64,000 bases of DNA from Jonesiaceae bacterium BS-20 (GTDB taxonomy: Bacteria; Actinomycetota; Actinomycetes; Actinomycetales; Cellulomonadaceae), in contig CP146203.1 in assembly GCA_039995105.1 (NCBI GenBank), positions 3,348,001 to 3,412,000 on the forward strand. The letters run 5' to 3'. A program made the translations under genes and the position numbers. This document shows, piece after piece, positions 1 to 64,000 of this stretch. The notes beneath the pieces were generated by a model. That model was not told the origin of the DNA and ran no database searches. It saw nothing but the letters and a program-made list of their open reading frames with translations. Numbering within the stretch: position 1 is the first letter of the stretch; each line of letters opens with the position of its first letter.

Positions 1-69
1 ATACTCGAGCGAGTGGATGCAGAATCCTGGCGCCTGGTACTGGGGCCAAGCGACACGGTGAAGCCGTAA
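1..69 (+). CDS. C-terminal end of an unidentified gene cut by the window edge
   Basis: An open frame enters from the left edge in frame 1 and ends at TAA (67-69), giving 22 residues that finish in LGPSDTVKP. It stops 3 bp before the convergent TetR stop codon, the tight convergent spacing usual for two real genes. Too little is visible to name a family, and a chance open frame of this length is possible. Confidence 0.35.
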   Translation: MLERVDAESWRLVLGPSDTVKP

Positions 70-72
70 CGG

Positions 73-690
73 TTAGTTCGCGGTCAGGCCATCCCACAGG
101 TACTCAATATGCTCGGCCATGTCGATCGAATTATCCAGCATCCACTGGGTTTGCAGACCATCTGAAGCTGCAGCCAACAGAGTTGCAATTTTGTCTGCAT
201 CCAAGTGCTCGGGTAATGCACCCGCTGACTGTTGTGAACGCACAAAATTGGATACAACGGCCCTGTAGCTGCTGTAACGAGCCTGGAAAAAGGACCGCGC
301 TGAATGCTCAGGGGAGGTCGCTTCCGCAGAAAACTGGGTGTAAAGCTGGACTAAGCCGGGGACTTCAGCATTGTGGCGCAAAAGGTTAGCAAGGGCTTCA
401 ATGAACTGTTTGGGGGTTTCAATCTCATCGAGAGTGGGCCCGGGAACGTTCAATTTATCGCGCTTGTGAAGGATCTCTGCGTAGAGCTCCTCCTTCGAAT
501 CAAAGTAGTGCAGCAGTCCCGTCTGGCTGAGGCCCACAGCGGTAGCTAGTTCCCGGATTGATGCCTTCCGGTAGCCATTTTTTGCGATTACCACTAGAGC
601 GGTGGTTAAGATCTCCTCGCGCTTTGCGATTCCCTTGGCGTAGGACCCGCGGGTGGTAGATGGATTTTTAGGGGTTGCCTGGCCTGACAT
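73..690 (-). CDS. TetR/AcrR family transcriptional regulator
   Basis: A 205-residue protein, usual TetR length. Residues about 25-72 form the DNA-binding domain: the helix containing REEILTTALVVIAKNGY, then the helix-turn-helix RELATAVGLSQTGLLHYF and the typical SKEEL that follows. The C-terminal two thirds is the ligand-binding and dimerisation half and carries no diagnostic motif, so the inducer is unknown. It diverges from the flavin oxidoreductase gene across about 280 bp, the common arrangement for a TetR repressor controlling its neighbour. That target is inference. A TATACT element lies just upstream of the ATG. Confidence 0.88.
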   Translation of the reverse strand: MSGQATPKNPSTTRGSYAKGIAKREEILTTALVVIAKNGYRKASIRELATAVGLSQTGLLHYFDSKEELYAEILHKRDKLNVPGPTLDEIETPKQFIEALANLLRHNAEVPGLVQLYTQFSAEATSPEHSARSFFQARYSSYRAVVSNFVRSQQSAGALPEHLDADKIATLLAAASDGLQTQWMLDNSIDMAEHIEYLWDGLTAN

Positions 691-972
691 GGCGCCAGTA
701 TATCGAGATGGGATTCTCTACCGCCAAGATCGTGGGAGTCATGAGGCTGAGGGATACAAAGCCAAAGCTGCATCTGACACGGTTGACCAATCCCACGAGC
801 AGATTGGCCGTGGAACTGCGCGCCAACGCTTTAGGCAGTTGGTCGCCGGTGGGGTGTGGAATACAGACTCGGCGGGTTTGGTTAGGAATGATACGGCTGC
901 AGATCAACCTCCAGCCCGGGGAAGGGTTCCGTGCTTCACAACGTATTGTCTAACAAATCAGCGCAAACGGGT
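691..972. promoter_or_regulatory. Divergent intergenic region between tetR and flavin oxidoreductase
   Basis: About 280 bp separate the two divergent starts. On the minus strand a TATACT -10-like box (697-702 in plus coordinates) lies 6 nt from the tetR ATG, suggesting a nearly leaderless transcript. A weak GAGA-N6-TCTC repeat lies next to it and may be an operator. Overlapping open frames on both strands here have no convincing ribosome-binding site or protein-like composition, so I do not call genes. Confidence 0.35.
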
Positions 973-2151
973 ATGCAGCAATTCAAAGTCATCATAATCG
1001 GCGCAGGCCAGGCCGGGTTAAGCGCTGCGTACAACCTGAAGCGGCGCGGGTTGATACCGTTTGTCGACTTCATAGTTCTCGATGCCAACCCCGGCCCAGG
1101 TGGCGCGTGGCGGCACCGCTGGCCATCACTGACACTGGGCAAGGCACACGGTATTCATGATCTACCCGGTTTGAAATTAGGCAAGCCCAGCCCGATTGAA
1201 CCGGCTTCTGCGGTGGTGGCTCGCTACTACGGCACATACGAAGAAGAGTTCGAGCTTCCTATTGTACGCCCGGTAAAGACCACCGCTGTTCGCAGCCTTA
1301 CCTCCGACCCAGATGCCCCGCTCATCGTTGAAGGAGTCATCAGCAGGGGAATCGTGGGGGACAGGGGCAAGGGAAACACCGGCCGAGGTCCCGCTACAGG
1401 GACCGAAGAATTTGTGTCCTATCAAACCCAAACAATTATTAATGCGACGGGAACCTGGGACCAACCCTTTGTTCCCTACTATCCCGGTATTGCAGACTTT
1501 GCTGGACGGCAGTTGCACACCAAGAACTATTGCAGCCCAGATGAATTCATTGGGCAAACTGTTGCTGTTGTTGGCGGTGGGGCTAGCGCCGTTCAGTTCC
1601 TCCTGCCACTCGCACATGCCGGAATCAATACGGTTTGGTCCACCAGAAGAGCCCCAGTCTTTCGAGACTTTGACGGTGACTGGGGGCTCAGCGTGGAAGA
1701 GTCGGTCCGGGAAAGAACACTTGCCGGACTGCCAACCCTGAGCGTGGTGGGCGCGACCGGACTCAACCTGACACCTGAGTATCAGGCCGGAATCGACGCA
1801 GGAATTTTGATTTCCAGGGGTCCCATACAGAACATTACGAAAACCGGGATTAACTTTTCCGGGGTCACCCAAGCACAAGTGGGAGACATCATGCCGCAGT
1901 GGGAAGGCGGTGAAGTCCCGGTGGACACCATCTTGTGGGCCACCGGTTTCAAGCCGGTGTTGCGGCACTTGGCACCGCTCAGGCTGCGATCATCGCGCGG
2001 AGGTATTGTGACCGACGGTGCCAAAGTGTTCGCAGATCAACGCGTGTTTCTTGCTGGTTACGGTGCTGGCGCATCGACAATTGGTGCCACCCGTACCGGT
2101 CGGCTAGCAGCGGTTGCCGCTGCCGACCGCGTACAAGGAGCTCGTGTTTGA
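973..2151 (+). CDS. FAD-dependent NAD(P)-binding oxidoreductase (flavin monooxygenase-like)
   Basis: From the chosen ATG the protein is 392 residues. The N-terminus carries the FAD-binding Rossmann motif GAGQAGLSAAYNL, a second nucleotide-binding motif VVGGGASAVQF lies mid-protein, and ATG and WATGFKPVL motifs typical of flavin monooxygenases and pyridine nucleotide-disulfide-type reductases follow. The C-terminal FLAGYGAGASTIGA is the usual FAD-contacting segment. An upstream ATG at 931 would add 14 residues without family character; the 973 start puts the Rossmann strand close to the N-terminus as usual. Substrate unknown; probably a cytosolic oxygenase or reductase, possibly repressed by the divergent TetR. 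Confidence 0.82.
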   Translation: MQQFKVIIIGAGQAGLSAAYNLKRRGLIPFVDFIVLDANPGPGGAWRHRWPSLTLGKAHGIHDLPGLKLGKPSPIEPASAVVARYYGTYEEEFELPIVRPVKTTAVRSLTSDPDAPLIVEGVISRGIVGDRGKGNTGRGPATGTEEFVSYQTQTIINATGTWDQPFVPYYPGIADFAGRQLHTKNYCSPDEFIGQTVAVVGGGASAVQFLLPLAHAGINTVWSTRRAPVFRDFDGDWGLSVEESVRERTLAGLPTLSVVGATGLNLTPEYQAGIDAGILISRGPIQNITKTGINFSGVTQAQVGDIMPQWEGGEVPVDTILWATGFKPVLRHLAPLRLRSSRGGIVTDGAKVFADQRVFLAGYGAGASTIGATRTGRLAAVAAADRVQGARV

Positions 2152-2200
2152 GCGCATGCCAAGGATCACGCAAGCATAACTAAGTCCCAAACAGGTGAAC

Positions 2201-2794
2201 CTACTGGTCGAGCGACTCGAAGGTGTACTCCCAGATCAACACATTGTCTGGAGCAAAGTACTGGTAGGTGATCGCAAGGTCACCCTCAAGGCCGAAGTCA
2301 CGCATGAGTGGGAAAACCTCGTCATTAATTTGCGTGGTCATCTGGGGAAGTTGAGCATCAAAGCTTGCCTTCGATGCAGAGACGTCCATCTGCTCGGCGT
2401 AGGTGAACGTGAATGCGATTGCTCCGGCATCGCCAGTTTCCACTGCCATTTCCGAGTACAAGTCGGGGTACATTTCACGAACAGCATCAAACGATGCACG
2501 TTCGAGGTCGGCGTACTTCTCAAGAAGTTCCGCTTGTGCTTCTGCGTCGTAGTCGCCGGTGTCCGTGCTCTCGGGAGCCACGGTCTCTTCCGGAGCCGCG
2601 GTCTCAGTGGCTTCTGGTTCAGAACTTGCATCCGGGGTCTGGGACTCGGATGTGGAAGGCTTGGCTGTGATGTTTGGCTTGTTGTCGTCTGCTGAACAAG
2701 CTGCTAGACCCACGGTAAGGGCTGCGGCTGCAAGCGTCGCGATTAGGGCATTTTTTATGGTGTTGGACCGAAACCCAAGAGTGCTTTTTTGCAT
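2201..2794 (-). CDS. Secreted lipoprotein, DUF4854-like
   Basis: From the second methionine (MQKSTLGFR) the protein is 197 residues. The signal peptide ends in the lipobox LAAC, so the mature protein should be a diacylated lipoprotein on the outer membrane face. A Ser/Thr/Glu/Pro-rich linker of about 50 residues follows, then a compact C-terminal domain of about 110 residues ending DNVLIWEYTFESLDQ, which resembles small DUF4854-type lipoproteins. Function unknown. A start at 2836 is possible but would put 14 extra residues before the signal peptide. It converges with the flavin oxidoreductase gene. Confidence 0.75.
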   Translation of the reverse strand: MQKSTLGFRSNTIKNALIATLAAAALTVGLAACSADDNKPNITAKPSTSESQTPDASSEPEATETAAPEETVAPESTDTGDYDAEAQAELLEKYADLERASFDAVREMYPDLYSEMAVETGDAGAIAFTFTYAEQMDVSASKASFDAQLPQMTTQINDEVFPLMRDFGLEGDLAITYQYFAPDNVLIWEYTFESLDQ

Positions 2795-2966
2795 TTTGTG
2801 ATCGTATCTCAGACGCAAGGCAAGCATCCATTTCATTCATGCTACGCACCTTTGTGAAGTATGATTTCACCATCAAAACGCGTACACGGTTCAACGTGGT
2901 TGACCTATTCCTGCAGGTTGAGCTGCAAAATACGAACAGAAGCGTGCGGCAGGTTAATCTAATGGG

Positions 2967-3566
2967 GTGACCTCCCTATCTATCAAATCTGAACAAATCA
3001 GCAATGAGTTTGCCCAAGACCTGCACCGCACCTTGACTACGTGGCAGCCAATCAACCCGCAGCAGGGCGCCCTCAAACAGGAATATGCGGAGTTTGTGCA
3101 GAGCCATGGTGGTGCCGCTATTGACCGTCATGCCGGACCGGAGCACGTGACGGCTTCATCGTTTGTATTCACCCCGGACCTGGGCCAGGTGCTCCTGTGT
3201 TTTCACCGAAAAGGTCAATTTTGGGTGCAACTGGGTGGCCACATCGACCCAGAGGACACTACGGCAGCGGTTGCTGCGACCCGGGAGGCCACTGAGGAAA
3301 GTGGGCTCACCGGCCTCGAACTGCTCAGTGAGGAGCCAATTGACCTGAACAGGCACGGCCTGGCCAATGCGTTTGGTGCCTGCAAGGTGCACTGGGACCT
3401 AGGTTACGGATTCTTGGCAAACCGGGAAGACAACATTGTGGTTAGCCCAGAAAGCGAAGACGTAGCGTGGTGGCCGGTGGACCAACTTCCCAAGCAGACC
3501 CCGCACGACTTTCCCGAGCGATTGGCCCTTGCCGTGGCAGAACTCAAACACCGGCTCACAAAGTAG
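2967..3566 (+). CDS. NUDIX hydrolase
   Basis: 199 residues starting at GTG; an ATG at 2962 runs straight into a stop. The Nudix box lies in the middle (GGHIDPEDTTAAVAATREA then TEESGLTG), with the REATEE core holding the metal-binding glutamates; the first acidic position is Asp rather than Glu. The preceding strand (QVLLCFHRKGQFWVQLGGHI) is typical of the fold. The family cleaves nucleoside diphosphates linked to another moiety; the substrate is not readable. The N-terminal 50 residues are an extra helical segment. Confidence 0.85.
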   Translation: MTSLSIKSEQISNEFAQDLHRTLTTWQPINPQQGALKQEYAEFVQSHGGAAIDRHAGPEHVTASSFVFTPDLGQVLLCFHRKGQFWVQLGGHIDPEDTTAAVAATREATEESGLTGLELLSEEPIDLNRHGLANAFGACKVHWDLGYGFLANREDNIVVSPESEDVAWWPVDQLPKQTPHDFPERLALAVAELKHRLTK

Positions 3567-3668
3567 CGACCGGGTGGCTTTTCCCGCGGCTGGCAGGCAG
3601 GGGTTCCCACGGTTGGCGGGGCAGAATCTCTTGTGGCTGGAGTGGGGTAGCCGGCGTAGAGTTTAGGC

Positions 3669-4067
3669 ATGGTTACCAACGATCCAGTTGTCTCTAACCC
3701 GGACCTCTACAAGGTCCTGTGGGAAAACGAATCCGTACGTGTTCTTGAATAACAGGATCAGCCCGGTAGCAAAACCACGCTCCACAAACACCCCGATAGC
3801 GTGATGGTCACGCTCAGCGCATTCCAACGACGTCTGAGTGTTGGCAACCGCGTCATTGAAACCGCATTGCAGGCTGGCCAGGCGGTTTGGTTGCCCGCCC
3901 AAAGCCATGTGGGAGAAAACATTGGTGATTCAGAAACACACACCATCTTTGTGGAGCTGAAGAACCAGAAAGTGAACTCTGACGGCGCGGTGCCTGAACC
4001 TAATGCAGTGCCTGAACCTAACGTTGCGCCTGAACCTAATGCAGCGCTAGCTGGAAGTACTCATTAA
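3669..4067 (+). pseudogene. Cupin-domain protein interrupted by a premature stop
   Basis: ATG at 3669 opens a frame of 27 codons ending ESVRVLE, then TAA (3750-3752). The same frame continues without any shift to 4067 with text that clearly completes a small cupin: PGSKTTLHKHPDSVMVTLS, then LQAGQAVWLPAQSHVGENIG and THTIFVELK. Close cupins have Tyr at the interrupted position, so one base change from TAC or TAT would explain the stop. A restart at GTG 3798 or ATG 3801 would lose the metal-binding HxH strand. The C-terminus carries three near-repeats of six residues (VPEPNA, VPEPNV, APEPNA) encoded by an 18-bp tandem repeat at about 3990-4047. A sequencing error or stop readthrough cannot be excluded. 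Confidence 0.82.
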
Positions 4068-4096
4068 AAGTGCCTACCAATTCGAAACATACGTAA

Positions 4097-4132
4097 CAGG
4101 GCGGTACCGGATTCTTATCTGGTACCGCCCTG
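4097..4132 (+). terminator. Hairpin terminator after the cupin pseudogene
   Basis: Perfect 12-bp arms CAGGGCGGTACC (4097-4108) and GGTACCGCCCTG (4121-4132) with a 12-nt loop, 30 bp after the cupin stop. There is no downstream U-tract, as for several hairpins in this window. Confidence 0.65.
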
Positions 4133-4139
4133 CGCAACG

Positions 4140-5073
4140 TAACCCGTCAAGGCAAGTTAGGTTGCAATTTCTTTGGTGCATCCGCGATCGCGGTGAGGAA
4201 TTGGCATCTGCCAAATTTCCCTTACGCAACTACCGCGGAGGCACGCTGGGGTTCGTCAATGCGAACCGTCATGGAGCCTCCTTTCGGTCGAACTGCGGCC
4301 CCACGCTCAGCGTGATTGGCCCTGACAAAATTAGCGTACTGCGATCAAACGCTGCCGTCTAGCGATTTTTTGACCTGCACGAACTGGTTCGCTCAGCGCA
4401 AGATTGTGGGGAACTGAGCGGACTGCACTAGCCGCTGATGTTCCCTTTCTTCTGCCAAACGCTGCAGACGGTTCACCTCAGCTAAATGCGTTCGCTGGTC
4501 CGCAGGCGTTTTTGAGCGCCTTGGAAAAAGTGACATGAGAATTACCAATCAAGTGTTGTAAATACGGAGAATTGAGCGTCGCAACGCGGTTCGCGGCGCG
4601 ACAATGAGGCCTACCGATGCGTAGGACTTTGGAGAAAAAGGGGCAAGAACGAGCAAGACTTCCCGATGCTTGCCCAGGCGGGCATCGCAAAGCGCGTCCC
4701 AGCGTGACCAGAAAGAACGCTTCTTGCAGCGTTACCTGCGCGAAGGTTACTCACGGCTTCACCTGCACAGGGCCACCCAGTGGGCAACCCGCGGGAAGGC
4801 CTACCGTTGGGTGAGTCGCTGGGGTTCGAAAACGGGGCTATGCGGCTCCGGGGAGCATCGTCGTAAACGAGATGCTCGGGCGCTGAGCGCCCAACTTCGG
4901 TGTGGTGTCCATGGTCAGCGTCCTTTCAAATCTGGGCTTACGGAACAGTGGCTTACAGAACAGTAGTGTCGCAAGCCAGCGAGCATTTGTGGCCGCAACA
5001 GTTCAAGCCTATGGAACAGGTAAAGCTCGCGTCCAGTTATTTATTCTCAGAAACTCGCTTAGTAGTGAGAAAG
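4140..5073. other. Gene-poor, probably degraded intergenic stretch
   Basis: About 930 bp with no gene I can support apart from the micro-ORF at 4222-4272. Contents: a plus-strand frame at 4670-4966 with a short helix-turn-helix-like patch (QKERFLQRYLREGYSRLHLH) that may be a remnant of a mobile-element or phage DNA-binding protein; a perfect GGGCGC-TGA-GCGCCC hairpin (4878-4892); and a 15-bp direct repeat GGCTTAC(G/A)GAACAGT at 4935-4949 and 4950-4964 in the leader of the MFS gene. Confidence 0.4.
4222..4272 (-). other. Micro-ORF or gene remnant with a strong Shine-Dalgarno
   Basis: On the minus strand AAAGGAGG (4277-4284 in plus coordinates) precedes ATG at 4272 by 4 nt. The frame gives 16 residues (MTVRIDEPQRASAVVA) and a TAA at 4222-4224. 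After that stop the same frame stays open for 24 more codons and ends in a protein-like tail (LTAIADAPKKLQPNLP). This looks like the first and last parts of an internally deleted gene, or a leader peptide. No family recognised. Confidence 0.35.
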
Positions 5074-5091
5074 TGCGTACGATCGTACACA
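5074..5091. promoter_or_regulatory. Palindromic operator-like site at the MFS start codon
   Basis: The 18-nt TGCGTACGATCGTACACA contains a perfect 12-bp palindrome GTACGATCGTAC (5077-5088), extending to 9-bp arms with one mismatch. It ends on the A of the chosen ATG, so a protein bound here would block a promoter or leaderless start. No regulator is next door, so the cognate factor is unknown. Confidence 0.45.
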
Positions 5092-6353
5092 TGACCATAG
5101 CCTCCTCAAAATCATCCCGGGTAGTTCCTAGTGCCCAAGTCAGGTCAGCGCGTTTAGCCGTGGCTCTTTTCTTCTTTACCAACGGGGCGCTGTTCTCCAG
5201 TTTGGTGCCGCACTTCCCGGGCATCAAAGCGGACCTTGGCCTAGGCAACGCAATGTACGGGGTGGCGATCGGTGCGTTTCCTGCCGGTGCAATCGTGCTT
5301 GGGCTTCTGGCCGGACTGCTGATCAGAAAGTGGACGTCCGCAAAGGTTGCGCTAATTTTTACCGTTGCTACTGCGCTCTGCATTGTTTTGGTGGGGGTTT
5401 CTGGAAACTTCTACCTGCTCGTTGCACTGCTGTTCCTCGGTGGGGGCGGCGACGCGCTCACGGATGTTGGTCAAAATGCGCACGGGCTACGGGTCCAAAA
5501 GGCATATGGCCGCTCAATCAACAATGGTTTTCACGCAATTTGGTCGATTGGGGCCGTCACGGGAGGGTCAATCGGGGCCCTCATGATCACGCTTGGTGTG
5601 CCACGGACGGCGCACCTCGTTGCCATTGCGGTGTTGACCACCGGTATTGCTTTGTTTGCGTATGCGCGTAGGTTGCCGGGCGCAGACAATGAAGCTGACG
5701 TGCTGGACCTTGACACTCAGACGGTGGTAAATAAGCAAAGCCAACGGTTGACGGTGCGAACCATCGCCATTCTAGGGGCTCTTTCCCTAATCTCAATCGC
5801 CGGTGCCCTGGTTGAAGATGCCGGGAGCACGTGGGCCGCCATCTACCTTGGAGAACATCTGGGGGCCGCTGCGGGACTTGCCACAACCGGATATATCGCG
5901 CTAGTGGGGAGCCAATTTATTGGCCGGATGATTGGGGATTCACTCGTTGATCGGTTTGGTCAACGGCTGGTTGCCTATGCAGGTGGTTTCTTGATCTTTG
6001 CGGGTATGGGCGCCGCGCTGGTGTTCCCCTCCATTCCTGCAACCATTGTTGGCTTTGGGTTGGCTGGATTTGGGTCCGCTACGCTCATCCCTGCGGCGTA
6101 CCAGGCCGCCGATGGGCTACCGGGGCTCAAGCCGGGTACGGGCCTGACGGTCGTGTCTTGGCTGCTGCGTTTGGGATTCCTATTCTCCCCGCCGATTGTT
6201 GGTTTGGTTGCGGACGCAACCTCCTTGCGGCTTGGATTGTTGGTGTTGCCAATCGCTGGAGTGGTCATTCTCCTGACCGCTAGCGTGCTGGAAAACCGAG
6301 TGCAGCCCATCGCGGTTGATGCCGTGGAAAACGCTTCTTCTCAAGATTCGTGA
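5091..6353 (+). CDS. Major facilitator superfamily transporter
   Basis: From ATG 5091 the protein is 420 residues, normal for a 12-helix MFS carrier. Hydrophobic segments alternate with short loops; the first helix pair (LAVALFFFTNGALFSSLVPH) and the glycine-rich segments FPAGAIVLGLLAGLLIRK and GGGGDALTDVGQNAHG are typical. It resembles the YbjJ-like subgroup, whose substrates are largely unknown; a drug or metabolite exporter of the inner membrane is likely. An in-frame ATG at 4902 would add 63 residues of non-hydrophobic text and is rejected. The terminator region is shared with the convergent MaoC gene. Confidence 0.83.
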   Translation: MTIASSKSSRVVPSAQVRSARLAVALFFFTNGALFSSLVPHFPGIKADLGLGNAMYGVAIGAFPAGAIVLGLLAGLLIRKWTSAKVALIFTVATALCIVLVGVSGNFYLLVALLFLGGGGDALTDVGQNAHGLRVQKAYGRSINNGFHAIWSIGAVTGGSIGALMITLGVPRTAHLVAIAVLTTGIALFAYARRLPGADNEADVLDLDTQTVVNKQSQRLTVRTIAILGALSLISIAGALVEDAGSTWAAIYLGEHLGAAAGLATTGYIALVGSQFIGRMIGDSLVDRFGQRLVAYAGGFLIFAGMGAALVFPSIPATIVGFGLAGFGSATLIPAAYQAADGLPGLKPGTGLTVVSWLLRLGFLFSPPIVGLVADATSLRLGLLVLPIAGVVILLTASVLENRVQPIAVDAVENASSQDS

Positions 6354-6407
6354 TGAATAGTGGGCGTCCGTACGGCCCTAATGCAAGACCTTCCGGACGC
6401 CTGCCAA

Positions 6408-7418
6408 CTACAGGCTGGCTACCTGACCGCTGAAGAATAATTTGCCCGTTTTGGCGTTCCACGCGGTGTAGAGCGCTCCCGACCGGTTATCCACAGTTGT
6501 ATGGGTCACAGGGGCTGGCGCCGCGGTGAGGGCCAGTGACACTTTGCCGGGTAGGAGTACCGGGCGGCCAAATTCTACGGTCCAAATAAAACGCTCGGGA
6601 CGCAGGGGACGAGCCTCGGCAAGTGCACGGGCCGCCGTATACATTCCGTGCGCTATTGGCTTGGCAAACCCAAACGCCTTTGCCCCCAATAAAGAGGTGT
6701 GAATTGGGTTGCGGTCGCCAGAGATTGCCGCATATTGCTTGGCTGTCCGGGGTGTCAACTGCCACTGGGCCGTGGGCACGGGGGCGTGGAACTCGGTGCG
6801 TTCTACCTGCTCACCGCGACCCTTGAGGTATTTGCCCTTAGCTAGATAGGTAGATTCTCCGCGCCACACGGGAACGCCCTGGCTGCGCACCTCAACAACA
6901 AGATCCACCGAGGTGCCCTTGGGATGCCCGGCCTGATTTTGAGCCCACGCAAACACCTCGAGCTCTTCGGTGTAGTGAATGGGCCGTGCCATGAGTACAC
7001 GGTTAGATAGGTGAATCATGCCGGCCACGGGCAGCGGAAAACCGGGCCGCACCATGATTGCCATCGCGGCTGGGAACGCGAGTACGTGCACAAAACCGGC
7101 CGGCAAAAACTCATCCACAGGCTCCCCAACGAGCTGTTGATAACTTTCCAAATGGGCCAAATCAGCACGTATTCCCGAGACTTGGTAACTCACATTCTCC
7201 AAGGCGAATTCAAGGGCATTTACCGTCGGCTGGGCATTGCCGGGAAGTTTATGGGTCAACCGGGTTAAGGCCGCTTTGGGGTCCGGGACAATCGCCTTCG
7301 CATACAGCGAACCCAAACCTGGCATCCGGTCTAGTACTAGGAGATTGCTGGGCCGGGCGGCCGGCGTGAGCGCGGTTCCATTGAACTGGTCCGCGTATTC
7401 AGATTGAGCGGCCATCAT
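6408..7418 (-). CDS. MaoC-like (R)-specific enoyl-CoA hydratase, double hotdog
   Basis: 336 residues from the ATG that overlaps the upstream reductase stop as ATGA. The C-terminal half carries the hydratase 2 signature AAISGDRNPIHTSLLGAK followed by GFAKPIAHGMYTA; the Asp and His in GDRNPIH are the catalytic pair of the family. The N-terminal half is the degenerate second hotdog that binds the acyl chain. It should hydrate trans-2-enoyl-CoA/ACP or dehydrate (R)-3-hydroxyacyl thioesters. It is the last gene of a thiolase-reductase-hydratase unit that mirrors the mycobacterial htdX-fabG4-fadA2 gene order (established knowledge of that locus). Confidence 0.87.
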   Translation of the reverse strand: MMAAQSEYADQFNGTALTPAARPSNLLVLDRMPGLGSLYAKAIVPDPKAALTRLTHKLPGNAQPTVNALEFALENVSYQVSGIRADLAHLESYQQLVGEPVDEFLPAGFVHVLAFPAAMAIMVRPGFPLPVAGMIHLSNRVLMARPIHYTEELEVFAWAQNQAGHPKGTSVDLVVEVRSQGVPVWRGESTYLAKGKYLKGRGEQVERTEFHAPVPTAQWQLTPRTAKQYAAISGDRNPIHTSLLGAKAFGFAKPIAHGMYTAARALAEARPLRPERFIWTVEFGRPVLLPGKVSLALTAAPAPVTHTTVDNRSGALYTAWNAKTGKLFFSGQVASL

Positions 7419-8809
7419 GCACCTACCATGTTCTGCCCGCATACCCGCAGCGTGGTTCCGTTGATTCCGCCGGCAGCGGGTGAGGCGAAGAACGCGACTG
7501 CCTCGGCAACATCGATGGGCTGGCCACCTTGGGACAGCGAGTTCAGCCGGCGGGCCACCTCGCGGGTGGCAAATGGGATCTTTGCCGTCATCTTCGTTTC
7601 GATGAACCCCGGCGCGACCGCGTTAGCAGTACCCGCCATGTCAGCCAGCAGTGCTCCCGTCGACTGAACCATGGCAATGACCCCGGCCTTGGATGCGCCA
7701 TAGTTGGTTTGGCCGCGGTTGCCTGCAATGCCACTTGTCGATGCCAGTGAGACTATTCGAGGAGCCTTGCGGAACTGCGTGGAGGCTAAGAATGCTTCAT
7801 TCATGCGCAATTGAGCTGCGATGTTTACGGCAATGACCGAGTCCCACCGGGCTTCGTCCATGTTGGCAAGTAACTTATCCCGGGTTATCCCCGCGTTGTG
7901 GATAACAATATCGAGTCCGCCGTGCCTAGTGACAGCGTGATCAATAATCATTTGGCCGGCGTTGTCGGCGGTGATGTCGAGTTGCAGTGCGGTGCCACTT
8001 ATTTCATTGGCAACCTTGACTAGCCCCTCACCAGCGGCGGGAATGTCAACAACCACGACCGCGGCGCCGTCGCGGGCGAGGGTCTTTGCAATGGCCGCGC
8101 CAATTCCCTGGGCGGCGCCGGTGACAACGGCGACCTTGCCCGCAAGCGGGAGGGCCCAATCAGCTGGTTCAACGCCCTGTGTGGATGACACCGTCAAGAC
8201 CTGGCCGTCCACAAAAGCGGACTTGCCGCTCAGTAGGAACCGCAGTGCCGCCACGGTGCTGGGGCTGTTGGCCGTAGCATCACCGGATAGTGCGATGGTG
8301 TTTGCCGTGGCGCCGTTACGTAGCTCCTTGGCCAAAGAACGCATAGCCCCGGTTCCGGCGGCCCGGGCTGCCGCGATAGCTGGCTCGTCACCAGCCTCCG
8401 GAGCGCGCGTTACAAAGATGACTCGCCCGCAGTAGGCAAGTGAACGTAGCTGGGCGCCAAGAGCCAACATGGGAACGCTTAGATCCTCGGGTGTACTGGC
8501 CTGTGACAGCACAACAATGATTGCCGCCCACTTCACGCCGTCTGCGGGCTCGCGCCGGACATTGATAATGTCTTTTCCGCTGGCGTCTCCTAGCCCGTGT
8601 GACACCATGCTGGCAATGATGTTGGCGTCGTGGCCGGCCCCATGGAGTCCGGTGTGCGGCTGCTCAGTATCGAGCACCAATACCGGCCCAGAAACTGTTG
8701 GTGTGCCGGGGTTGAACCGCTTGAGGGTAACCGGCTGAGGCAGCCCCAACTTCTTAGCTAGTGTCTTGCCAAAACCGTCGCTCACAAAAGCGGTGTACTT
8801 ATCGGACAT
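7415..8809 (-). CDS. fabG4: High-molecular-weight 3-oxoacyl-ACP/CoA reductase, FabG4 type
   Basis: 464 residues, about twice a normal FabG and matching the HMW FabG4 class. Residues 1-215 form an N-terminal domain lacking a working Rossmann motif. The C-terminal SDR domain has the cofactor motif VTGAAQGIGAAIA, the NAG motif in VIHNAGITRD, the catalytic Ser in SLASTSGIAG and the Tyr-Lys pair in NYGASKAG. FabG4 enzymes are reported to reduce 3-oxoacyl thioesters with NADH. Translation is coupled to the downstream MaoC gene (ATGA overlap), and an AAGGAG site lies 7 nt before its own ATG. Confidence 0.9.
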   Translation of the reverse strand: MSDKYTAFVSDGFGKTLAKKLGLPQPVTLKRFNPGTPTVSGPVLVLDTEQPHTGLHGAGHDANIIASMVSHGLGDASGKDIINVRREPADGVKWAAIIVVLSQASTPEDLSVPMLALGAQLRSLAYCGRVIFVTRAPEAGDEPAIAAARAAGTGAMRSLAKELRNGATANTIALSGDATANSPSTVAALRFLLSGKSAFVDGQVLTVSSTQGVEPADWALPLAGKVAVVTGAAQGIGAAIAKTLARDGAAVVVVDIPAAGEGLVKVANEISGTALQLDITADNAGQMIIDHAVTRHGGLDIVIHNAGITRDKLLANMDEARWDSVIAVNIAAQLRMNEAFLASTQFRKAPRIVSLASTSGIAGNRGQTNYGASKAGVIAMVQSTGALLADMAGTANAVAPGFIETKMTAKIPFATREVARRLNSLSQGGQPIDVAEAVAFFASPAAGGINGTTLRVCGQNMVGA

Positions 8810-8843
8810 GTTGAAACTCCTTGTGGGTTCTGGATTGCAAGAA

Positions 8844-10184
8844 TCAGACGGACTCGATGATGGCTACGGCGCCTAGGCCGCCGGCTGCACACACCGACAA
8901 CAATGCGCGGGCGGGCTTGCCAGTATCCGTGGCCTTCTCCTGAACCAGTTTTGCGGCGGTTGCAATAATGCGTGCCCCGGTCGCAGCAAAGGGGTGCCCG
9001 GCCGCGAGCGATGAACCGGCAACGTTTAACTTTGCCCGGTCGATTGATCCGAACGCGCCATCCAAGCCAAGCTCGGTCTTGCAGTATTCCTCGTCCTCCC
9101 ACGCGGCAAGTGTGGATAGTACGGTGGCGGCAAAAGCCTCATGAATCTCGTAGAAATCGAAGTCCGCAAGGGTTAACCCGTTCCGTTTGAGCAGGACGGG
9201 GACGGCATGGGCCGGTGCCATGAGCAGGCCCTCGTGCCCGTGGACAAAGTCAACGGCCGCGGTTTGGGCGTCCACAAAGCGGGCCAAGACCGGCAGATTC
9301 CGTTCCGCCGCCCACTGTGGGCTCGCTACTAATACAGCCGATGCCCCATCGCTCAGGGGTGTGGAATTGGCCGCCGTCATGGTCGCGACCGCACCGAGGG
9401 TTTTGCCAAACACCGGGCTGAGTTGCCCAAGTTTTTCGAGTGTGGATTCCGGGCGCAGATTCTGGTCCCGAGTCAGGCCCCGGTACGGGGTGACGAGGTC
9501 ATCAAAGAAACTGCGGTCGTAGGCTGCGCTCAAGTTTTGGTGGGAGTCGTACGCGAGCTGGTCCTGATCCTCACGGGTGATCTTCCAGCGCGCGGTTGTA
9601 ATTGCTTGGTGCTCGCCCATGGAAAGGCCCGTGCGGGGCTCCTCGGTGCGCGGGGTCGCTGGGGCAAAATCTGCCGGCCGCAGCGCGGTGAAAGCGGAGA
9701 TGCGCTGGCCAAGGGACTTGGCATGTGAAGCCTTGAGGAGAGCGGCACGTAGGCCATCGGAGACCGCAATTGGGGCATCGGAAACTGTGTCGGTGCCGCA
9801 GGCAATGGCGGAGTCGATCTGCCCCAACGCAATCTTGTTCGAAACCGTGATGAACGCTTCCAAACCGGTTGCGCACGCCTGCTGCAAGTCAAAGGCGGGC
9901 GTAGCGGGGGACAGTGCGGAACCGAGCACGCACTCGCGCACCAGGTTGAAATCCCGTGCGTGCTTGAGTACGGAACCTCCCACTACCTCGCCCAGCTGTT
10001 CGTTCTGCAACCCAAACCGGGCTACCAAGCCGTCGAGCACCGCGGCCAACATGTCCTGGTTGGAAGCCGATGCGTACTTGCCGCCGGCCTTAGCAAATGG
10101 AATACGGTTACCGCCAATGATGACGGCGTGACTTGGGCTTGCCCCAGGAGTGCTTTGGGCGGTTGCGTCGGTGGAATTGACCAC
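8844..10184 (-). CDS. Acetyl-CoA acetyltransferase (thiolase), FadA2/FadI-like
   Basis: 446 residues from a GTG preceded by a GGAGA ribosome-binding site. The nucleophile is the Cys in QQACATGLEAF, the general-base His lies in AGHPFAATGARII, and the second active-site Cys is in SVCAAGGLGAVAIIES. Thiolases cleave 3-oxoacyl-CoA with CoA or condense two acetyl-CoA. Inside an operon with a 3-oxoacyl reductase and an enoyl hydratase, fatty-acid breakdown or chain remodelling is more likely than a biosynthetic role. It is the promoter-proximal gene and faces the tetR gene across a perfect palindrome. Confidence 0.9.
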   Translation of the reverse strand: MVNSTDATAQSTPGASPSHAVIIGGNRIPFAKAGGKYASASNQDMLAAVLDGLVARFGLQNEQLGEVVGGSVLKHARDFNLVRECVLGSALSPATPAFDLQQACATGLEAFITVSNKIALGQIDSAIACGTDTVSDAPIAVSDGLRAALLKASHAKSLGQRISAFTALRPADFAPATPRTEEPRTGLSMGEHQAITTARWKITREDQDQLAYDSHQNLSAAYDRSFFDDLVTPYRGLTRDQNLRPESTLEKLGQLSPVFGKTLGAVATMTAANSTPLSDGASAVLVASPQWAAERNLPVLARFVDAQTAAVDFVHGHEGLLMAPAHAVPVLLKRNGLTLADFDFYEIHEAFAATVLSTLAAWEDEEYCKTELGLDGAFGSIDRAKLNVAGSSLAAGHPFAATGARIIATAAKLVQEKATDTGKPARALLSVCAAGGLGAVAIIESV

Positions 10185-10264
10185 GAGATTCTCCTAGCTA
10201 CGGTGCTTGGTGACGGGCAGGTAAGTGCTGCGTGCCCTAGAAACAAAGAAGCAGATGTGTGTAG

Positions 10265-10291
10265 AACTCAGAGTACCTGATACTCTGAGTT
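10265..10291. promoter_or_regulatory. Perfect 11-5-11 palindromic operator, TetR type
   Basis: Arms AACTCAGAGTA (10265-10275) and TACTCTGAGTT (10281-10291) are exact reverse complements around the spacer CCTGA. The right arm ends one base before the GTG of tetR, and the thiolase start lies 80 bp to the left on the other strand. The position fits autorepression of tetR-acyl-CoA oxidase and control of the divergent thiolase operon by the same protein. Confidence 0.8.
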
Positions 10292-10292
10292 C

Positions 10293-10922
10293 GTGAGTCC
10301 TATCACGATGAAAACCACAGATGACGGCCGTTCCACCCGGTGGGAAAACCACCGCACCGAACGCCGCCTTGAGCTTGCCCGCGCCGCCCGTAAAGCTGTC
10401 CACCAGCATGGACCGGAAATTTCCATGGACGAAATTGCCACCTACGCGGGCACCTCCAAGTCTATTGTCTACCGCTACTTTGTGGATAAACCTGGACTGC
10501 AAACCGCTGTGGGTGAGGCGGTTGTCAAGCAAATCCAAGAGGAGATTGCGGCCGCAGCTCAAGCGGCAACCAGCCCCAAAGATGCGCTCTGGTCCATGGT
10601 TGAGGTGTATCTATCCATGATTGAGCACTCTCCAAACGTGTACTACTTTGTCACCCACAATACGACCGTGCCATTTCTAGAGTCGCTTGCAGACACCGTG
10701 GCCAAGCCGTTCGCTCAAACGATGGCTGCAAGCCAGATTGATGCTGCGGCGTGGGGGACCGGTGCGGTGGGATTCATCCGAAGCACGAGTGAGTGGTGGC
10801 TGACCAACATCGATTCCCCGGGCATGCCAACCAAAGAAGAACTGACCGACCGGATTGCCCGTTGGCTCTGGTCTGGTATCCGTACGGCCAATGTAACCAA
10901 CGAACCAACCGTTCAAAGCTAA
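10293..10922 (+). CDS. TetR family regulator of the fatty-acid gene cluster
   Basis: 209 residues starting at GTG directly after the palindrome; an ATG at 10308 is the alternative. The N-terminal HTH reads MDEIATYAGTSKSIVYRYF followed by VDKPGL, typical TetR. The C-terminal part resembles TetR proteins with a hydrophobic ligand pocket. By position it is likely to repress both this operon and the divergent thiolase-FabG4-MaoC operon and to respond to an acyl-CoA or fatty acid; the ligand is inference. Confidence 0.87.
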   Translation: MSPITMKTTDDGRSTRWENHRTERRLELARAARKAVHQHGPEISMDEIATYAGTSKSIVYRYFVDKPGLQTAVGEAVVKQIQEEIAAAAQAATSPKDALWSMVEVYLSMIEHSPNVYYFVTHNTTVPFLESLADTVAKPFAQTMAASQIDAAAWGTGAVGFIRSTSEWWLTNIDSPGMPTKEELTDRIARWLWSGIRTANVTNEPTVQS

Positions 10923-10959
10923 GCACCAAGATGCTCAGGCGCACACAAAGGAGTGAGCA

Positions 10960-13035
10960 ATGTCTACCGCAACCCAACCCAACGCTGACGAGATCACCGT
11001 AACTATTACCCCACGCGTTGATATCCCGTACTTAGAAGAAACCCTTCTTGGTAGGTGGGCGGATCTGCGCAGATTTGCACGTGACATGGCGCGTGATCCT
11101 CGCATTGTGCGGGATGAGTCCCTGCCCATGGAAGCTCACCGTGAGCGGGTGCTTGAGCAGATCAAAATACTGGCCGCAGAGGCTCAGGTGCTACGCGCCT
11201 TCCCAACCAGGCTTGGGGGGAAGGACGATGCCGGTGGCGGTATTGCTGGATTTGAAGAACTCATAGCGGCAGACCCGTCGCTGCAGATTAAGGCCGGGGT
11301 GCAATGGGGGCTGTTCTGTGCGGCCATTCACCACCTAGGAACCGAGGAGCAGCAGGATAGGTTGCTGCCGGATGCCATGCATGTGCGGGTACCCGGAGCC
11401 TTTGCGATGACCGAGATTGGGCACGGCTCGGATGTGGCCTCGATTGCGACCACTGCAACGTTTGATAAGGAAACCCAAGAGTTTATTATCAACACTCCCT
11501 TTAGGGCGGCGTGGAAAGACTTCTTGGGTAATGCCGCGAAGCATGGCACCGCAGCGGTGGTGTTTGCCCAGCTCATCACCAACGGCATCAACCACGGGGT
11601 GCACGCGTTTTACGTGCCGATTAGAGAGACTCTCGAAGATGGTTCCGCGGGGCCCTGCCTTCCCGGCATCAGTAGTGAAGACGACGGGCTTAAGGGCGGG
11701 CTCAACGGTATTGATAATGGGCGCCTTGCCTTTGACCGCGTCCGCGTTCCGCGTACCAACCTCTTGGCGCGGTACGGATACGTTGAAGAGGACGGGACTT
11801 ACTCTTCATCCATAGCCTCACCCGGGCGCAGGTTCTTCACGATGCTTGGCTCGCTTGTCCAAGGGCGCGTATCCCTCGATGGTGCGGCCGGTGTGGCCAG
11901 CAAGATGGCGTTGACCGCAGCGGTGACCTACGGCAACCAGCGCCGCCAGTTCACCGGGGCCAGCGACACCGAAGAGACCGTGCTCATGGATTACGGCACC
12001 CACCAGCGCAGGCTCATCCCGCTCATTGCGGAAACCTACGCGGGGCACTTTGCCCATGATCGGTTGTTGGACCTCTTCCATGCGGTCTTCTCTGAGGAGG
12101 GCATGGATACCCCCGAGTCCCGTGAGGACCTGGAGACCATGGCGGCAGCGCTCAAACCAACGTCGACCTGGCGGGCCCTGAACGTGATTCAAGAGTCCCG
12201 TGAGGCCTGCGGCGGCGCGGGGTTCATGGCCGAGAACCGGATGACCGGTCTGCGTGCGGACATGGACGTGTACGTAACCTTCGAGGGGGACAACACGGTT
12301 CTACTCCAACTCGTTGGTAAGCGGCTGCTGACGGATTATGCCCGGCAGTTTAAAGGGGTCGACGGCGTGGGTATGGCGCGGTTCCTTGTTGAACGGGCCG
12401 CAGACACGGTCTTGTACAAGACACCGTTGAACCGCGCGGTCCAAAGCATCTTGGACTCCGGCTCTAAACGCCGCTCTGCCGGCCAGCTGCAGACCGAAGA
12501 GACCCAACGTGAACTGCTGACCGACCGTGTTGAGACCATGGTGGAGAAATTGGCGGCTGCACTACGGCCAGCCAGTAAACTCCCACAAGCCGAGGCTGCC
12601 GCCCTGTTTAATGCGCACCAGGTGGAACTCATTGAAACCGCCAAGGCGCACGCCGACCTGTTGCAATGGGAGGCGTTCACCAAGGCGCTCGCAGAGATCA
12701 CCGACCCTGGAACCAAGGGTGTGCTGACCTGGGTGCGCGACTTGTTTGGGCTGCACACCATTGAAAAGAATCTTGCTTGGTACCTCATCAATGGCAGGCT
12801 CAGCGCGCAGCGGGCGCAAACCGTGACGTCTTACATTGACCGACTCCTCGTTCGTCTGCGTCCCCACGCCCAGAGCTTGGTTGACGCTTTTGGGTTCGAT
12901 GACAAACTCCTGCGAGCAACCGTCTCCACCGGAATCGAACACGAGCGTCAAGAAGAGGCCCGGGAGTACTTCCGCAAACAGCGCGAGAGTGGTGAGGCGC
13001 CTATCTCGGAGAAGTCCATCAAGGCCAAGAGTTAG
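10960..13035 (+). CDS. Acyl-CoA dehydrogenase/oxidase (ACOX-like)
   Basis: 691 residues with AAAGGAG 9 nt before the ATG. The central part has the flavin-binding strand AFAMTEIGHGSDVASIATTA, the RYGYVEEDGTY loop and the QRRQF region. The FAD-proximal segment EACGGAGFMAENRMTGLRAD and FEGDNTVLLQLVGKRLL is the acyl-CoA oxidase hallmark, and the length fits ACOX (about 650-700) better than ordinary acyl-CoA dehydrogenases (about 380-600). If it is an oxidase, electrons go to O2 and H2O2 is released; if a dehydrogenase, to ETF. It makes trans-2-enoyl-CoA, the substrate of the MaoC hydratase encoded opposite. Cotranscribed with tetR (37-bp gap). Confidence 0.85.
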   Translation: MSTATQPNADEITVTITPRVDIPYLEETLLGRWADLRRFARDMARDPRIVRDESLPMEAHRERVLEQIKILAAEAQVLRAFPTRLGGKDDAGGGIAGFEELIAADPSLQIKAGVQWGLFCAAIHHLGTEEQQDRLLPDAMHVRVPGAFAMTEIGHGSDVASIATTATFDKETQEFIINTPFRAAWKDFLGNAAKHGTAAVVFAQLITNGINHGVHAFYVPIRETLEDGSAGPCLPGISSEDDGLKGGLNGIDNGRLAFDRVRVPRTNLLARYGYVEEDGTYSSSIASPGRRFFTMLGSLVQGRVSLDGAAGVASKMALTAAVTYGNQRRQFTGASDTEETVLMDYGTHQRRLIPLIAETYAGHFAHDRLLDLFHAVFSEEGMDTPESREDLETMAAALKPTSTWRALNVIQESREACGGAGFMAENRMTGLRADMDVYVTFEGDNTVLLQLVGKRLLTDYARQFKGVDGVGMARFLVERAADTVLYKTPLNRAVQSILDSGSKRRSAGQLQTEETQRELLTDRVETMVEKLAAALRPASKLPQAEAAALFNAHQVELIETAKAHADLLQWEAFTKALAEITDPGTKGVLTWVRDLFGLHTIEKNLAWYLINGRLSAQRAQTVTSYIDRLLVRLRPHAQSLVDAFGFDDKLLRATVSTGIEHERQEEAREYFRKQRESGEAPISEKSIKAKS

Positions 13036-13100
13036 GTTAAGCACCGTAGCCGGACTTAGGTTCTGGGCCCATTGCCACAGAGTCTAGGCCCGCCACTCCA

Positions 13101-13154
13101 CGAGAACGTTGATTCGGGGCTGCCACAGAGGGTAGCCCCGAATCAACGCTCTCG
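13101..13154. terminator. Long hairpin after the acyl-CoA oxidase gene
   Basis: 21-nt arms at 13101-13121 and 13134-13154, complementary apart from one position, around a 12-nt loop. The core is GTTGATTCGGGGCT with AGCCCCGAATCAAC. No U-run follows. It lies between two plus-strand units, so termination of the upstream operon is the simplest role; a processed or regulatory RNA structure is possible. Confidence 0.6.
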
Positions 13155-13200
13155 CTGCTTGTGCCGGGGCGATTTGTCTCTGTGACAGTTCTCGACCAGT

Positions 13201-13231
13201 AGACACTTAGTGTATACCTTTGGTGTATAGT
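13201..13231 (+). promoter_or_regulatory. Promoter/operator region of the padR-ABC operon
   Basis: GTGTATA occurs twice (13210-13216 and 13223-13229), 13 bp apart, and an ACACT-T-AGTGT inverted repeat overlaps the first copy (13203-13213). TATAGT at 13226-13231 is a plausible -10 box only 7 nt before the ATG, so the transcript may be leaderless. Autoregulation by PadR is likely from family knowledge. Confidence 0.5.
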
Positions 13232-13238
13232 CGTCCGC

Positions 13239-13781
13239 ATGACAGTCCCAATGGCAATTCTTGCTTTCCTAGATCAGGGTCCCGCCCATGGCTTCGCGTT
13301 GAAGCGGCGCTATGACGAGGTATTGGCCAACGGTAAAGAACTCAGAACGGGTCAGGTGTACTCCACGCTCGCTCGTTTGGAACGTGACGGCCTAGCACAC
13401 GGAGTTGAAGTAGAAAAAGGTGATGGCCCCGACCGGCAAATGTACGCAATCACCCCTCAAGGAGTAACCGAGTTTGAGCACTGGTTAGGCACCCCACAAC
13501 TGCCGGGCAACAGGCCAACTGAGTTGTTCACAAAGGTAATCCTTGCGCTCGTTTCAGGGCGCTCCCCTCAAGAGATTCTGCACGCGCAGCAAGCGGTGTA
13601 CTTATCTCGTATGCGGGACGTAACTGCGGCTCGTAAGAGGGGTGATGTGGTGGACAGGTTAGCCGGCGACTACGAGATCGCTCACCTGGAAGCAGACCTG
13701 AAATGGATTGAGCTAGCGGGAGTGCGGCTAGGTCAACTAGAGAACTCGGAACTGCAAGCCAGCAAGGGGTCGGAGCAGTGA
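13239..13781 (+). CDS. PadR family transcriptional regulator
   Basis: 180 residues. The N-terminal winged helix starts immediately (AILAFLDQGPAHGFALKRRYDE), with the PadR signature LRTGQVYSTLARLERDGL and wing segment DRQMYAITPQGVTEFEHWL. The C-terminal half is a helical dimerisation region like subfamily 2. Its stop overlaps the start of the ABC ATPase gene (GTGA), so the three genes are translated as one unit. PadR proteins next to ABC exporters usually repress them until a toxic or antibiotic ligand appears. Confidence 0.88.
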   Translation: MTVPMAILAFLDQGPAHGFALKRRYDEVLANGKELRTGQVYSTLARLERDGLAHGVEVEKGDGPDRQMYAITPQGVTEFEHWLGTPQLPGNRPTELFTKVILALVSGRSPQEILHAQQAVYLSRMRDVTAARKRGDVVDRLAGDYEIAHLEADLKWIELAGVRLGQLENSELQASKGSEQ

Positions 13782-14488
13782 CCGCGATATTAACCGGAAA
13801 AGACCTCCGCCTTGATTTTGGTGCCACCAAGGTTCTGCGTGGAGTAGATGTGGATATTGCTCCCGGTGAAATAGTTGCCGTAATGGGAGCCTCCGGATCA
13901 GGGAAGTCAACCCTGCTCCATGTCCTCGCAGGGCTATTGCAGCCACACAGTGGCGTAGTAGAGCTTAACGGTGAGCGTATTGACAACCAGTCTGAGAAAC
14001 ACCGATCAGCAATCCGACTGCGGGAGTTAGGATTTGTCTTCCAAACGGGAGACCTTGTTCCGGAACTATCGGTGGTGGAGAATGTTGAACTTCCACTGCG
14101 GCTCACAGGAATACCTGCGCGGCAGGCACGCTCGAACGCCCTTGAGATGCTTGAGCAACTTGGGATTGCCGAAATTGCTGATCGCAGGATCAATGAAGTC
14201 TCCGGAGGGCAAGCCCAACGTGCTGCCGTGGCTCGAGCCTTGGTGCACGGGCCAAGTGTCGTGCTGGCCGATGAGCCTACGGGTGCTTTGGACTCGGTTG
14301 CCGGTGAGCTGGTGCTGGAGTCCTTTGTGGAGGCGGCCCAACGAAGTGGGACCGCGGTACTGCTGGTAACCCATGATCTTAAAGTTGCATCCTATGCGCA
14401 GCGGGACTTCCAACTCAGGGACGGGCAAGTCATGGCGCCGGTTGGGGCTCATGGTGCATATGGGGATAGCCAAGGAACCTTCGCATGA
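13778..14488 (+). CDS. ABC transporter ATP-binding protein (MacB/LolD-like)
   Basis: 236 residues. Walker A GASGSGKSTLL at about residues 46-56, Q-loop VFQTGDLVPELSVVENVELP, ABC signature VSGGQAQRAAVARAL, Walker B VVLADEPTGALDS and H-loop LVTHD are all intact, so it should hydrolyse ATP. The EPTGALDS and sequence around it match the MacB/LolD/FtsE class, which works with FtsX-fold permeases. Start GTG overlaps the padR stop; the stop overlaps the permease ATG (ATGA). Confidence 0.92.
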   Translation: MTAILTGKDLRLDFGATKVLRGVDVDIAPGEIVAVMGASGSGKSTLLHVLAGLLQPHSGVVELNGERIDNQSEKHRSAIRLRELGFVFQTGDLVPELSVVENVELPLRLTGIPARQARSNALEMLEQLGIAEIADRRINEVSGGQAQRAAVARALVHGPSVVLADEPTGALDSVAGELVLESFVEAAQRSGTAVLLVTHDLKVASYAQRDFQLRDGQVMAPVGAHGAYGDSQGTFA

Positions 14489-16527
14489 AGGGTACTTTGA
14501 GGCAGTTACCGGCACTCGTAAGTCTGGGTTTGAGGTTGATCCGTGCGGGTGGCGTGGCCCGCTGGCTCACTATTTTCATTGGGTCCACTTTGGTCAGCAC
14601 ACTGCTCCTAACCGCCTATGCTGTTCCAGGGGCGCTCCAAGATCCAGATTTGGTGATACCGCGTAGCGAGCGCTTGAAGCATCTGCAACTCGTTATTTTG
14701 TTTGCCATTCCGGTCCTCGCGTTGCTTTTCACAGTGCTACGACTCTCCTCTGGTACCCGCGACAGACGCCTAGCGAGTTTGCGCTTGATTGGCCTTGGAC
14801 CGGCTCAGACCAAAGTGGTCGCGGTGGTGGAGGGGACCGCTTTGGTGCTGCTAGGTGCACTGCTTGGCGGTGGCATCTTTGCACTGGTTGCCAAGATTGC
14901 CGATGCCTGGGGTTGGGGATCCCAGTGGCTCCGGCAACCACTCGCGGTCAGTTGGAAATCAATTACAGCGGTTGTGTTCCTCGTTGTGGTGATTGCCGTC
15001 ATCGTTGCTGTGTCCTCAATCCGTGTGCTCTTGAAAGACCCGCGTGGTTCTCGCAGCGAGGCAGCTAAAGCTAACCTCAGTTGGTGGCGGATACTCCCAC
15101 TCTTTACGGGAATAGGGGTATTGGTTTGGTTGCTCCTACAAGACCATCAAAAGGTGTTCAATGAGTATGGGGTGCTACCAGATTGGTGGACTCTGGTCAT
15201 GTTTGGCGGCTGGGTCGTGGTAGGCCTATCGATTCCCCTGGTTGTTCCCCTGTTTTCAAGTTGGATCGCGCGATGGCTAGGTGACCAAGATGGGTGGTTG
15301 GCAGGAAGGCTAGCAGGCCGGCGTCTAACGGTTGAACCCGCAAGTGCGACAAGGTCAGTCGCTGGCCTAGCGCTAGCAACCTACTCCTCAATTATCGTCC
15401 TGTTGTTCATTGCCATGGTTACTCAAGGATCCGGGAGATTTGTTCTTGAACAGTCATATCTAGAACAGGGACCACAACCCATCTCACTCAAAGTTTTCAA
15501 TGCAGAGCAGGCGGCTGAGATTAGCCAAGCAGACATAGCGGCTCTTGAAGGCGTGAAACATGTGTTCCCGAGGTTCAAGGTCACGAGTGAACACGAGACA
15601 AGGCTCAATGCCAGTCCTGCCTATCTGGAAGACTTGACCGAAGGTGGATTGAACCCGGTTGAAGGTGCGCTCTGCGGAAGCGAAACAGGTAGTGTTCCAT
15701 GTTTAGAAGTAGTCATTGGCTCGTGTGCGGATTACGCCCAATTTAGGGTGATCACCGACTGCCAAGAGGGAACCGTACAAATCGCCTCGAACGCTTGGCA
15801 GAAGAGCGAAGGTAGTTACCTGAGTCCCAGTGAAGTAACACTCACGGGCCAGCGCGGACAGATCACGCTTCCACTATCAGAAACTGAAATCTTGGTCGAC
15901 CTTGAAGCTACTCAAGCAAGATTTTTGAAGGGTGTGACTGAGGATGAGCACATAGTTATCCCACCAGCCTATCCGGGGGTGAGCGAGATACTTGGCCCAC
16001 CTCGGTCGTTTGCAATTACGGCGGATGGAGGCCGGGATGTACAAGTGAGCTTGACGCAGTTTGCGGAACAAAACGGGTTTGAAGTAGTTCTGCCACCGAG
16101 CCAGACGTACGAGAAGACAATGCTTGGACGGGCGGCTCTGCTGACTCTCATCGCATCAATAATTGGGATTGGTCTGCTCACCGTTGCCGTTGGATTACTA
16201 GACAGAACCGTTGAAAGGCGCCGTGCAGTTGGCAGCCTCGTGGTGATTGGGGTGCCGGTGACAACGTTGCGGGCCAGTCAAGTGGTCCAGGTTCTCATCC
16301 CAATGGTGTTGTCTGTCGCGCTCGCAGTCCTAACCGGTTCGCTCTCTGCGCAAGTATTTTCTGTGTTGCTTAGGTTTGAGGGACTTGGAGTTGGGGATCC
16401 CATTAACTTCACCGCAGACATCATATGGGTTGCGATCCCGTTAGTGATTGCCTGCATTGGAGTAGCGCTCGCAACTTTGCCGGGTCTTGGTGCACGTCTT
16501 CGACCGGAAGTCCTACGCAGAGATTAA
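14485..16527 (+). CDS. FtsX-like ABC transporter permease
   Basis: 680 residues. An N-terminal hydrophobic helix precedes a four-helix FtsX-like unit (about residues 60-290), a large extracytoplasmic domain of about 230 residues (roughly 320-550), then a second FtsX-like unit with three or four helices ending LPGLGARLRPEVLRRD. This duplicated layout is that of single-chain permeases of the MacB/BceB type that move peptides or lipids out of the membrane rather than across it. With the ATPase it forms a PadR-regulated efflux or antimicrobial-peptide resistance pump; the substrate is unknown. Confidence 0.85.
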   Translation: MKGTLRQLPALVSLGLRLIRAGGVARWLTIFIGSTLVSTLLLTAYAVPGALQDPDLVIPRSERLKHLQLVILFAIPVLALLFTVLRLSSGTRDRRLASLRLIGLGPAQTKVVAVVEGTALVLLGALLGGGIFALVAKIADAWGWGSQWLRQPLAVSWKSITAVVFLVVVIAVIVAVSSIRVLLKDPRGSRSEAAKANLSWWRILPLFTGIGVLVWLLLQDHQKVFNEYGVLPDWWTLVMFGGWVVVGLSIPLVVPLFSSWIARWLGDQDGWLAGRLAGRRLTVEPASATRSVAGLALATYSSIIVLLFIAMVTQGSGRFVLEQSYLEQGPQPISLKVFNAEQAAEISQADIAALEGVKHVFPRFKVTSEHETRLNASPAYLEDLTEGGLNPVEGALCGSETGSVPCLEVVIGSCADYAQFRVITDCQEGTVQIASNAWQKSEGSYLSPSEVTLTGQRGQITLPLSETEILVDLEATQARFLKGVTEDEHIVIPPAYPGVSEILGPPRSFAITADGGRDVQVSLTQFAEQNGFEVVLPPSQTYEKTMLGRAALLTLIASIIGIGLLTVAVGLLDRTVERRRAVGSLVVIGVPVTTLRASQVVQVLIPMVLSVALAVLTGSLSAQVFSVLLRFEGLGVGDPINFTADIIWVAIPLVIACIGVALATLPGLGARLRPEVLRRD

Positions 16528-16530
16528 AGA

Positions 16531-16566
16531 CTGTTGATTTCCGGCAATTGATGGTGGAAATCAACA
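16531..16566 (+). terminator. Hairpin terminator of the padR-ABC operon
   Basis: Perfect 12-bp arms CTGTTGATTTCC (16531-16542) and GGAAATCAACAG (16555-16566), 12-nt loop, starting 4 bp after the permease stop. No U-tract. Confidence 0.65.
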
Positions 16567-16622
16567 GCCTCACGGAGAGGAATCGTGATCGGTGAGCAGG
16601 GTTAGAGATCGCAGACTAAGCC

Positions 16623-17117
16623 TCACGCTTTGTGCTCGAGCGATTCACCTTGGAAGAAGAATTCGGTGGTAGGTGAGTCCTGGAGCGCCGCATCAATCCG
16701 GGCTCGTAGGTGATCTGGCATTTGGGGTAAGTCATCAAGGTCAAACCACTGGGCGAGCAGATTCTCTCCATCGGCCGGGTAGGGGATGCCACTGACCCAG
16801 CGGAACCGGAACACGAAGTCCAGGTACTGGGCCTGGTCTCCGTTGGCATGCACCATCGGTGCGGTTGCTTGGACCTTTACCAACTGTTCTGGAACCGCGA
16901 CAATGTCCGCTTCTTCAAGGACCTCGCGTGCTGCGGCGTCGGCGGGCTCTTCGCCCGGATCAATAATGCCGGTTACGGGAGACCAGATTTCGTTGTCAGC
17001 GCGCTGCACCAACAGGACTTGCTGATCCTTTAGCACGACGGCGGTAACTCCCATGAGCCAAAGTGGTTCCTGGCCTATTTTCTCGCGCAAGGTGAGGATG
17101 AACTCCGGTGTTGACAT
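16623..17117 (-). CDS. NUDIX hydrolase
   Basis: 164 residues from ATG 17117 (MSTPEFILTL). The Nudix box is GIIDPGEEPADAAAREVLEE followed by ADI, close to the consensus except that the final Gly is Asp. The strand VLLVQRADNEIWSPVTGIID is typical of the fold. A TATACT box lies 7 nt upstream, so the message may be nearly leaderless; a longer frame reaching 17237 adds 40 residues with no family character. Substrate not readable; likely a nucleotide or nucleotide-sugar pyrophosphatase. Confidence 0.83.
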   Translation of the reverse strand: MSTPEFILTLREKIGQEPLWLMGVTAVVLKDQQVLLVQRADNEIWSPVTGIIDPGEEPADAAAREVLEEADIVAVPEQLVKVQATAPMVHANGDQAQYLDFVFRFRWVSGIPYPADGENLLAQWFDLDDLPQMPDHLRARIDAALQDSPTTEFFFQGESLEHKA

Positions 17118-17315
17118 GGGGCAAGTATATGGACGTCTCAAGGAGAATAGGTCCGTCAATCCGTTCGTTTCGATTGTTTTGTGGGTGGAAACGACAGATT
17201 CACGATGCCTAGGCTCGGGCAACCAAGTTATCAACAAGTTCCAATGGTGAATTGTTGCACGTGGATAGCGCTCAAGGTAGGAGCCTCGGTCAATGGAAAA
17301 TGTGATGATACATCT

Positions 17316-18716
17316 ATGAGCGCACCTGATCTGACCTCGGAAATTATGGATAGGTTTCGAAGTGCTGGTGTTGAATCACATAGTACGATCTTGCTGGGAG
17401 CCGGTGCCTCGGTCACTTCAGGGCTGCCAAACTGGGATACTTTTGCAATTCGTTTGCTCCTGCAAAGTGGTTCAACCGTAGATTCTCAGACTTCCCAACT
17501 ACTTTTGAATCATCAGGATCCCACGATAGTTGTTGAAGCAGCCAAAGTAGCGTTTGGGGACAGATGGGAAAAGGCACTACGTAAAGCGCTGTACCAGGAA
17601 GTACCCACACTTGAACCGTCACCGTTACACCTAGCTGCCTTGAATCACTACCTCATGGGTGACGGACCGGACACCACTCTAGTGACCCTTAACTTTGACA
17701 CTCTGATTGAGCAGGCATACCAAGAAGAGACTAACCAAGAATTGCTGTCCCACTCTGATGGTTCAGCGACTGACGAGAACGAAGCAGTTCATCACTTGCA
17801 TGGAGTGATTTCACCAACCTCTAGCCACGACGTAGTGCTTACTCTGACTGATTTCTACAGTCTCATGACGGAAAAGGACACCTGGCAGTTACGTTTACTG
17901 CAACAGGCTGTGAGTCGCGGAGCGCTCTTGATTGCTGGAACTTCCTATCGAGACCCAGACTTGCGGCAGTGGCTCCATATCGCGCTGCGGGAGAAGCCAG
18001 CGCATCATACGGCATTAGTCATGCTCGCCAGAGAGTCGTTCTTACTCTCGAGGAGAGAGTTTGACCAAGTGCAGCAGGCACTCCGAGATCAATGGGTAGC
18101 AATTGGTCTTGAACCGATTCTCTTGCAAGACCACGCGGATGCTGCCCAGATCATCAGGGAACTGCGCTATCTTCACCGAACAGATTATCTATCGCCGCAA
18201 GAGAGAACTATGAGTATTTGGGAGGCTCATACGAACTCCTTTGATCGATTGCAGCGTGAGTATTCAGACCAACTTCGGCTAGATGCTTCATTGCTAAAAG
18301 GTGTGCTTATGGCAGACAGGTTAAATCTTTCCTTGTGGCTGTCAAATGCCCAGAGCGGTTTGGTGCGGTGGGCCTCGCAGGACCGAATTTATCGTGATGT
18401 TTCACAGTTGCGTGAGATCGAAACAGGGCATGATAGCTCTTGGATTGCGGGTGAGGCATTGGGTGCAGAAGAGATACTTTTCAAAGACTTGGGTGATGGA
18501 CACCACGGACAGTGGCAGTCAGTACTAGCTCTCCCAATTCTTGCCTCACATCCAATATTTCCAGTGCATGTGACGGCGGTCCTCACCGTAGGGTTGCCAA
18601 AAGTACGAACTGAGTTTGAATCTCTGCAACTGCTTTGGGATCAGGCTGCGAGGCAGGTAGCTGATGCTTGGGGTACACGATTGTCCTCTGTCGCTTTTGG
18701 TGATTTGAAGACCTAG
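17316..18716 (+). CDS. SIR2-like domain protein with putative C-terminal GAF-like domain
   Basis: 466 residues from ATG 17316 (MSAPDLTSE). Residues about 20-285 match the SIR2_2 fold: GAGAS at 28-32 binds NAD, NFD at 126-128, HLHG at 160-163 supplies the catalytic-type His, and GTSYRDPDLRQWL follows at 208. After a helical linker the last 130 residues (WQSVLALPILASH, VTAVLTVGL) look like a GAF-type sensor, which is a fold guess. The DNA is visibly more AT-rich than purL or purF. SIR2-like proteins in bacteria are often NADases of anti-phage abortive systems; that role is inference. The frame can also open at 17181 or 17247. A 62-residue gene follows 32 bp downstream. Confidence 0.78.
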   Translation: MSAPDLTSEIMDRFRSAGVESHSTILLGAGASVTSGLPNWDTFAIRLLLQSGSTVDSQTSQLLLNHQDPTIVVEAAKVAFGDRWEKALRKALYQEVPTLEPSPLHLAALNHYLMGDGPDTTLVTLNFDTLIEQAYQEETNQELLSHSDGSATDENEAVHHLHGVISPTSSHDVVLTLTDFYSLMTEKDTWQLRLLQQAVSRGALLIAGTSYRDPDLRQWLHIALREKPAHHTALVMLARESFLLSRREFDQVQQALRDQWVAIGLEPILLQDHADAAQIIRELRYLHRTDYLSPQERTMSIWEAHTNSFDRLQREYSDQLRLDASLLKGVLMADRLNLSLWLSNAQSGLVRWASQDRIYRDVSQLREIETGHDSSWIAGEALGAEEILFKDLGDGHHGQWQSVLALPILASHPIFPVHVTAVLTVGLPKVRTEFESLQLLWDQAARQVADAWGTRLSSVAFGDLKT

Positions 18717-18748
18717 ACTGAATGACAAGCAAACTGAGGTGAAAAACA

Positions 18749-18937
18749 ATGGTGACTAAGAAACCGCAAAGTATTCTCCAGAGCCGCAGTACAGGCAGCT
18801 ACAGGGTTGTAGGGGCAGGTAAACGGAGCGCGTTGACCGGGCGCTATATTGTCGAGCAAAAAGTCGCTGCTGATTCGACATTCAAAGTTAATGGGAACTC
18901 TGAAGGTGGGAAAATCGCCACCAAAGACTCCCAGTAG
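18749..18937 (+). CDS. Small basic protein downstream of the SIR2 gene
   Basis: 62 residues, ATG at 18749 with a GAGGTG ribosome-binding site 7 nt upstream, so translation is credible. The middle contains TGSYRVVGAGKRSALTGRYI, resembling the short GRYV-type proteins of unknown function seen in many bacteria. It is basic at the N-terminus and has no membrane segment or signal peptide. The gap to the SIR2 gene is 32 bp, so the two are probably cotranscribed. It could be a partner, regulator or antitoxin; nothing in the sequence decides. Confidence 0.6.
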   Translation: MVTKKPQSILQSRSTGSYRVVGAGKRSALTGRYIVEQKVAADSTFKVNGNSEGGKIATKDSQ

Positions 18938-18953
18938 ATTCTCAATTTTGGTG

Positions 18954-19856
18954 TTAGGGGTTGCAACGGGCGGCCATGAATTTCAGCAGGCCAACGTCCG
19001 GGCGCCATGGCTCCAAATTCCATGTCTGTTTGTTGGAAGCACCAATGACATGGCACTGGAACTGATGCTCCATCGAATCGGAAGTGGCTTTGGCTGCAGA
19101 ATCGCCAACCATGGCAAGCACACTGGGCCAGCCATACTTCTGAACGGTTAACCCGCCGGTGCGCCCCCAGGTGCTGGGAACGATTTGGAGTGACTCCTCG
19201 CCCTCGCGGGTGATCCACCGGGTAGAAATAGCGGTAGCGAAGCCAACATCGAGGGTAACCGTGGCTGGTTCCGCGTCAGGGGTGAGCGCCACCGCATAAG
19301 TGAGCCCTGAGTTGGCGGACTCTGAATCGACCCCTTGAGCGTTGGTAGGGGAGACCGACCACACCAGGTCGGAGGTTGCTGAGCCAGGGCGTTCCAAACC
19401 TTCGGAGTCGACTAAGTTGGGTGCCCCAATACCAAATGCGAAGGAATCCGAAATCAAGATGGCTACCGAACTATCGATTTGTGGTTCTGCGGCGGTAGGT
19501 TCTGTAGCTCTTAGAGACAGCGCAAAGGTCTGCCCGGGTTGCAACGAAACAGTGAACTGACCACCCCTTTGCAGATCGCCGCTGAAATTCACCGGAGTAG
19601 TGCTTTCCGGATCTGGGCTGACTAGAACGGGGGTGTCTGAAGACAGATCGATCGTGGTTTGAGCGACCACGTTATCCAGACCATCCGCGCCCGGAGTCTC
19701 TGGGGACGGGTCAACCGGGCCGGAAGGGCTCGGTGACGGTGCCGTCGATAGGTCCGAGGGGGTGGTTGAATCAGCAGGTGAAGGGGGCATACTGCAACTG
19801 GCCAATAGGAACGCGGCTCCTACGAACAAGGCTGTGGCACGGCGTAACGGAAGCAT
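18954..19856 (-). CDS. Lipoprotein of unknown function
   Basis: 300 residues from MLPLRRATALF. The signal peptide ends in the lipobox LLASC, so it should be lipid-anchored outside the membrane. A Ser/Pro/Thr-rich linker of about 55 residues follows. The mature domain repeats beta-strand-like text (LQPGQTFALSLRATEP, ESANSGLTYAVALTPD, ATVTLDVGFATAIS) and resembles no family I can name. A longer frame to 19898 adds 14 residues before the signal peptide and is less likely. It converges with the small gene downstream of SIR2. Confidence 0.72.
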   Translation of the reverse strand: MLPLRRATALFVGAAFLLASCSMPPSPADSTTPSDLSTAPSPSPSGPVDPSPETPGADGLDNVVAQTTIDLSSDTPVLVSPDPESTTPVNFSGDLQRGGQFTVSLQPGQTFALSLRATEPTAAEPQIDSSVAILISDSFAFGIGAPNLVDSEGLERPGSATSDLVWSVSPTNAQGVDSESANSGLTYAVALTPDAEPATVTLDVGFATAISTRWITREGEESLQIVPSTWGRTGGLTVQKYGWPSVLAMVGDSAAKATSDSMEHQFQCHVIGASNKQTWNLEPWRPDVGLLKFMAARCNP

Positions 19857-20014
19857 AGAAACAAGCCTGCCACAGGCATCGGGAAATCTGTTCCACACAA
19901 ATGTGACCGAATGCTAGGTGAGACGTGGACTTAGGTGGTCAAGAAACCGGCTAGAATCTACATATCTTGCCCAGTAGCGTTGTCACGCTGCGAACACCAC
20001 TCATGAGGGAACTG

Positions 20015-22339
20015 ATGACTGCCTCCAGCAAGCCCAGCCTGGACACCGTTGAATACGCCGCAACCACTCCTGACGAGGAGCAGCCGTACGCGGCGCTAGG
20101 GTTAAAGCCAGACGAGTACCAGCTAATTCGAGACATTCTAAAGCGCCGCCCAACCGCGGCAGAGCTAGCAATGTACTCCGTAATGTGGTCTGAGCACTGC
20201 TCATACAAGTCTTCTAAGGTTCACCTGAAGAAGTTTGGCGACCGTACCAACGAGGAAATGAACAAGCACATGCTTGTTGGCATCGGCGAAAACGCCGGTG
20301 TTGTAGATGTTGGTGACGGCTGGGCCGTGACCTTCAAGGTGGAATCCCACAACAGCCCCTCCTATGTAGAGCCTTACCAAGGCGCTGCAACCGGAATCGG
20401 TGGCATTGTGCGTGACATCATCTCCATGGGTGCCCGCCCGGTAGCCGTTATGGACCAGCTGCGCTTCGGTGCCGTTGACCACCACGACACCGCGCGCGTT
20501 GTCCACGGTGCAGTTGCCGGCCTCGGTGGCTACGGTAACTCCCTTGGTGTACCAAACATCGGTGGCGAGCTCGTCTTTGACAGCGCCTACCAGACCAACC
20601 CGCTTGTCAACGCACTAGCCGTTGGCGTCATGCGCCACGAGGACATTCACCTCGCAAGCGCATCCGGCATTGGCAACAAGGTGATCTTGTTCGGTGCCCG
20701 CACCGGAGGCGACGGCATTGGTGGCGCGTCCATCCTGGCATCGGAAAGCTTTGAAGATGGCGCCCCAGCGCACCGTCCATCCGTGCAGGTAGGTGACCCC
20801 TTCATGGAGAAGCTCCTGATCGAGGCCTGCCTCGAACTGTACGCAGCCAACGTAGTTGAAGGTATCCAGGACCTCGGCGCAGCCGGTATCTCCTGTGCCA
20901 CCTCCGAACTTGCCTCAAACGGCGACGGCGGCATGCACGTCTGGCTCGACGACGTCCCACTGCGCGACCCATCCCTGAACGCCGGCGAGATCCTCATGTC
21001 GGAATCCCAGGAACGCATGATGGCCGTTGTGAGCCCAGAGAAGCTCGACACGTTCATGGAAATCACCAAGAAGTGGGACATTGAGTCCGCGGTCATTGGT
21101 GAAGTAAACGACTCCGGCCGCCTCACCATTGACCACCACGGTCAGCGGATTGTGGACGTAGACCCACGCACCGTTGCGCACGACGGCCCAGTTTATGACC
21201 GCCCATACGCGCGTCCAAACTGGCAAGACGAGCTCAACAAGAACACGACTCTTGCCGCAAACCTTGCACGCCCAACAACGGGTGCTGAGCTCAAGGAAAC
21301 CGCGCTGAAGATCATCGGTTCCCCAAACCACGCATCAAAGGCTTGGGTCACCAGCCAGTTTGACCGCTTCGTGCAGGGCAACACCGCACTGTCCCAGCCG
21401 GACAGTGCGGGTGTTATCCGCATTGACGAGTCCACCAACTTGGGTATTGCGGTTGCAACGGATGCATCAGGCCGTTACACCAAACTGGACCCACGCACCG
21501 GATCCCAGTTGGCGTTGGCTGAGGCCTACCGCAACGTGGCAGTCTCGGGCGCACGCCCAATGGCCGTCACCGACTGTCTGAACTTTGGTTCCCCAGAGAA
21601 CCCGGACTCCATGTGGCAGCTAGTTGAGGCAATCGAAGGTCTGGCTGACGCCTGCCTCGAGCTCTCAGTCCCAGTTACCGGTGGAAACGTCTCCCTGTAC
21701 AACGGCACCGACGAAGTTGGTAACCCGGATGCAGCGATTCACCCAACCCCGGTAGTCGGTGTGCTCGGCATTATCGATGACGTTCGCAAGGCGACCGGAT
21801 CCGGATGGCGCAACGAGGGCGACAGCATCTTCCTGCTGGGCGTTACCCGTGACGAGCTCGATGGCTCAGCTTGGGCTGACGTTGTGCACAACCACCTCGG
21901 TGGCGTGCCACCAATCGTTGACCTCGGTGCTGAGAAGGCCCTGGCCGACGTACTGATCAACGGCTCACGAGACTCCCTGATCTCCGCTGCACAGGACCTG
22001 TCCGAGGGTGGCCTGATCCAGGCAATCATCGAGACCAGCGTTCGGTACGGCCTTGGAGCCAAGGTTGACCTGGCCGAGCTGATCGCACGTGACGGTGTAA
22101 CCGAGTTTGCAGCGCTCTTCTCCGAGTCCACCGCGCGTGCCATTGTGGCCGTTCCGGCGGGCGAAGAAGTTCGCTTCATCGATTCCATGGTTGCCCGTTC
22201 CGTACCGTTCTTGAAGATCGGTGAGGTTGGCCACGAGGTTGACGGCGAGCAGACCATTGAGGTTGCCGGCCAGTTCAGCGTTGCTGTCCAAGAGGCTAAG
22301 GACGTCTTCGAAGGCGTTCTGCCCGCCATCTTTGGCTGA
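20015..22339 (+). CDS. purL: Phosphoribosylformylglycinamidine synthase subunit PurL
   Basis: 774 residues, the small PurL of the PurSQL complex. It makes FGAM from FGAR, ATP and the ammonia delivered by PurQ (step 4 of purine synthesis). The N-terminal active-site region reads [18 protein letters not shown]; the catalytic and Mg/ATP loops include [20 protein letters not shown] and [15 protein letters not shown]; the second half-domain has [14 protein letters not shown] and [14 protein letters not shown] 20015 is chosen because GAGGGA lies 4 nt upstream and the family N-terminus follows; the frame opens at 19967. purS and purQ are not adjacent, and the other purine genes here (purF, purM) lie 15 kb away. 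Confidence 0.95.
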
Positions 22340-22365
22340 GCAGTAACAACCTAGTTTAAGTAGTG

Positions 22366-22403
22366 CAAGATGGGTGCTTCCCTTTTGGGAGGCACCCATC
22401 TTG
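22366..22403 (+). terminator. purL terminator hairpin
   Basis: Arms CAAGATGGGTGC (22366-22377) and GCACCCATCTTG (22392-22403) are perfect, with an additional short inner stem (TCCC/GGGA). TTATAT follows, a weak U-tract. Confidence 0.75.
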
Positions 22404-22508
22404 TTATATCTGAGTGGCCTGAGGGGTCTAGGGCCCTGCGGTCCTGAAACACGGGTTTAAGTAATTTAGGCCCCAAGAATCCTCAAGCCCAAGAAAGTGG
22501 AGATACGC

Positions 22509-23687
22509 GTGCAGCACGTTGACGTTGTGGTAATTGGTGGCGGGGCGATGGGCTCAGCAGCGGCTTGGCAGTTGGCTAGACGGGGCAAGTCCGTGGTGCT
22601 GCTCGAGCAATACGGCCCGGGGCACCAAAAAGGCTCCTCCCACGGTGGATCACGCATTTACCGTGCCACCTACGCCCAGTCCGCGTACCTGGACCTCATG
22701 GCCCAGTCCCTGCCCCTGTGGGATGACCTGGAAGCGGAGACCAACACCCAATTGCTGACCCGGGTAGGGGTGGTCTCACACGGTTTTCCACCACGGGACT
22801 TTGAGGCGCCCATGCGTGCGCACGGCATCAACCTCGAGGTCATGAGCCCGCAGGAGGCGCAGGAGCGGTGGCCGGCCATGCGGTTCGAGGGCAAGGTGCT
22901 CTTTGAGAGGGACACCGCCGGGCGCGTCAACGCGGATCTCACCATCGAGGTGCTGCAACGCCGAGCGACTGAGCTTGGCGCAACAATCTTGCACAACAGC
23001 CCGGTCCTGGGCACCCGCCATGAGGCTTCAGGCGTTGTGGTGCAGACCGCGGATGCCGAGTATTTGGCCGACCGCGTGGTGCTGGCCACCGGCGGCTGGA
23101 TGAACAACCTTGCAACCGATTTGCTGGGGCTTGAGCGCCCGCTGCCGCTTCAGGTGGTTGAGGTTGCTCCCGTGCACTTCCAGATCTCAGCTGCAACCGC
23201 CGCGGGCATGACCGAGGCCGAGTGGCCCAGCTTCACCCACGATCACGCCCCGGTCGATCCGGTGACGGGCAATCCAACGCGCTGGCCCGGGATTGTGTAC
23301 GGCCTGGCCACAACGGGCGAGGGAATCAAGGTGGGCTTCAATGCCTACGGACAAACACTTTCTGCCGATGCCCGAACCTGGCAACCGCGTCCCGGTGACG
23401 TCGAGTTGCACCAAGAGTATGCCCGCCAGTGGATTCCGGGGTTAGATCCGGACGCGGTTACGGAAATCAGTTGCACCTACACGCGGACACCTACGGACGA
23501 CTTCATCATGGACCGACGCGGCCGCGTTGTGGTGGCTTCTTGCTGCTCCGGTCACGGATTCAAGTTCACGCCCATGATCGGGAAGATGCTAGCGGACCTG
23601 GCTGAGCAGCCGCTTGAGCAAGCCCCCGCGCAATCAGCCGAGCTATTTTCGCTGCGGTACCACCTGGCATCGTCAACGGGGCAGTGA
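22509..23687 (+). CDS. solA: N-methyl-L-tryptophan oxidase / monomeric sarcosine oxidase family
   Basis: 392 residues from GTG 22509, which has GGAG 6 nt upstream; GTG 22497 in the same frame is the alternative. The N-terminus is the FAD motif VVVIGGGAMGSAAAWQLARR followed by GSSHGGSRIYRATY, as in MSOX/MTOX enzymes. The covalent flavin Cys is likely the one in SCTYTRTPTDDFIMD, aligned with the CMYT motif of sarcosine oxidase, and the terminal CCSGHGFKFTPMIGK is the conserved flavin loop. These enzymes oxidatively demethylate N-methyl amino acids, releasing formaldehyde and H2O2. The stop overlaps the cutC start. Confidence 0.85.
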   Translation: MQHVDVVVIGGGAMGSAAAWQLARRGKSVVLLEQYGPGHQKGSSHGGSRIYRATYAQSAYLDLMAQSLPLWDDLEAETNTQLLTRVGVVSHGFPPRDFEAPMRAHGINLEVMSPQEAQERWPAMRFEGKVLFERDTAGRVNADLTIEVLQRRATELGATILHNSPVLGTRHEASGVVVQTADAEYLADRVVLATGGWMNNLATDLLGLERPLPLQVVEVAPVHFQISAATAAGMTEAEWPSFTHDHAPVDPVTGNPTRWPGIVYGLATTGEGIKVGFNAYGQTLSADARTWQPRPGDVELHQEYARQWIPGLDPDAVTEISCTYTRTPTDDFIMDRRGRVVVASCCSGHGFKFTPMIGKMLADLAEQPLEQAPAQSAELFSLRYHLASSTGQ

Positions 23688-24451
23688 AGGCAATGACCAC
23701 ACTCGCTCTTGAGATTGCTGTCCAGGATGCCGCCGGGGCCCGCATAGCCGCCGAGTTTGGGGCGGACAGAATTGAAGCCTGCGGTGCGCTCGGGCTCACG
23801 GGCGGGCTGACGCCCTCTGCGGCCGCACTGGAACAGATGCTGGGCGTAGATATTGGTGCGCACGCGCTGATCCGTCCGCGTTCAGGCGGGTTTGTGTATA
23901 GCCCCGAGGAAGTCGATCTGATGGAACGCGAGGTCGATCTCTGTGTCCGTGCGGGCGTTGCCGGGGTAGTGATTGGTGCGCTTAACCGGGACAAAACCGT
24001 GGATGAAGCCGCGACGGGTCGTCTTGTTGCCAGAGCACGCCAGACCGCCGCAGAACTGGGCGTTGAGCGCGACGTTACCTTTCATCGGGCCCTGGACGTC
24101 ACCCCAGATCCAGTTGCCGCCCTGAGAACGCTTGCGGCCCTCGGCGTGGACAGGGTTCTGACCTCGGGCGGGGCTGCCCGCAGCATCGACGGCCTAGAGG
24201 TTCTACGAACCATGTGTGCCGCCGGCACCGGCGTTCAGGTGATGGCCGGTGGGGGAGTGCGAGTATCAGATGTTCCCGCGCTGGCGGCGGCCGGTGTGAG
24301 TGCCGTGCACCTCTCCGGTAAGGCGCTGGTGGCAGATCCCGGTCCGGTTGGTCCGGGCGGAGGGGCACCGGGGGAGTTGGAGGTCACGAGTGCCCAGATT
24401 GTGGCTCAGGCGTACCAACAGGTGCAGAGTGTGAACGCAATACATCACTAG
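23684..24451 (+). CDS. cutC: CutC family protein
   Basis: 255 residues, slightly longer than the usual 240-250. The N-terminal LEIAVQDAAGARIAAEFGAD and RIEACGALGLTGGLTPS are the CutC barrel signature, and TSGGAARSIDGLEVLR and VMAGGGVRVSDVPAL complete it. The family was first linked to copper homeostasis, but its enzymatic role is unsettled. GTG 23684 overlaps the preceding oxidase stop; ATG 23693 is an alternative start. Translational coupling with a flavin amine oxidase suggests a shared operon rather than copper control. Confidence 0.87.
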   Translation: MKAMTTLALEIAVQDAAGARIAAEFGADRIEACGALGLTGGLTPSAAALEQMLGVDIGAHALIRPRSGGFVYSPEEVDLMEREVDLCVRAGVAGVVIGALNRDKTVDEAATGRLVARARQTAAELGVERDVTFHRALDVTPDPVAALRTLAALGVDRVLTSGGAARSIDGLEVLRTMCAAGTGVQVMAGGGVRVSDVPALAAAGVSAVHLSGKALVADPGPVGPGGGAPGELEVTSAQIVAQAYQQVQSVNAIHH

Positions 24452-24587
24452 AAACAACCGCGGCAGAAACTGAATGACCACGGGTTTGGATTACAGGAAA
24501 GTGCCCATTATTGTTTCGTGACGGTAAAATCTGGCTGATGTGGCGGAATAACGGTCATTGGACCCGCACTTTTGCTTTTTCACATAC

Positions 24588-24609
24588 CGTTGGGCCTGTA
24601 GGCTCAACG
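24588..24609. promoter_or_regulatory. Inverted repeat in the gdhA leader
   Basis: CGTTGGGCCT (24588-24597) and AGGCTCAACG (24600-24609) are complementary apart from one position, with a 2-nt centre, followed by an A-rich run. It lies about 90 bp before gdhA and 136 bp after cutC. It could be an operator for a nitrogen regulator or a weak attenuator; the very short loop favours a protein-binding site. Confidence 0.4.
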
Positions 24610-24656
24610 AGGGAAAAAATAATAGATGACCGCGATCCCCCGCCTGCAGTACGTAA

Positions 24657-26039
<1,383 letters not shown>

Positions 26040-26061
26040 CGTTTAGCTGTGGCTTAGCCAT

Positions 26062-26110
26062 AAAAAATGCGTCAATCAGCACCGTTTGGGTGTTGATTGA
26101 CGCATTTTTT
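26062..26110. terminator. Bidirectional terminator between gdhA and a minus-strand gene
   Basis: 22-nt arms at 26062-26083 and 26089-26110 pair throughout with one G-U, around a 5-nt loop; the core is TGCGTCAATCA with TGATTGACGCA. An A-run precedes and a T-run follows, so it can act for both convergent units. Confidence 0.93.
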
Positions 26111-26118
26111 GTTGCCTG

Positions 26119-26307
26119 TCAGGACAGTCGGACAGTGCTTGTGTTTGTCTGGACTGCGGAGTCCTGTGTGCTTGAGTTTGTTGGGCTTGGCTCAGGCGCC
26201 GGAGGTGGAGCCAGAATGCTGAGCAGGGTGAGGATCAGCGCGCCCGCCGCAACTGTGATGACCGCCCACAGGACCGGCGGAATGGAACGTTTTGGCTTCT
26301 GGGTCAT
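26119..26307 (-). CDS. Small single-span membrane protein
   Basis: 62 residues. A basic N-terminus (MTQKPKRSIPP) leads into one hydrophobic helix (VLWAVITVAAGALILTLLSI), then a Pro/Ser/Thr-rich tail. A GGAAGAGA-type ribosome-binding site lies just upstream of the ATG. The tail is predicted outside. It sits between the bidirectional terminator and the lipase gene. No family recognised; it could be a secretion or envelope accessory, or a poorly conserved orphan. Confidence 0.6.
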   Translation of the reverse strand: MTQKPKRSIPPVLWAVITVAAGALILTLLSILAPPPAPEPSPTNSSTQDSAVQTNTSTVRLS

Positions 26308-26359
26308 TGGTCTCTTCCAGTGGGCAGGGGTTACTTACAAATTAATGTGCAGAAATAGA

Positions 26360-28171
26360 TTAACAGGTGGATCTGGCAGGCTTGCCAGCCAGCCGGTCTT
26401 GGGTCCACTGAACTAGTTGAGGTGTCAAAGGAGAGTCTGAGTCAACCAAGGGCATGTGGTCTAGGCCAGGGTACGTACGGTACTCCAAGCCCTGCTCGGC
26501 CGCGCACATTTTGGTAACCCAGCCATCTTGCATGGACGCGAGAACCAAAGAATCGGCTTCACCCTGAGCGATCAATACGGGGACATCAATGGGGCCTGAA
26601 GTCTGTGGTGACACCGAGTTTTCACGGAGTTTGGCGGCCACTGGCCCTGCTGGATCAAATGCGTCGTCTGCAAACACCGCACCGGACATCTGGCTGGTGC
26701 GGGTGATGGAAGCTAGCGAATCTAAACCGCTAAAGCAGTTCTGCGCGACCTGATCGATGGTGTGTTGGTAGTCGCGGCGCAGGTAATCTTCAACCCCGAG
26801 TTCCGGGTATACCTCTTGCCAAGCGCCGGCAATGTAGGCGGACACAATCTTGCCTGGAGCAGAGTCTTTGACGTTGATTGCCAACTCGAAAAGATCGGTC
26901 GCTGGCGCCAGAGCGGCCACCCCAAGCACATTGAGGCTAGGCGCATATCTGCTAGCTAGACCGGCACTCCACAGTGCGCCGTGGCCGCCCTGGGAATGTC
27001 CCCAAAGGACGGTGTCATCGCTGAGGTCCAAGCCGGGCAGTTGCTGGGCCGCAAGTGCGGCATCGAGAACGTTGTATGCAGCGGGCGGGCCCACCAAGTA
27101 GGGGTGTGGTCCGGGCGTGCCCAAGCCTACGTAGTCCGAGGTGACCGCAGCCCAGCCCAGGTCGGCCATCTGTTCGGTTGCTGCCGTGGCGCCGCCATCA
27201 AGAGGCTTGGGAGCAAGCGAGGGGGCGCAAGCGGGGACAATGCCCGTGGTGCCGTGGGCAATGGCCAAGATGGGTTGCCCCTGCACAGCCTCTTCCGGGT
27301 TGACCACAACCGTGCCGCTGGCAACGGTGATCTCACCCCGGTCAGACGTGGTGGTGTACAGGATTCGCCACCCGGTTAGCCCCTCAGCAAGCCCACTGCC
27401 ACCTGCCCGGTCAGCCAGGGGCTCATACTTGATGAGTTGCCCTGCAGTTGCCGGTAGGGAGCCTGAAACTTGATAGAAATCGTCGGGCTCGGTCTTGGTA
27501 TCGCCGGACAACAGGATCCCGGTGACCAGCACTAATGCGGCGCCGCTGAGAATGCCAAAGCTACCCCACAGGACAGCGCCGGAACCTGAATTGTGTCCCG
27601 CCACGGGCCTGAGCTCCGCAGCCAGGGAGAGCTTTTGTGCGCGGTAGCACCGGCGCGCAAAAATAAGCGAACGCACCGCCTGAACAAGGAACCACAGTCC
27701 AAAAATAAGCTCAACTAGGCCAACAAAAAGAAGGGGCCAAACGTAAACCAGGACCGCGAACAAAAGCGAGGTGAATCCCAAAAATAAGCCACCGGCGCGA
27801 CCCAACTTGCCCGGCAACGGCTGATCAAACTTGGCTCGTACAACGGGTACTATCCGGGAAATCCCATTGAATACCAGCGACGCCAACATGAAAATGGCCG
27901 CCCATATTGAAGCTTGGGTGGGGAACATCCACAGCGCGAGTCCGTATGAGCCAAGAAAGACGGAGATGGTGGCTAGCAAATAGGAAGGCTGTTGGACCAC
28001 CACTTTGGCAGTGGTTAGAAGACTAACTAGCACCAGCCCCGCGCCGGCCAAAGCAATAAACCAACCTTGGTGCAGGAACGGGTGGAACGCCAAGTAGGTG
28101 CCAAGGGCACCCAACACTGGGGCAGAGGCAAGGGCAAACCAGAACCGCACGGCGGTGGGTGTTTGAGGCAT
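26360..28171 (-). CDS. Membrane-anchored alpha/beta hydrolase, secretory-lipase type, with DUF308-like N-terminus
   Basis: 603 residues. The first 230 residues hold about seven hydrophobic segments arranged like HdeD/DUF308 membrane domains, ending SGAALVLVTGILLSG. The remainder is a secretory-lipase-like alpha/beta hydrolase: oxyanion region AIAHGTTGIVPACAPS, nucleophile elbow GHSQGGHGALWSAGL, acid in IAQGEADSLV and His in YPGLDHMPLV. The catalytic domain should lie outside the membrane, giving a tethered lipase or esterase. Lipids released could feed the fatty-acid cluster at 6-13 kb (inference). It ends in RSTC. Confidence 0.82.
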   Translation of the reverse strand: MPQTPTAVRFWFALASAPVLGALGTYLAFHPFLHQGWFIALAGAGLVLVSLLTTAKVVVQQPSYLLATISVFLGSYGLALWMFPTQASIWAAIFMLASLVFNGISRIVPVVRAKFDQPLPGKLGRAGGLFLGFTSLLFAVLVYVWPLLFVGLVELIFGLWFLVQAVRSLIFARRCYRAQKLSLAAELRPVAGHNSGSGAVLWGSFGILSGAALVLVTGILLSGDTKTEPDDFYQVSGSLPATAGQLIKYEPLADRAGGSGLAEGLTGWRILYTTTSDRGEITVASGTVVVNPEEAVQGQPILAIAHGTTGIVPACAPSLAPKPLDGGATAATEQMADLGWAAVTSDYVGLGTPGPHPYLVGPPAAYNVLDAALAAQQLPGLDLSDDTVLWGHSQGGHGALWSAGLASRYAPSLNVLGVAALAPATDLFELAINVKDSAPGKIVSAYIAGAWQEVYPELGVEDYLRRDYQHTIDQVAQNCFSGLDSLASITRTSQMSGAVFADDAFDPAGPVAAKLRENSVSPQTSGPIDVPVLIAQGEADSLVLASMQDGWVTKMCAAEQGLEYRTYPGLDHMPLVDSDSPLTPQLVQWTQDRLAGKPARSTC

Positions 28172-28419
28172 CGATCAAACAATATCAGTGGGCTTTGCAA
28201 TTCACCCGGCATTGCGAGATGTGCCCCACAGCGTAGACACGAGACACTGATAACCTAGAAACCTTCCGCATGGGCTGGCGTAAGTGTTATCTTTGAGCGC
28301 AATGCCGCTTACGGGACGCTTTAGCGCGAGAACCTGTCAATACTCTGTAAGCGTGTACTTGGAACGAGTGTTGAGCGCTTCATAGGGGAATGGTGTGTTT
28401 TTAAACGTCGGGGGGCGCT

Positions 28420-29880
28420 GTGAGTGATGTCCTAAGGGAGCAGACAAGTCTCCAGCAGCAGTGGAAACAAGACATTGCTCAAGAAGTAGCGGAACACATG
28501 GCGTGGCTCATGGGCGCAGCCCGTAATATTGCCAGCCAGAGCATTGAAGCTGAAGATCTGCTGAGCGATGCAATTACAAAACTGTTTGCTTTGGCGGAGC
28601 CCAAGCCGCCGCAGATCAGTAATGTGCGCTCCTACCTCACCACGATCATGCGTAACGCCGCGATCGATTGGTCTCGCTCTCCCCGCTCCCGGGTCGAGGC
28701 GCAAGAGACCGAGTACTTTGTGGAGTTGGCCCACGATGATGAGTTTGAGCAGGCGCAGCTGCGCTCCGCAGACCTGCATAAAGAGTTCGCGGTGGTGCGC
28801 CAGGCGTTTGCCGAGCTGCAGGAGGAAGACCGCGACCTGCTTGAGCAGGTCCTGATCCAGGGACGCAAGGCGTCCGATGCCGGTAAGGACCGGGGGTTGA
28901 CCGCCGCGGCCGCGTCGGTTCGCGTGTTCCGGGCCAAGGTTGCGCTCAAGCGTCAGGTGCTGGTGCAGTTTCTGTGCCGGGGGGACCGTGAATGCGCGGA
29001 GAACGCCACCAAGATCACCGGCGAAGTGCAAGAAGAGCTTGCTGAGCAGGGTGACAAGGGCCGCGGCATGCGGCACGTGCATAGTTGTGAGCTGTGCAAG
29101 AAGAACTGGAAGCGTTTTGCGTACCTGTCCCGTGCCCTTGGTATTACCTCGGCGCTAACGGTTACGCTGCATGCCCCCAATTTCTTGGCCGCACCTGCCT
29201 CAGCCGCACCTGCCTCAGCTGCGGGGACCCCGGATTCGGATTCTAATGGTTCCGCCCCGCAAGCGAGTTCCAATGCGCTTGGGGCGGGAGCTGGGCCGTC
29301 AGGATCTGCTGGAGCCGCGACCGGTGGTGGCCAGCTAGCGGGCGGACTCGCTGCGGCCCAGGGTGCTGCGCGGTTGACCAAGTTCTTGCAGTCCAAGGCT
29401 TCACTTGTGATTGGTGTTGCCGCGCTTGTTCTGGCGGGCATTGCCGTGATTTTGCATAACGTCCTTGGGGGTGGTTCTGGCCTGACACAGACCCAGCAAC
29501 AGCGCGTGCTTAGCCCCAGCGAGCAGGTGAATGCCGTGATGGAGGCGCAAGTCAGCGCGGCCGGCGGCGTTGCTGATCTGGAGGTCACGTTCAATATTTC
29601 CGATGCCTCCTGGTGGACCCTAGAGCACCTCACCTTGGTACTGCCACAGGGCGCTCAGGTGCTCAGTGTTCCCCAGGACCTAGAGTGTGCGTGGGCTGGG
29701 CAGGTGGGAACCTGCGTTACCGAGACTCCAAACTGGTCTGTGAGTCACTTCACCTTTGAGGTTCCGGCAGATTGGGCTGATGGCTCGCAATCCGCTGAAA
29801 CTCAACAGTTTGCGGTGGATATCAAGGTCGCAACGGAGCGCAATATCGAGGTTGTGGGCCAGATGAAACGCTCGTTATAG
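28420..29880 (+). CDS. ECF-type sigma factor fused to a zinc anti-sigma motif, membrane helix and outer domain
   Basis: 486 residues from GTG. Region 2 of a sigma factor spans about 20-90 (EAEDLLSDAITKLFAL, NVRSYLTTIMRNAAIDWSRS); region 4-like helices span about 120-180 (REWALFT-like order: VVRQAFAELQEEDRDLLEQV and the HTH up to RVFRAKVALKRQV). H219, C223 and C226 form the HxxxCxxC motif of zinc anti-sigma domains (HVHSCELC). A low-complexity Ala/Gly/Ser linker (about 255-320) leads to one membrane helix (328-349) and a C-terminal beta-rich outer domain of about 130 residues. One polypeptide thus carries sigma factor, inhibitor-like domain and outside sensor. The next gene is a surface protein. 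Region 4 is weak, so DNA recognition is less certain. Confidence 0.75.
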   Translation: MSDVLREQTSLQQQWKQDIAQEVAEHMAWLMGAARNIASQSIEAEDLLSDAITKLFALAEPKPPQISNVRSYLTTIMRNAAIDWSRSPRSRVEAQETEYFVELAHDDEFEQAQLRSADLHKEFAVVRQAFAELQEEDRDLLEQVLIQGRKASDAGKDRGLTAAAASVRVFRAKVALKRQVLVQFLCRGDRECAENATKITGEVQEELAEQGDKGRGMRHVHSCELCKKNWKRFAYLSRALGITSALTVTLHAPNFLAAPASAAPASAAGTPDSDSNGSAPQASSNALGAGAGPSGSAGAATGGGQLAGGLAAAQGAARLTKFLQSKASLVIGVAALVLAGIAVILHNVLGGGSGLTQTQQQRVLSPSEQVNAVMEAQVSAAGGVADLEVTFNISDASWWTLEHLTLVLPQGAQVLSVPQDLECAWAGQVGTCVTETPNWSVSHFTFEVPADWADGSQSAETQQFAVDIKVATERNIEVVGQMKRSL

Positions 29881-29930
29881 AAGTTTCTTTCCTAAACGTG
29901 AAATGGATTTGAGGCTGTCTCGTCCTAGTT

Positions 29931-29959
29931 GTTGAGGCACAAAACGATGGTGCTTCAAC
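29931..29959 (+). terminator. Hairpin between the sigma fusion and surface-protein genes
   Basis: GTTGAGGCAC (29931-29940) and GTGCTTCAAC (29950-29959) pair with one G-U around a 9-nt loop, followed by the pyrimidine-rich ACTATTTTCTTTCT. It lies 30 bp before the next GTG and could attenuate rather than fully end transcription. Confidence 0.55.
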
Positions 29960-29989
29960 CACTATTTTCTTTCTAGGGAAGGGGCACAC

Positions 29990-32389
29990 GTGAGTCTTGG
30001 CTCATCAGTTCTGCCTGCGTCACATAGCAGTGGCGCTTTAACCTCCGGTAACCGGGGAGGGTCCTTGTTCCGCAAGGCCATGTCATCTTTTGCCATTGCA
30101 AGCTTGGCAATCGGCACCTCGCTCCTCGGAGCCTCCGCAGCCCAGGCCGCGGACATCAACATTCCAGATCCTGTCCTCCTTGAGGCAATCAACAAGGCAA
30201 TCGACCCGACTCGTGCGGCTAATACCCCTGTCACTCAGGATGAGGCCGATGGTGTGAACGATTTACAACTTGCTCAAAACGTGATGATCTCGGACCTCAC
30301 CGGCTTGGAAGCGTTTGGAAACCTGACTCAGGTAGGGCTTAATGGTACTTTCAGTGATCTGGCGCCACTGAGCGGCCAGGAAAACTTGGTTTCTCTATTT
30401 GCTACTAGCCCTAATGTCGAGGCGTTTCCCGCCCGCGACTTTCCATCTTTGGTCAACGTACTCTTGCAAGACACAAAGATATCTGATCTGCAAAATGTTG
30501 CGGACTCATCCGTTGATTCCATGCTCGCTTTGGTGTTTCCAAATGCCCCAGTTGCATCGTTACAGCCGTTGAGCGGCAAGGAATTGATTAGCATTCTACA
30601 GTTTGGCGGATGGACGACGGGAAGCGGCGGATGGACGACGGGAGACCCTAACGACTACACAATGGTGACGCAGGGTATAGAACGTTCTCCTATTAGCGAC
30701 CTAAGTCCGTTAGAGACGCAGAAGAATGCGCTGTTGGTGTTTACCAATAGCAGTATTAGCGACCTAAGTCCGCTGGCTGCGAATGATACGTTAGGGGTCA
30801 TTCTAGGGGACATGAACTTCATTAGTGATCTCTCAGTTCTCCCGGATAATGTGCAGTATTGGAACTTTGCTGATCAAGAGGTTGATCTAGGGTCAGCTGC
30901 AGTTGGTGCCTCTATTGCCAACCCGCTGCGTGACATCGAGGGTGGAGTTGTTACAATCAACCCCGCAAATGCTCCTGAAGGCTTTGTGGATAACGGTGAC
31001 GGTACCTGGTCCTTCACCAACGTTGGTGAAAAGGTCATTCCGTTCCACTGGCAGGGGGAAGAAGGAGAGGTCACTGATTTGAACTACGATTTCGACAGTG
31101 TCTTCTCCGGTACGGTCACCGTTAACGTGACCGAGGGTGCCATTACTGCTGGAGATGTTGCCATTGATGGTGTTGCTGGTATTGGCCAGGAACTGACCGC
31201 GCAGACTTCCGGTTGGGAACCTGCAGATGTTGAGCTTGGTTACCAGTGGTTTGTTGATGGTGAGCCTGTGGCAGGTGCGACTGATTCCACCTTTGTTCCA
31301 TCCGGTGAGCACGCTGGTAAGGACGTAACCGTTGAGGTTACGGCTACTAAGCCTGGTTACACACCTGAGAGCGTTGAGTCTGACCCGGTAACCGTTGCTG
31401 TTCCATCCGTAGTGGTTGGTCCAGATACGGTTAAGCCCGGTGAGAACGTGATCGTTGAGGGTGAAGGATTTGCCCCCGGCGAAGAGGTTGAGATTACGGT
31501 AACCCCTGGTGGACCAACCGTGACCGTTGAAGCCGATGAAGACGGTAATATCACCGCAACTGTTCCTGTTCCTGAAGATGCAGCAGACGGTGACTACACC
31601 GTAGGTGCTGAGGGTAAGGACAGTGGAGTAACCGCTGAGGATGACTTCACCGTTGCCGGCGAATCTGTCACCGCGGGTGTCATCACTGCTGGCAAGGTCT
31701 CCATTGAGGGCGTTGCTGGTATTGGTAAGGAACTGACCGCGCAGACTTCCGGTTGGGAACCTGCAGATGTTGAACTTGGTTACCAGTGGTTTGTTGATGG
31801 TGAGCCTGTTGCCGGTGCTACCGGTGAGACGTTCGTTCCATCCGGTGAGCACGCTGGTAAGAACGTGACCGTTGTGGTTACCGCCACCAAGCCCGGTTAC
31901 GGATCGCAGACTGCTACCTCCGACCCGGTCAAGGTTGCTACGCCTGCCATCACGGTTGCTCCATCTCCAGCCAAGCCTGGCGATGACCTCACCATCAAGG
32001 GCGAGAACTTTGCACCCGGTGAAGAGGTCACCGTAACCGTTGGCCCAGACGGTGCGACTGTAACCGTTAAGGCAGACGAGAACGGCTCCTTTACCGCAAC
32101 GGTCAAGGTTCCTAACGATGCCAAGGCAGGGGACTACACGGTAACCGCCAAGGGTGCCAAGAGTGGTTTTGTTGCTGAGAGCGATTTCAGTGTTGCAGCT
32201 CTGGTCGTAGACAAGACTGACGACGAGCAGACTGTAACCGATGGCAAGAAGCCCGCAGACGACTCAACCAACCTGGCACAGACCGGACTGGCTGAAACTG
32301 CGCCAATCTACTTGATCGCAGCTGTTCTACTGGCACTGCTTGGAGCTGGACTGTTGACCGCACGTACGGTTGCACGTCAACGGAACTAA
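29990..32389 (+). CDS. Sortase-anchored internalin-like surface protein
   Basis: 799 residues from GTG with AAGGGG upstream. A long-leader signal peptide ends near SLLGASAAQA. Residues about 45-290 are irregular leucine-rich repeats of internalin type (ISDLTGLEAFGNLTQVGLNG, SPISDLSPLETQ, SISDLSPLAAND). Two Ig-like modules follow (about 385-480 and 565-660, each with ELTAQTSGWEPADVELGYQW), each with a strand-rich module (PGENVIVEGEGFAPGEEVEI). The C-terminus has LAQTG at 762-766, a hydrophobic helix and a basic tail, so a sortase should anchor it. Likely an adhesin or envelope-binding protein. It may belong to the regulon of the preceding sigma factor (inference). Confidence 0.86.
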   Translation: MSLGSSVLPASHSSGALTSGNRGGSLFRKAMSSFAIASLAIGTSLLGASAAQAADINIPDPVLLEAINKAIDPTRAANTPVTQDEADGVNDLQLAQNVMISDLTGLEAFGNLTQVGLNGTFSDLAPLSGQENLVSLFATSPNVEAFPARDFPSLVNVLLQDTKISDLQNVADSSVDSMLALVFPNAPVASLQPLSGKELISILQFGGWTTGSGGWTTGDPNDYTMVTQGIERSPISDLSPLETQKNALLVFTNSSISDLSPLAANDTLGVILGDMNFISDLSVLPDNVQYWNFADQEVDLGSAAVGASIANPLRDIEGGVVTINPANAPEGFVDNGDGTWSFTNVGEKVIPFHWQGEEGEVTDLNYDFDSVFSGTVTVNVTEGAITAGDVAIDGVAGIGQELTAQTSGWEPADVELGYQWFVDGEPVAGATDSTFVPSGEHAGKDVTVEVTATKPGYTPESVESDPVTVAVPSVVVGPDTVKPGENVIVEGEGFAPGEEVEITVTPGGPTVTVEADEDGNITATVPVPEDAADGDYTVGAEGKDSGVTAEDDFTVAGESVTAGVITAGKVSIEGVAGIGKELTAQTSGWEPADVELGYQWFVDGEPVAGATGETFVPSGEHAGKNVTVVVTATKPGYGSQTATSDPVKVATPAITVAPSPAKPGDDLTIKGENFAPGEEVTVTVGPDGATVTVKADENGSFTATVKVPNDAKAGDYTVTAKGAKSGFVAESDFSVAALVVDKTDDEQTVTDGKKPADDSTNLAQTGLAETAPIYLIAAVLLALLGAGLLTARTVARQRN
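31142..32221 (+). repeat. Tandem duplication of a 540-bp module in the surface gene
   Basis: The units 31142-31681 and 31682-32221 each encode one Ig-like and one strand-rich module of 180 residues in total. A stretch near 31191-31269 recurs at 31731-31809 with a single base difference, whereas the rest has diverged, which points to recombination holding the Ig core alike. Confidence 0.8.
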
Positions 32390-32444
32390 CTCGAACCAAA
32401 TAAGCAGTCTGCCTTGGGGGAGGCACCTCGAAGTGAATAAGCCC

Positions 32445-32576
32445 CTTGATCCGGGTACCACCACTAACTGGTGCAGGATCAAGCATTACACCTATGGAAC
32501 CCCCTAGATTGCCGCAGGTGTAACAATAAAGAACCGGTTTGCTTGAGCACGTTATGTGCCCGGGCAAACCGGTTCT
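32445..32576. terminator. Two terminator hairpins in the 32390-32696 intergenic region
   Basis: First: CTTGATCC (32445-32452) with GGATCAAG (32476-32483). Second and stronger: AGAACCGGTTTGC (32530-32542) with GCAAACCGGTTCT (32564-32576), each perfect. They separate the plus-strand surface gene from the minus-strand rocD. No gene is seen in the rest of this 300-bp gap. Confidence 0.7.
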
Positions 32577-32696
32577 CTTGTCCCCAGAACATCAGCAGCG
32601 GTGATCTGACTCAGTGGCAGCGACCCAGCGCTAAAGGGGCTGCTTGGTTTAGTGGAATCAATATCGAGCGGTGTGTACGTGGGGAACGAATCATGA

Positions 32697-33926
32697 CTAG
32701 CGGTCTGTCTGCAAGATGCTGAGTACCTTGTGGAACTGGGTCACCAAGAAGCCAAGTTCCTCGGGCGTCATGTTGAGCGGTGGGGCAAGACGTAACGTCG
32801 CTCCGTGGGTCTCCTTGGCAAGTACTCCGTGGCGGGCCAACAGCTCGCAGACCTCACGCCCGGTGCCCAGACTTGGGTCAACATCCACTCCGGCCCACAG
32901 ACCAACCGTGCGTACCGCAGTGACACCGTGCCCTATTAGGGCGGACAAGTCTTGGCTGAGACGGACGCCGAGCTCACGTGCATTCGCCAGTATCTCTCCC
33001 TGTTCCAGAAGATCGAGAACGGCGAGCCCAATGGCGGCGGCTAGCGGATTACCGCCAAAGGTCGAGCCGTGTTCACCAGGGCGCAACACCTCCATGACCT
33101 CGCGGCGCCCTACGACGGCGCTCAGCGGCATGATCCCGCCGCCCAGGGCCTTACCCAGCAGCATCAGGTCCGGGGTGACACCCAACCGGGCGCACTCGGT
33201 AATTGCTCCGGTACGCCCCAACCCAGACTGAATCTCATCAACGATGAGTAGTACCCCGTGTTCCTCGGTGATCTGACGGACCTCGCCTAAGTATCCGTCC
33301 GGAGGAACGATCACCCCGGCCTCACCCTGGACCGGTTCAAGCAGGACAGCAACGGTGTTTTGATTTATGGCTTGGTTAATAGCGTTGGCATCCACATAAT
33401 CCACAACGGTGAAACCCGGCGTATACGGTCCAAAGTCAGCGCGTGCCTGCGGATCATCTGAGAAGCTAACGATCGAAATTGTGCGGCCATGAAAATTATT
33501 GCCAGCCACCACAATATTGGCTTGGTCCGCAGGGACCCCACGGACCCGGTAACCCCACGCCCGCACAATCTTGAGGGCAGACTCAACCGCCTCCGCCCCC
33601 GTATTCATGGGCAGCACCATATCGAGCCCAACAAGCGCCGCCAACCGGGCCGCAAACGGCCCCAAAAGGTTGTGGTGAAAGGCGCGGCTAGTCAGGGTCA
33701 ACCGGCCCAACTGATCGGTTGCGGCAGCAATCAGTGCGGGGGGCCGGTGCCCAAAGTTCAACGCCGAGTAAGCGGCTAGGCAATCCAGATACCGGTTGCC
33801 GTCAATATCTGTCACCCACGAGCCTTGACCCTGGGCGAGCACAACTCCAAGCGGTGCATAGTTATGTGCCAAAACCTGGTCCTCAAGGTCTATAGCAGCA
33901 ACTGACTTAGGGCTTTGTACGGTCAT
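32697..33926 (-). CDS. rocD: Ornithine aminotransferase
   Basis: 409 residues from the ATG that overlaps the upstream hydrolase stop (ATGA). Class III PLP aminotransferase: PLP Lys in LLGKALGGGIMPLSAVVG, Asp in LLIVDEIQSGLGRTG, and N-terminal substrate residues in DCLAAYSALNFGHRPP typical of OAT. It converts ornithine and 2-oxoglutarate to glutamate-5-semialdehyde and glutamate. Coupled translation with a guanidino-modifying hydrolase suggests a two-step route from arginine to glutamate semialdehyde. A start 24 nt further upstream is possible but lacks a separate ribosome-binding site. Confidence 0.93.
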   Translation of the reverse strand: MTVQSPKSVAAIDLEDQVLAHNYAPLGVVLAQGQGSWVTDIDGNRYLDCLAAYSALNFGHRPPALIAAATDQLGRLTLTSRAFHHNLLGPFAARLAALVGLDMVLPMNTGAEAVESALKIVRAWGYRVRGVPADQANIVVAGNNFHGRTISIVSFSDDPQARADFGPYTPGFTVVDYVDANAINQAINQNTVAVLLEPVQGEAGVIVPPDGYLGEVRQITEEHGVLLIVDEIQSGLGRTGAITECARLGVTPDLMLLGKALGGGIMPLSAVVGRREVMEVLRPGEHGSTFGGNPLAAAIGLAVLDLLEQGEILANARELGVRLSQDLSALIGHGVTAVRTVGLWAGVDVDPSLGTGREVCELLARHGVLAKETHGATLRLAPPLNMTPEELGFLVTQFHKVLSILQTDR

Positions 33927-34759
33927 GACCTCAACTCCAACGTGCAGCATTTGATCGAACCGCCACCACGGCGAAGTTCGCTTAACTCAACCAAGACCGG
34001 CTCAAACCCTGCCGCTCGTAGTAGCAGGTGAAAATCAGTGGCCCCGGGCGAGGTAACTACGTGCAGCCCATCGCTAAAAGCATTGAGCCCAAACTCGTGG
34101 GCGCTCGCAGCACTGACCTTGAGCGCCTGAGGGAAATGAGTTTTCAAAAGGTTCAAGGACGCTTGGTCAAAGGCACTTGGCAGGTACGCAATCTGTGGTC
34201 CGGATGCACCCGGAGTGGGATCCAAGACGGTCAGGGCCGTGTCTAGGTGGTAAAACAATGGGTCAATCAAACGCAGGGGCAGGACCGGGCGGTCAAATAC
34301 ATCTGCCAGCTCCGCGTGACTTTGGGGATCGCTGCGGAACCCGTATCCGGCCAATAGGCGGCCGCCAACCAGCAAGATGTCGCCCTCACCCTCAGAGTTG
34401 AAGGATGGCGCAACGGGTCGTAGCCCGTTATTGGCAAACCACGCCAAAAATAGGTCTTGCTCCGCCTCACGCTGCGGGTAGGCAAACCTGGCTCCATACG
34501 CAATGCCGCCGGCCACAAACCCGCCATTGGCCGTGTACACCATGTCCGGTAGACCCGGGGCGGGATCAATGAGCCGAACGGTGAACCCAAGGTCAAGGTA
34601 GGTTCGCCGCAGCGCCTCCCATTGCTTGACCGCGAGAGCGGTATCCGGCGGTTGTGCGGGGTCCATCCACGGGTTGATTGCGTAGCTGACGGTGAAGAAC
34701 TCGGGGCGGCACATCAAAACGGTGCGTGGCTGGGCCGAGCGTATTGGCGTTGGATTCAT
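33923..34759 (-). CDS. Arginine dihydrolase/deiminase-like (DDAH-type) amidinotransferase-fold hydrolase
   Basis: 278 residues of the penta-repeat amidinotransferase fold. Visible active-site elements are DMVYTANGGFV, the acidic EGEGDILLVGG, the His in LFYHLDTALTV, and the catalytic Cys of SIKCCTLEL at the C-terminus. Such genes are often labelled dimethylargininase. However, the Asn in TANGG replaces the Asp of arginine deiminases (TRDPSF-like), which is reported for ArgZ-type arginine dihydrolases that release ornithine, CO2 and ammonia. Coupling to rocD, which consumes ornithine, favours that reading; dimethylarginine hydrolysis to citrulline remains possible. Confidence 0.8.
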   Translation of the reverse strand: MNPTPIRSAQPRTVLMCRPEFFTVSYAINPWMDPAQPPDTALAVKQWEALRRTYLDLGFTVRLIDPAPGLPDMVYTANGGFVAGGIAYGARFAYPQREAEQDLFLAWFANNGLRPVAPSFNSEGEGDILLVGGRLLAGYGFRSDPQSHAELADVFDRPVLPLRLIDPLFYHLDTALTVLDPTPGASGPQIAYLPSAFDQASLNLLKTHFPQALKVSAASAHEFGLNAFSDGLHVVTSPGATDFHLLLRAAGFEPVLVELSELRRGGGSIKCCTLELRS

Positions 34760-34905
34760 GAGCCCTCAACCGTCCTTGGGTGGTCCTTTAACGCTAACCC
34801 CACCTCGCACCATTGACCATAGGTAGCCAAAACAGGGGCTAACGTTCAACGGCGGTTTGCGGTGAGTTCACGTATTTTATGGGCTTGTCGGGGTAGGTTT
34901 TTGCT

Positions 34906-36483
34906 ATGGCAAAGCGCTATCTCCACTTAGACCTGCCCCACCCCAACACGGCCGAGCTCATCCGGCACGCGTTCGAACTCCTGCGCCAAGAGATGCAGAT
35001 CCCGGCACAGTTCCCTCCGCAGGTCATGGGGGAGGTGGCACAGGTTCTGGGACGTGAAGATACTTGGCCAGACCACAACCAGCAGTATCTGGACCTTGAG
35101 TTCATCACGATCGACCCGCAGGACTCCATGGACTTGGACCAGGCCGTCCACATAGCCCAGACTCCCACGGGGTACACGGTTCACTATGCGATTGCGGATG
35201 TTGCCGCGTTTGTCTCCCCGGGTGGTGCGATCGACGCCGAGGCAAATGCACGTGTAACTACCTTCTATGCGCCCGAGGGACGCACACCTTTGCACCCGCC
35301 CGAACTCTCCGAGGGGGCCGCAAGTTTGCTTCCCGGTCAGACCCGCCCCGCAGCGGTCTGGCACATCGACCTCGATGAACACGGCGTGGTCACCCGGGCC
35401 CACGTGGAGCGCGGACTGGTGCGCTCCCGGAACCGGCTCAGCTACGTTGCCGGACAACAATTTCTCGATGCCTTAGGCAAGGCGGGAACTGATACTGCGG
35501 CGGCCTTAGCGGAAGCCGGAATAGAGCCGGACTTTTGCGAGCAAGGCATCAACACGGTCATCCTGTTAGCCCAGGTTGGACCGTTGCGAGAACGTATTGA
35601 GCATGACCGCGGTGGCGTTTCCTTGAACGTTCCCGAGCAAGAAGTCCGGTTAGACCCGGACGGATCCTTTGAACTCGAGTTTCGCTCGGTATCCCCAATC
35701 GAGGACTGGAACGCGCAGATCTCCCTGCTCACCGGGGTGGTCGCAGCAGACATGATGATTAAAGCCGGGGTGGGTTTTGTTCGGACACTTCCGCAAGCAG
35801 ATGAACGCGACTTGGCCCGACTGCGCCGCACAGCAGACGCCCTTGAACTCGGCTGGGACAAAGACACCGATTACGCCACGTTTATTAAGGGAATCTCCGG
35901 TACCACCCCGCGTTATGCGGCCTTCTTATACGAGGCAACCTCCCTGTTTAGGGGAGCCGGCTATTTGGCATTTGACGTCAAAACCATGGGACCGGTTCCG
36001 GGCGAAGACAAAACTAAACACCACGCAATCGGAGCCAACTACGCGCACGTGACCGCGCCCCTGCGCCGCCTCGCTGACCGGTACGCCACGGAGATCTGCC
36101 TATCCCTGTGCTCAGGGGTAGCAATTCCGCCTTGGGTTTACGCCGCGCTTGGGGAACTCCCGAGCACGATGGCCGCGGGCTCACGCAGGGCCAGCGCGTT
36201 CACCCGAGCGGGAGTGGAAATAGTCGAAGCCGCCTTGCTAGCTTCTATGGTGGGCCAAGAGTTCCCCGCAGCCGTGGTAGACCTAGACGCAAAGAACCCC
36301 AGCCGCGGCGAGATCATGATTGCCCAGCCCGCCGTGCGCGCCCAAGTGCGGGCCTCGAGCAAACTTCCGCTCGGCCGCCGGATCACGGCTAGGCTTACGG
36401 AAGCAGATTTGGACAAACGTCGAATCCGTTTTGAGTGGGCCGGTCCTACGGGGTCCAACTCTGGCATCGAGAAGTCGCAGTAA
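34906..36483 (+). CDS. RNB-domain 3'-5' exoribonuclease (RNase II family)
   Basis: 525 residues from ATG 34906. The RNB catalytic centre is TIDPQDSMDLDQAVHI, with the conserved acidic residues that bind two Mg ions, then YAIADVAAFVSPGGAIDAEA and GRTPLHPPELSEGAASLLPG. The HATAPLRRLADRY-like motif appears as YAHVTAPLRRLADRYATEI. It is shorter than E. coli RNase II, and the N-terminal cold-shock and C-terminal S1 domains look reduced, as in actinobacterial RNB proteins. Degrades single-stranded RNA to nucleotides. The next gene is 23 bp downstream. Confidence 0.92.
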   Translation: MAKRYLHLDLPHPNTAELIRHAFELLRQEMQIPAQFPPQVMGEVAQVLGREDTWPDHNQQYLDLEFITIDPQDSMDLDQAVHIAQTPTGYTVHYAIADVAAFVSPGGAIDAEANARVTTFYAPEGRTPLHPPELSEGAASLLPGQTRPAAVWHIDLDEHGVVTRAHVERGLVRSRNRLSYVAGQQFLDALGKAGTDTAAALAEAGIEPDFCEQGINTVILLAQVGPLRERIEHDRGGVSLNVPEQEVRLDPDGSFELEFRSVSPIEDWNAQISLLTGVVAADMMIKAGVGFVRTLPQADERDLARLRRTADALELGWDKDTDYATFIKGISGTTPRYAAFLYEATSLFRGAGYLAFDVKTMGPVPGEDKTKHHAIGANYAHVTAPLRRLADRYATEICLSLCSGVAIPPWVYAALGELPSTMAAGSRRASAFTRAGVEIVEAALLASMVGQEFPAAVVDLDAKNPSRGEIMIAQPAVRAQVRASSKLPLGRRITARLTEADLDKRRIRFEWAGPTGSNSGIEKSQ

Positions 36484-36506
36484 CAATGAACTGGGAGTAG
36501 CACGGC

Positions 36507-36911
36507 ATGGCAGTACGCAGAAAAACCGACCCCGCAATTGGCCGGGCAGCGGTGGCAAACTGGCTGACCGAGCAAGAGCCGCAAGCGGCGCAACGCCCGC
36601 TCACTCCCGCGGATAGGCAGACCCTGGCAAGCGCGGTGCGCTTCACTTTGGAAGAGCTTGCCGATGTTGCCCCGGGGCACGCGGTTGAGGTGCGGGTGGC
36701 CCCATTTGGCGCGGTTCAATGCATTGACGGACCCAAGCACACCCGTGGCACCCCGCCAAACGTAGTTGAAACTGACGCCCAAACTTGGCTTGCCCTGGTG
36801 ACCGGAATCCTTGGTTGGGAAGCGGCCATGGCGCAAGGCAAGATCAATGCGTCGGGGGAGCGGGCTGATCTGTCCATGTGGCTCCCCCTGCAAGCCACAA
36901 AGCGCCGGTAG
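36507..36911 (+). CDS. Sterol-carrier-like family protein
   Basis: 134 residues, the actinobacterial protein commonly labelled sterol carrier (bacterial SCP). The middle VEVRVAPFGAVQCIDGPKHT and DAQTWLALVTGILGWEAAM followed by GERADLSMWLPL are the signature. Function is unproven; it may bind lipids. Its position upstream of purF is conserved in related actinobacteria. The gap to the next gene is 9 bp. Confidence 0.85.
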   Translation: MAVRRKTDPAIGRAAVANWLTEQEPQAAQRPLTPADRQTLASAVRFTLEELADVAPGHAVEVRVAPFGAVQCIDGPKHTRGTPPNVVETDAQTWLALVTGILGWEAAMAQGKINASGERADLSMWLPLQATKRR

Positions 36912-36920
36912 ACTAGCCGG

Positions 36921-37358
36921 GTGACTAGCGAACAGCCAGAAATCCCAGCCCCACTCGAGCCAGAAGCAACGGCAGCGCCGGAAACTTCACCTGCGGCAGC
37001 GGCACCCGAGGCCCCGGCAGCGCAAGCAGCCACTGAAAACTCAGACGAGCCCAGCCCTATTCGGGTGGTGCAAAACCTTTCGGAGTTAAGCGCGGACGAG
37101 GCTGACTCAATCGTGGCTAAAGCGACCGAGACTCGGATCCGCCATGCACCTAAGCTTGGCGCGTTCTTCTTTGTTGGCGCGGTTGTGGGAATCATCCTTG
37201 GATTGCTTCTGGGCTTTTGGTTGTCTGACCCAAACATGGTCAAGCGCGGAATCTACATCACTGTCTCCGTGGTTTTCGTCACCACAATTGTTGAACTATT
37301 TGTGGGCGCACTCGTGGTTTACCTCGATAAGCGCAGCCAAAAGGCCGAATCTAAGTGA
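36921..37358 (+). CDS. Two-span membrane protein of the purF neighbourhood
   Basis: 145 residues from GTG. The N-terminal 50 residues are Pro/Ala/Glu-rich and disordered. Two hydrophobic helices follow (LGAFFFVGAVVGIILGLLLG and GIYITVSVVFVTTIVELFVG) with a short loop, then a Lys-rich tail. Such proteins recur just upstream of purF in Micrococcales. Function unknown. It is 9 bp after the SCP-like gene and 86 bp before purF. Confidence 0.82.
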   Translation: MTSEQPEIPAPLEPEATAAPETSPAAAAPEAPAAQAATENSDEPSPIRVVQNLSELSADEADSIVAKATETRIRHAPKLGAFFFVGAVVGIILGLLLGFWLSDPNMVKRGIYITVSVVFVTTIVELFVGALVVYLDKRSQKAESK

Positions 37359-37444
37359 TTTTGGGGTACCTGAACGCTACCCTCTACGTCCGCAGACTGA
37401 CCCCATGGACGTAGCACTTTTACGGGTGTGGAATACTTAACCCT

Positions 37445-38989
37445 GTGGCGACCCGTGGAGATGGACTCTTAAACCATGACCTATTACCCGGCGAGAAAGG
37501 CCCTCAGGACGCTTGTGGCGTTTTTGGGGTCTGGGCTCCTGGCGAGGAGGTTGCAAAACTTGCATACTTTGGCTTGTATGCGTTGCAACACCGAGGCCAG
37601 GAATCCGCCGGCATAGCAACCAGTAACGGTGAGCAGATACTGGTGTACAAAGATATGGGACTTGTTTCCCAGGTCTTTAATGAAACAGCGCTCAATGCAC
37701 TGACCGGACACATCGCTGTCGGCCACTGCCGTTACTCAACAGCGGGCGGACTGAGCTGGGAAAATGCCCAACCAACCCTCGGTGCTACGGCATCGGGAAC
37801 CGTGGCCCTTGGCCACAACGGCAACCTAGTCAACCCATCCGAACTGCTTAACCTCGTAACCGAGCGCTACGGCGACCAAAACCGAGGCGAACTTGCTCGC
37901 GGGAACACCACGGACACCGCCCTGGTGACCGCGCTGTTACAGGGCGACGAGGACCACAGCCTCGAAGACACTGTCGTAGAGGTGCTCCCGCACCTCAAGG
38001 GTGCGTTCAGCCTCGTCTTCATGGACGAGACCACCTTGTACGCGGCACGTGACCCGCAAGGCGTTCGACCGCTCGTACTTGGCCGCCTTGAGCGTGGCTG
38101 GGTTGTGGCATCGGAAATGCCCGCACTAGACATCGTTGGTGCCTCGTTCGTACGGGAAATTGAACCCGGCGAGCTCGTCATGATCAACGAGGACGGCCTA
38201 CGTTCCCGGCGTTTTGCGGAAACCAAACGCGCCGGCTGCGTCTTTGAGTACGTCTACTTGGCCCGCCCAGACACCACCATTTCTGGCCGCTCCGTGCACG
38301 CAGCGCGCGTGCAAATGGGACGCATCTTGGCCCAAGAACACCCCGCCGATGCCGACCTCGTTATCCCGGTCCCGGAATCTGGTACGCCTGCCGCGGTTGG
38401 GTACGCCCAAGAATCCGGCATTCCATTTGGCCAAGGCCTGACCAAGAACGCTTACGTTGGGCGTACGTTCATTCAGCCCTCGGACACCCTGCGTCAGCTA
38501 GGTATCCGCCTCAAACTTAACCCGCTGCGGGACGTCATCCGTGGCAAGCGCCTAGTCGTTGTGGACGACTCGATTGTGCGCGGCAACACCCAGCGTGCGC
38601 TCATTCGCATGCTGCGTGAGGCCGGCGCCGCCGAGATCCACGTCCGTATTTCCGCGCCGCCAGTCAAATGGCCGTGCTTCTACGGAATCGACTTTGCCTC
38701 CCGGTCAGAACTCATTGCTAATGGGCTCAGCCCCGAGGAAGTGGGCCAATCCCTAGGCGCCGACTCCCTGGGGTATATCTCCGAAGAAGGCATGATCGCG
38801 GCAACTGAGCAGAATAAATCTCAGCTCTGCACGGCCTGCTTCGATGGCTCATACCCCATTGCACTGACCGAAGACCTGTCCGCAGGCAACGAACTTCCAA
38901 AGCGCAACCGCGCTATTGGTGCCCCGCAAGACGGACTAACCAACCTGTCCGTAGCGCAGGGCGGCAACACCGCATTGGAACATCCCTAA
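37445..38989 (+). CDS. purF: Amidophosphoribosyltransferase
   Basis: 514 residues from GTG. The short N-terminal leader ends at DACGVFGVWAP; Cys24 is the nucleophile freed by propeptide removal. The glutaminase motif HRGQESAGIATSNGE and YSTAGGLSWENAQP follow. The PRPP loop is RLVVVDDSIVRGNTQRA. Cysteines in AGCVFEY, WPCFYGIDF and QLCTACFDG suggest the 4Fe-4S cluster of the Bacillus type. It makes 5-phosphoribosylamine, the first committed step of purine synthesis. No strong ribosome-binding site is seen. purM follows after 17 bp. Confidence 0.95.
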   Translation: MATRGDGLLNHDLLPGEKGPQDACGVFGVWAPGEEVAKLAYFGLYALQHRGQESAGIATSNGEQILVYKDMGLVSQVFNETALNALTGHIAVGHCRYSTAGGLSWENAQPTLGATASGTVALGHNGNLVNPSELLNLVTERYGDQNRGELARGNTTDTALVTALLQGDEDHSLEDTVVEVLPHLKGAFSLVFMDETTLYAARDPQGVRPLVLGRLERGWVVASEMPALDIVGASFVREIEPGELVMINEDGLRSRRFAETKRAGCVFEYVYLARPDTTISGRSVHAARVQMGRILAQEHPADADLVIPVPESGTPAAVGYAQESGIPFGQGLTKNAYVGRTFIQPSDTLRQLGIRLKLNPLRDVIRGKRLVVVDDSIVRGNTQRALIRMLREAGAAEIHVRISAPPVKWPCFYGIDFASRSELIANGLSPEEVGQSLGADSLGYISEEGMIAATEQNKSQLCTACFDGSYPIALTEDLSAGNELPKRNRAIGAPQDGLTNLSVAQGGNTALEHP

Positions 38990-39006
38990 CACCTTGGAGC
39001 CATCTC

Positions 39007-40110
39007 ATGTCTGAAGGCATTACCTATGCTGCAGCCGGAGTCGACACCGCCGCGGGCGACAAAGCAGTAGAACTGATGAAGGCCGCTGTAACGCGTACCC
39101 ACGGACCCAACGTAGTTGGTGGCGTCGGTGGCTTTGCCGGTCTGTTTGACGTATCCGAACTCAAGAATTATCGCCGTCCCCTGCTGGCATCCTCAACCGA
39201 TGGTGTTGGCACCAAGGTTGCAATCGCGCAGGCCATGGACATCCACGACACCATTGGTTTTGACCTCGTGGCCATGGTTGTTGATGACATTGTGGTGTGC
39301 GGTGCCAAGCCTTTGGTCATGACCGACTACATCGCTACCGGCAAGGTTGTTCCGGAGCGTATTGCGGACATTGTCCGCGGTATCGCTCAGGCCTGTGAGG
39401 TGGCGCAGACCGCCCTAGTAGGTGGCGAGACCGCTGAGCACCCGGGCTTGCTAGCTCCGGACGAGTATGACGTTGCCGGCGCGGCAGTTGGTGTAGTTGA
39501 AGCCGATGACCTGCTAGGCCCACAGCTGGTAAAGTCCGGTGACGTGGTTATTGCCATGGCATCATCGGGTATTCACTCCAACGGTTACTCCCTGGTGCGT
39601 GCCGTGATCAAGCACGCAGGTTGGGAACTGGACCGTGACGTGCCTGAATTTGGCCGTACCCTGGGCGCAGAGCTCCTTGAGCCAACCCGCGTATACGCTT
39701 CCGACTGCCTAGCCCTAGCCGCTGATAAGGCGGCCCAGGTCCGGGCGTTCTCACACGTCACCGGTGGCGGACTGGGGCAGAACCTAGCCCGCGTTATTCC
39801 AGCCGGTCTCAAAGCCACACTTGATCGTGGTGCGTGGGAAGTCCCAGCGGTCTTCAAGGTTATGCAGGAGCTGGGTAACGTCCCATGGGCGGACATTGAG
39901 CACACGCTCAACCTTGGGGTGGGAATGGTTGCGATTGTTGGTGCTGATGGTGCCGACGCAGCGCTTGCCCGTCTGAAGTCTCTCGGTGTCCCAGCCTGGG
40001 TGCTCGGAACGGTATCAGAAGACTCCGGCGAGGCTGTTGGCGTGGACGTAGTCCGCGGTGCCAAGGGCGTTGTAGGCGGGGCCGTTATGTTACACGGTGA
40101 ATACCGCTAG
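39007..40110 (+). CDS. purM: Phosphoribosylformylglycinamidine cyclo-ligase (AIR synthetase)
   Basis: 367 residues. GGFAGLFDVSELKNYRRPLL, LASSTDGVGTKVAIAQAM and FDLVAMVVDDIVVCGAKPLV are the PurM nucleotide-binding text, followed by QTALVGGETAEHPGLL and ASSGIHSNGYSLVRAV. The enzyme closes the imidazole ring (FGAM to AIR), using the product of PurL. Same operon as purF (17-bp gap); a U-tract terminator follows. Confidence 0.95.
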   Translation: MSEGITYAAAGVDTAAGDKAVELMKAAVTRTHGPNVVGGVGGFAGLFDVSELKNYRRPLLASSTDGVGTKVAIAQAMDIHDTIGFDLVAMVVDDIVVCGAKPLVMTDYIATGKVVPERIADIVRGIAQACEVAQTALVGGETAEHPGLLAPDEYDVAGAAVGVVEADDLLGPQLVKSGDVVIAMASSGIHSNGYSLVRAVIKHAGWELDRDVPEFGRTLGAELLEPTRVYASDCLALAADKAAQVRAFSHVTGGGLGQNLARVIPAGLKATLDRGAWEVPAVFKVMQELGNVPWADIEHTLNLGVGMVAIVGADGADAALARLKSLGVPAWVLGTVSEDSGEAVGVDVVRGAKGVVGGAVMLHGEYR

Positions 40111-40187
40111 GTAAAGCATGGGGAGCCCTGCCCATCTTCACATACGGTGTGATTCGGTGGAGGTTCCGCAAAGTTTTTGATCAGCTT

Positions 40188-40225
40188 AAAGGTGGATATC
40201 TCGCATGAGATATCCACCTTTTGCT
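40188..40225 (+). terminator. purF-purM operon terminator
   Basis: Perfect 15-bp arms AAAGGTGGATATCTC (40188-40202) and GAGATATCCACCTTT (40207-40221), 4-nt loop GCAT, then TTTGC. Confidence 0.92.
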
Positions 40226-40260
40226 TATGGAATGATTCATCTATTTTGGGGACACAAAAT

Positions 40261-40345
40261 CTCGGACTGTGAATAACAAGTCCGAGGAATTTTGTGAATG
40301 AAAACTACTGCAATCCCGATGGTTTACGTAAGGACTACGTAAACC
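40261..40345 (-). terminator. Two hairpins downstream of the DUF3073 gene
   Basis: GGTTTACGTA (40321-40330) with TACGTAAACC (40336-40345), and CTCGGACT (40261-40268) with AGTCCGAG (40279-40286). Both lie past the minus-strand DUF3073 stop, so they probably end that transcript. Confidence 0.6.
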
Positions 40346-40363
40346 ACTGAGGCTTAGGCGCCG

Positions 40364-40558
40364 CTAATTACGGTCAGCCCAATCTGCGTAGGGATCTGAA
40401 TCATCGATGTCATCAGAGCCGCTCCGGTTGTCAGCGGGCATATCGTTTTCGCGTGCCCCTAACTCCCGCTCGAGCGCCTTAAGGTTAGTGTCCGGGCTGA
40501 AATACTTCAGCTCGCGAGCTACCTTGGCTTGTTTTGCCTTCTGACGGCCGCGGCCCAT
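40364..40558 (-). CDS. DUF3073 protein
   Basis: 64 residues. The N-terminal MGRGRQKAKQAKVARELKYF and SPDTNLKALERELG are the DUF3073 signature, then an acidic tail (DDIDDSDPYADWADRN). A small, highly charged, probably cytosolic protein found in most actinobacteria next to purM and bldC; no function is established. A possible RNA- or ribosome-binding role is only suggested by charge. Confidence 0.92.
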   Translation of the reverse strand: MGRGRQKAKQAKVARELKYFSPDTNLKALERELGARENDMPADNRSGSDDIDDSDPYADWADRN

Positions 40559-40873
40559 GGCTCCGACCCCCTCAACTAAGAAGCGGGGCGGCTACGATGA
40601 CGTGCGGCCCCGAAGTAATTTTTATCTGTTCGTGCCATAACCGTACATGGAAAGGCCCCTTAGGTTCCAGTTGGGCGCGCAATTTTTCTAGACGCGAAAT
40701 CCAAACGGGGTGAAAATGGGGAGATTAATCCACATAAAACGTGCTGTGAGTTTGTTCACTACGTGCCCTAGCCGCTCTAATCGTGCATACTGGAATAATT
40801 AAGAGAATTGCAGGGGTCTGATCGCGCACCTTCTTATCCCAAGGAGACGGGCCGTTGCATAGAAAGGTACAAA
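40559..40873. promoter_or_regulatory. Divergent leader between DUF3073 and bldC
   Basis: About 315 bp. On the plus strand GCATACTGG (around 40785-40793) is a likely extended -10 element, giving bldC an untranslated leader of roughly 75 nt. An A/T-rich stretch (GGAATAATTAAGAG) follows. No ORF of note is seen. Confidence 0.4.
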
Positions 40874-41125
40874 ATGTCACTGAACCGAGGCGAATCAGAA
40901 GTTCTACTTACGCCAGCGGAGGTTGCAAGCGTATTTCGTGTCGACCCAAAGACGGTTACCCGTTGGGCCAAGGCAGGCAAGCTGTCATCGATCCGTACGC
41001 TTGGAGGGCACCGTCGCTACCGTGAGTCTGAAGTTGCGAAGCTTCTTGAAAACTCAGGAATGATCGTAGCTGAAGAAGATCTCCCGTTCTACGACGAAGC
41101 CAAGAACCGGGCAACTGACAACTAG
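40874..41125 (+). CDS. bldC: BldC-type MerR-like DNA-binding regulator
   Basis: 83 residues from ATG 40874 (AAAGG upstream); an upstream GTG-frame start at 40808 adds 22 residues without family character. The whole protein is one MerR-like winged HTH: LTPAEVASVFRVDPKTVTRW, then GKLSSIRTLGGHRRYRESEV, with the GGHRRY wing. BldC proteins of Streptomyces bind cooperatively to direct repeats and control developmental genes. Lacks the dimerisation helix of normal MerR proteins. Strong perfect terminator downstream. Confidence 0.94.
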   Translation: MSLNRGESEVLLTPAEVASVFRVDPKTVTRWAKAGKLSSIRTLGGHRRYRESEVAKLLENSGMIVAEEDLPFYDEAKNRATDN

Positions 41126-41170
41126 TATTGAGTTGCAGCCCTGGAGTTCTAACTCCGCACACGTACTAAT

Positions 41171-41206
41171 AGAACTGCCGGCCAAGATAACTTGGCCGGC
41201 AGTTCT
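41171..41206 (+). terminator. bldC terminator
   Basis: Perfect 16-bp arms AGAACTGCCGGCCAAG (41171-41186) and CTTGGCCGGCAGTTCT (41191-41206), loop ATAA, followed by GTGTTTC. Confidence 0.85.
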
Positions 41207-41281
41207 GTGTTTCAAGGCAAGTATTGAAGGGCGGCGTTTTGCCCAGCAGTGGTGCTGATCCAAACGCTACGAGGTGCGGAC

Positions 41282-41566
41282 CTAGTTGCGCCGTCTGCTT
41301 AACAGGCTTAGCGCAATAACAGTAATGAGTCCGGCTGCAGCCCCTATTGCGATCTTGGCGTTCCGGGCTCGGTTACCCTCGCTCGGATTGGGCAGGCCCG
41401 CTCCGGAAACAAAGGCGGCGGCATCGACGGTCGCCTGCTTAGCGGTGTGGGCAGCTTCAGAGGCAACATTCTTAGGGTTGATCCGATTGGCTAACTCATC
41501 GATCGAAGCAGCTAACTCCGCCCGGATGGCCGCAATGTCTTCTGGCTGTTCGGGGGTCGTGGTCAC
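41282..41566 (-). CDS. DUF3618 membrane protein
   Basis: 94 residues. The N-terminal helix DIAAIRAELAASIDELANRI is the DUF3618 core, predicted to be membrane-peripheral, and the C-terminal segment KIAIGAAAGLITVIALSLLS is a single membrane helix followed by RRRN. Overlaps the preceding gene by ATGA, so it is translated together with the holin-like protein. Function unknown; the pair is common in actinobacterial envelopes. Confidence 0.86.
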   Translation of the reverse strand: MTTTPEQPEDIAAIRAELAASIDELANRINPKNVASEAAHTAKQATVDAAAFVSGAGLPNPSEGNRARNAKIAIGAAAGLITVIALSLLSRRRN

Positions 41567-42003
41567 TTGAGGCCCTCCTTGAAAGTTGCAATATCTTCTT
41601 TAACACTGGCGATGGTCTGGGTGGGCGCGGCCGGTGATCCCTTGGCTAGGAGCTTCTTGCCTACTAGGCCAAGGACCGCGGCAAGCGCCAAAATTCCCAC
41701 CGCAACAATGAGCGTAGCCAGCCACAGGGGCAGGGCCAAAGCGATTGCGCTCACGGCAGCCCAAAACAAGAAGCCAAGACCGTACAGTGCTAACACTCCG
41801 GCGGCAACAAACAGACCAACGCCCGCACCTGACATAGTCAGTTTGGTCTTCATCTCCGACTTAAACGCAGCGATCTCGGCGCGGACCAGACGGGAGGATA
41901 GGTCTGTGATTGACCCGATCAGAGCGCCAATGCTGGGCCGTTCTCGCGGGTCAGTGCCTGTGGGCCCACTCGTCTGAGAGGGTTGGGGGCCGGTGTCCGT
42001 CAT
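41563..42003 (-). CDS. Holin-like DUF1469 (phage holin family) membrane protein
   Basis: 146 residues. After a disordered N-terminus comes the signature SIGALIGSITDLSSRLVRAE, an amphipathic helix, then two hydrophobic helices (GAGVGLFVAAGVLALYGLGF and ALALPLWLATLIVAVGILAL). The DUF1469 family is cellular, not phage, and is thought to shape or support the membrane. Promoter-proximal to DUF3618; an AGGGTTGA/TCAACCCT inverted repeat lies in its upstream region. Confidence 0.86.
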   Translation of the reverse strand: MTDTGPQPSQTSGPTGTDPRERPSIGALIGSITDLSSRLVRAEIAAFKSEMKTKLTMSGAGVGLFVAAGVLALYGLGFLFWAAVSAIALALPLWLATLIVAVGILALAAVLGLVGKKLLAKGSPAAPTQTIASVKEDIATFKEGLK

Positions 42004-42310
42004 TTTGCTGCTCCTAGGGTTGAAACCACTTCCGTTCTAACTCAACCCTGCTAATGGGAGTAGCGCAAGCGCGCCGGGCCGCCGGGGCCTGGTTCACCCT
42101 GCGGAAATTGTTCAGATGGTCGGTTTTGCGCAGGTAGCAAGGACAAAAGTAATGGGAAATTCAAATGTCCCGCTGCTCAGCCGTGGTGCCGCGTGAGAGT
42201 CTGTAGGGAATGGCGCTATTCTCAATGTCGATGCCGGAGTACCGCTGGTGTTACAAGGCCGGCTGGAACTACTGAGTGATACCTGAGAAACACTAAGGAG
42301 TGTGGGGGAC
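42004..42310. promoter_or_regulatory. Divergent intergenic region, holin-like gene to beta-helix lipoprotein
   Basis: About 305 bp. AGGGTTGA (42016-42023) and TCAACCCT (42042-42049) form an 8-bp inverted repeat within 50 bp of the holin-like start. AAGGAG at 42295-42300 is the ribosome-binding site of the next gene. A minus-strand open frame at 42112-42342 overlaps the lipoprotein start and is not supported. Confidence 0.4.
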
Positions 42311-43597
42311 GTGGCTGTCAAAAGGGGGTTGACGGCGACCATTGTGCTGCTTGCAATGGTCTTTTTGGGAGGTTGCGCTCAAGCACCATCCCAAAGTGAG
42401 CTTCATCTGGTCAGAGTGCCGCAGGACGCCACACTTGCTGAAGCAGGTTCACTCGTAGCCGATGGCGGCATTATTCTCATCGGCCCGGGGACCTACCAGG
42501 AAAGTCTCGAGGTCACGGGCGACGACATTACCGTGCGAGGACAGGACCGCAACGAGGTCATCTTGGACGGTGAATTGACTCGCAGCAACGGTGTGATCGC
42601 AACCGGTGCCCGGGTCACGGTTGAGAACCTCACCGTTCGTAATTTTTTGCAAAGCGGGGTCCTCATCACTGGGACCTCGGGGGTTGACGGGACAGGAATT
42701 GCCCGCGGCCCCGACGGGTATTTGCCTGAAAACACGCCCCCGCCGGTGCCCGGCTACCTAGTGCAAGCCGTGACGGCATCGAATAACGGGTTGTACGGCA
42801 TTTATTCGTTCAACCGCACTGGCGGGATCATCCGGGACAACATAGCTACGGGAGGGTCCGACTCCGGAATTTATGTGGGCCAATGTGTTGACTGCAACGC
42901 GGTAGTTACGGACAACATCTTGATGGACAACGCCGTTGGATTGGAATTTGCAAATGCTTCTTCGGTCGCCGTGCATGGAAACCGAATTGTGGACAACCGC
43001 GTAGGTATCTCAGTGTTGAGCAATTACCTTGAGGCGCACGGTCCCACCAAATCTGTCGTAATCGCCGGCAACCTCATTGCGGATAACAACGAGACTCAGA
43101 CACCGGTGCAGGCGGACGGAGGGTTTGGGATTGGAATTGGCCTAGGGGGAACCGTCGATGCCTTGGTGCGTGCTAACACCATCTCCAGCAATAGCGGGGT
43201 AGGTATTTGGATTACTTCTTCTGAAGACTTTTCCCCAGTTGGTAACCACGTTGTGGATAACAATTTTTCAGACAACGCACTTGATCTGGCGTATACGCCC
43301 ACAACGCCTCTGGGGCATCAGGGCAACTGTTTTGAGCTGTCCCCACACGCAACTACGCAACCGGACAACTTAGTACAAGCGGGGTGCCAAGATCCGCTTC
43401 CGGTAGGCACCTACGTGTCCCCACCAGCCCCCAATGGCATCATGTTTTCGCAGGTGCCGTTGCCAAATCCCAGGGCTGGTCTGGCCACTGTGGATGATCA
43501 GCCGCGTGTGCTACCGGACCGTATTGAATTGCCTGATCTAAGCACTGTTACCCCACCCGGTCGAGATTTACTCATCAAAGAGAGGCCAATCGGATGA
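42311..43597 (+). CDS. Lipoprotein with right-handed beta-helix (NosD/pectin-lyase-like)
   Basis: 428 residues from GTG 42311; GTG 42302 sits only 1 nt from AAGGAG, too close. The signal peptide ends in FLGGC. Beta-helix repeats occupy residues about 45-340 (NEVILDGELTRSNGVIATGA, RVTVENLTVRNFLQSGVLI, NGLYGIYSFNRTGGIIRDN, NAVGLEFANASSVAVHGNRI), like the CASH domains of NosD. The C-terminal 90 residues are Pro-rich. It may bind a carbohydrate or metal-protein partner outside the cell. Its stop overlaps the next start (ATGA). Confidence 0.82.
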   Translation: MAVKRGLTATIVLLAMVFLGGCAQAPSQSELHLVRVPQDATLAEAGSLVADGGIILIGPGTYQESLEVTGDDITVRGQDRNEVILDGELTRSNGVIATGARVTVENLTVRNFLQSGVLITGTSGVDGTGIARGPDGYLPENTPPPVPGYLVQAVTASNNGLYGIYSFNRTGGIIRDNIATGGSDSGIYVGQCVDCNAVVTDNILMDNAVGLEFANASSVAVHGNRIVDNRVGISVLSNYLEAHGPTKSVVIAGNLIADNNETQTPVQADGGFGIGIGLGGTVDALVRANTISSNSGVGIWITSSEDFSPVGNHVVDNNFSDNALDLAYTPTTPLGHQGNCFELSPHATTQPDNLVQAGCQDPLPVGTYVSPPAPNGIMFSQVPLPNPRAGLATVDDQPRVLPDRIELPDLSTVTPPGRDLLIKERPIG

Positions 43598-44268
43598 CAA
43601 AGTTGCCCAGAGTTGCGCACGGGTTGCTGGTGGCCGCAGTGCTGATGGGTTCGCTTGCTAGCTGCTCTTCCGAATTACCAGCGGTGGGAGAGAGCCTCAC
43701 CATAGAACAAGCAGAGACCCTTGCGCAGGCTCGGTTTCGGCTAGCCGCCCAGGGGCCCTTCACGGTAGAAGTCTCGGTGGGCGGTCAAGACGATGTCAAC
43801 CACCTAGAGGCAGAACTGACTGTGGACCACCAAAACCTTCAGGCGTGGGGCACGGTTGAGCGTGGCCCGCAGGGGTTAGCAATCACCGAGCAGGTTGTAC
43901 TGACGGACCAGATCTACGCGGTCAACGTTGATGGTGTCTGGCAAACCGGAGAACTGCCCACTGCGGCTCTGCTGGTGCCGTTTTCCATGGGAGCGGACCG
44001 CCCAGAGAACGCCCAAATCTTGGCCCAGTCAGACGCCCAGTTCCTTGGTAGCAGCAAACTCGATGAGCAAGAAGTTGCGGTATTCCGCAATGTAAGTGAG
44101 AGCGGACAGGACTCAACAACACGGCTGTGGGTAGATGAAGAGGGCCGCCTGCAACGCCTTGACTCAGGTGCTGATGAAACGTTCAGCGCAACCGTATTGG
44201 ATCAGAGTCCAACTCCCAAACCGGAAGATCTAGTGGCGTTCATTGACAGTTTAGGAACTCCTCGGTGA
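43594..44268 (+). CDS. LppX/LprAFG-like lipoprotein
   Basis: 224 residues. The lipobox is LASC after a short hydrophobic leader. The mature part alternates beta strands and resembles the lipid-binding LppX_LprAFG fold (LEAELTVDHQNLQAWGTVER, TEQVVLTDQIYAVNVDGVW, TRLWVDEEGRLQRLDSG), though weakly. It may carry a hydrophobic ligand for the DyP peroxidase or outer lipids. It is the middle gene of a fully overlapping operon. Confidence 0.76.
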   Translation: MTKLPRVAHGLLVAAVLMGSLASCSSELPAVGESLTIEQAETLAQARFRLAAQGPFTVEVSVGGQDDVNHLEAELTVDHQNLQAWGTVERGPQGLAITEQVVLTDQIYAVNVDGVWQTGELPTAALLVPFSMGADRPENAQILAQSDAQFLGSSKLDEQEVAVFRNVSESGQDSTTRLWVDEEGRLQRLDSGADETFSATVLDQSPTPKPEDLVAFIDSLGTPR

Positions 44269-45557
44269 TCAACAAGCGTCATCCCAATAACCTGCCAGCA
44301 CGAGGACCAGAGTCTGCTAGTACAATGGACCCTGCCGATCCGATAAGCTCAATTGCTCCAGGTCCAGCAGCAGTATCTCCACCGGGGTCACGCTCGGATA
44401 GTCAGGGGTTCTCGCGTCGACAGATTTTAACTATTGCTGGATCCGCGTTAGCAGCCGGTGCTGCCGGCTGGGCCGTACGCGGTCAAATTGCAGAACCGCA
44501 CACGGCGGGGGCCGCCTCCGGTGTCCAGGAGCCCGGACCTTCGCAAGAGCCAACCGGCGGACAGCCGATGGACCAGATTAGTGGGGCATCGGACGGGGAA
44601 AATGCGCTAGCAAAGCCGCTGCCAGAAACAGAACAGCGGCCGGGAATCACCTTTCCATCGGTGCCGCAACGGCACGCATGGTTTGGGGCACTCGCACTGC
44701 CGGGAATGAGCGCCGCAAACATCCTGGAACTTGCGCAAGCAGCGCAAAATAGCCCCGGCACCAATTTTCCAGATGCTGGAACCGTCACGGTCACGATCGG
44801 TTTTGGACCCGCAGTGGCCCACGAACTATGGCCGCAACGGGCGGCAAAGGCAGCGGAACTTCCGGCCTTCAAGCGGGAGACCGAGGACCTCGTGGCTGGC
44901 GGGGAAGTGGGACTGCAGATTTGTGCCGAGACTAAAATTGCCGTCCAGCACATGGTTGCTACTGTCTTGGCGGCTTTTGGTGACCCGTATGTCTTGTGGA
45001 GCCAACACGGATACCGGGATGCGCCAACAGCAAATGGCACAACCAGAACCTCAAGCGGTTTTGTCGATGGTGTTGCAAACCCTCGCACAGCAGAGCTGTT
45101 GGCTGCCGGGGTCTGGTCGAATCTGATGCACCGGGATGCCCATTTGGTGCTGCGCCGGATGCAAATTCTTCCGCAGTTTGCGCAACTGTCAACCACAAAC
45201 CAGGAACAGGCAATTGGGCGGCGTCAGGACACGGGAGCACCGCTGTCCGGAGGAGCCCCGCATGACAACGTGGACCTGTTTGCGAAGACTCCGGACGGTC
45301 ATCTTTTGACGCCGTCGAACAGCCATGTGCGCAGGGCGCATCCGGCAAATATGGGACTGCCACTCATGCTGCGTAGGAGCTATAGTTTCGATCCCGAAGT
45401 GGGCACTGGGCTGGTGTTTGTGGCGTTTGTGGGTGACCCACAAACCTTTGTCCAAACCCAACAGCGCATGGACCAAGCCGATGACCTGATTAAATATACG
45501 GTCACTGATTCCTCAGGCTGTTTCTTTGTCCCCGGCGACCTGATACCGGACAACTAG
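44265..45557 (+). CDS. Tat-exported Dyp-type heme peroxidase
   Basis: 430 residues from GTG; ATG 44325 is an alternative that shortens the leader. The twin-arginine motif SRRQILTIAGSAL begins at about residue 50, so the protein is exported folded. The DyP signature GFVDGVANPRT, with the catalytic Asp, lies mid-protein, and the proximal His is probably that in NSHVRRAHP. The family oxidises dyes, lignin-type phenolics or iron using H2O2. Here it is coupled to two lipoproteins, unlike EfeUOB iron operons. H2O2 from the oxidases elsewhere in the window could be its co-substrate, though that is speculative. Confidence 0.86.
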   Translation: MINKRHPNNLPARGPESASTMDPADPISSIAPGPAAVSPPGSRSDSQGFSRRQILTIAGSALAAGAAGWAVRGQIAEPHTAGAASGVQEPGPSQEPTGGQPMDQISGASDGENALAKPLPETEQRPGITFPSVPQRHAWFGALALPGMSAANILELAQAAQNSPGTNFPDAGTVTVTIGFGPAVAHELWPQRAAKAAELPAFKRETEDLVAGGEVGLQICAETKIAVQHMVATVLAAFGDPYVLWSQHGYRDAPTANGTTRTSSGFVDGVANPRTAELLAAGVWSNLMHRDAHLVLRRMQILPQFAQLSTTNQEQAIGRRQDTGAPLSGGAPHDNVDLFAKTPDGHLLTPSNSHVRRAHPANMGLPLMLRRSYSFDPEVGTGLVFVAFVGDPQTFVQTQQRMDQADDLIKYTVTDSSGCFFVPGDLIPDN

Positions 45558-45714
45558 CTTTGAATACCTTCCACTAGGTCTCTAATGTTGTCATATTGTT
45601 GCAGGTCATGTTCTGTGTCTGCTTTGGCGTCTAGGGGATATGAACTTGGCGTGAATAGATGGTCCAACTGCTGGCTTGTTGCCATAAGAGGGCTGGTTTA
45701 ACCACTCTCCTCTG

Positions 45715-45739
45715 ATATGTTATGAGATGTAGAACATAT
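45715..45739. promoter_or_regulatory. Inverted repeat upstream of the 1972-residue surface protein
   Basis: ATATGTT (45715-45721) and AACATAT (45733-45739) are exact complements, 11 bp apart, about 70 bp before the start codon. The region is AT-rich with promoter-like TATAAATAC (about 45738-45746). Likely an operator; no cognate regulator is adjacent. Confidence 0.45.
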
Positions 45740-45807
45740 AAATACAGATGTTTTTCACTTGTATCAGGGGTGCGCGTTAAAGATGACGCGTTAACAGTGA
45801 GGAAGAT

Positions 45808-48800
45808 ATGAAAAGGTTCTTAGCAACCGCCGCGGCATTTTCCATGCTTGGAGCCGTGGGCGTGGTTGGGGCACAAACTGCATATGCAGGCCCCGGGGAC
45901 GGAACAATCACCGTCCATGTAGTCGAAGATAAAGATGGTGACAAGGTCCGTACGAACGCGGACTCTAATCTACAAGGTGTCACCGTAACGCTTACGAATG
46001 CTGCTGGAGAAGAACACACCGGTGTGACCGGAACGAACGGGCAACTGCGAATGACCGCAGCCCAGAACCCGCTCACAGGCGGGGTGTACCGAGTAGAAGT
46101 TACTAATCCTGATCCTGATCGATTCACCGAGGCGCAGGTAGGAAGCAACTACGTAGATCCACAGCTTGCGCCAGCCGTTTCATTTATTGATGTGACCGCT
46201 GGTAAAGCTGCAAACATCTCGGTTGGGTTTGTCGATCTAGCCGGGCCGATTGATCTTAATCCAACGTTGTTCTCAGCCATCCACCCAGACAATATCTGGG
46301 CGGTAACCGAGGACGAACCAGAGATTTACAAGATCAGTGCGAATCTTCAGGAAAGTAAACCAACTCAGGTAACCGCACGTGGAACCGTGGGAACGGTTTA
46401 CGGCATGGGGGTAGACCCGGTTACCCGTGACCTCTTTGCCGGCGCGTTTGCTAAACGTGGTTCAGACTATGGCCCGGGCGGTCCCGGAGCTGTCTACCGG
46501 GTGAACCCAGACACTGGCGCTTCATCCGTGTATGTCACGGTTCCCGATGTGGGGACCACCGCTCACAACTTTGCGGATAAGCAGGACTTTGCCTTCCGCA
46601 CGGCTGTAGGCCGCGAGTCCTTGGGTGATGTGGATGTTAGCCCGGATGGCAAGTGGCTCAGTGTTATGAACCTGAAGACCGACTCAATCGTGGTCTATCC
46701 GGTTCAAAGTGCACCTAACCCTGCACCAATCCAAACCTTGGCGATCACACCGCAGGATTGCTCAACAGACTGGGCGCCATTTGCGATTGAGCAGTCAGGT
46801 GACACCGTTTACGTCGGTGCCACCTGCGGTGAAACTATTAAGGCGTACGTTCTGGAATACGAGCGTGCCGTGGATGGCACCCTGACGTTTATCGATGTGG
46901 TCATGGAAAGTGACCTCACCACAATTCCAGGGCGCAACTTGCAACAAGTGTTTTCTGGATCGCTCACCTGCTTCACTGCCAAGTGGAATGCCTGGAGCGA
47001 CGACATTCCGCAAGACTGTATAGACGGAGCGACCCCTTACCCTTTGGGCCCGCCAAATCCTAAGAGCTTCGACACCTTTGCTTGGCAGTTTGCCTTTGCT
47101 CAGCCACAACTCGCGGACATTGAGGTCATGAATGACGGAAAGCTAGCCGTGAGTTTCCGTGACCGTAGTGGCGATCAGTACAGTTCCATCTTGTATGTGG
47201 GTGAGCGTTCCACTGGCGGCGACGCATACCACACCAACATTCCTGCGGGAGACCTCCTATTTGCTTGCGGTGATGGGGCAAACGGATTTGTCTTGAATTG
47301 CGGTGCTACCACCGAGAATGTCAAAGAAGACGTGGTTTTATTCCACTTAGAAGCAGCATTTGGCGGCATCGCTTACATGCCCGCAACAGACCACATCATT
47401 ACGAACCAAATTGATCCCGATGGTACTGTGAACCGCATTGGTCTACGTGGGTACCAAAGCAACGGAGTCGTATACAACGATGCTTCCGATTGGGGAGACG
47501 GAGTTATTCTGACGTCCGGCTTCAAGAAGGCAGCCGGCCTAGCTGACATTGAAGTACTGCTTAAAGCTCTAACCCAACAGGTGGGTAACCGAGTTTGGAT
47601 TGATACCGACAAGGACGGAATCCAAGGCCCCGATGAGCCAGCGGTTCCAGGAGTTCAAGTATCTCTGTATAACGAGGAAGGGGTAGTCATTGCGACAACC
47701 GAAACCGATGCCAACGGCGAGTACTACTTTGATACGGATGACGGTCTAGCGCCGGAAACCAATTACGAGATTCGCTTGGACAGGCCAGCTGACTTTGAAG
47801 CAGGGGGACCGCTTGAGGGAATGTCGGTCACTCAGACGAGCGCTGCTGGTAGTGAGGCCATTGACAACAACGGAGTGCTTAGTTCCGGCGTGGTTGTAGC
47901 CGCCTTTACCAGTCCAGTTCAAGGTACCAATGATCACTCAATTGACTTTGGTTTCATTGAGACCACACTGGTTTCTGTTGGTGATTACGTTTGGATTGAT
48001 GCCAACGATAATGGTGTTCAGGATGCGGGTGAGGTTCCGGTTGCTGGTGTGACTGTGAACTTGTTGTCGGCTGATGGTGAGACTGTTGTTGCGACGACGA
48101 CTACTGATGCTGATGGTTATTACGTCTTTACTGATCTGCCGGTTGATACCGATTATGTTGTTGAGTTTCCAACGACGGTGACGGTTGATGGTGTTGAGTA
48201 TGTGTTGACTGAGCCGAACCGTGGTGGCGATGATGCAGCAGATTCTGATGCCGATGTTTCAACCGGTCGTGTTTCCATCACTACACCTTCTTCGGGTGAG
48301 AACTTGGATGGGCCGGGTGAGGCTGATGATCCAACGATTGATGCCGGTTACGTTCCAGTTCCACCGGTGCTGGTTTCTGTTGGTGATTACGTTTGGATTG
48401 ATGCCAACGATGATGGTGTTCAGGATGCTGGTGAGGTTCCGGTTGCTGGTGTGACTGTGAACTTGTTGTCGGCTGATGGTGAGACTGTTGTTGCGACAAC
48501 GACTACTGACGCCGATGGTTATTACGTCTTTACTGATCTGCCGGTTGATACCGATTATGTTGTTGAGTTTCCAACGACGGTGACGGTTGATGGGGATGAG
48601 TATGTGTTGACCGGACCGAACCGTGGTGGCGATGATGCAGCAGATTCTAATGCCGATGTTTCAACCGGTCGTGTTTCCATCACTACACCTTCTTCGGGTG
48701 AGAACTTGGATGGACCGGGTGAGGCTGATGATCCAACGATCGACGCTGGTTATGTTCCCGTAGTGGTCCCTCCAGTTCTAGTGTCGATTGGTGACCTGGT

Positions 48801-51726
48801 TTGGATCGATGAAGATGGTAATGGGATCCAAGACGAGGGTGAGCCGGGTGTTCCTGGGGTAACCGTGATTTTGGAAACTCCTGATGGTCAGGAAGTTGCT
48901 ACAACGGAAACAGATGAGGACGGGTTCTATGTGTTCCCTGACCTGGATCCGGAAACCGAGTATGTAGTGAAGTTCCCGCCTACGGTGACCGTGGATGGCG
49001 TTGAGTATGAGCTGACGCCACCGAGCCAAGGTGACGACGTTGCTAAGGACTCTAACCCAGACCCAGAAACAGGCAAAACTCCTGTGGTTACGACGCCTTC
49101 TTCGGGTGAGAACTCCGATGGGCCGGGTGAGGCTGATGATCCAACGATTGATGCCGGTTACGTTCCAGTTCCACCGGTGCTGGTTTCTGTTGGTGATTAC
49201 GTTTGGATTGATGCCAACGATGATGGTGTTCAGGATGCTGGTGAGGTTCCGGTTGCTGGTGTGACTGTGAACTTGTTGTCGGCTGATGGTGAGACTGTTG
49301 TTGCGACAACGACTACTGACGCCGATGGTTACTACGTTTTCACTGATCTGCCGGTTGATACCGATTATGTTGTTGAGTTTCCAACGACGGTGACGGTTGA
49401 TGGGGATGAGTACGTGCTGACCGGACCGAACCGTGGTGGCAACGATTCGAATGACTCGGATGCGGATGTTGCTACTGGACAGGTTGCTGTCATGACCCCA
49501 ACCGGTCATCGCGATGGAACTCCGGGCAACTCTGGTCTACCGGGACAAGCAGATGACCCAACCATCGACGCAGGTTACGTTCCAGTTCCAGTTCCACCGG
49601 TTCTAGTGTCGATTGGTGACTACGTTTGGATTGATGCCAACGATAACGGTATTCAGGACGAAGGTGAGGCTCCGGTTGCTGACGTAACTGTCAGACTGTT
49701 GGACGCGGATGGTCAGACCATCCGTACAACAACCACCGATCCGAACGGCTTCTATTCGTTCACGGATCTTGATCTAGATACCGACTACGTGGTGGTCTTC
49801 CCGCCAAGTGTCTCGGTAGAAGGACAAGAGTACCTACTCACGCAACCTGGTCAGGGTGGAAATAGTGCGAACGACTCCAACCCAAACACCATCTCTGGGC
49901 AAGCCCCGGTAACTACACCTACCTCCGGTAACAACTCGGGTGCGCCCGGTGAAACTGATGATCCAACGATCGACGCAGGTTACGTTCCAGTTCCGGCTCC
50001 ACCGGTGCTGGTTTCTGTTGGTGATTACGTTTGGATTGATGCCAACGACAACGGTATTCAGGATGAAGGTGAGGCTCCGGTCGCTGGTGCAACGGTGACG
50101 TTGTATGCGGCAGACGGTGAAACCGTCATCGCCGTTACTCAAACCGACGCTGATGGTTATTACGCCTTCACAGATCTTCCTGTGGAGACAGAGTTCATCA
50201 TTGAATTCCCCGTCACGGTTACTGTTGAAGGCAAGGTCTACCCACTAACCGAGCCAAACCGTGGTGGAGATGACGCTGGGGATTCGGATGCCAATGTTTC
50301 AACCGGTCGTGTATCTATCACCACGCCTTCATCCGGTAACAACTCGGGTGCGCCTGGTGAGGCTGATGATCCAACGATCGACGCCGGTTATGTTCCGGTG
50401 TTGGTGTCGATTGGTGACTTGGTTTGGATTGATGAAGATGGTAATGGGATCCAAGACGAGGGTGAGCCGGGTGTTCCTGGGGTAACCGTGATTTTGGAAA
50501 CTCCTGATGGTCAGGAAGTTGCTACAACGGAAACGGATGAGGACGGGTTTTATGTGTTCCCTGACCTGGATCCGGAAACCGAGTATGTAGTGAAGTTCCC
50601 GCCTACGGTGACCGTGGACGACGTTGAGTATGAGCTGACGCCACCGAGCCAAGGTGACGACAGAACTAAGGACTCTAACCCAGACCCGGATACCGGGAAG
50701 ACTCCGCTGATCACCACACCATCGGAGGGTAACAACAGCACCGAACCTGGTACGGCTGATCTCCCAACGATTGATGCCGGTTACAAGCCAGTCCCTGTGC
50801 CAGAGCCAGTAGTGGTTTCTATCGGTGACTACGTTTGGGTGGATAAGGACGGCGACGGTAAGCAAGATCCGAACGAACCAGGCATTCCTGGGGTAACCGT
50901 AAAACTTCTTACGCCTGAGGGTAAGGAAATTAAGCGTACGGTTACGGATAAGGATGGGTTCTACTCATTCACGGATCTGACTCCAGGTACGGACTTCATT
51001 ATTGAGTTCCCAACTACAGTGATGATCCAAGACGTTGAGTACGTACTCACTACGCCTGATCAGGGCAATGATGATGGTAAGGATTCGGATGCCGACACCA
51101 AGACGGGCCGAGTCTCAGTAACCACGCCTGAGGATGGCCTCAACTTGAGTGAGCCTGGCAAGACTGACAATCCAACGTTTGATGCTGGATTCGTTCCGGT
51201 TGAGGAAGCGCCTACACTCGTTTCGGTAGGTGACTTCGTCTGGGTGGATAAGGACGGCGATGGCAAGCAAAATCCGAATGAACCAGGCATTCCTGGCGTA
51301 ACGGTCCGTCTCCTCAGTCCTGAAGGTAAGGAAATCAAGACCGCGGTCACGGATAAGGATGGGTTCTACTCATTCACGGATCTGACACCAGATACCGAGT
51401 ACATTATCGAGTTCCCAACGACAGTGACCGTAGATGGTAAACAGCACAAGCTGACCGTTTCAGGAAAGGGCGGTAACCCTGCCCTCGATTCCGATGCTGA
51501 TTCCAAGTCTGGCCGCGTCTTGATCAAGACGCCAAAGACCGGAACAAACTCCGGAGCGCCAGGGGAAGCTGATGACCCAACCATCGATGCCGGCTTTGTG
51601 ATTGTTTCTTCCGGGGACCTGCCAACTACCGGTGGAGAGTCACCGTGGCCGGTCCTGATCGGTGCGATGCTCATTGTTGGAGCTGGTGCGCTATTGATGA
51701 GGGCGCGGAGCCGCAAAACGCTATGA
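45808..51726 (+). CDS. Giant sortase-anchored SdrD B-repeat surface protein
   Basis: 1972 residues with a signal peptide ending near GAQTAYA. A short Cna-B-like module (about 32-130) precedes a beta-propeller-like region (about 140-585; NIWAVTEDEPEIYKISANLQ, GDVDVSPDGKWLSVMNL). Ten SdrD B-like modules of about 135 residues follow, starting near residues 591, 722, 856, 992, 1126, 1267, 1402, 1533, 1670 and 1805; most begin VSVGDYVWID and contain the calcium-loop text ANDNGVQDAGE and end DDPTIDAGYVPV. The sorting signal LPTTG lies at 1938-1942, then a helix and RSRKTL. Likely a long-stalk adhesin with calcium-stiffened repeats; partner unknown. Confidence 0.9.
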   Translation: MKRFLATAAAFSMLGAVGVVGAQTAYAGPGDGTITVHVVEDKDGDKVRTNADSNLQGVTVTLTNAAGEEHTGVTGTNGQLRMTAAQNPLTGGVYRVEVTNPDPDRFTEAQVGSNYVDPQLAPAVSFIDVTAGKAANISVGFVDLAGPIDLNPTLFSAIHPDNIWAVTEDEPEIYKISANLQESKPTQVTARGTVGTVYGMGVDPVTRDLFAGAFAKRGSDYGPGGPGAVYRVNPDTGASSVYVTVPDVGTTAHNFADKQDFAFRTAVGRESLGDVDVSPDGKWLSVMNLKTDSIVVYPVQSAPNPAPIQTLAITPQDCSTDWAPFAIEQSGDTVYVGATCGETIKAYVLEYERAVDGTLTFIDVVMESDLTTIPGRNLQQVFSGSLTCFTAKWNAWSDDIPQDCIDGATPYPLGPPNPKSFDTFAWQFAFAQPQLADIEVMNDGKLAVSFRDRSGDQYSSILYVGERSTGGDAYHTNIPAGDLLFACGDGANGFVLNCGATTENVKEDVVLFHLEAAFGGIAYMPATDHIITNQIDPDGTVNRIGLRGYQSNGVVYNDASDWGDGVILTSGFKKAAGLADIEVLLKALTQQVGNRVWIDTDKDGIQGPDEPAVPGVQVSLYNEEGVVIATTETDANGEYYFDTDDGLAPETNYEIRLDRPADFEAGGPLEGMSVTQTSAAGSEAIDNNGVLSSGVVVAAFTSPVQGTNDHSIDFGFIETTLVSVGDYVWIDANDNGVQDAGEVPVAGVTVNLLSADGETVVATTTTDADGYYVFTDLPVDTDYVVEFPTTVTVDGVEYVLTEPNRGGDDAADSDADVSTGRVSITTPSSGENLDGPGEADDPTIDAGYVPVPPVLVSVGDYVWIDANDDGVQDAGEVPVAGVTVNLLSADGETVVATTTTDADGYYVFTDLPVDTDYVVEFPTTVTVDGDEYVLTGPNRGGDDAADSNADVSTGRVSITTPSSGENLDGPGEADDPTIDAGYVPVVVPPVLVSIGDLVWIDEDGNGIQDEGEPGVPGVTVILETPDGQEVATTETDEDGFYVFPDLDPETEYVVKFPPTVTVDGVEYELTPPSQGDDVAKDSNPDPETGKTPVVTTPSSGENSDGPGEADDPTIDAGYVPVPPVLVSVGDYVWIDANDDGVQDAGEVPVAGVTVNLLSADGETVVATTTTDADGYYVFTDLPVDTDYVVEFPTTVTVDGDEYVLTGPNRGGNDSNDSDADVATGQVAVMTPTGHRDGTPGNSGLPGQADDPTIDAGYVPVPVPPVLVSIGDYVWIDANDNGIQDEGEAPVADVTVRLLDADGQTIRTTTTDPNGFYSFTDLDLDTDYVVVFPPSVSVEGQEYLLTQPGQGGNSANDSNPNTISGQAPVTTPTSGNNSGAPGETDDPTIDAGYVPVPAPPVLVSVGDYVWIDANDNGIQDEGEAPVAGATVTLYAADGETVIAVTQTDADGYYAFTDLPVETEFIIEFPVTVTVEGKVYPLTEPNRGGDDAGDSDANVSTGRVSITTPSSGNNSGAPGEADDPTIDAGYVPVLVSIGDLVWIDEDGNGIQDEGEPGVPGVTVILETPDGQEVATTETDEDGFYVFPDLDPETEYVVKFPPTVTVDDVEYELTPPSQGDDRTKDSNPDPDTGKTPLITTPSEGNNSTEPGTADLPTIDAGYKPVPVPEPVVVSIGDYVWVDKDGDGKQDPNEPGIPGVTVKLLTPEGKEIKRTVTDKDGFYSFTDLTPGTDFIIEFPTTVMIQDVEYVLTTPDQGNDDGKDSDADTKTGRVSVTTPEDGLNLSEPGKTDNPTFDAGFVPVEEAPTLVSVGDFVWVDKDGDGKQNPNEPGIPGVTVRLLSPEGKEIKTAVTDKDGFYSFTDLTPDTEYIIEFPTTVTVDGKQHKLTVSGKGGNPALDSDADSKSGRVLIKTPKTGTNSGAPGEADDPTIDAGFVIVSSGDLPTTGGESPWPVLIGAMLIVGAGALLMRARSRKTL
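47581..51590 (+). repeat. Array of ten SdrD B-repeat units
   Basis: Units of about 390-420 bp. Copies starting at 47971, 48373 and 49183 share long stretches of identity; those at 48373 and 49183 match for about 140 bases from GTTTCTGTTGGTGATTACG. Copies at 48781 and 50404 form a second near-identical type (ATTGGTGAC(C/T)TGGTTTGGAT). The order type A, A, B, A, C, D, B, then two related terminal copies is a mosaic, not simple tandem doubling. The A-type copies also use unusually T-ending codons compared with the N-terminal region. Confidence 0.88.
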
Positions 51727-51786
51727 CCAATGAGAACGGTCACTGGTAACTGAGGAAACTTAGTAACCTTTGGCATGACTCACTGG

Positions 51787-51843
51787 AAGATCCTCTTGGG
51801 CAGGCGCATCCAGCGCCTTGGCCAAGGGGATCTTCTCTTTTTT
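51787..51843 (+). terminator. Terminator of the SdrD-repeat surface gene
   Basis: AAGATCCTCTTGG (51787-51799) pairs with CCAAGGGGATCTT (51822-51834) with one G-U; a T-rich run CTCTTTTTT follows. Confidence 0.85.
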
Positions 51844-51977
51844 GGGGCGACAATATGGCGAGACTCCAGTTCATATAGTGAGATGTGACCCAGGTCGCTT
51901 TAGTTCATCGGCTGAACAATCTCGAATGCATAGTCACAGGTCAGAGGGGCAGGGCGGAGCGGGTTGGACGGGAGAGT

Positions 51978-52060
51978 GGTCAACCGGACGTTGAAGGCTT
52001 CAACGCTTTGTTGACCTAAACACTCGAAATTGCTACTTTCGCTTTCAACAGACCGTTGAA
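51978..52060. promoter_or_regulatory. Cluster of TTCAAC/GTTGAA palindromes upstream of dauR-like gene
   Basis: CGTTGAAG-G-CTTCAACG (51989-52005) is a perfect 8-1-8 palindrome, nested within GGTCAAC (51978-51984) and GTTGACC (52010-52016). A second TTCAAC-N5-GTTGAA site lies at 52044-52060, 26 bp before the start. At least six GTTGA half-sites occur in 83 bp, a strong sign of a cooperative operator, perhaps for the regulator encoded next. The rest of the 51844-51977 gap shows no gene. Confidence 0.65.
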
Positions 52061-52085
52061 TTTTGCAGGACGATTAGGGCGGAAC

Positions 52086-52814
52086 ATGACTGGCAATGGC
52101 GCTTCCACGCACCCCGTACCACCACAAGACCCGGTTAACTATGCCGTCTTAGCGGAAAACCAGTTGATTATTGCCGCCCTTAAACAACTTGTTGAACCAA
52201 TGGCATTGTCGCTGCTCAATACCGAAGTAGTCGTTCACGACCTTTCCCTCCTACCAAACTCAATCGTTGCCATCCACGGAGACCTCACGGGGCGCCAAGT
52301 TGGCAGCCCAGCAACCGACCTCCTGCTGCAGCAAGCTGCCCAGCGTAACTTCCACAGCCTCGTTGGTTATCAGTCGGTCTTGCCCGATGGGCGAGAGACC
52401 AGGTGCACCACGATTGTGGTCAAGAACAGCCACGGAGATTCAGTCGCCGCGTTATGCACAAACTCGGACGTTGGCGTGTGGCATGAGCTTTCCCAGATTC
52501 TCTCGGTCATGACTGACAACGGCCGGCCCTCGACAGAGGCGTTCGTGCAAGACGTTGACGAACTGACCGACCTCCTGTTGGAGCGAGCTATTACCGCGCA
52601 ACAGGTTCCCGTTGAGCTCATGCGCAAGGAACACAAGCTTGAGGTTGTGCGCCAGGTGCGTGAAGGCGGCATGTTCTTGCTTCGCGATGCCGCAGAAACG
52701 GTGGCCGGAGCGCTGCAAGTTTCCCGGTTCACCATTTACAACTACATCAACGAGATTGAAGAAGCCGAGAAGCTTGTTCTTGACGTGGAAGCAGAAGGAA
52801 CCAAGTGGCTTTGA
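52086..52814 (+). CDS. DauR/YheO-type transcriptional regulator (PAS-like plus HTH)
   Basis: 242 residues from ATG 52086 (an AGGGCGG site lies just upstream); 52056 would add ten residues. Residues about 30-150 are the YheO PAS-like sensor (ALKQLVEPMALSLLNTEVVV and HDLSLLPNSIVAIHGD). The C-terminal HTH is MFLLRDAAETVAGALQVSRF then TIYNYINEIEE. DauR homologues control amino-acid catabolic genes. It overlaps the next gene by 10 bp, so it probably controls the C-S lyase and antiporter that follow. Confidence 0.85.
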   Translation: MTGNGASTHPVPPQDPVNYAVLAENQLIIAALKQLVEPMALSLLNTEVVVHDLSLLPNSIVAIHGDLTGRQVGSPATDLLLQQAAQRNFHSLVGYQSVLPDGRETRCTTIVVKNSHGDSVAALCTNSDVGVWHELSQILSVMTDNGRPSTEAFVQDVDELTDLLLERAITAQQVPVELMRKEHKLEVVRQVREGGMFLLRDAAETVAGALQVSRFTIYNYINEIEEAEKLVLDVEAEGTKWL

Positions 52815-53980
52815 TTGACCAAGCAACGCTCTTACGCCCGATCGCACGCGAGACCCAGCGTGCGGCGCGTAGTATCCGTTGGACCGAGGCGCTAGCCGCA
52901 GCCGGCGATGACGCGATCGCACTTTCAGTTGCAGACATGGACTTTGCGGCCCCACAAGTTGTCATCGATGCGGTGGCACGCCGGGCACAGACCGGAAACT
53001 TCAGCTACACCTACCTGAGTCCCGAGTTCTACCAATCCGTGTGCCAGTGGTTCTCTGCGCGCCATGGTTGGGACATTACCGCCGAGCAGATCGTATCCGT
53101 GGGCCGAGTGGTCGAGGCTCTGCCGGCTCTCCTGCGACGGTTAACCACCCCTAGCGCAAAGATTGTTGTGCCCTACCCGGCCTACGGCCCCATCCCCACA
53201 GCGGTAGCAGCCAGTGGCCGTGAAGTCGTTGCGTGGCAGCTGTCATTCGATGGGCAATACCGGTTTGATCTTGAGGCCCTTGAAACCCTCCTTGCACAGG
53301 GTGCGGAAGCAATAATATTGACCAATCCGCACAACCCAACCGGGCGAGTATGGACTGGGAGCGAACTGTCCAAGGTGGCTAAGCTTGCCGCCGCACACAA
53401 TGCTTTGGTGATCTCGGATGAGGTGCATGCAGACCTGCTGCGGACCGGCCAAACGTTCACACCGTATCTGACCCTTGTGGATGCAGAGGCCAGCGCAATT
53501 GCGCTGACCTCACCCGGCAAAAGCTTCAACCTCGCCGGATTGGAAATCGCCAACATGGTGGTGCCAAACCCAGACCTGCGAGCAGAAGTAACCGCAGCCG
53601 TCCAGGCCGCCGGATCGCACAACCCAAGATTCTTTGCCGAGGTAGCGACCATTGCTGCCTACAGCGAAGGGGGCCCGTGGCTGGATGAGCTGCTTGCGCT
53701 CATGGATCACCACGTTGGCCTCGTTACCCAAGAACTGGCCACCAGATTGCCGCAGGTAACCGTGATCCCAGCAGAAGGCACCTACCTGCTATGGCTCGAT
53801 TGCCGAACCTTGGGGCTAAGCACCGAGAAACTCAACCAAAAACTTCTCGGCTCGGGACTCGTGCTGACTCCCGGAACCGCCTTTGGATTGGGAGGCGAAG
53901 AGTTCATGCGAATGAACCTTGCAGTCCCCACCCAAATGCTCGAAACCGCGATAGACCGGTTTGTCACCGCACTGCAATAG
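52805..53980 (+). CDS. PatB/MalY-type cystathionine beta-lyase / aminotransferase
   Basis: 391 residues from GTG. Fold-type I PLP enzyme: SVADMDFAAPQVVIDA at the N-terminus is the MalY/PatB signature; LTNPHNPTGRVWT, LVISDEVHADLL and the PLP Lys in TSPGKSFNLAGLEIANMVVP follow. It should cleave the C-S bond of cystathionine or cysteine S-conjugates, giving pyruvate, ammonia and a thiol. Overlap with the DauR gene and the following transporter suggest a regulated catabolic unit. A true aminotransferase activity cannot be excluded. Confidence 0.88.
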   Translation: MALIDQATLLRPIARETQRAARSIRWTEALAAAGDDAIALSVADMDFAAPQVVIDAVARRAQTGNFSYTYLSPEFYQSVCQWFSARHGWDITAEQIVSVGRVVEALPALLRRLTTPSAKIVVPYPAYGPIPTAVAASGREVVAWQLSFDGQYRFDLEALETLLAQGAEAIILTNPHNPTGRVWTGSELSKVAKLAAAHNALVISDEVHADLLRTGQTFTPYLTLVDAEASAIALTSPGKSFNLAGLEIANMVVPNPDLRAEVTAAVQAAGSHNPRFFAEVATIAAYSEGGPWLDELLALMDHHVGLVTQELATRLPQVTVIPAEGTYLLWLDCRTLGLSTEKLNQKLLGSGLVLTPGTAFGLGGEEFMRMNLAVPTQMLETAIDRFVTALQ

Positions 53981-54112
53981 TCCCGGACTGCTGTCAACGT
54001 AAATCAACCAACAACTTAGCCGGCCCAAACCACCTAAACTTGGGCAGGCATCGTCAAGCAAACACCGGAAATCACCGGTAACCAAACTCTTACAAAGAAA
54101 TGGGGCGCGAAG

Positions 54113-55585
54113 ATGCGTGAGAAGGGCTTACCCTCACTAACATTGGCGCTAACGCCAATCATCGCAATGTTCGTATTCATGGGCGTGGGTGCAATCTGGA
54201 TTGGATTGCCCGCCGAGCCCATGCTGATCTTGTCTGCGATCATCGCCGGTGTTATTGCCAAGTTCCTGGGCTATAACTACACGCAGATGATCACGATGAT
54301 CTCTGAAAAGATTGCCAAGGTCATGCCAGCGCTGCTCATCTTGGTGACCGTAGGATTCTTGATCGGTGCCTGGATGGTCGGTGGCACCATCCCGATGCTT
54401 ATCTACTACGGGTTAGAAATTGTTTCTCCCGCGTACATCTACATCACCGCGCTCGTTGTGACCTCGATCGTTGCGGTATGTACCGGAACTTCATGGGGAT
54501 CCGCCGGAACCATCGGTGTTGCGTTCATGGGTGTGGCCCTCGGAATGGAAGGCGTCAACCTCGCAATCGTGGCCGGTGCCATTCTGTGTGGTGCCTACTT
54601 TGGTGACAAGTTCTCCCCACTCTCCGACTCGACAAACCTGGCCGCAGCAGTAACCCGGGTTGACCTGTTTGTGCACATCCGCCACCTGCTTTACACCACG
54701 GTTCCATCTTGGATTGTGGCCGCGATCGTCATGATCATCGCTGGCTTCACCGTTGATACCGCTGGCGGCTCCGGCTCCGAGAAGGTCGCCGCGATTAACG
54801 GCACCCTCGAAAGTGCATTTAGTTGGAACCTCTTCCTGCTGCTGCCCGTAGTAATCATCCTCTACGGCTCCATGCGCAAACTACCAACCATCCCCGTGAT
54901 GCTGGTGTCATCCGCAATTGCCATGATCAATGCTCTGGTCTTCCAGGGCTTCTCCCTGATCGACACCTTCAACTCGATCGTTTCTGGGTTTAGCACCGAC
55001 ATGTTCGGTGAGGGCTTTGACCTGGGTGCCGCCGGGGACGACATCATGAAGCTGCTCAACCGCGGTGGTATGTCATCGATGATGAACACCCTGCTCATCG
55101 CGTTCTGTGCCCTCGCGTTCGCCGGAATCTTGTCGGTGACCCGCTCACTCGACAAGATCGTTGACTCCCTGCTCAACGTAGTTAACAGCACCGGGTCACT
55201 CATCCTGGCGACCATCGCAACCGCGATGCTCACCATTGCAACCACCTGCAACGGACAGGTCTCCGTTCTCATGCCGGGTGAGCTTCTGCGGCCCGCATAC
55301 ATCCGCCGCGGATTGCACCCTAAGAACCTGGGACGCACCGTTGAGGACGCCGGAACCATGATTGAGCCACTGCTGCCGTGGACTGCAGCTGGTGCCTACA
55401 TGGCCGGAACCTTGGGAGTGGCGACCATTGAATACGTACCATGGGCGACCTTTCTATGGACCGGAATTATCTTTGCGGCGATCTGGGGATACACCGGCTT
55501 TGGCATTGCCAAGCTGACCCCGCAAGAACAAGAGCAGATGATCAAGGAACTTGATGAAGAGGCCGCAGCGGCAGCTAACGTCTGA
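54113..55585 (+). CDS. nhaC: NhaC-family Na+/H+ antiporter or amino-acid/sodium exchanger
   Basis: 490 residues. Around 11 hydrophobic helices with the NhaC-family motifs TGTSWGSAGTIGVAFMGVAL and CGAYFGDKFSPLSDSTNLAA, and ATCNGQVSVLMPGEL. Ion-binding Asp and Asn residues of the family lie in the DKFSPLSDS loop. Some family members exchange organic acids or amino acids rather than Na+ alone (MleN-type malate/lactate exchange is known). The gap to the lyase is 132 bp, so it may have its own promoter; a U-tract terminator follows. Confidence 0.88.
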   Translation: MREKGLPSLTLALTPIIAMFVFMGVGAIWIGLPAEPMLILSAIIAGVIAKFLGYNYTQMITMISEKIAKVMPALLILVTVGFLIGAWMVGGTIPMLIYYGLEIVSPAYIYITALVVTSIVAVCTGTSWGSAGTIGVAFMGVALGMEGVNLAIVAGAILCGAYFGDKFSPLSDSTNLAAAVTRVDLFVHIRHLLYTTVPSWIVAAIVMIIAGFTVDTAGGSGSEKVAAINGTLESAFSWNLFLLLPVVIILYGSMRKLPTIPVMLVSSAIAMINALVFQGFSLIDTFNSIVSGFSTDMFGEGFDLGAAGDDIMKLLNRGGMSSMMNTLLIAFCALAFAGILSVTRSLDKIVDSLLNVVNSTGSLILATIATAMLTIATTCNGQVSVLMPGELLRPAYIRRGLHPKNLGRTVEDAGTMIEPLLPWTAAGAYMAGTLGVATIEYVPWATFLWTGIIFAAIWGYTGFGIAKLTPQEQEQMIKELDEEAAAAANV

Positions 55586-55647
55586 TAATTCCCGGTGTTT
55601 GACTGTTGCCGCTGAGCCTCTGGCTCCTTCCGTGGCACAACGCATTG

Positions 55648-55703
55648 ACCGAACTCCTTGACTGCTGGTTTAAAAACTGGCGGCCGGGGAGTTCGGTTTT
55701 TTT
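55648..55703 (+). terminator. nhaC terminator
   Basis: ACCGAACTCC (55648-55657) and GGAGTTCGGT (55688-55697), followed by TTTTTT (55698-55703), an intrinsic terminator with a loop of about 30 nt that may fold further. Confidence 0.92.
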
Positions 55704-56626
55704 GTGCTGCAGGTGCCGGGTGACTGGCGACGCTTAGGGCACACGGGCAGGGTCTAGGCAAACAGCTTTGGTGCGTGGATGAGGTGTTTATTTTCGACTC
55801 TCAAGGCCCTGTGAACGTGCGGTTTGCTACATCAAATTTAAGTAGGCTATTTGTGCGTTGCTTCATTTCATGAGGGCGTTTTTGATTCGGTGGAGCCGGG
55901 GGTGGGAGGATATTTGGCCTGACCGACAGTAGCTGGCCTTGCAAAATTGTCTACCTCCGGATCCACGGATACGGAATAACTCAGTTAGGGTTGTATGCCC
56001 ACCCGGGACGATCCAAGGGGTGGGTATGCTGCTCGTGCCAACTAATAAAGTTGACCTCAAGCAACCCCAGGAGCAGGGAGACATCCTTGGATTGAAGTAG
56101 CTTTCTCGGGTTCGGGGCCAATAAGTGGCGTCTCAACTGCTCTGTTACGTGGCTTCGAGGTCCAGTGGTTGAGATTTTGGGAGCGAAAGCCGCTCTCGAT
56201 TTATTAGGGAAAGCCGCTCGGAAGTAGGTAATGCAAAGTCCGCGGTCCGCAGGGTCACGGACTTTGTTATGCCCTTAACGACCGCAGCAAATCACCCTTA
56301 GTGGGCAAACGTGGCGCAGAAGAGTTGCTCTTCAAGGACAAAACTTTGTCGATCAGCGTTCAAAGTCAATGAATGAACAAATTAATTCGCCGGTCTTCGT
56401 TGGGTCAACTATCAACTTTTGCATTGACATCAACATAAGTCCTTCCTACTATTAAAAATCACAGGCGACTTCAATTTGACATTAATTAAAGTTCGCCTGG
56501 GGTTTTCGAGGACGAGAACTCAAATCACTCCGGAGAAGTTCTGAATGTAGCGATGACGCTGCGCACGTATGAGGGGTCAATCGCGGTATTCGAAACTCCG
56601 CGCTCCGGAAACATCAAGGAGGAACT
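55704..56626. other. Long gene-free region upstream of the 2270-residue protein
   Basis: About 920 bp with no supported gene. Open frames on either strand (for example minus 55863-56084) lack ribosome-binding sites; the plus-strand text near 55990-56096 (GVGMLLVPTNKVDLKQPQEQ) is somewhat protein-like and may be a decayed gene end. A hairpin AAAGTCCG (56235-56242) with CGGACTTT (56258-56265) is present. The last 250 bp (around 56360-56500) is AT-rich and is likely the promoter of the next gene; AAGGAGG at 56616-56622 is its ribosome-binding site. Confidence 0.5.
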
Positions 56627-59600
56627 GTGGTTCGAAAGACAGGGGTCAGCCAATGGCTGGGCCGAGGTGCGGCCGCAATACTTGCAGCCGCGCTCGTAGT
56701 GCCGTTATCGATGGTTGGCGCTCAAGCCAACCCAGTGGTCACGGAAACTACGACTAACGAAACAGAGCCCGCTCTCAACTGGGCCAACTACGACAGAGTC
56801 AAGATCACCGGTGAGACCGGTGAACCAATCGGGATGGCGATTCTCCCGGATGAGCGTGTTATTCACACCGCACGCGATGGTGTATTCCGTTTGACGGATC
56901 CAAGTACCGGGGTAACCAAGCAGATTGGTCAATTAGACGTCTACCGGAACTCGGAAGACGGACTCCAAGCCGTTGCAATTGACCCAGACTTTAAAACCAA
57001 CAACTGGGTTTACGCGGTATATGCGCCAACCAACATGAGCGGTACTTCTCCTGAGGGCCGGAACTACCCACAGACTACTCCAAGTGGGTCAGCCCCAAAG
57101 ACACTGCCTGACGGCGAAGATGAAAGTTATTGGGACACTTGGCTTGGGTATAACGTGCTCTCAAGGTTTAAGTTCGATCCCGCTACGAGCACGCTGGACC
57201 TAGCCTCAGAGCAGGAGATTCTCAAAGTTTCCGCCCAACGTGGTCAATGCTGCCACGTGGGAGCGGATATCGATTTTGATATCGACGGAAATCTCTTTGT
57301 TTCTACCGGGGACAATACTGCGGCCGATACACCGGGATCTAACGGTTACGCGCCAAATAACAATACTCCGGGCATGAGCCCGGGACTGGATGCTCGCCGT
57401 GGCGCTGGAAGTACCAATGACCTGCGCGGAGCGATCTTGCGGATCAAGGTTAAGGACACTATCCCAGCGGGAACTGAGCCCGGGGCAGGAGCCACCTATG
57501 ATATTCCGGCAGGGAACCTCTTTGACTCACTTAATGACCCGGTAGCTTACCCTGCTGACAAGGTCCGTGATGAAATTTACGTTATGGGAGTGCGTAACCC
57601 CTTCCGTATGTCATATGACCCGGTTGCCAAAGCGCTATCCTGGGCAGACTATGGTCCGGATGCCTCAGGCCCAAGTGCGGAGCGCGGCCCCATGGGATTC
57701 GTTGAATGGCAGCTAACGGATAAGCCAATTGCGGCCGGATGGCCTTACTGCCACGGACCCAATGACGGCGGAGCTTACAACGAGTGGGACTTTGCCACCG
57801 GAACCGCGGGTGAGTTCTTTGATTGTGCTGCTCCGGTCAACAATTCCACTTGGAACACCGGAGTGAAAAACCTACCACCCACAACCCAACCACAAATTTG
57901 GTATGGTGACCGCCCCGGTGACCAGCCTGAAGAGTTTGATGGGTTGGTTAATTTTTCCCCAACGGGTGGACAGGGCCCCATGGGAGGGCCAACCTACCGC
58001 TTTGATGCCGACAATGACTCGGTAACCAAATTCCCGAAGTTCTGGGATGGCAAGGCGTTCATGGGCGAATTCTCGCAGGACTACATTGCCGCTTTTGAGC
58101 TCGATGAGCTAACAACTGACGGTAAGGTCACCAAGATCCACAACTTCCTGCCAAACAGTGCCCTGTATGACCAGGGGGCGCCAGACTGGTCAGGAATCAT
58201 TGATATGGAGTTTGGTCCTAACGGAAGCCTCTACGTGCTGGAATACGGAAAGGGCTTCTTCCGGCAAAACCCGGAGGCTGGCCTGTACCGCATTGACTAC
58301 TCAGAAACCGGTGTCAAGACTCCGCGTGCAGAGATTTCAACCGATGTTATTGCCGGGCGTACCGCGCCACTTGAGGTCAACTTTGACGCCTCAGGCTCCA
58401 AAAATCAGGGTCGCACCGACATTACTTACACCTGGGACTTTGACAACGACGGCGACATTGACGCAACCGGTGTGGAGGCAACTTATACTTACACCGAAAC
58501 AGGTCAATACAACGCGGTGCTGTATGCCACCGACGCTGATGGGCGTGTGGGACGTGCCGTACAAGAAATTACCGTAGGTAATACCGCGCCTGAACTAACT
58601 ATCAATATCGCAGATGGATCTGTGTTCCAGTGGGGTGACCCGGTTGACTTCAAGGTGACGGTCAAGGACGCTGAAGACGGCGACGTGCCAGACTGTTCCC
58701 GCATGAACTGGACCTTTGGGTTGGGCCATGACGAGCACGCGCACCCACTTGTGACCGGCAAAAGCTGTGAATTCACCATCACCACTCCGGAAGATGCAGT
58801 GAACCACGGTGAGGGGTCCAAGATCTTTGGCACCCTTGTGGTGCAGTACACCGACCTGCCACAGGGAGATGTCCCTTCAGTGACGGGTGAAGCAGTGCTT
58901 ACACTCAAGCCAGAAGTTCAAGAAGCTGAGTGGTTGGATGCCGGAACCCGCATTACCGAGGTTCTGGATGAAACCGCAAGCGCTGGCCGGTACGTGGGCG
59001 ACTTCGACGCCGGAGACTATCTGGAGTTCGGTCCGATTGCTCTGACCCACGCTCCAACGGGAGAAACCATTGATCGCGTGGATGTTCGCGCACGCGGCAA
59101 CGGAACTGTAAGCCTGAAGTGGAAGGAAACGGATGCGGTCTTTGCTACGGCGAAGTTTGACTCTGAATCCGAATGGCAAACGGTTAGCGCCGACATTGCC
59201 AACACACCGCAGGGTAGCGGAAGCATTGTGATCACCTCAAGCGGGCCCGTTGACCTGGACTCGTTTGAATACATTGCTAGCTCACAGCTCCCTATGGTTT
59301 GCGATGAAAACGCCAAGATCTCCGCTAATGATGAGTTCTCCGGCGACCAACTAAACACCTGCCGCTGGAATGTTGTGAACCCAAACCCAGCTCTGGGTAC
59401 GGTTGCTGATGGTTCTTTCCAGATCACCACCACAAACGCGGACATCAATGGAGCGGTAAATGACACCGTGCCTAACATTTTGCAGTCCAAAATTGTTACT
59501 GGGAAGAACTGGACCGTTGAAACGAAGTTCAACACCAAGTTCACTAGCCAGTGGCACCAGGGTGGAATCATGGTCTATGCGGATGCAGATAACTATGTGA

Positions 59601-62600
59601 AGATTGATCCACTCTTTGCTGGTACTGAACCCAATGCTGCAAAACCACTACGTTTGGAGATCCGTTCTGAGGTAAATGGGCAGCTTAAGCAGCCCTCTCA
59701 GGCAGATATTTCTGACCTTGCACTCTCAGCTACTGGAGACTACTGGGTGCGCCTGACTCGTTCCGGTGATACGTTTACCGGTGCGATTTCATTTGACGGC
59801 AAACAGTGGACGCAAATCCCCGGATCTGTAACAAATGCGAACCTAGGTGACGCTGGACCCGGTCTGTTTGCACTAGGTAAGAGCCAGAGCGCACCAGCCG
59901 TAGTGAAGTTTGATCACTTCCGTGTAGTGAACCCTGATCCAACAGCGCTGGTAGACATCCCTGCTGAAAATGTGGGAGTGCAGATGTACTCCCTCAACCC
60001 ATGGGTTGACACTGAAGGGCTGGACAAGGTACTCAAGTCACTGTCAGAAATCGGGTTCAAGAACATTGAACCGTTTGGTGGTAACTTCGATGGGCTTACT
60101 GCTGAAGAGTTCCGCGCCATGACTGACGGTTATGGTTTGCATGTTCCTTCGTCGCACTACAACGTGGGTGAAGCGGACTTTGATAAGACGCTTGCATACG
60201 TGAAGACGTTGGGCCAAGAGTTTGTTGGTTCGGGTGGCTTTGCTGCGCCGGGTGTTGGAACGTATGAAAAGACGTTGGAAACAGCCAAAACGATGAACCG
60301 TCTTGGACAAAGGTCTGTTGACGCAGGTGTGGGCAAGTTCTTTGGCCACAACCACGATTCGGAGCTGAAGACGGTTTACAACCACAATGGCAAGGACATG
60401 ATGGCGTGGGAGATTCTCATTGCTGAAACCGACCCTGACCTGGTGACGTTCGAACTTGACGTAGCTTGGGCTGCACACGCTAACGCGGACAGTGTTGAAC
60501 TACTTGAAAAGTACGGTGACCGCATCTCGATGCTGCACATCAAGGATGGTACAAACCTTGGTGGTGCAGGACGTCCAACCTTTACCAACCTTGGTAAGGG
60601 CGAAAACGACCTCCAGCCAATCTTGGCAGCAGCCAAGGAGCTGGGCGTCAAGTACTTCATCATGGAATACGACAACGCAGCCGACGGCCTGAGCTTTGTA
60701 ACCGAAGGCTACGAGTACCTGACGGGCCTCAAGGCTGGCACGGTATCCGGTAACGAACCTACACAGGTTGTTGCCAAAGCACCTGCCTTTACGGACCAGC
60801 CAGGTTCCAAGGATGACAAGTACACCATCCCAACTGTTGAGGGCGTTGAATACCTCATCAAGGATGTGGTGGTTGCTCCGGGTGAATACCTCGGTTGGGG
60901 TGCGGTAACCATTACCGCACGCGCAATCGAAGGCTACGCACTGACCGAACACACGGACACGAACTGGACGCACACGTTCGATCGTGCCGGTGAAAACCCA
61001 GCCGACCGGGCTAAGGTGCCCGCGGACCGTGTCGGTGTGCAAATGTACTCGCTTGGCCCATGGGTCAATGCCGATGGTCTTGAAAACGTCATTGCGGCTC
61101 TGGCCGACATTGGTATCAAGAACATTGAGCCATACGGCGGTAACTTCAGCGGACGTACTGCTGAAGAGTTCCGCGCCATGACCGATGCTGTTGGTCTGCA
61201 TATTCCTTCGTCGCACTACAACGTAGGTGAAGCCGACTTTGATGAGACGCTTGCGTACGTCAAGACGCTGGGCCAGGAGTTTGTTGGTTCTGGCGGGTTT
61301 GCCGCACCGGGTGTTGGCACCTACGAAAAGACGTTGGAAACGGCTAAGACGATGAACCGTCTTGGACAAAGGTCCGTTGACGCAGGTGTGGGCAAGTTCT
61401 TTGGCCACAACCACGACTCAGAGCTCAAGACCGTATACAACCACAATGGTAAGGACATGATGGCGTGGGAGATCCTCATCGCTGAAACCGACCCTGACCT
61501 GGTGACGTTCGAGCTCGACGTAGCCTGGGCCGCACACGCCAACGCGGACAGCGTTGCGTTGCTCGAGAAGTACGGTGACCGCATCTCGATGCTGCACATC
61601 AAGGACGCCACCAACCTGGGTAACCAGGACTGGCCTACCTTCACCAACCTTGGTAAGGGTGAGAACAACCTGCAGCCAATCCTGGCTAAGGGACTCGAAA
61701 TCGGCATCGACTACTTCCTCATGGAGTACGACATGGCGGCTGACGGCCAGAGCTTTGTAACCGAAGGGTATGAATACCTGACGGGCCTCAAGGCAGGCGA
61801 CGTTACCGGGCCAAAGGAACCGACCGAGGTGACCGCGCAAGCGCCAACCTTTGTTGACAAGCCAGGCACCAAGGATGACAAGTTCACCATCCCAGCAGTT
61901 GAGGGTGTTGAATACCTCGTCAAGGATGCGGTTATCGCTGCCGGTGAGCACGCGGGTGCGGGTGTTGTTACCATCACCGCTCAAGCAGTGAAGGGATACG
62001 TTCTTGCTGATGACACAGTCTCGTCATGGACGCACACCTTTACTCGTACGGGTACCGCTCCAACGGACCAAGTCAAGGTTCCAGCCGAACGCGTAGGTGT
62101 TCAAATGTTCTCCCTTGGCCCATGGGTTAGGGCTGAAGGTCTTGACAGTGTTCTGTCGGCGCTGTCTGACATTGGTATCAAGAACATTGAACCGTTTGGT
62201 GGTAACTTCAGTGGACTTACTGCTGAAGAGTTCCGCGCCATGACTGACGGTTATGGTTTGCATGTTCCTTCGTCGCACTACAACGTGGGTGAAGCGGACT
62301 TTGATAAGACGCTTGCATACGTGAAGACGTTGGGCCAAGAGTTTGTTGGTTCGGGTGGCTTTGCTGCGCCGGGTGTCAAGACCTATGAAGACACCTTGGC
62401 TACCGCTGAGACGATGAACCGTCTTGGACAAAGGTCTGTTGACGCGGGTGTGGGCAAGTTCTTTGGCCACAACCACGACTCAGAGCTCAAGACCGTTTAC
62501 AACCACAATGGCAAGGACATGATGGCGTGGGAGATCCTCATCGCTGAAACTGATCCTGACCTGGTGACGTTCGAACTCGACGTAGCCTGGGCTGCACACG

Positions 62601-63439
62601 CTAACGCGGATGTAGTTGAGCTACTTGAGAAGTACGGTGACCGGATTTCGATGCTGCACATCAAGGATGGAACAAACCTTGGTGGCGAAGGACGTCCAAC
62701 CTTTACCAACCTTGGTAAGGGCGAAAACGAACTGCAAGCCATTCTGGCAGCGGCAATGAAACTCGACATTGAGTACTTCCTTATGGAGTACGACAACGCA
62801 GCGGACGGCCTGAGCTTCGTTACCGAAGGCTTTGAGTACCTGACCGGTCTAGACGCCGGTGTTCCGGGTGCACCAGCCGAGCCGGTAGTGGTTACCGCCG
62901 AGGCGGTTACCTTCTCCGATGTATCTGGAACCGACAAGGATACGTTCACCGTTCCTGAGGTTGACGGTGTTCAGTACTTGGTAGACGGCGCCGCAATTGC
63001 AGCCGGTGAGCACGCAGGTACGGGTCTTGTTACCGTCACTGCACAGGCAAAACAGGGCTATGTTCTGGCTGAAGGCTCTGTTTCCTCTTGGTCACACACG
63101 TTTGTAACCACTGTCGATCCGGTTGACCCTGTCGATCCGGTTGACCCTGTCGATCCGGTTGACCCTGTCGATCCGGTTGACCCTGTCGATCCGGTTGACC
63201 CTGTCGATCCGGTTGACCCTGTCGATCCGGTTGACCCTGTCGATCCGAAGGATCCAACCGATCCGAAGGACCCGAAGGACCCAACCAAGAAGCCAACCGA
63301 TGGTAAGACCGATGGTGGCAAGAAGGATGGATCGCTGGCCAAGACGGGCTCGAATGCAGGAGTTATCTCAGGCTTCGCAGCACTGTTCTTACTCATGGGA
63401 GTGGGGGTTACTTGGCGGGCAAAGCGTCGCGTGCGGTAA
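56627..63439 (+). CDS. Giant wall-anchored multi-domain sugar-oxidoreductase/isomerase-like protein
   Basis: 2270 residues from GTG, signal peptide ending near SMVGAQA. Residues about 50-560 resemble a glucose/sorbosone-dehydrogenase-type propeller ([54 protein letters not shown]). A PKD domain (about 574-651; [16 protein letters not shown]), a CBM6-like module (to about 888), and a concanavalin-like DUF1349 module (about 888-1103) follow. Three xylose-isomerase-like (AP_endonuc_2) TIM barrels lie at about 1108-1371, 1462-1725 and 1817-2078, each with [29 protein letters not shown] and MEYD, the acidic and His residues expected for metal binding. Ig-like linkers separate them; a VDP repeat, LAKTG (2237-2241) and a basic tail end the protein. 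Catalytic order and substrate are unknown. Confidence 0.85.
59950..62860 (+). repeat. Three homologous TIM-barrel repeats within the giant gene
   Basis: Three units of about 790 bp start near 59950, 61010 and 62075, each followed by an Ig-like linker of about 250 bp. A stretch of roughly 160 bases in copies 1 and 3 (about 60094-60255 and 62215-62376) is identical including third positions, while copy 2 has several synonymous differences there. Near ACGATGAACCGTCTTGGACA all three copies match closely, showing mosaic homogenisation. Confidence 0.85.
63113..63247 (+). repeat. 18-bp tandem repeat encoding a VDP wall-spanning stalk
   Basis: Seven exact tandem copies of GTCGATCCGGTTGACCCT (63113-63238) and a partial eighth (GTCGATCCG). 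It encodes VDPVDP repeatedly, ahead of a KDPTDPKDP region and the sorting signal, a typical Pro-rich segment crossing the peptidoglycan. Exact copies make it prone to length change. Confidence 0.95.
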
Positions 63440-63480
63440 CACCGCAGTAGATTAACGCGGCAACCATCGCAGTAGCACTG

Positions 63481-63522
63481 GTTGTGGTTGGCTGAGTTCT
63501 CCTTGACCCAGCCAACCACAAC
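63481..63522 (+). terminator. First hairpin after the giant surface gene
   Basis: Perfect 14-bp arms GTTGTGGTTGGCTG (63481-63494) and CAGCCAACCACAAC (63509-63522), loop of 14 nt, 41 bp after the stop. Confidence 0.75.
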
Positions 63523-63594
63523 GTAAGGCGCTAAGTATCTGCGATCACTGGACTCCTTGATCTACTCCGGTTAGGCGACTAACCAACCCTAGGT

Positions 63595-63635
63595 AAAAGC
63601 TGGCCTACTCAAAATAGCGTAGGCCAGCTTTTTAG
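63595..63635. terminator. Bidirectional terminator before the SDR gene
   Basis: AAAAGCTGGCCTAC (63595-63608) and GTAGGCCAGCTTTT (63619-63632) are perfect complements with a 10-nt loop, flanked by A and T runs. It serves the plus-strand giant gene and the convergent minus-strand dehydrogenase. Confidence 0.88.
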
Positions 63636-63702
63636 CGTCCAAATTAGGTGGACCAGCAGGTGGTTTCCAGATACTGAAACCTGTTAGAAACCTTCGCTGG
63701 AG

Positions 63703-64000
63703 TTAGAGCGCACCCGATGCCTTAACAACCTGCCCATTTACCCAGCCAGCATCTTCAGGGGGCTAAGAAGGAGACCAGACCGCCCGTGCGATATCCTGGG
63801 GGGTCCCAACGACTCCCTGCCGCGACATTGCAGCGATCAGTTGCCGTGTTTGTAGCGGAGTATCCACTATTACGGAAGCAACAACGTTGACCCGTATTCC
63901 GGCATCGAGAAGTTGCCCAGCCCCGGCCGCAACCAACATGTTCACGGCGGCCTTTGACATGGAATACGGCACCGAGGTAGCAATGGGGGAGCGCGCACCG
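63703..64000 (-). pseudogene. Short-chain dehydrogenase, C-terminal part, disrupted; truncated by the window edge
   Basis: Minus-strand frame open from the right edge: the SDR active site reads SVPYSMSKAAVNML (Tyr and Lys of YxxxK), then GIRVNVVASVIVDTPLQTRQ and GVVGTPQDIARAVW. An in-frame TAG at 63763-63765 comes early. Beyond it the same frame reads PPEDAGWVNGQVVKASGAL and stops at TAA (63703-63705), exactly the expected SDR C-terminus. Shifting frame over about 20 bases gives LLLSP, so a +1 and a +2 insertion that cancel are the likely lesion. The protein would lose the last 20 residues, which line the cofactor pocket in this family. A sequencing error is possible. Confidence 0.75.

Follow-up and report, generated by a model that had tools for sequence, protein, structure and literature searches.

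The window, i.e. the whole 64-kb stretch of DNA analyzed here from Jonesiaceae bacterium BS-20, contains a complete gene for a predicted wall-anchored fusion protein of 2270 amino acids (56627–63439, + strand). It is a single open frame over exactly the interval given in the original prediction, with a GTG start at 56627 and the stop at 63439. A ribosome-binding site, AAGGAGG, precedes the start codon (56616–56622, +). Further upstream there is a weak sigma-70-like promoter match, TTGACA-17-TACTAT (56424–56452, +), one such match being found where shuffling gives 0.7. A hairpin followed by a run of T (63595–63634, +) is a likely terminator, with a loop too long for the terminator scan. The gene stands isolated. 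The closest upstream gene, encoding a Na+/H+ antiporter, stops at 55585, about 1 kb away, and no pathway neighbours were found around the gene in the 64-kb window. On the 3' side of the hairpin lies only the remnant of a short-chain dehydrogenase on the opposite strand (63756–64000, −), which is apparently broken, its sequence being spread over short overlapping frames. Elsewhere in the window, a 1972-aa protein with eleven SdrD_B-type domains, likely a giant adhesin, is encoded at 45808–51726 (+), and its gene includes a 402-bp tandem repeat (47968–49440). Three other genes at 42302–45557 (+) encode a NosD/beta-helix protein, a 224-aa protein and a Dyp-type peroxidase.

Architecture and anchoring of the protein

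All features of the protein are given on the + strand. It begins with a Sec-type signal peptide (aa 1–35, 56627–56731), probably cleaved after AQA, followed by a GSDH-type propeller (aa 49–560, 56771–58306; PF07995, 4.7e-20), a PKD domain (58313–58582; PKD_4, 1.4e-10) and an Ig-like region, termed Ig2, that accompanies the propeller in relatives (58580–58921). Next come a CBM6-like domain (58922–59278; CBM_6, 9e-5, under the gathering score) and a DUF1349/concanavalin-like domain (59324–59932; DUF1349, 2.2e-11; GH43_C2, 3.1e-6). In the Pfam search, the concanavalin-like domain matched these two families, and the protein gave no match to the 3-keto-disaccharide hydrolase family PF06439. AP_endonuc_2 (PF01261) matches three stretches at 2.9e-33. 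These are three barrels of the putative 3-keto-glycoside lyase type (59960–60724, 61019–61783 and 62081–62845), the first with the motifs HNH, ExD, HxKD and ExD and the other two of the same type. Each of them is trailed by a spacer repeat of about 77 residues (60755–60985, 61817–62047 and 62879–63109). The C-terminal sorting signal (63335–63436) is preceded by a DPV-type linker that would span the wall and is encoded by a perfect 18-bp tandem repeat (63111–63247). In the sorting signal, residues 2237–2270 consist of LAKTG, a hydrophobic stretch and the basic tail RAKRRVR.

The genome of the organism encodes two sortases (PF04203). The protein thus has the signal peptide, the LPxTG-like motif with its membrane stretch and the basic tail of a sortase-anchored surface protein, as well as a sortase in the genome, and it is very probably extracellular and bound to the wall. 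The original prediction of an exported protein with a LAKTG anchor stands, and Pfam agrees with the domains that it named, namely a GSDH-like propeller, PKD, CBM6-like and concanavalin-like domains and three AP_endonuc_2 barrels, CBM_6 being below threshold. The Ig-like region, the spacer repeats and the 18-bp repeat were not part of that prediction. The CBM6-like and concanavalin-like domains suggest that the substrate is a glycan or a glycoside.

The three barrels are 84–88% identical in protein and 84–87% in DNA sequence. Between pairs, dS is 0.49–0.83 and dN 0.07–0.10 (dN/dS 0.12–0.14), and dN falls to 0 in the segments containing the HNH and ELD motifs. The low dN/dS ratio and the high identity indicate duplicates that are still coding, with all copies under constraint. 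In a phylogenetic tree, they cluster together (SH-aLRT 100%), separate from the two barrels of another protein of the same genome (locus L052, see below), so the triplication, or its homogenization, took place in the window's own lineage. A triple barrel was seen only in this protein among the sampled genomes, a partial sampling.

The propeller and its relatives

A profile built from 30 propeller relatives matches sGDH (1c9u/5min) across residues 13–433, almost the entire length. The same profile also matches hedgehog-interacting protein, a non-enzymatic member of this fold. The original prediction proposed to look for PQQ-binding residues in the propeller, and the answer is divided. Gln76, Lys377, Arg406 and Arg408 of sGDH, which there clamp the PQQ carboxylates, are replaced in the window propeller by a gap, Ser, Gly and Ile, and these positions are not conserved across the family. 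In contrast, His144, Arg228, Asn229, Gly247 and Pro248 of sGDH are kept in 93 of 93 propellers; in sGDH, His144 is the catalytic base, Arg228 and Asn229 activate PQQ, and Gly247-Pro248 belong to the calcium loop (PMC6881810). The His144-type base, the Arg-Asn pair and the Gly-Pro of the calcium loop are features that the window propeller has in common with sGDH, YliI and fungal AA12 of the same propeller family. The window propeller and its relatives differ from these enzymes in having invariant residues of their own and in being mostly tied to 3-keto-sugar enzymes. With the catalytic core kept and the clamp lost, the propeller looks catalytic and PQQ is doubtful as its cofactor; because of this loss we do not file it as a PQQ-dependent sGDH. 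A search of 21 genomes for pqqC gave no match; since none of the positive controls matched either, this result is uninformative. An AlphaFold model of the propeller from two sequences was of low confidence (pLDDT 43).

Within the window's taxonomic family, fusion to one or two barrels is found in 20 propeller proteins of the window's subgroup, and another 14 adjoin a separate barrel gene. The separate barrels have signal peptides at their N-termini, either Tat-like (NRRNFLRLAGG, SRRSLMKALGAS, KRRGFLRALAAS) or Sec-like. This class of barrel enzyme thus appears to be exported even where it is unfused. We also sampled 40 stretches from outside the family but within the same class (Actinomycetia), picked by propeller similarity alone. 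Here, 42 of 49 propellers have an exported barrel, a ThuA domain or a 3-keto-disaccharide hydrolase (PF06439) in the same chain or next to it, and in the window propeller's own CBM6 subgroup 16 of 17 adjoin a barrel. As a rough yardstick rather than a formal null, fewer than 10 PF01261 genes in 3.5 Mb would put chance adjacency below about 1 in 100. Among the PF06439 proteins are BT2157, a 3-ketotrehalose hydrolase, and a proposed hydrolase of 3'-ketolactose (PMC9007349). The propeller family is thus physically tied to two unrelated enzyme families with characterized members that act on 3-keto glycosides, and we therefore propose it by association as the 3-oxidase. Such co-fusion shows a common pathway and says nothing on the order of the steps. 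Known sGDH oxidizes C1, not C3 (PMC6881810). On balance, we slightly favour the view that the 3-keto substrate is made by the propeller acting as an oxidase.

Similar architectures were searched for in the rest of the order, as the original prediction had suggested, and they exist with one barrel, while the triple barrel is unmatched in the sampled genomes. In another family of the order, a protein with an LPTTG anchor (L195) has the order GSDH-PKD-Ig2-CBM6-DUF1349-barrel, i.e. the window architecture with a single barrel. The same order is found without a clear anchor in L192, and L196 likewise has the window's domain order with one barrel. We have accordingly dropped the idea that the architecture is unique. 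A 1930-aa protein from another family of the order (L198:13611–19400, +) even combines ThuA-GSDH-PKD-CBM6-DUF1349-barrel-3keto-disac_hyd-LPNTG in one chain and adjoins genes for a GFO and a cytosolic barrel. L194 encodes PA14-DUF7133-CBM35-3keto-disac_hyd-repeat-barrel with an LPTTG anchor. By its domain make-up, the window protein is one member of a large family of predicted surface proteins. A scan of genome contigs with peptide patterns of the single window protein matched only Marinactinospora, because such patterns are too specific. A further propeller branch has no obvious cleaving domain: in L090, L091, L092, L160 and L162, propeller proteins carry two or three DUF1349 domains without a barrel or a hydrolase in the chain.

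The propeller could alternatively be a binding or scaffold domain beside barrels that act as surface 3-keto-glycoside lyases, the 3-keto sugars being made by other enzymes such as pyranose oxidoreductases of fungi or plants or a different dehydrogenase from bacteria. The lost PQQ clamp and the profile match to hedgehog-interacting protein would fit this explanation, as would a second LAKTG protein of the same genome that has two lyase-type barrels and no propeller (L052:5868–8261, −), a homolog of which is carried by L193. Residues that are invariant in 93 of 93 propellers and correspond to the His, Arg, Asn and calcium-loop Gly-Pro of sGDH are, however, unexpected for a scaffold. Moreover, the modules showed no further oxidoreductase that is exported; the GFO of L085 lacks a signal peptide. 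We consider a non-catalytic propeller rather unlikely.

The barrels and their closest enzymes

With barrel 1 as query, the best sequence matches in the PDB are 8tcd (7e-20), 8tcs (9e-20) and AtOGE, 8bvk (6e-17), compared with 0.083 for IolE. An AlphaFold model computed from the three barrels plus one distant relative (pLDDT 82) gave the same neighbourhood. Its top matches, with Z between 24.6 and 28.5, are 3obe, 3l23, AL1 (8tcr/8tcd), BT1 (8tct) and AtOGE, and they include two uncharacterized Parabacteroides proteins. There is a gap below this group, and the remaining superfamily members have Z of 22.8 or less. By sequence and by model, the TIM barrels are thus nearest to AL1, BT1 and AtOGE, which bears out the predicted relationship with enzymes acting on 3-keto glycosides. 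AL1 from Alistipes (8TCD/8TCR) and BT1 from B. thetaiotaomicron (8TCT) share the fold over 239 residues (Z 26.9–27.6, 26–30% identity), and AL1 has the motifs HNH, ELD and LHIKD in common with the window barrels. Both were solved as single-barrel chains, whereas the window has three barrels and a propeller in one exported, wall-anchored chain.

AtOGE, the O-glycoside beta-eliminase of Agrobacterium tumefaciens (8BVK), binds Mn2+ through His132, Asp163, His189 and, weakly, Glu233, with His134 as catalytic base (PMC10628242). All five residues are identical in barrels 1–3 and in 113 of 113 exported barrels, as are E39 and H66. The metal-site residues that had been looked for in each barrel are therefore present in all three. 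In cytosolic barrel relatives from the same loci, Glu replaces the first metal ligand, His132. Sequence matches, model and conserved active site together give our proposal its firmest support, and the barrels are probably 3-keto-glycoside lyases, which may in addition hydrate the glycal. AtOGE itself is a single-domain enzyme encoded in an operon with the flavin dehydrogenase GlycDH, while the sole oxidoreductase candidate in the present protein is the GSDH propeller.

The C-glycoside lyases of the DgpB/C type, to which the barrels had also been compared, share the barrel superfamily and a related chemistry. They are not the closest relatives, and this analogy did not hold: Z is about 20.5 with 14% identity, against Z 24.6–27.6 and 26–30% for AtOGE, AL1 and BT1. 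DgpB/C is a two-subunit enzyme with Tyr39 supplied by the beta subunit and with Glu as first metal ligand, as reported for CGEs (PMC10628242), whereas all three barrels have His at this position.

The original prediction had left open whether oxidation is followed by isomerization or by cleavage. Sugar isomerases, epimerases and inosose dehydratases also belong to PF01261, and the barrels could in principle be such enzymes, with free sugars or inosose as substrates at the cell surface; the iolE model (TIGR04379) indeed matches with an E-value of 1e-30. The score of the whole protein is only 107.2 bits, against a curated cut-off of 290 bits, and in the comparison with the barrel model the structures of IolE rank well under the lyases and those of isomerases several Z units lower. 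At the first metal position the barrels carry the His of AtOGE and not the Glu of the cytosolic relatives, and the fusion partners are enzymes of 3-keto sugars. We thus regard isomerization as improbable and retain oxidation followed by cleavage as the best reading. That the protein is mainly a wall-anchored carbohydrate-binding adhesin whose enzyme-like domains have lost catalysis, as its repeats, CBM-like domains and anchor might suggest, is highly improbable given the active-site residues, which are intact in each copy and throughout the 113 exported barrels, and given the dN of zero in the HNH and ELD segments.

A possible surface route for glycoside cleavage

We propose, with a probability of about one half, that the protein is a sortase-anchored enzyme for the non-hydrolytic cleavage of glycosides outside the cell by 3-oxidation and subsequent beta-elimination. 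In the mechanism that we infer, including the lyase activity itself, the C3 regiochemistry, the propeller as oxidase with its cofactor or electron acceptor, and the nature of the substrate, the carbohydrate-binding domains would keep the substrate at the wall and the propeller would turn a sugar hydroxyl, most likely that at C3, into a ketone. In a barrel, two His, one Asp and one Glu would coordinate a divalent metal to which the 3-keto group binds, and the second His of HNH would abstract the C2 proton. The aglycone or the next sugar would then be expelled, leaving a 2-hydroxy-3-keto-glycal that may be hydrated by the barrel or by a partner. The product could be recovered by an ABC importer, a cytosolic Gfo/Idh/MocA dehydrogenase and a second barrel enzyme.

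Candidates for this recovery are encoded elsewhere in the same genome, in an operon for an ABC sugar importer, a Gfo/Idh/MocA (GFO) dehydrogenase and a cytosolic barrel (L181:1582–7585, +). The importer binding protein, the GFO and the cytosolic barrel are orthologous to products of genes adjoining surface modules in relatives, with about 59–81% identity for the latter two, and in the cytosolic barrel Glu takes the place of the first metal His of the exported barrels. A third LAKTG protein of this genome (L179:6820–10422, −) consists of PA14, DUF7133, CBM35 and 3keto-disac_hyd (PF06439). The genome thus has the predicted parts for cleavage outside, import, and reduction inside the cell, though scattered.

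The chemistry and every domain family are already known. In the levoglucosan pathway LgdA-LgdB1-LgdB2-LgdC, a Gfo/Idh/MocA dehydrogenase works with PF01261 eliminases (PMC10066097). These are separate enzymes encoded in one operon with an ABC transporter; a propeller, a wall anchor or a fusion is not described there. In the literature searched, which covered few subscription journals, we found no description of wall-anchored fusions of these domains and nothing relevant on a link between the propeller, ThuA and 3-keto sugars. More tentatively, the propeller could be an undescribed extracellular glycoside 3-dehydrogenase, and the fusion could perform the whole oxidation-elimination cleavage of glycans at the wall of a Gram-positive bacterium, as one of a widespread group of giant surface enzymes with ThuA, propeller, lyase barrels and 3-keto-disaccharide hydrolase joined in varied orders. 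Since the presumed oxidase and lyase are joined in one polypeptide, this reading is directly testable.

So far, the 3-keto glycoside route has been known from single enzymes, for example in gut Bacteroidota and in Agrobacterium. Here, several families of Actinomycetia have enzymes of the 3-keto lyase type fused into multi-domain chains that are predicted to be secreted or anchored to the wall. If our proposal is true, these bacteria would have an added surface route for the degradation of glycans and glycosides, and a candidate extracellular 3-oxidase would be named for Gram-positive bacteria.
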